Program-made: the position numbers and the translations under genes
The notes under the pieces: generated by a model
What the model was told of the DNA's origin: nothing
The model's database searches: none
What the model saw: the letters and a program-made list of their open reading frames with translations, nothing else
DNA from: Candidatus Mcinerneyibacteriota bacterium
GTDB lineage: Bacteria > AUK180 > JAQVHJ01
Length of the DNA stretch: 11,667 bases
Direction: 5' to 3'
Assembly: GCA_030630935.1 (NCBI GenBank)
Contig: DAOVMD010000050.1
Coordinates: 1-11,667 of the forward strand
In this document: piece by piece, positions 1 to 11,667 of the stretch
How positions within the stretch are numbered: the first letter of the stretch is position 1
Layout of the letters: each line of letters starts with the position of its first letter

Positions 1-99
1 AATATAAATACTTATTTGGATTTAATCTTTGGTTCAATAGTCACTTTTTTCTATTATATTCTTTTTTATAATCACATTTATTATGTAATCTCTGTTAAA
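1..99 (-). mobile_element. Partial MITE-like element, cut by the window start
   Basis: Read on the minus strand from 99, this begins with TTTAACAGAGATT (87-99) and then follows the element at 2717-2873 closely for the 99 bases visible. The other end lies outside the window. There is no coding capacity. It looks like a small non-autonomous inverted-repeat element, but no target duplication can be shown. Confidence 0.6.
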
Positions 100-120
100 T
101 ACTCTTATCTTTTTCTTTTT

Positions 121-144
121 TCAGTGTGATCAGTGTGTTCAGTG
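121..144 (-). repeat. Nonamer-period CACTGA motif, copy 1
   Basis: On the minus strand CACTGA recurs three times at exactly 9-bp steps (plus-strand TCAGTG at 121, 130 and 139). The same motif occurs at 2562-2585 and 11440-11463, each time just outside a TTTAACAGAGATT element end. Function unknown. Confidence 0.75.
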
Positions 145-187
145 GTTAATTTTAATCTTTTTGTTTTTTTCTTTTTTGAACTTTTCC

Positions 188-216
188 TTGACATAGTACT
201 GAAAATATTATATAAT
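188..216 (+). promoter_or_regulatory. Sigma70-type promoter of the left nuclease copy
   Basis: TTGACA at 188-193 and TATAAT at 211-216 are separated by 17 bp, a full consensus match. Transcription should start near 223, about 36 bases before the leader ORF. The mirrored right-arm promoter keeps both hexamers and the 17-bp spacing although the spacer sequence differs. Confidence 0.85.
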
Positions 217-258
217 TTCAATAGATGTTTTATATAACAAATAAAAAGGGAAAGCACC

Positions 259-300
259 ATGTCCGGACAGGGAAAAATGTTAGAGTTTATATATGACTAA
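259..300 (+). CDS. Short leader ORF (13 aa) before the left nuclease gene
   Basis: A 13-codon frame, MSGQGKMLEFIYD, starts at ATG 259 behind an AAGGG Shine-Dalgarno at 246-250 and ends with TAA at 298-300, overlapping the nuclease ATG at 293 by 8 bases in another frame. The nuclease ATG has only a weak ribosome site of its own, so coupled translation is plausible. The mirrored copy is MPGQGKMLEFIYDE, also with a good ribosome site. No homologue is recognised. It may be a regulatory leader or merely part of the 5' UTR. Confidence 0.45.
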   Translation: MSGQGKMLEFIYD

Positions 301-1501
301 TAAACAAAAAAATCTTCAGGAACTTGTAAACTTATTCCAAACAAACATCAAACAATATAAAAGCACTCAATACGACGAATCTAATACACGTGTTGATTTC
401 ATCGATAAGTTCTTTGAGCTTTTAGCGTGGGATGTTCGGAACACTGCAGGATATTCCGAGGACTATCGTGATGTTGTCAGGGAAGATAAAGTAACAATTC
501 AAGGAAAACCAAAAGCCCCCGATTACAGTTTCCGGATTGGCGGTGTCAGGAAATTCTTTGTTGAAGCAAAGAAACCGTCTGTAAATATTAAACTGGATAT
601 CGGTCCTGCGTTCCAGTTACGGAGATACGGTTACACCGCAAAAGTCCCATTATCTATCCTGACAGACTTTGAAGAGTTCGCGGTTTATGATACAAGGATA
701 AAACCTTCACATAAAGATAAAGCAAGTGTCGCCAGAATTTTCTACTGTACCTATGACGAGTATCAGAAGGAATGGGATTTTATTAACGATACTTTTTCCA
801 AGGAAGCCATCCTAAAAGGAAGTTTTGACAGGTATATCGTTGATAAGAAACGGAAAAAAGGAACGAGTGAAGTTGATAAGGAGTTCCTGAAACTAATTGA
901 GGATTGGCGTTCCAGGTTAGCGCGTGTGATCGCACTCCGGAACCAGGACGTAAGCATTTACGAACTTAACTATGCAGTTCAGAAAATCATTGACCGGATC
1001 ATATTCTTGAGGATCGCTGAAGATCGTCAGATGGAAGAGTACGGTATGTTGATGAAGTTGACCGAAACAGAAAATATTATGACAGACCTCATTGAGGTCT
1101 TCAACAAAGCTGATAAGAAATATAATGCCGGGTTGTTCAAGAAGGAAAAGTTTATTAATGACCTCGAGATAGATGATCATATCTTGAAATCAATTATAAA
1201 AGGACTTTACTATCCCGCATGTCCGTATGAGTTCTCTGTACTCGGAGTCGAGATCCTCGGCAATATCTATGAACAGTTCCTGGGAAAAGTCATTAGATTA
1301 ACACCAAGTCACCATGCAAAAATCGAAGAGAAACCCGAAGTCCGCAAAGCCGGCGGAGTCTATTACACACCACAATACATTGTCGATTACATCGTCCAAA
1401 ACACCCTCGGTTCTTTGTTGGGTGTTTCTGACTTGTCATTGCGCTCTATACATAAGCAGTCCGAGGACAGAGAACTCATACGGGCATGCCGGGTAGTATA
1501 G
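293..1501 (+). CDS. Type IIG restriction enzyme, truncated N-terminal nuclease half (left copy)
   Basis: The full-length family is a single large polypeptide that joins a DNA nuclease, an N6-adenine methyltransferase and a target-recognition domain, usually well over 900 residues. Here only 402 codons remain. A PD-(D/E)XK nuclease motif is visible as D77 in APDYSF and E91/K93 in FFVEAKK. A helical region follows (LNYAVQKIIDRIIFLRIAED), then the family linker ILGNIYEQFLGKVIRL and GGVYYTPQYIVDYIV (354-368), the very start of the methyltransferase. From residue 378 the frame leaves the family: the DPACGSG and NPPY motifs are missing, and the last residues are translated from antisense sequence of the right arm. 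The start follows a consensus promoter and a leader ORF. It is probably a remnant, though a solitary nuclease domain could be expressed. Being unprotected by a cognate methylase in this window would make an active form toxic. Confidence 0.8.
   Translation: MTNKQKNLQELVNLFQTNIKQYKSTQYDESNTRVDFIDKFFELLAWDVRNTAGYSEDYRDVVREDKVTIQGKPKAPDYSFRIGGVRKFFVEAKKPSVNIKLDIGPAFQLRRYGYTAKVPLSILTDFEEFAVYDTRIKPSHKDKASVARIFYCTYDEYQKEWDFINDTFSKEAILKGSFDRYIVDKKRKKGTSEVDKEFLKLIEDWRSRLARVIALRNQDVSIYELNYAVQKIIDRIIFLRIAEDRQMEEYGMLMKLTETENIMTDLIEVFNKADKKYNAGLFKKEKFINDLEIDDHILKSIIKGLYYPACPYEFSVLGVEILGNIYEQFLGKVIRLTPSHHAKIEEKPEVRKAGGVYYTPQYIVDYIVQNTLGSLLGVSDLSLRSIHKQSEDRELIRACRVV
1247..1459. other. Unique spacer between inverted-repeat arms
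   Basis: Positions 1247 to about 1427 continue the left nuclease gene through the linker and the GGVYYTP motif. From about 1428 to 1459 a short filler of unknown origin joins it to the right arm. The filler supplies the last seven codons and stop of the right copy (LLMYRAQ). The methyltransferase body was lost at this junction. Confidence 0.7.
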
Positions 1502-2413
1502 TCCTTTTATAATTGATTTCAAGATATGATCATCTATCTCAAGATCATTCATAAACTTTTCCTTCTTGAACAAACCGGCATTATATTTCTTATCAGCCCG
1601 GTTAAAGACTTCGGTCAGGTCAGTCATAATATTTTCTGTTTCGGTCAATTTCATTAACATTCCGTACTCTTCCATCTGTCTATCTTCAGCAATCCTCAAA
1701 AAGATTATTCGGTCAATGATTTTCTGAACTGCATAGTTAAGTTCGTAAATGCTGACGTCCTGGTTCCGGAGTGCGATCACGCGTGCTAATCTGGAACGCC
1801 AGTCCTCAATAAGTTTCAGGAACTCCTTATCAACTTCACTGGTTCCTTTTTTCCGTTTCTTATCATCGATATACCTGTCAAAACTCCCTTTTAGAATGGC
1901 TTCCTTGGAAAAGGTATCATTAATAAAAGTCCAATCCTTTTCATACTCGTCATACGTACAGTAGAATATTCTGGCAACACTGGCTTTATCTTTATGTGAA
2001 GGCTTTATCCTTGTATCATAAACCGCGAACTCTTCAAAATCTGTCAGGATAGATAATGGAACTTTTGCAGTGTACCCGTATCTACGTAACTGGAACGCTG
2101 GACCGATATCCTGTTTAATATTAACAGACGGTTTCTTGGCTTCAACAAAGAATTTCCTGACTCCGCCAATACGGAAACTGTAGTCAGGGGCTTTTGGTTT
2201 TCCTTGAATTATTACTTTATCTTCCCGGACAACGTCACGATAGTCTTCGGAGTAACCGGCAGTGTTCCGGACGTCCCATGCCAGCAGTTCAAAGAACTTA
2301 TCGATGAAATCGACTCGTGTATTTGATTCATCGTATTGAGTACTTTTATATTGTTTGATATTTGTTTGGAATAAATTTACAAGTTCCTGAAGGTTTTTTT
2401 GGTTATTCATCAT
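1436..2413 (-). CDS. Type IIG restriction enzyme, truncated N-terminal nuclease half (right copy)
   Basis: This 325-residue frame matches the left copy over residues 1-318 with 11 substitutions, then ends after seven unrelated residues (LLMYRAQ). The nuclease motif (D77, E91, K93) and the helical domain are unchanged, so the changes do not touch the visible catalytic residues. It is shorter than the left copy, stopping before the GNIYEQFLG linker and the methyltransferase start. Its 3' end overlaps the left gene's end by 66 bp in convergent orientation, so transcripts of the two genes would be antisense to each other and, if extended, self-complementary. It has its own consensus promoter and leader ORF. 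A double methionine begins the frame at 2413; ATG 2410 is an equally possible start. It is likely a remnant, but the maintained frame and promoter leave expression possible. Confidence 0.8.
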   Translation of the reverse strand: MMNNQKNLQELVNLFQTNIKQYKSTQYDESNTRVDFIDKFFELLAWDVRNTAGYSEDYRDVVREDKVIIQGKPKAPDYSFRIGGVRKFFVEAKKPSVNIKQDIGPAFQLRRYGYTAKVPLSILTDFEEFAVYDTRIKPSHKDKASVARIFYCTYDEYEKDWTFINDTFSKEAILKGSFDRYIDDKKRKKGTSEVDKEFLKLIEDWRSRLARVIALRNQDVSIYELNYAVQKIIDRIIFLRIAEDRQMEEYGMLMKLTETENIMTDLTEVFNRADKKYNAGLFKKEKFMNDLEIDDHILKSIIKGLYYPACPYEFSVLGLLMYRAQ

Positions 2414-2447
2414 ATATAAACTCTAACATTTTTCCCTGTCCGGGCAT
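2403..2447 (-). CDS. Short leader ORF (14 aa) before the right nuclease gene
   Basis: The frame MPGQGKMLEFIYDE starts at 2447 behind AGGGG (2455-2459) with 7-bp spacing and ends with TAA at 2403-2405, overlapping the nuclease start. It mirrors the left leader with one substitution and one extra residue. The ribosome-site sequences differ between arms, yet both are good. No known family. Confidence 0.45.
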   Translation of the reverse strand: MPGQGKMLEFIYDE

Positions 2448-2489
2448 GCTGTTTCCCCTGTTTATATCGTTATATATAAATCTATTGAA

Positions 2490-2518
2490 ATTATATAATA
2501 ATTTTCACATTATGTCAA
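2490..2518 (-). promoter_or_regulatory. Sigma70-type promoter of the right nuclease copy
   Basis: On the minus strand TTGACA (2513-2518) is followed after 17 bp by TATAAT (2490-2495). The 17-bp spacer differs from the left arm's at several positions while both hexamers are identical. Confidence 0.85.
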
Positions 2519-2561
2519 GTAAAACTTCAAAAAAGAAAAAAACAAAATAAAAATAATTAAC

Positions 2562-2585
2562 CACTGAACACACTGAACACACCGC
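2562..2585 (+). repeat. Nonamer-period CACTGA motif, copy 2
   Basis: CACTGA at 2562 and 2571 with a degenerate third unit CACCGC at 2580, period 9. It mirrors the motif at 121-144 and forms the outer end of the continuous 1125-bp part of the right arm. Confidence 0.7.
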
Positions 2586-2654
2586 AATATTATAGATTAC
2601 AATATACTTGTTTAGAGCTTGTAATACTTAATGATACTATAGAATGTAAAATAA

Positions 2655-2690
2655 ATTTCACAGGGATGTACGGGATGTACGGGATGAAAT
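2655..2690 (+). repeat. GGGATG nonamer module bounded by ATTTCA/TGAAAT
   Basis: GGGATG recurs at 2663, 2672 and 2681 (period 9, unit GGGATGTAC). The block is enclosed by ATTTCA (2655-2660) and its reverse complement TGAAAT (2685-2690). It lies in the piece present only in the right arm. Function unknown. Confidence 0.7.
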
Positions 2691-2716
2691 AAAAACAAAA
2701 AAACTGATTTCAGATT

Positions 2717-2873
2717 TTTAACAGAGATTACATAATAAATGGGATTATTAAAAAGAATATAATAGAAAGAAGTAATTATTGAACTTATGATTAAATTAAA
2801 ATAGGTGTTTATATTCTTTTTCCTATCCCATATTATCATGCTTCCTGAATCTCCGATTCCAATCTCTGTTAAA
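2717..2873 (+). mobile_element. MITE-like element with 13-bp perfect terminal inverted repeats
   Basis: The 157-bp unit begins TTTAACAGAGATT (2717-2729) and ends with its exact reverse complement AATCTCTGTTAAA (2861-2873). The interior is very AT-rich and has no credible gene. Related copies are at 1-99 (partial, opposite orientation) and 11469-11655. A further isolated end-like motif with one mismatch is at 3044-3056. This suggests a non-autonomous mobile or dispersed palindromic element. No transposase and no target duplication are visible. Confidence 0.65.
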
Positions 2874-2981
2874 GAACTTGTAGTGTATGAGAACAATTCA
2901 TTAATTATGGGACACTCCACTTGAGCATGCTTTTGTGCTCTTTACAGCGAAGCTGTAAGTTATCTATAAAACGACTGTTCT
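2859..2981 (+). repeat. Direct repeat, copy 1
   Basis: This shares with 3042-3206 the ordered blocks CCAATCTCTG, TAGTGTATGAGAA with AATTCATTAA and ATGGGAC, then CACTTGAG followed by TGCTTTTGTGC, then TCTATAAAACGACTGTTCTC. It contains a 7-bp-stem hairpin TTACAGC-GAA-GCTGTAA at 2942-2958 where copy 2 has two different hairpins. Confidence 0.65.
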
Positions 2982-3009
2982 CTACTCTCTGATATCTGTT
3001 CTCTGTTCT
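2975..3009 (+). repeat. Heptad tandem array, 5 units
   Basis: Five consecutive 7-bp units related to CTGTTCT (CTGTTCT, CTACTCT, CTGATAT, CTGTTCT, CTGTTCT). A hairpin GGTTAAC-AGA-GTTAACC follows at 3016-3032. The same array-plus-hairpin arrangement recurs at 3200-3251 and, inverted, at 4303-4376. Confidence 0.75.
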
Positions 3010-3041
3010 CGGTGAGGTTAACAGAGTTAACCGAAAAGGTT

Positions 3042-3206
3042 CCAATCTCTGCTAAAAACTTATAGTGTATGAGAATAATTCATTAAATATGGGACGCCTC
3101 CTCGAATAAAATGAATTTGGAACACAGCACTTGAGTGTGCTTTTGTGCCTTGTGCTCTTAAGCACTAGACAGCTCACCTGTCTTCTATCTATAAAACGAC
3201 TGTTCT
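3042..3206 (+). repeat. Direct repeat, copy 2
   Basis: Second copy of the composite repeat at 2859-2981, longer by insertions of about 40 bp. Its hairpins are GTGCT-CTTA-AGCAC (3152-3165) and AGACAG-CTCAC-CTGTCT (3167-3183). It runs into the heptad array at 3200. Confidence 0.65.
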
Positions 3207-3227
3207 CAGTTCTCTGTTATCTGTTCT
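3200..3227 (+). repeat. Heptad tandem array, 4 units, abutting the dus stop codon
   Basis: Units CTGTTCT, CAGTTCT, CTGTTAT, CTGTTCT end exactly where the synthase stop codon begins (3228). The adjacent hairpin CAAGCAA-CTTTG-TTGCTTG (3233-3251) lies inside the coding region and encodes the last residues of the protein, suggesting the repeat replaced the original C-terminal codons. Confidence 0.75.
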
Positions 3228-4190
3228 CTAATCAAGCAACTTTGTTGCTTGAAAATGTTTCTGAATGGTTTCAATAATCTCTTGCCTAGTTTTAAATTGA
3301 ATAAGTTGTGGAAGAAATTTTACGTGATCCGGAATTCCTTTAAGATATGGCTTTAAAAATTTTCTGAATTTTAAAATCCCGGAAGTTTCTCCATATTCCT
3401 CGATCATTAAATTAAAATGCTCAAGCATGACTGAAATTCTTTCTTCCCTGGTTGGCTCTTTATAATCGGGTTTATTAATATTAAATATCCATGGATTTCC
3501 TGTGCTGCCCCTTCCAATTAAAAATCCTTCAGGTCTTATCTCATGTACTATTCTATCATAATCTTCCTTTGAATAAACCCCGCCGTTTGCTATAATTGGA
3601 ATTTTAAAGAACGATTTTAAGGTCTTAAAGTTTTCCAGCTCAAGTGCTCCTGAAAACAATGCTTTTTTTGACCTAAGATGGAGAAAAACACAAAGGAGTC
3701 CGTTCTCTTCTGCAATTTTAATGAGGTCCTTTGACTTGCAATCATTGATGCTCCAACCAATTCTTGTCTTTATTGAAAGTGGTGTTTTCATTTTTTTAAG
3801 TATACTTACGATGATTTTTTCCGCTAAGTTAGGATGTTTTAATAATGCAGCTCCACCTGATTTTCCTGTAACTTTTCTCGCAGGACACCCCATGTTAATA
3901 TCGATTAGATCAGGTTTAAATTTGTTTTCAATATCCTTTGCTGTTAATGCTAAGGCTTCCGGATCACTACCGAAGAGCTGCACTCCAACAGGTCTGTCAA
4001 TATCTTCAAATTTGATGAAACGATTGTGAAAATCAGGATTCATTTGATACCCTCTGCCGCTTATCATCTCAGTAAAGAGAAGTCCACGACAGCCATACTT
4101 CCTAATTATCTTTCTGAAAGGATAGTCAGTGTACGCTGCTAAAGGTGACTGGTTGATGTTTGTTTTTATAATGTCAAGTAATGTTTTCAT
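3228..4190 (-). CDS. dus: tRNA-dihydrouridine synthase (DusB-like)
   Basis: This FMN-dependent enzyme reduces uridines to dihydrouridine in tRNA loops, acting in the cytoplasm. From the start at 4190 it has 320 residues, a normal length. Visible motifs are the N-terminal PLAAYTDYPFR, then VQLFGSDPEAL, the catalytic-cysteine segment INMGCPARKV, SIKTRIGW, ANGGVYS and the FMN-phosphate loop IGRGSTGNPWIF. The DusB subfamily is suggested by the MGCPA..KV region but not proven. An upstream ATG at 4262 would add 24 residues, but that extension is encoded by a palindrome and tandem TATGGTTC words and precedes the conserved fold, so MKTLLDII is preferred. The gene is separated from tsaD by about 270 bp and is bracketed by inverted heptad-hairpin repeats. 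The C-terminal FQATKLLD is encoded by such a hairpin. Confidence 0.9.
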   Translation of the reverse strand: MKTLLDIIKTNINQSPLAAYTDYPFRKIIRKYGCRGLLFTEMISGRGYQMNPDFHNRFIKFEDIDRPVGVQLFGSDPEALALTAKDIENKFKPDLIDINMGCPARKVTGKSGGAALLKHPNLAEKIIVSILKKMKTPLSIKTRIGWSINDCKSKDLIKIAEENGLLCVFLHLRSKKALFSGALELENFKTLKSFFKIPIIANGGVYSKEDYDRIVHEIRPEGFLIGRGSTGNPWIFNINKPDYKEPTREERISVMLEHFNLMIEEYGETSGILKFRKFLKPYLKGIPDHVKFLPQLIQFKTRQEIIETIQKHFQATKLLD

Positions 4191-4251
4191 ATGAACAATT
4201 GTAACTCCAGCACACTTAAACTTGTTTTGAACTCTTGAACCATAGAACCAT

Positions 4252-4271
4252 AGACGTGCCATGGCACGTCT
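4252..4271. repeat. Perfect 20-bp palindrome
   Basis: AGACGTGCCA followed by its exact reverse complement TGGCACGTCT, no loop. It lies 62 bp upstream of the chosen dus start. It could be an operator or, more likely given its surroundings, another dispersed palindromic repeat. Confidence 0.8.
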
Positions 4272-4302
4272 CTACAATAACATTTAAACACATGCAAAGC
4301 AT

Positions 4303-4376
4303 GCTAAAGCAACTCTGTTGCTTTAGCAGAGAGCAGAGAGCCGAGAGCTGAGAACAGAGAGCAGAAAGCTGAGAAC
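4303..4376 (+). repeat. Hairpin plus heptad array (7 units), inverted relative to the arrays near 3000-3250
   Basis: A perfect stem GCTAAAGCAA / TTGCTTTAGC with loop CTCTG (4303-4327) is followed directly by seven 7-bp units (AGAGAGC twice, CGAGAGC, TGAGAAC, AGAGAGC, AGAAAGC, TGAGAAC). The hairpin core matches the GCAACTTTGTTGC hairpin at the other end of dus, and the heptads are the complement of CTGTTCT. Confidence 0.8.
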
Positions 4377-4403
4377 AGAAAAATAAAATTCTTTTGATCT
4401 CAT

Positions 4404-4419
4404 CAGTACATTTGTACTG
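4404..4419. terminator. Possible weak terminator hairpin after tsaD
   Basis: CAGTACA-TT-TGTACTG is a perfect 7-bp stem located about 40 bp past the tsaD stop. On the minus strand a T-rich stretch follows only after some 12-15 bases, so this is a poor intrinsic terminator and may just be a repeat. Confidence 0.25.
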
Positions 4420-4459
4420 GAGCTTAACTCTTTTTATTTAACACTTGAACTATTCAACT

Positions 4460-5446
4460 CTATTTTATTCCCCTTGAGTAAGCATCTAATTTCAAAGTAT
4501 CCTTCTTACCTTCTTCAAGCAGCCTTGTACCAAGCCCAGCAATCATTGCTGCATTATCTGTGCACAACTCATGGGACGGGATAAAAAGTTTAATATTATT
4601 ATTCTTTGAAAATTCAGTCATGGTTTTTCTCAGATAAGAATTTGCAGAAACTCCACCGGTTATTGATAATCGTGAAACATTCTCTTTCTCAAGATATCTT
4701 TTTAAATTGATGATTAGAATATCTATAGCCGTTTTTTGAAATGATGCAGCAATATCTGCTTTCGATGTATCAGGATTTTTCCTGTAATAATTTAAAACGG
4801 CAGTTTTCAATCCGCTATAACTGAAATCAAGTGACTTATCTTTAAACCGTGGTCGTGGAAATTTAATTGAATTAGGGTTACCCGACTTACTAAGCTTATC
4901 TATTATCGGACCGCCCGGATAACCAAAGCCCATAAACTTGGAAATCTTATCAAATGCTTCCCCTATCGCATCATCCCGTGTCGTACCGATTACTTCTATA
5001 GTTGTGTAATTATGCACCTTACATAGAATTGTATGTCCCCCGGAAAGAATAAAACCAATATACGGAAACTCAGGCTCAGACTTGCTTAAGTGGTTTGAGT
5101 AGATATGTCCAAGGGTATGATTTACCCCGATTAAAGGTATTCTTCCAGCATAAGCTAAACCTTTTGCAAAGTTTAAACCTACTAATAAAGAAACTATTAA
5201 CCCAGGTCGATTTGTAACCGCGATTCCGTCAACATCCTTTAAAGTAATCTTTGCTGCCTTCATCCCCTTCTCAAAAACATATGAAATATTTTTTATATGT
5301 TCTCTCGAGGCAAGCTCAGGTACAACACCTCCATACTTGGAATGGATTGTTTGAGATGAAATAATGTTAGCTCTAATTTTATATCCATCTTCAACGACAG
5401 CAAATGAAGTATCGTCACATGATGTTTCAATTCCAATTACGATCAT
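4460..5446 (-). CDS. tsaD: tRNA N6-adenosine threonylcarbamoyltransferase
   Basis: TsaD transfers the threonylcarbamoyl group onto A37 of ANN-decoding tRNAs (t6A), working with TsaB and TsaE in the cytoplasm. The ASKHA-fold signature MIVIGIETSCDDTS opens the protein, followed by GGVVPELASREH. The metal-binding HxxxH is H110 and H114 (NHTLGH), GFILSGGHT and TGGVSANSYLR are present, and CTDNAAMIAGLG near the end supplies the last metal-binding aspartate. At 328 residues it is complete. The start lies 5 bp after the deacetylase stop with little ribosome site, so it is probably translated by coupling as the last gene of the division/envelope operon. TsaB, TsaE and TsaC are not in this window. Confidence 0.97.
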   Translation of the reverse strand: MIVIGIETSCDDTSFAVVEDGYKIRANIISSQTIHSKYGGVVPELASREHIKNISYVFEKGMKAAKITLKDVDGIAVTNRPGLIVSLLVGLNFAKGLAYAGRIPLIGVNHTLGHIYSNHLSKSEPEFPYIGFILSGGHTILCKVHNYTTIEVIGTTRDDAIGEAFDKISKFMGFGYPGGPIIDKLSKSGNPNSIKFPRPRFKDKSLDFSYSGLKTAVLNYYRKNPDTSKADIAASFQKTAIDILIINLKRYLEKENVSRLSITGGVSANSYLRKTMTEFSKNNNIKLFIPSHELCTDNAAMIAGLGTRLLEEGKKDTLKLDAYSRGIK

Positions 5447-5451
5447 AATTT

Positions 5452-6672
5452 TTAATGATCCAGATATTCGTTAATAATTTCTTCCACCTCGTCACTAACA
5501 GAGAAGTCACCATTTGTTCGGAGTTTATCTTGGTTTTCGATAATGTATGAGACAGGGACAACTTCAATTCCGAGGGCTTTAAATTCTTGATAGGCAGTTT
5601 CCAGGGTAGCTGGAGTATCATACCTGATATGAGCAATTCCCACCGCATAACCTTTTTTAAAAGCTGTTCTTATTAATTTGCTAATCTGCTTTTTTATAAA
5701 GGTCTTATTATTTTTATGGTCAAGAAAAACATCTCTTTTTAAATACGGAACTCCCATTTTATCTGCTGTTCTCCAACCTTTGGTACTCTGGATTGTTACA
5801 CTATCAACATAATACATCTTTCTTGATTTCAAGATATTCATTACTATTTCCATTTTTGGACCATTTTGAGTGAACTTGGAACCCATATGGTTATTAAGGC
5901 CTGAAACAGCTGGAAGACTGGCAAGGTTATTTAGTAATATTTGTTCAACTTCTTTATCGGACATATTTGCGAGCAGCATTGTTTTATCTGATTCCGGGAT
6001 AAGTTCCGGATTTATCGGCTCCATAGGACAATGAAGCATTATTTCATGACCTTCCTCCAAACCCTTTTTTACGGTATAGCGAGAATTTTTGCAGCCTGGA
6101 AGGACAGAAAAAGTAAGACCTTTTAATTTTAAAAGCGTTTTGAATCTCTTACCGATGTCATTACCCATATCATCAATGATTATTGCGATTACAGGTTTAT
6201 CACTTTCTTTGAGTGTTTCCTCGCAAAATGAAATCGCAACAAAACTAGTTATATAATTATCGAATCCACAGTATAAAGTAGTTGTTTTTTGTGAATTTAA
6301 CTCATAGTTGCTCTTAGAAAAAATTGTTCCAGCCTTGATAATTTCATCTGTAATTTCTTTCGATAGTTTGTTATATTTTAATTCATCACTAAGTATAATA
6401 TTGAAGGAAGAAAAGATTATTCTATGGTCATTGACTGTTTTTTCTTCAGATACCTCAAGTACACTCACCCTCGAAACGCCATTTTTTTCCAATATATCGA
6501 CAATTACCTGCCTTAGCCTGATGGATTCCCTGTAAGGATTTTTTAACTTATCCTCTTTCTCAGGAAGAAAAAAAGCAACTGTAAGGATGATTAGGAGAAG
6601 GATTACATATATTAATGTTCTAACAAATCGTTTGTTAATCTTTTTTTTTCGTTTTACCAAATTACTCGTCAT
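5452..6672 (-). CDS. YibQ-type divergent polysaccharide deacetylase
   Basis: Residues about 18-36 form one hydrophobic segment after a lysine/arginine-rich tail, so the protein is probably anchored in the inner membrane with the rest in the periplasm. Residues about 40-155 are a divergent region. A divergent polysaccharide-deacetylase domain (YibQ, DUF610 family) spans about 158-385, with AIIIDDMG (DD at 167-168), FSVLPG, GHEIMLHCPMEP (H209, H214), NNHMGSKFT and a closing IAHIRYDTPATL. The substrate is not established for the family. The gene starts inside the ctpA stop region (11-bp overlap) and ends 5 bp before tsaD. In E. coli yibQ follows envC; here ctpA sits between them. A catalytic sugar deacetylase role is assumed from the fold, not proven. 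Confidence 0.88.
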   Translation of the reverse strand: MTSNLVKRKKKINKRFVRTLIYVILLLIILTVAFFLPEKEDKLKNPYRESIRLRQVIVDILEKNGVSRVSVLEVSEEKTVNDHRIIFSSFNIILSDELKYNKLSKEITDEIIKAGTIFSKSNYELNSQKTTTLYCGFDNYITSFVAISFCEETLKESDKPVIAIIIDDMGNDIGKRFKTLLKLKGLTFSVLPGCKNSRYTVKKGLEEGHEIMLHCPMEPINPELIPESDKTMLLANMSDKEVEQILLNNLASLPAVSGLNNHMGSKFTQNGPKMEIVMNILKSRKMYYVDSVTIQSTKGWRTADKMGVPYLKRDVFLDHKNNKTFIKKQISKLIRTAFKKGYAVGIAHIRYDTPATLETAYQEFKALGIEVVPVSYIIENQDKLRTNGDFSVSDEVEEIINEYLDH

Positions 6673-8125
6673 CCTTATTAAAGATCAACATTGATTTTAC
6701 AATACTAATTGCCTGTTTCAGTTGGAGATCTGTCTCTGGTTTAACTGATTTATATTTATCTGTTCCATCATGCTTAATCCTGATTTCCTTCTTTAACTCA
6801 CGCTTTAGTAATCCAAACTCAATCTCCAGATCATCTTTTTTTAATTGCTTAGTAAGTTTGTAAAGATTATTCGGATCCAGGAGGAATGTCCCAAATTGGT
6901 CTTTCGCGTATCCGCCTTTTATATCTTTGAACTCCGGATTATTTTGATGTTGTGCTTTATATAATTCTTCGTGATCTCTGATGTAGTTCTGGATAATTTT
7001 CTTTTCTCTGATTAATCTAAGTTTCTGGGAATCATCTGAAGAAATATAAAATGGCTCCACGCTAACATCAGGAGAAATTCCTTTTCCATGGATGCATATT
7101 CCGGAAGGAGTATAGTATTTTGCGATCGTGATCCTTGCAGCAGAACCGTCAACCAGTGGAAAAATATTCTGTACGGAACCTTTACCAAAACTGTTTTCTC
7201 CAACCAATATTGCCCGTTTATTATCTCTCAAAGCCGCAGCTACAATTTCAGAAGCACTTGCACTTCCAATATTAATAAGAACAACGAGGGGCTGATCAGT
7301 ATATTTATCAACATTTGTTGAATAGTATTCCCTCATGCCTTTTTTATCTCTCCCTTTTACCGAAACGATCAACTTTCCACCTTTTAAAAAGAGATCTGAC
7401 ACATCAACCGCTGAAGAAAGATATCCACCTGGATTATACCTTAGGTCCAGGATAAAGCCTTTAGTATTATTCTTATTTAATGAGATCAATGCCTCTCTAA
7501 GTTCCTGACCGGTTTTTTCCTTGAAATCAGTTATTCTTAAATATCCGATATCATCGTCAATTTTCTCAAACTTCACACTTTTAATTTTGATGATATCCCT
7601 GACAATTGTAAAGTCAATCAGGTCTTTTTCTCCTTCTCTGTAAATTGAAAGAGTTACTTTTGTCCCGGGTTTTCCTCTCATAAGTTTAACCCCGTCGTCT
7701 GTGGACATGTTCTTTGTATCAACACCGTCAATCTTTATAATCTTATCATTGGGTTTGATTCCAATCCTTTCTGCCGGGGTATCTTCAATAGGTGAAATAA
7801 TCGTGAATATTCCGTCCTGAACAGTGAAGTGTATCCCGAGCCCACCGAACTCTCCCTTAAGATCCGTCTTCATCTCCTTTACCTGATCCGGAGTTAAAAA
7901 CCCGGAGTTTGCATCAAGAGTATTGAGCATTCCTTTAAGAGCACCATAGATCAAATCACTATCTTCAACTTGCTCAACATAATGTCTCTCAACTAAAGAC
8001 TGAACCTGAAATATAAGAGACTGTGTTGTTTTTTTACTGTAAGTTTTCCCGCTCAATAAAAACGGTATACTTAATCCGATTACAAATGCAAAAAAGATAT
8101 AGAATAAAAAACCTTTTCTTTTCAT
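6662..8125 (-). CDS. ctpA: Carboxy-terminal processing protease, S41 family
   Basis: This is a periplasmic serine protease that trims or degrades envelope proteins. An N-terminal hydrophobic stretch (about 6-25) serves as signal or anchor. A PDZ domain covers about 95-165 (GLGIHF, PAERIGIKPNDKIIKIDG, MRGKPGTKVTL). The S41 core follows with GYLRITDF, LDLRYNPGGYL, the nucleophile segment IGSASASEIVAAAL (Ser290) and the general-base lysine in SFGKGSVQ (Lys315), 25 residues apart as in the family. The C-terminal 130 residues are charged and helical. A strong AAGGAGGT site (8131-8138) overlaps the envC stop. In other bacteria CtpA/Prc proteases regulate peptidoglycan hydrolases, which fits its place after envC; the substrate here is unknown. 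Confidence 0.95.
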   Translation of the reverse strand: MKRKGFLFYIFFAFVIGLSIPFLLSGKTYSKKTTQSLIFQVQSLVERHYVEQVEDSDLIYGALKGMLNTLDANSGFLTPDQVKEMKTDLKGEFGGLGIHFTVQDGIFTIISPIEDTPAERIGIKPNDKIIKIDGVDTKNMSTDDGVKLMRGKPGTKVTLSIYREGEKDLIDFTIVRDIIKIKSVKFEKIDDDIGYLRITDFKEKTGQELREALISLNKNNTKGFILDLRYNPGGYLSSAVDVSDLFLKGGKLIVSVKGRDKKGMREYYSTNVDKYTDQPLVVLINIGSASASEIVAAALRDNKRAILVGENSFGKGSVQNIFPLVDGSAARITIAKYYTPSGICIHGKGISPDVSVEPFYISSDDSQKLRLIREKKIIQNYIRDHEELYKAQHQNNPEFKDIKGGYAKDQFGTFLLDPNNLYKLTKQLKKDDLEIEFGLLKRELKKEIRIKHDGTDKYKSVKPETDLQLKQAISIVKSMLIFNKDDE

Positions 8126-8130
8126 GAAAG

Positions 8131-8138
8131 ACCTCCTT
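8131..8138 (-). promoter_or_regulatory. Strong ribosome binding site for ctpA
   Basis: AAGGAGGT, 5 bp before the ctpA ATG and overlapping the envC stop codon (8137-8139). It is the best Shine-Dalgarno in the operon and suggests independent high translation of ctpA. Confidence 0.8.
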
Positions 8139-9309
8139 ATTGTAATAATACTTCAGGGTCGATAGCTTTCTCTTTATACCATACCCCGAAATATAAAATA
8201 TAACCTTTAATTGAACTTGTGTTTCCGACCTTTCCAATTCTCTCACCTGTCTTTACCACATCACCTTTTTCAACAAATATCTCGTCAAGATGTCCATAAA
8301 TAGTGGATATCCCGTACTTATGCTCAATTATTATCATATTCCCCCTACCCTTAAACCAACCGGAATATTTAACTGTCCCCGAGAAAGACGACATAACAAA
8401 GGTTCCTTTTTTGGCAGAGATCTCAATGCCGTCTCTGAACATAAATGCCTTGAACTCCTTATTCTTGTACTTCCCAAATCTCCCTGCAATCTTTCCCTTA
8501 ATTGGCCAGGAAAGAAGACCTTTTAGCTGGATAAGTATCTTTGTAGAATCATCAGGGGCTCGCTTGTTTGTTGATAACATCCCTGCAATAAATTCCTTTA
8601 ACATCTTAGAGTTGTTCTCTAATGCCTTAATCTCCTTCTTATAATTTTTCTTCTGCTTTGAAAACTCATCTAAAAGTTTCTTTCTCTTCTTCTTCTCTTT
8701 CGAAATTTTCTTCATCTCATGCTCTGTTAAATCTTTGAGATGGATTAACTTATTTAGCTTAACGGCCATCTCTTCGCTTTTCTTTCTGTATATTTCATTT
8801 TCCCGCTCTAACTTTTTAATCAAACGTGAATCCGATATCGCAATTATTTTTAAAAGTTTATACTTTAATAAGAACTCATTTGTACTGTCAGATGTTAAAA
8901 TTATCTCAAATATATTCATCCTTCCAAACTTGTAAATAGCCCTTACCCTGCGAGATAAACGCCGCTTATAAAGCTCAAGGTCCTGCTCAGATGATGCAAG
9001 ATTCTTGCGGGCAATCTTGATCTCTTTATCAAGTCCCCTTAACTCAAGATCTAATTTTGTGAGACTCTTCTTGTCCCGTGAAAGTTTCTTGTCGATTTCA
9101 TCTAAAAGTTCAATTGTCGATTTCTCCCTCGATGTAATTTCTTTGATCTCAGATTTCTTCTCGGAAAGCTTATGGTCCAACTTTTTCAGCTTCTTAGAAG
9201 AATCCCTTAACTTGTCTGCAAAGAGGAATGGTACCACTGAAAATAAAAAGACAAGAAGCAGGATTAAAACTTGAGGAATTTTCTTAATGCGAATAATGCG
9301 CCTAAACAT
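8137..9309 (-). CDS. envC: EnvC-type murein hydrolase activator (degenerate LytM/M23 domain)
   Basis: The protein has a signal peptide (about 1-31, hydrophobic core LILLLVFLFSVVPFLFA), long lysine/glutamate-rich coiled coils (about 32-130 and 150-240) and a C-terminal LytM (M23) domain (about 268-390). This is the EnvC/NlpD-activator architecture. In active M23 peptidases zinc is held by the H of H..GxD and by HxH; here those places read MFRDGIEIS and GYILYFGVW, so the ligands are gone, while YGHL remains. It should therefore not cut peptidoglycan but activate an amidase at the septum, under control of the FtsEX complex encoded directly upstream. The start at 9309 lies 46 bp inside ftsX, behind GGAGGT (9318-9323), and gives an intact signal peptide. 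The amidase partner is not in the window. Confidence 0.9.
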   Translation of the reverse strand: MFRRIIRIKKIPQVLILLLVFLFSVVPFLFADKLRDSSKKLKKLDHKLSEKKSEIKEITSREKSTIELLDEIDKKLSRDKKSLTKLDLELRGLDKEIKIARKNLASSEQDLELYKRRLSRRVRAIYKFGRMNIFEIILTSDSTNEFLLKYKLLKIIAISDSRLIKKLERENEIYRKKSEEMAVKLNKLIHLKDLTEHEMKKISKEKKKRKKLLDEFSKQKKNYKKEIKALENNSKMLKEFIAGMLSTNKRAPDDSTKILIQLKGLLSWPIKGKIAGRFGKYKNKEFKAFMFRDGIEISAKKGTFVMSSFSGTVKYSGWFKGRGNMIIIEHKYGISTIYGHLDEIFVEKGDVVKTGERIGKVGNTSSIKGYILYFGVWYKEKAIDPEVLLQ

Positions 9310-10133
9310 CCTAATAAACCTCCGGTTAGTATAATCAAGAGAATTTGCTTGATTGAAATAAAGTTTATAGTAACAATATACGAGAAATCAAATGATATAT
9401 TTAAAGCTAAAAAAATGATATATAATAGAATAATTGAAATAATTGAACCTATAACCCCTTTTATAACTCCTTCGGTAACAAAAGGTAATTTAATAAATAA
9501 CGGAGTAGCTCCTACTAATTTCATTATCTCGATCTCTGTTTCCTTAGAAAAGACAGTTAATTTAATAGTATTTGACGATATCATTACTGCTAAAAACAGG
9601 AATATCAATGAAAGCATCAGTCCAAGAGTTTTTGAAGTATAGAGAATTTTGGCAATCTCAGCCCTGGATTGGATATCGTCAATCTCCTGATAATGAGTAA
9701 GCTTCTCTTTAAGCTTCGAAATATTATCAGAAGTGCTTCTGCCCCCGTGAATATATATCTCAATGATATTTGGGAGAGGATTCTCTTCTAAAATCTCTAT
9801 GAGGTGCTTTATATCTTCATCTTCTGAGAACTTCTTCAAAGCCTCTTCCTTCGGTATAAACCGAACATTCTTAACATACTTCTCAACCATGATCTCGTCC
9901 TTGATCTCAGCTATCCGCGTCTCTGCAATATTATCCTTCAAGTATAACGTTAAGTCAGCACTCATCTCCCATTTTGAGATTACGCCGCGAATATTTGATG
10001 AAATAAGGAGGAAGATTGAAAAGATTAAAAGGGAGAGTGAAATCGTTATAATTGAATTGAAAGATACAGCTTTATTCCTTAAAATATTTTTAATACCTTC
10101 TTTAATAAAGTATTTAATATTAAATGCTCTCAT
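9264..10133 (-). CDS. ftsX: Cell division protein FtsX (permease-like subunit)
   Basis: FtsX is the membrane half of the FtsEX ABC complex, which transmits ATP hydrolysis to periplasmic hydrolase regulators such as EnvC at the division site. The 289 residues show four membrane segments at about 24-47, 169-190, 222-245 and 262-284. A periplasmic loop of about 120 residues lies between the first two and contains the typical ENPLPNIIEI. The conserved KETEIEIMKLVGAT lies before the third segment. It overlaps ftsE by 4 bp (ATGA) and envC by 46 bp, a strong sign of co-expression. Length and layout are normal. Confidence 0.96.
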   Translation of the reverse strand: MRAFNIKYFIKEGIKNILRNKAVSFNSIITISLSLLIFSIFLLISSNIRGVISKWEMSADLTLYLKDNIAETRIAEIKDEIMVEKYVKNVRFIPKEEALKKFSEDEDIKHLIEILEENPLPNIIEIYIHGGRSTSDNISKLKEKLTHYQEIDDIQSRAEIAKILYTSKTLGLMLSLIFLFLAVMISSNTIKLTVFSKETEIEIMKLVGATPLFIKLPFVTEGVIKGVIGSIISIILLYIIFLALNISFDFSYIVTINFISIKQILLIILTGGLLGCLGALFALRKFLKF

Positions 10134-10804
10134 AAAATATCTAATCCGGTATCTACAACAACTCTTCCACCAACAATCTTTATCATTCTCTTACCTATCT
10201 TCTTGACCATATCCTCATCGTGTGTCGCCATTATTACTGTTGTTCCCCGCTTGTTTAACTCCATGAAAATCCTCATAATATCATTTGAGACAACCTTATC
10301 AAGGTTTCCAGTAGGTTCATCAGCAAGAATTAAAACAGGATCGTTAACAATTGCCCTTGCAATTGCAACCCTCTGCTGCTCACCACCTGAGAGAAAGTGG
10401 GGCATTGCATCTCTCTTTGAAGTAAGGTCCACGACTTTAAGTACTCCCATGATCATCTCTGCTATTCGACGCTCATCCTTCCCAATCGCCTCTAGAATAA
10501 ATGCAATATTTTCAAAAACAGTTCTGTCATAAAGTAATTTGAAATCCTGGAAAACTACTCCTATCTGCCTTCGAAGATATGGAAAATCTTTCTTTGGCAT
10601 CCTTGCCATATTCCGGCCATTTATAATTATCTGTCCCTTTGTCGGGATCAGGTCACCATAAAATAACCTTATCAGTGTTGTCTTTCCTGCACCGGAAGGT
10701 CCGGCAATAAAAACAAACTCCCCCTTTTCTATCTCTAAAGATATATCCTTCAAAGCATAAAGGTTCTTCTCAAAAATCTGATATAAGTGAAAAGCTTTTA
10801 TCAT
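10130..10804 (-). CDS. ftsE: Cell division ATP-binding protein FtsE
   Basis: FtsE is the cytoplasmic ATPase that pairs with FtsX. All ABC motifs are present: Walker A GPSGAGKTT (K41), Q-loop VVFQDFKLL (Q86), signature LSGGEQQR (138-145), Walker B LILADEP with E163, D-loop GNLD, and H-loop ATHDED (H195). The 224-residue length is that of the family. It starts 3 bp after the cupin stop with no clear ribosome site, so its translation may depend on that of the cupin gene. Confidence 0.97.
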   Translation of the reverse strand: MIKAFHLYQIFEKNLYALKDISLEIEKGEFVFIAGPSGAGKTTLIRLFYGDLIPTKGQIIINGRNMARMPKKDFPYLRRQIGVVFQDFKLLYDRTVFENIAFILEAIGKDERRIAEMIMGVLKVVDLTSKRDAMPHFLSGGEQQRVAIARAIVNDPVLILADEPTGNLDKVVSNDIMRIFMELNKRGTTVIMATHDEDMVKKIGKRMIKIVGGRVVVDTGLDIL

Positions 10805-10807
10805 TTG

Positions 10808-11152
10808 TTATTTTTTTGGAATTGGAATTACACAAAGAAATTTAAAAACCTTGTCTGTTTTATTAACAAAATTATGTTCTTCATTCGGAGCGATTAGTGC
10901 TGAATCACCAGGCTTTAAATGAATCTCTCCGTCTTCTGTTACGATTGCTCCCTCACCTTCAAGTGTATATATCTCATGCTCCCAAGTGTGTGAGTGGTAT
11001 GGTGTACAACCGTCCTTCTCAAGTTCAAACATTCTTAATGCGAAATTCGGAGCATTGTTCTTCTCAGCAATCAGCCACCTGATTGAGGCATTTTCCGCAC
11101 CCGGTATGGTTACTTTCTCAAGCTCAATCTCGGAATAATGTTTCTTATACAT
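10808..11152 (-). CDS. Small single-domain cupin protein
   Basis: The 114-residue protein is one cupin beta-barrel with two metal-binding motifs: PYHSHTWEHE (H53, H55, E60) followed by GEGAI, and PGDSALIAPNEEHNF (H93). Such proteins bind a metal and serve varied roles from small-molecule enzymes to sensors; nothing here fixes the substrate. It is the first gene of the division operon, with AGGAG at 11158-11162 and a promoter and two parS-like sites upstream, and it precedes ftsE by only 3 bp. It has no signal peptide, so it is likely cytoplasmic. Confidence 0.85.
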   Translation of the reverse strand: MYKKHYSEIELEKVTIPGAENASIRWLIAEKNNAPNFALRMFELEKDGCTPYHSHTWEHEIYTLEGEGAIVTEDGEIHLKPGDSALIAPNEEHNFVNKTDKVFKFLCVIPIPKK

Positions 11153-11157
11153 GGTTT

Positions 11158-11162
11158 CTCCT
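11158..11162 (-). promoter_or_regulatory. Ribosome binding site of the cupin gene
   Basis: AGGAG with 5-bp spacing to ATG at 11152, supporting that start and hence the operon's first coding position. Confidence 0.75.
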
Positions 11163-11167
11163 GTATA

Positions 11168-11183
11168 TGTTTCATGTGAAACA
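11168..11183. promoter_or_regulatory. parS-like ParB-binding site 1
   Basis: TGTTTCATGTGAAACA differs by one base (position 8, T for C) from the widely conserved bacterial parS TGTTTCACGTGAAACA. It lies in the cupin 5' UTR, 38 bp from a second site. Confidence 0.7.
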
Positions 11184-11205
11184 TCAGAAAACCAACAGTC
11201 GTGAG

Positions 11206-11221
11206 CGTTTCACGTGAAACA
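11206..11221. promoter_or_regulatory. parS-like ParB-binding site 2
   Basis: CGTTTCACGTGAAACA contains the perfect 14-bp palindrome GTTTCACGTGAAAC (11207-11220) and differs from consensus parS only at the first base. Two such sites within 54 bp are unlikely by chance in AT-rich DNA. Confidence 0.8.
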
Positions 11222-11246
11222 AGTTTTTGTCATTATTTATTATGTA

Positions 11247-11275
11247 ATTATAACATAATTTAAATTAAAAGTCAA
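11247..11275 (-). promoter_or_regulatory. Sigma70-type promoter of the cupin-ftsE-ftsX-envC-ctpA-deacetylase-tsaD operon
   Basis: On the minus strand TTGACT (11270-11275) is followed after 17 bp by TATAAT (11247-11252). The start would be near 11240, giving a leader of about 88 nt that contains both parS-like sites. Confidence 0.8.
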
Positions 11276-11439
11276 ACAATTGAAGAGTCCTAGGTGTGGA
11301 TTCTAATTGTTGGTATTAACTCCATTTTTTATTAGAAACAGGATTGCAGACATCTCGCATGACCGAGCATCGTCGGGATTGAAATTTAGATAACAACACC
11401 CTATAAAGGTTATTTTAAAGATAAATAAAATTTTTTAAC

Positions 11440-11463
11440 CACTGATCACACTGAACACACTGA
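11440..11463 (+). repeat. Nonamer-period CACTGA motif, copy 3
   Basis: CACTGA at 11440, 11449 and 11458 (period 9), ending 5 bp before the TTTAACAGAGATT element end, the same order as in the left inverted-repeat arm. Confidence 0.75.
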
Positions 11464-11468
11464 AAAAA

Positions 11469-11655
11469 TTTAACAGAGATTACACGATTATGGGATAAAA
11501 AAATGAATAGAAAAGATGAATACCTATTTGATTATAACTATATAATAAATTCGGATTTTATCTTATGCAAAAAGTTTTCTCATTAGTTTTTTCTATTCCT
11601 TTTAATAATCCCATTAATCATGTTGATGGAATCTTTGATTCCAATCTCTGTTAAA
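11469..11655 (+). mobile_element. MITE-like element, 187 bp, 13-bp perfect terminal inverted repeats
   Basis: It starts TTTAACAGAGATT (11469-11481) and ends AATCTCTGTTAAA (11643-11655). Subterminal sequences are also roughly complementary (ATTATGGGAT on the left, ATCCCATTAAT on the right), so most of it can fold. Its interior differs in length and sequence from 2717-2873, so family members share mainly their ends. Confidence 0.65.
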
Positions 11656-11667
11656 AATCTGAACTTA

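Follow-up and report, generated by a model that had tools for sequence, protein, structure and literature searches.

The window analysed here, the whole stretch of DNA studied, is the entire contig C186 (11,667 nt) of a genome bin of 3.16 Mb that comprises 471 contigs and is about 80% complete. Base 1 is the contig end and lies inside dispersed-repeat sequence. Close to this end, two truncated genes face each other within a long inverted repeat (Table 1). The remainder of the window is a cluster of cell-envelope and tRNA-modification genes, namely dusB, tsaD and genes for a polysaccharide deacetylase, an S41 protease, an M23 peptidase, FtsX, FtsE and a cupin.

Table 1. Features of the inverted repeat and its surroundings, in window coordinates unless a locus is named
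Feature	Position	Strand	Basis or remark
Dispersed repeat, upstream of arm 1	1-121	.	matches to bases 1-292 mostly within 1-175
Arm 1 of inverted repeat	119-1246	+	repeat comparison 89%; BLAST 90.3%
Arm 1 sigma-70-like promoter	188-216	+	TTGACA-17-TATAAT, 12/12
Leader ORF MSGQGKMLEFIYD	259-300	+	overlaps start of arm 1 gene
Arm 1 type IIG 5' fragment	293-1501	+	402 aa; type IIG model and HSDR_N match
Dispersed element, first 11 nt (TTGTCATTGCG)	1433-1443	+	in frame, same codon as in C153 copy
Junction filler, 16 nt, matching neither arm	1444-1459	.	genome search
Arm 2 type IIG 5' fragment	1436-2413	-	325 aa, 318 shared with arm 1 product
Arm 2 of inverted repeat	1460-2587	-	repeat comparison with 119-1246
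79-nt stretch identical to C153 end	1983-2061	-	contig C153 breaks there
Leader ORF MPGQGKMLEFIYDE	2405-2449	-	overlaps start of arm 2 gene
Arm 2 sigma-70-like promoter	2490-2518	-	TTGACA-17-TATAAT, 12/12
Dispersed repeats between arm 2 and dusB	2588-2878	.	genomic repeat matches
Linker insert sites	L004 (C153) around 7943 (-); L018:756; L024:7108; L154:9156; L166:9156; L160:9177		

The two arms are 1128 nt each, 89% complementary and 213 nt apart; BLAST finds the same inverted repeat at 124-1246 and 1460-2582 with 90.3% identity. This confirms the long inverted repeat with two convergent genes that a sequence-only reading had described. Further out, at 1-99 and 2717-2815 (and roughly 100-175), we found the similarity to be that of dispersed-repeat sequence. 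Bases 1-292 have 53 matches in the genome, mostly within 1-175, and one genomic match reaches 91% identity, above the 88% of the other arm. Because the outer match is made of such repeats, it is not evidence for a longer duplication, and we rejected a duplication extending beyond the genes. Dispersed intergenic repeats of several families, some palindromic, occupy 1-175, 2533-3260, 4192-4360 and 11423-11660 of the window, and many contigs of the bin terminate in such repeats.

Inverted repeats of at least 150 nt were surveyed in this genome on a sample of 59 informative contigs totalling 0.52 Mb, chosen partly for contigs with the 11-nt dispersed element found at the junction and counted after exclusion of three contigs that read as N. 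No other was found in this sample; accordingly, the 1.1-kb repeat is not a chance feature.

By sequence, the truncated face-to-face genes are copies of an ordinary bacterial restriction-enzyme gene of the known type IIG kind (Eco57I/MmeI/BpuSI-like, single-chain). The arm 1 product matches the PADLOC model PDLC03604 REase_MTase_IIG with an E value of 4.7e-115 (residues 3-375, model positions 5-378 of 1011) and the arm 2 product with 9e-93 (residues 2-319), in line with the type IIG identity first proposed for both half genes. The matches cover the N-terminal third of the model, and both products also match Pfam HSDR_N. What they share with type IIG enzymes is an N-terminal PD-(D/E)xK-type nuclease domain, recognised from its motif, HSDR_N and predicted strands, and a helical connector. 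The nuclease motif P76-D77...E91-A92-K93 is invariant in 40 relatives and the same in both arms, with predicted strands at 78-82 and 86-92. A structure prediction (mean pLDDT 78) places the nuclease at about residues 1-153 and a helical bundle at residues 154-303, limits that are a reading of predicted secondary structure, with a poorly predicted methyltransferase start after them. Among solved structures the best match, though a weak one (E 0.083), is to type IIG BpuSI.

Unlike complete type IIG genes, both window genes stop short of the specificity domain and of the catalytic methyltransferase motifs. The arm 1 product contains the nuclease, the helical connector and the motif-X region and stops just after the motif-X helix; its last 20 or so residues are encoded by the junction and the antisense strand of arm 2. 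The arm 2 product consists of nuclease and helical connector only. Its break follows residue 318 and falls between two predicted helices (295-303 and 320-330), and the product thus stops before the motif-X helix. The adenine methyltransferase motifs (DPACGSG, NPPY) and a target-recognition domain are absent from both products.

These parts are present in a third copy, on contig C153 (8,731 nt), which continues into Eco57I (7.1e-39) and TaqI_C (9.1e-21) domains. The C153 copy is without its own 5' end, as the contig stops there, in the 79-nt exact repeat that it has in common with arm 2. The position of this break shows that the copies confused the assembly, and it makes the phasing of arm 2 across 1983-2061 uncertain. 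Adjoining the C153 copy, downstream of a Fic-like gene, lies a 3'-end remnant of a second type IIG copy (L004:4721-4831, minus strand; YKLYNLTKEEIKIIEEN). Copies of the type IIG gene therefore do decay in this genome. Except for this short remnant, no orphan 3' halves were found in the bin.

Each arm has its own promoter. The two lie at mirrored positions and are the sole perfect 12/12 matches in 2.9 kb, so the matching promoters noted earlier are indeed there, as are the leader ORFs (13-14 aa). A leader ORF was found in the two arms and in none of the other loci scanned; since it is limited to the arms, we rejected a conserved leader peptide. Transcripts from the two promoters are predicted to be mutually complementary, and any hairpin or antisense RNA is probably incidental.

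We then compared the arms codon by codon. As counted in the sequence-only reading, 11 of the 318 shared residues differ. None of these differences falls on the 126 positions that are invariant or nearly invariant in 40 relatives (chance about 0.003), and the nuclease residues are, as had been claimed, unchanged in both arms. Third codon positions account for 75 of the 88 coding differences. The comparison of synonymous with nonsynonymous changes gives a dN of 0.017-0.019 (about 0.018) against a dS of 0.40-0.54, a dN/dS of about 0.04, which indicates that the arms diverged under constraint. At the observed dS, around 286-386 nonsynonymous changes are expected without constraint, against the 11 amino-acid changes seen. 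The truncation is therefore recent, and the genes can have spent only a short time free of selection.

Exact identity between the arms extends over 44 nt at most and there are no homogenised tracts; the C153 copy is about as distant from either arm as the arms are from each other. These distances argue that the arms have not been homogenised by mutual conversion. Old but unconverted arms are unlike what neighbours in an old inverted repeat might show, which suggests that the join is much younger than the duplication. Judged from these substitution patterns, the arms are old, separately constrained paralogue copies, and the low dN/dS, the lack of homogenised tracts and the equidistant C153 copy together support the recent join of two paralogues that had been proposed.

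The spacer between the arms has the 213 nt given earlier, but its nature is different: it is mostly arm 1 coding sequence (1247-1435, matched by the C153 copy), and the true junction occupies only about 1433-1459. In the alignment, arm 1 tracks the C153 gene up to TTGTCATTGCG. This 11-mer has 122 exact copies in the genome (57 forward and 65 reverse, compared to 0 for the reversed control), and sampled copies of the element mostly read TTGTCATTGCGAG...GCGGCAATCT. At the same codon of the C153 gene, within the linker that precedes the methyltransferase, the element is likewise in frame, which makes it most likely that arm 1 once had it as well. With up to 2 mismatches allowed, the filler that follows matches nothing else in the bin, and its origin as a piece of the genome was rejected. 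The junction was not found in viral contigs, in which relatives occur at five loci (38-53% identity).

We lean towards a history in which a single, recent illegitimate deletion cost two paralogues their 3' halves. It would have started from two full-length paralogous type IIG genes with their own promoters, presumably convergent and under selection until recently. A single deletion would then have removed the methyltransferase core and the specificity domain of both. It may have begun inside the dispersed repeat element that the linker of gene 1 carried in frame; its other end would lie behind codon 318 of gene 2, with the 16-nt filler left at the join. What stayed behind would be two promoter-nuclease-connector fragments that form the 1.1-kb inverted repeat. 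That one and the same type IIG model is matched by the two fragments, in each case starting from its N-terminus, counts for this history, as does the absence of the orphan 3' halves that an inversion would leave. Counted against it are the filler, which the deletion does not explain, and the bin, whose 471 contigs and completeness of about 80% make missing pieces possible. No relative shows the convergent order of two genes that is taken as ancestral.

A chromosomal inversion between directly oriented copies, with breakpoints within each gene, would yield exactly the arrangement seen, joining the 5' halves here and the 3' halves elsewhere. The dispersed element at the breakpoint is indeed present in both directions. 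Nonetheless, we regard an inversion as improbable: its expected product, orphan 3' halves, was looked for in the bin and only the C153 gene and the short remnant were found, a weak argument given that the bin is incomplete.

A more serious competitor to the deletion, although still the less likely of the two, is that the join is an artefact, in which a chimeric molecule or a misassembly links two intact type IIG genes whose true place is elsewhere or whose true orientation is direct. The genome holds three copies similar enough to have long exact stretches in common, contig C153 ends in one of these with the consequences for arm 2 phasing given above, and the window contig itself begins in dispersed-repeat sequence. 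Both halves are undamaged, and a chimera of two intact genes would also show clean frames and intact promoters. In multiple displacement amplification (MDA), more than 85% of rearrangements are inverted sequences with deletions, and more than 70% of junctions are primed at 2-21 nt of complementarity (PMC1855051). Inverted joins with intervening deletions at short homologies are the usual type of chimera in amplified DNA (PMC1855051), and the locus resembles such MDA or assembly chimeras in its inverted join with a deletion and in the short repeated sequence at the breakpoint. It differs from them in that the arms are 10% diverged rather than identical and in the 16 nt of neither arm, which would not arise from simple template switching between the arms. 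Moreover, the common 11-mer is short for a graph-assembly misjoin, and many inverted repeats in the bin, the general signature of such artefacts, were not seen in the 59 sampled contigs. If the join is real, it offers a clean snapshot of the decay of duplicated restriction genes, with dispersed repeats inside genes able to serve as breakpoints and a long inverted repeat left behind.

A search of related genomes for the same inverted pair came back negative. No inverted second copy was present in 80 fetched relatives (flanks up to 8 kb) and no inverted pair in six other genomes of the class, and we rejected the pair as a conserved arrangement. The gene cluster is conserved in the nearest relative, of the same family; downstream of dusB this relative has another convergent gene, which by eye looks like a glycosyltransferase, and no type IIG gene at this locus. 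Its own type IIG gene is single and split over two contigs. These contigs (the end of L017 and the start of L018) overlap end to end by exactly 127 identical nt, and the break is close to the region in which C153 breaks. As assembled, the tsaD of the nearest relative (L172:10215-11195, plus strand) is interrupted by one in-frame TAG stop; either the sequence is in error or an essential gene is broken.

The fragments lack the parts needed for recognition and protection, which makes remnants their likeliest status: they are probably decaying and non-functional. Leftover remnants are the most likely reading of the locus overall and an assembly or sequencing join a less likely one; a working device is not favoured. 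The earlier suggestion of some role for the pair drew no support, as the pair is absent in 80 relatives, the nearest relative is without the gene at this locus, and the catalytic and specificity parts are lacking. We consider it very unlikely that the pair is functional, whether as recombination donors to a full-length gene located elsewhere in inversion-type switching, through hairpin or convergent RNA that regulates the remaining type IIG gene, or through active nuclease fragments. A function would fit the fact that each arm has an intact frame, conserved nuclease residues and a perfect promoter, and it would also fit the end of arm 2 between predicted helices, after the helical bundle, and the break of C153 at 79 nt in common with arm 2. 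Selection that acted ahead of the truncation accounts for the constraint, and no inverted pair occurs in the 80 relatives or the other class genomes.

The locus does resemble invertible phase-variable restriction-modification loci (hsdS) in having inverted, partly identical gene copies at one place (PMC7394358, PMC4948785). Known loci of this type exchange specificity-determining parts (PMC7394358), whereas the arms here hold only the conserved nuclease end. Neither between nor beside the arms is there a full-length gene, and no recombinase was found among the neighbouring genes scanned. Alternative specificity segments are absent between the arms, where the 213 nt consist of motif-X region coding sequence and the junction; an inversion across the arms would alter only this spacer. 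There is a very slim chance that the two nuclease halves, each with its promoter, act as alternative 5' cassettes that recombine with a methyltransferase-specificity 3' half and so switch a type IIG system on and off. On this same reading, just as slim, the recombination would run through long shared stretches, for example the 79-nt block at the C153 break. The inverted repeat by itself points to no new system.

Finally, the linker between the motif-X helix and methyltransferase motif I varies in length in this family. It measures 12-22 aa in 64 of 73 relatives and at least 27 aa in 9. At least six of the nine long linkers contain in-frame peptides that resemble translated palindromic dispersed repeats of different kinds (SLRAQRGNL, VIASDQGERGNL, RHSREGGNP/VIPAKAGIQ, VIPAKAGIH, LTLSPALSLSQG and PSLVKRG; sites in Table 1). 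The three inserts that we checked are dispersed in their own genomes, with 122, 59 and 13 copies. Such linker inserts resemble the in-frame palindromic elements of Rickettsia. The in-frame uptake of unrelated dispersed repeats by one linker, in several phyla, may merit more attention than the inverted repeat.
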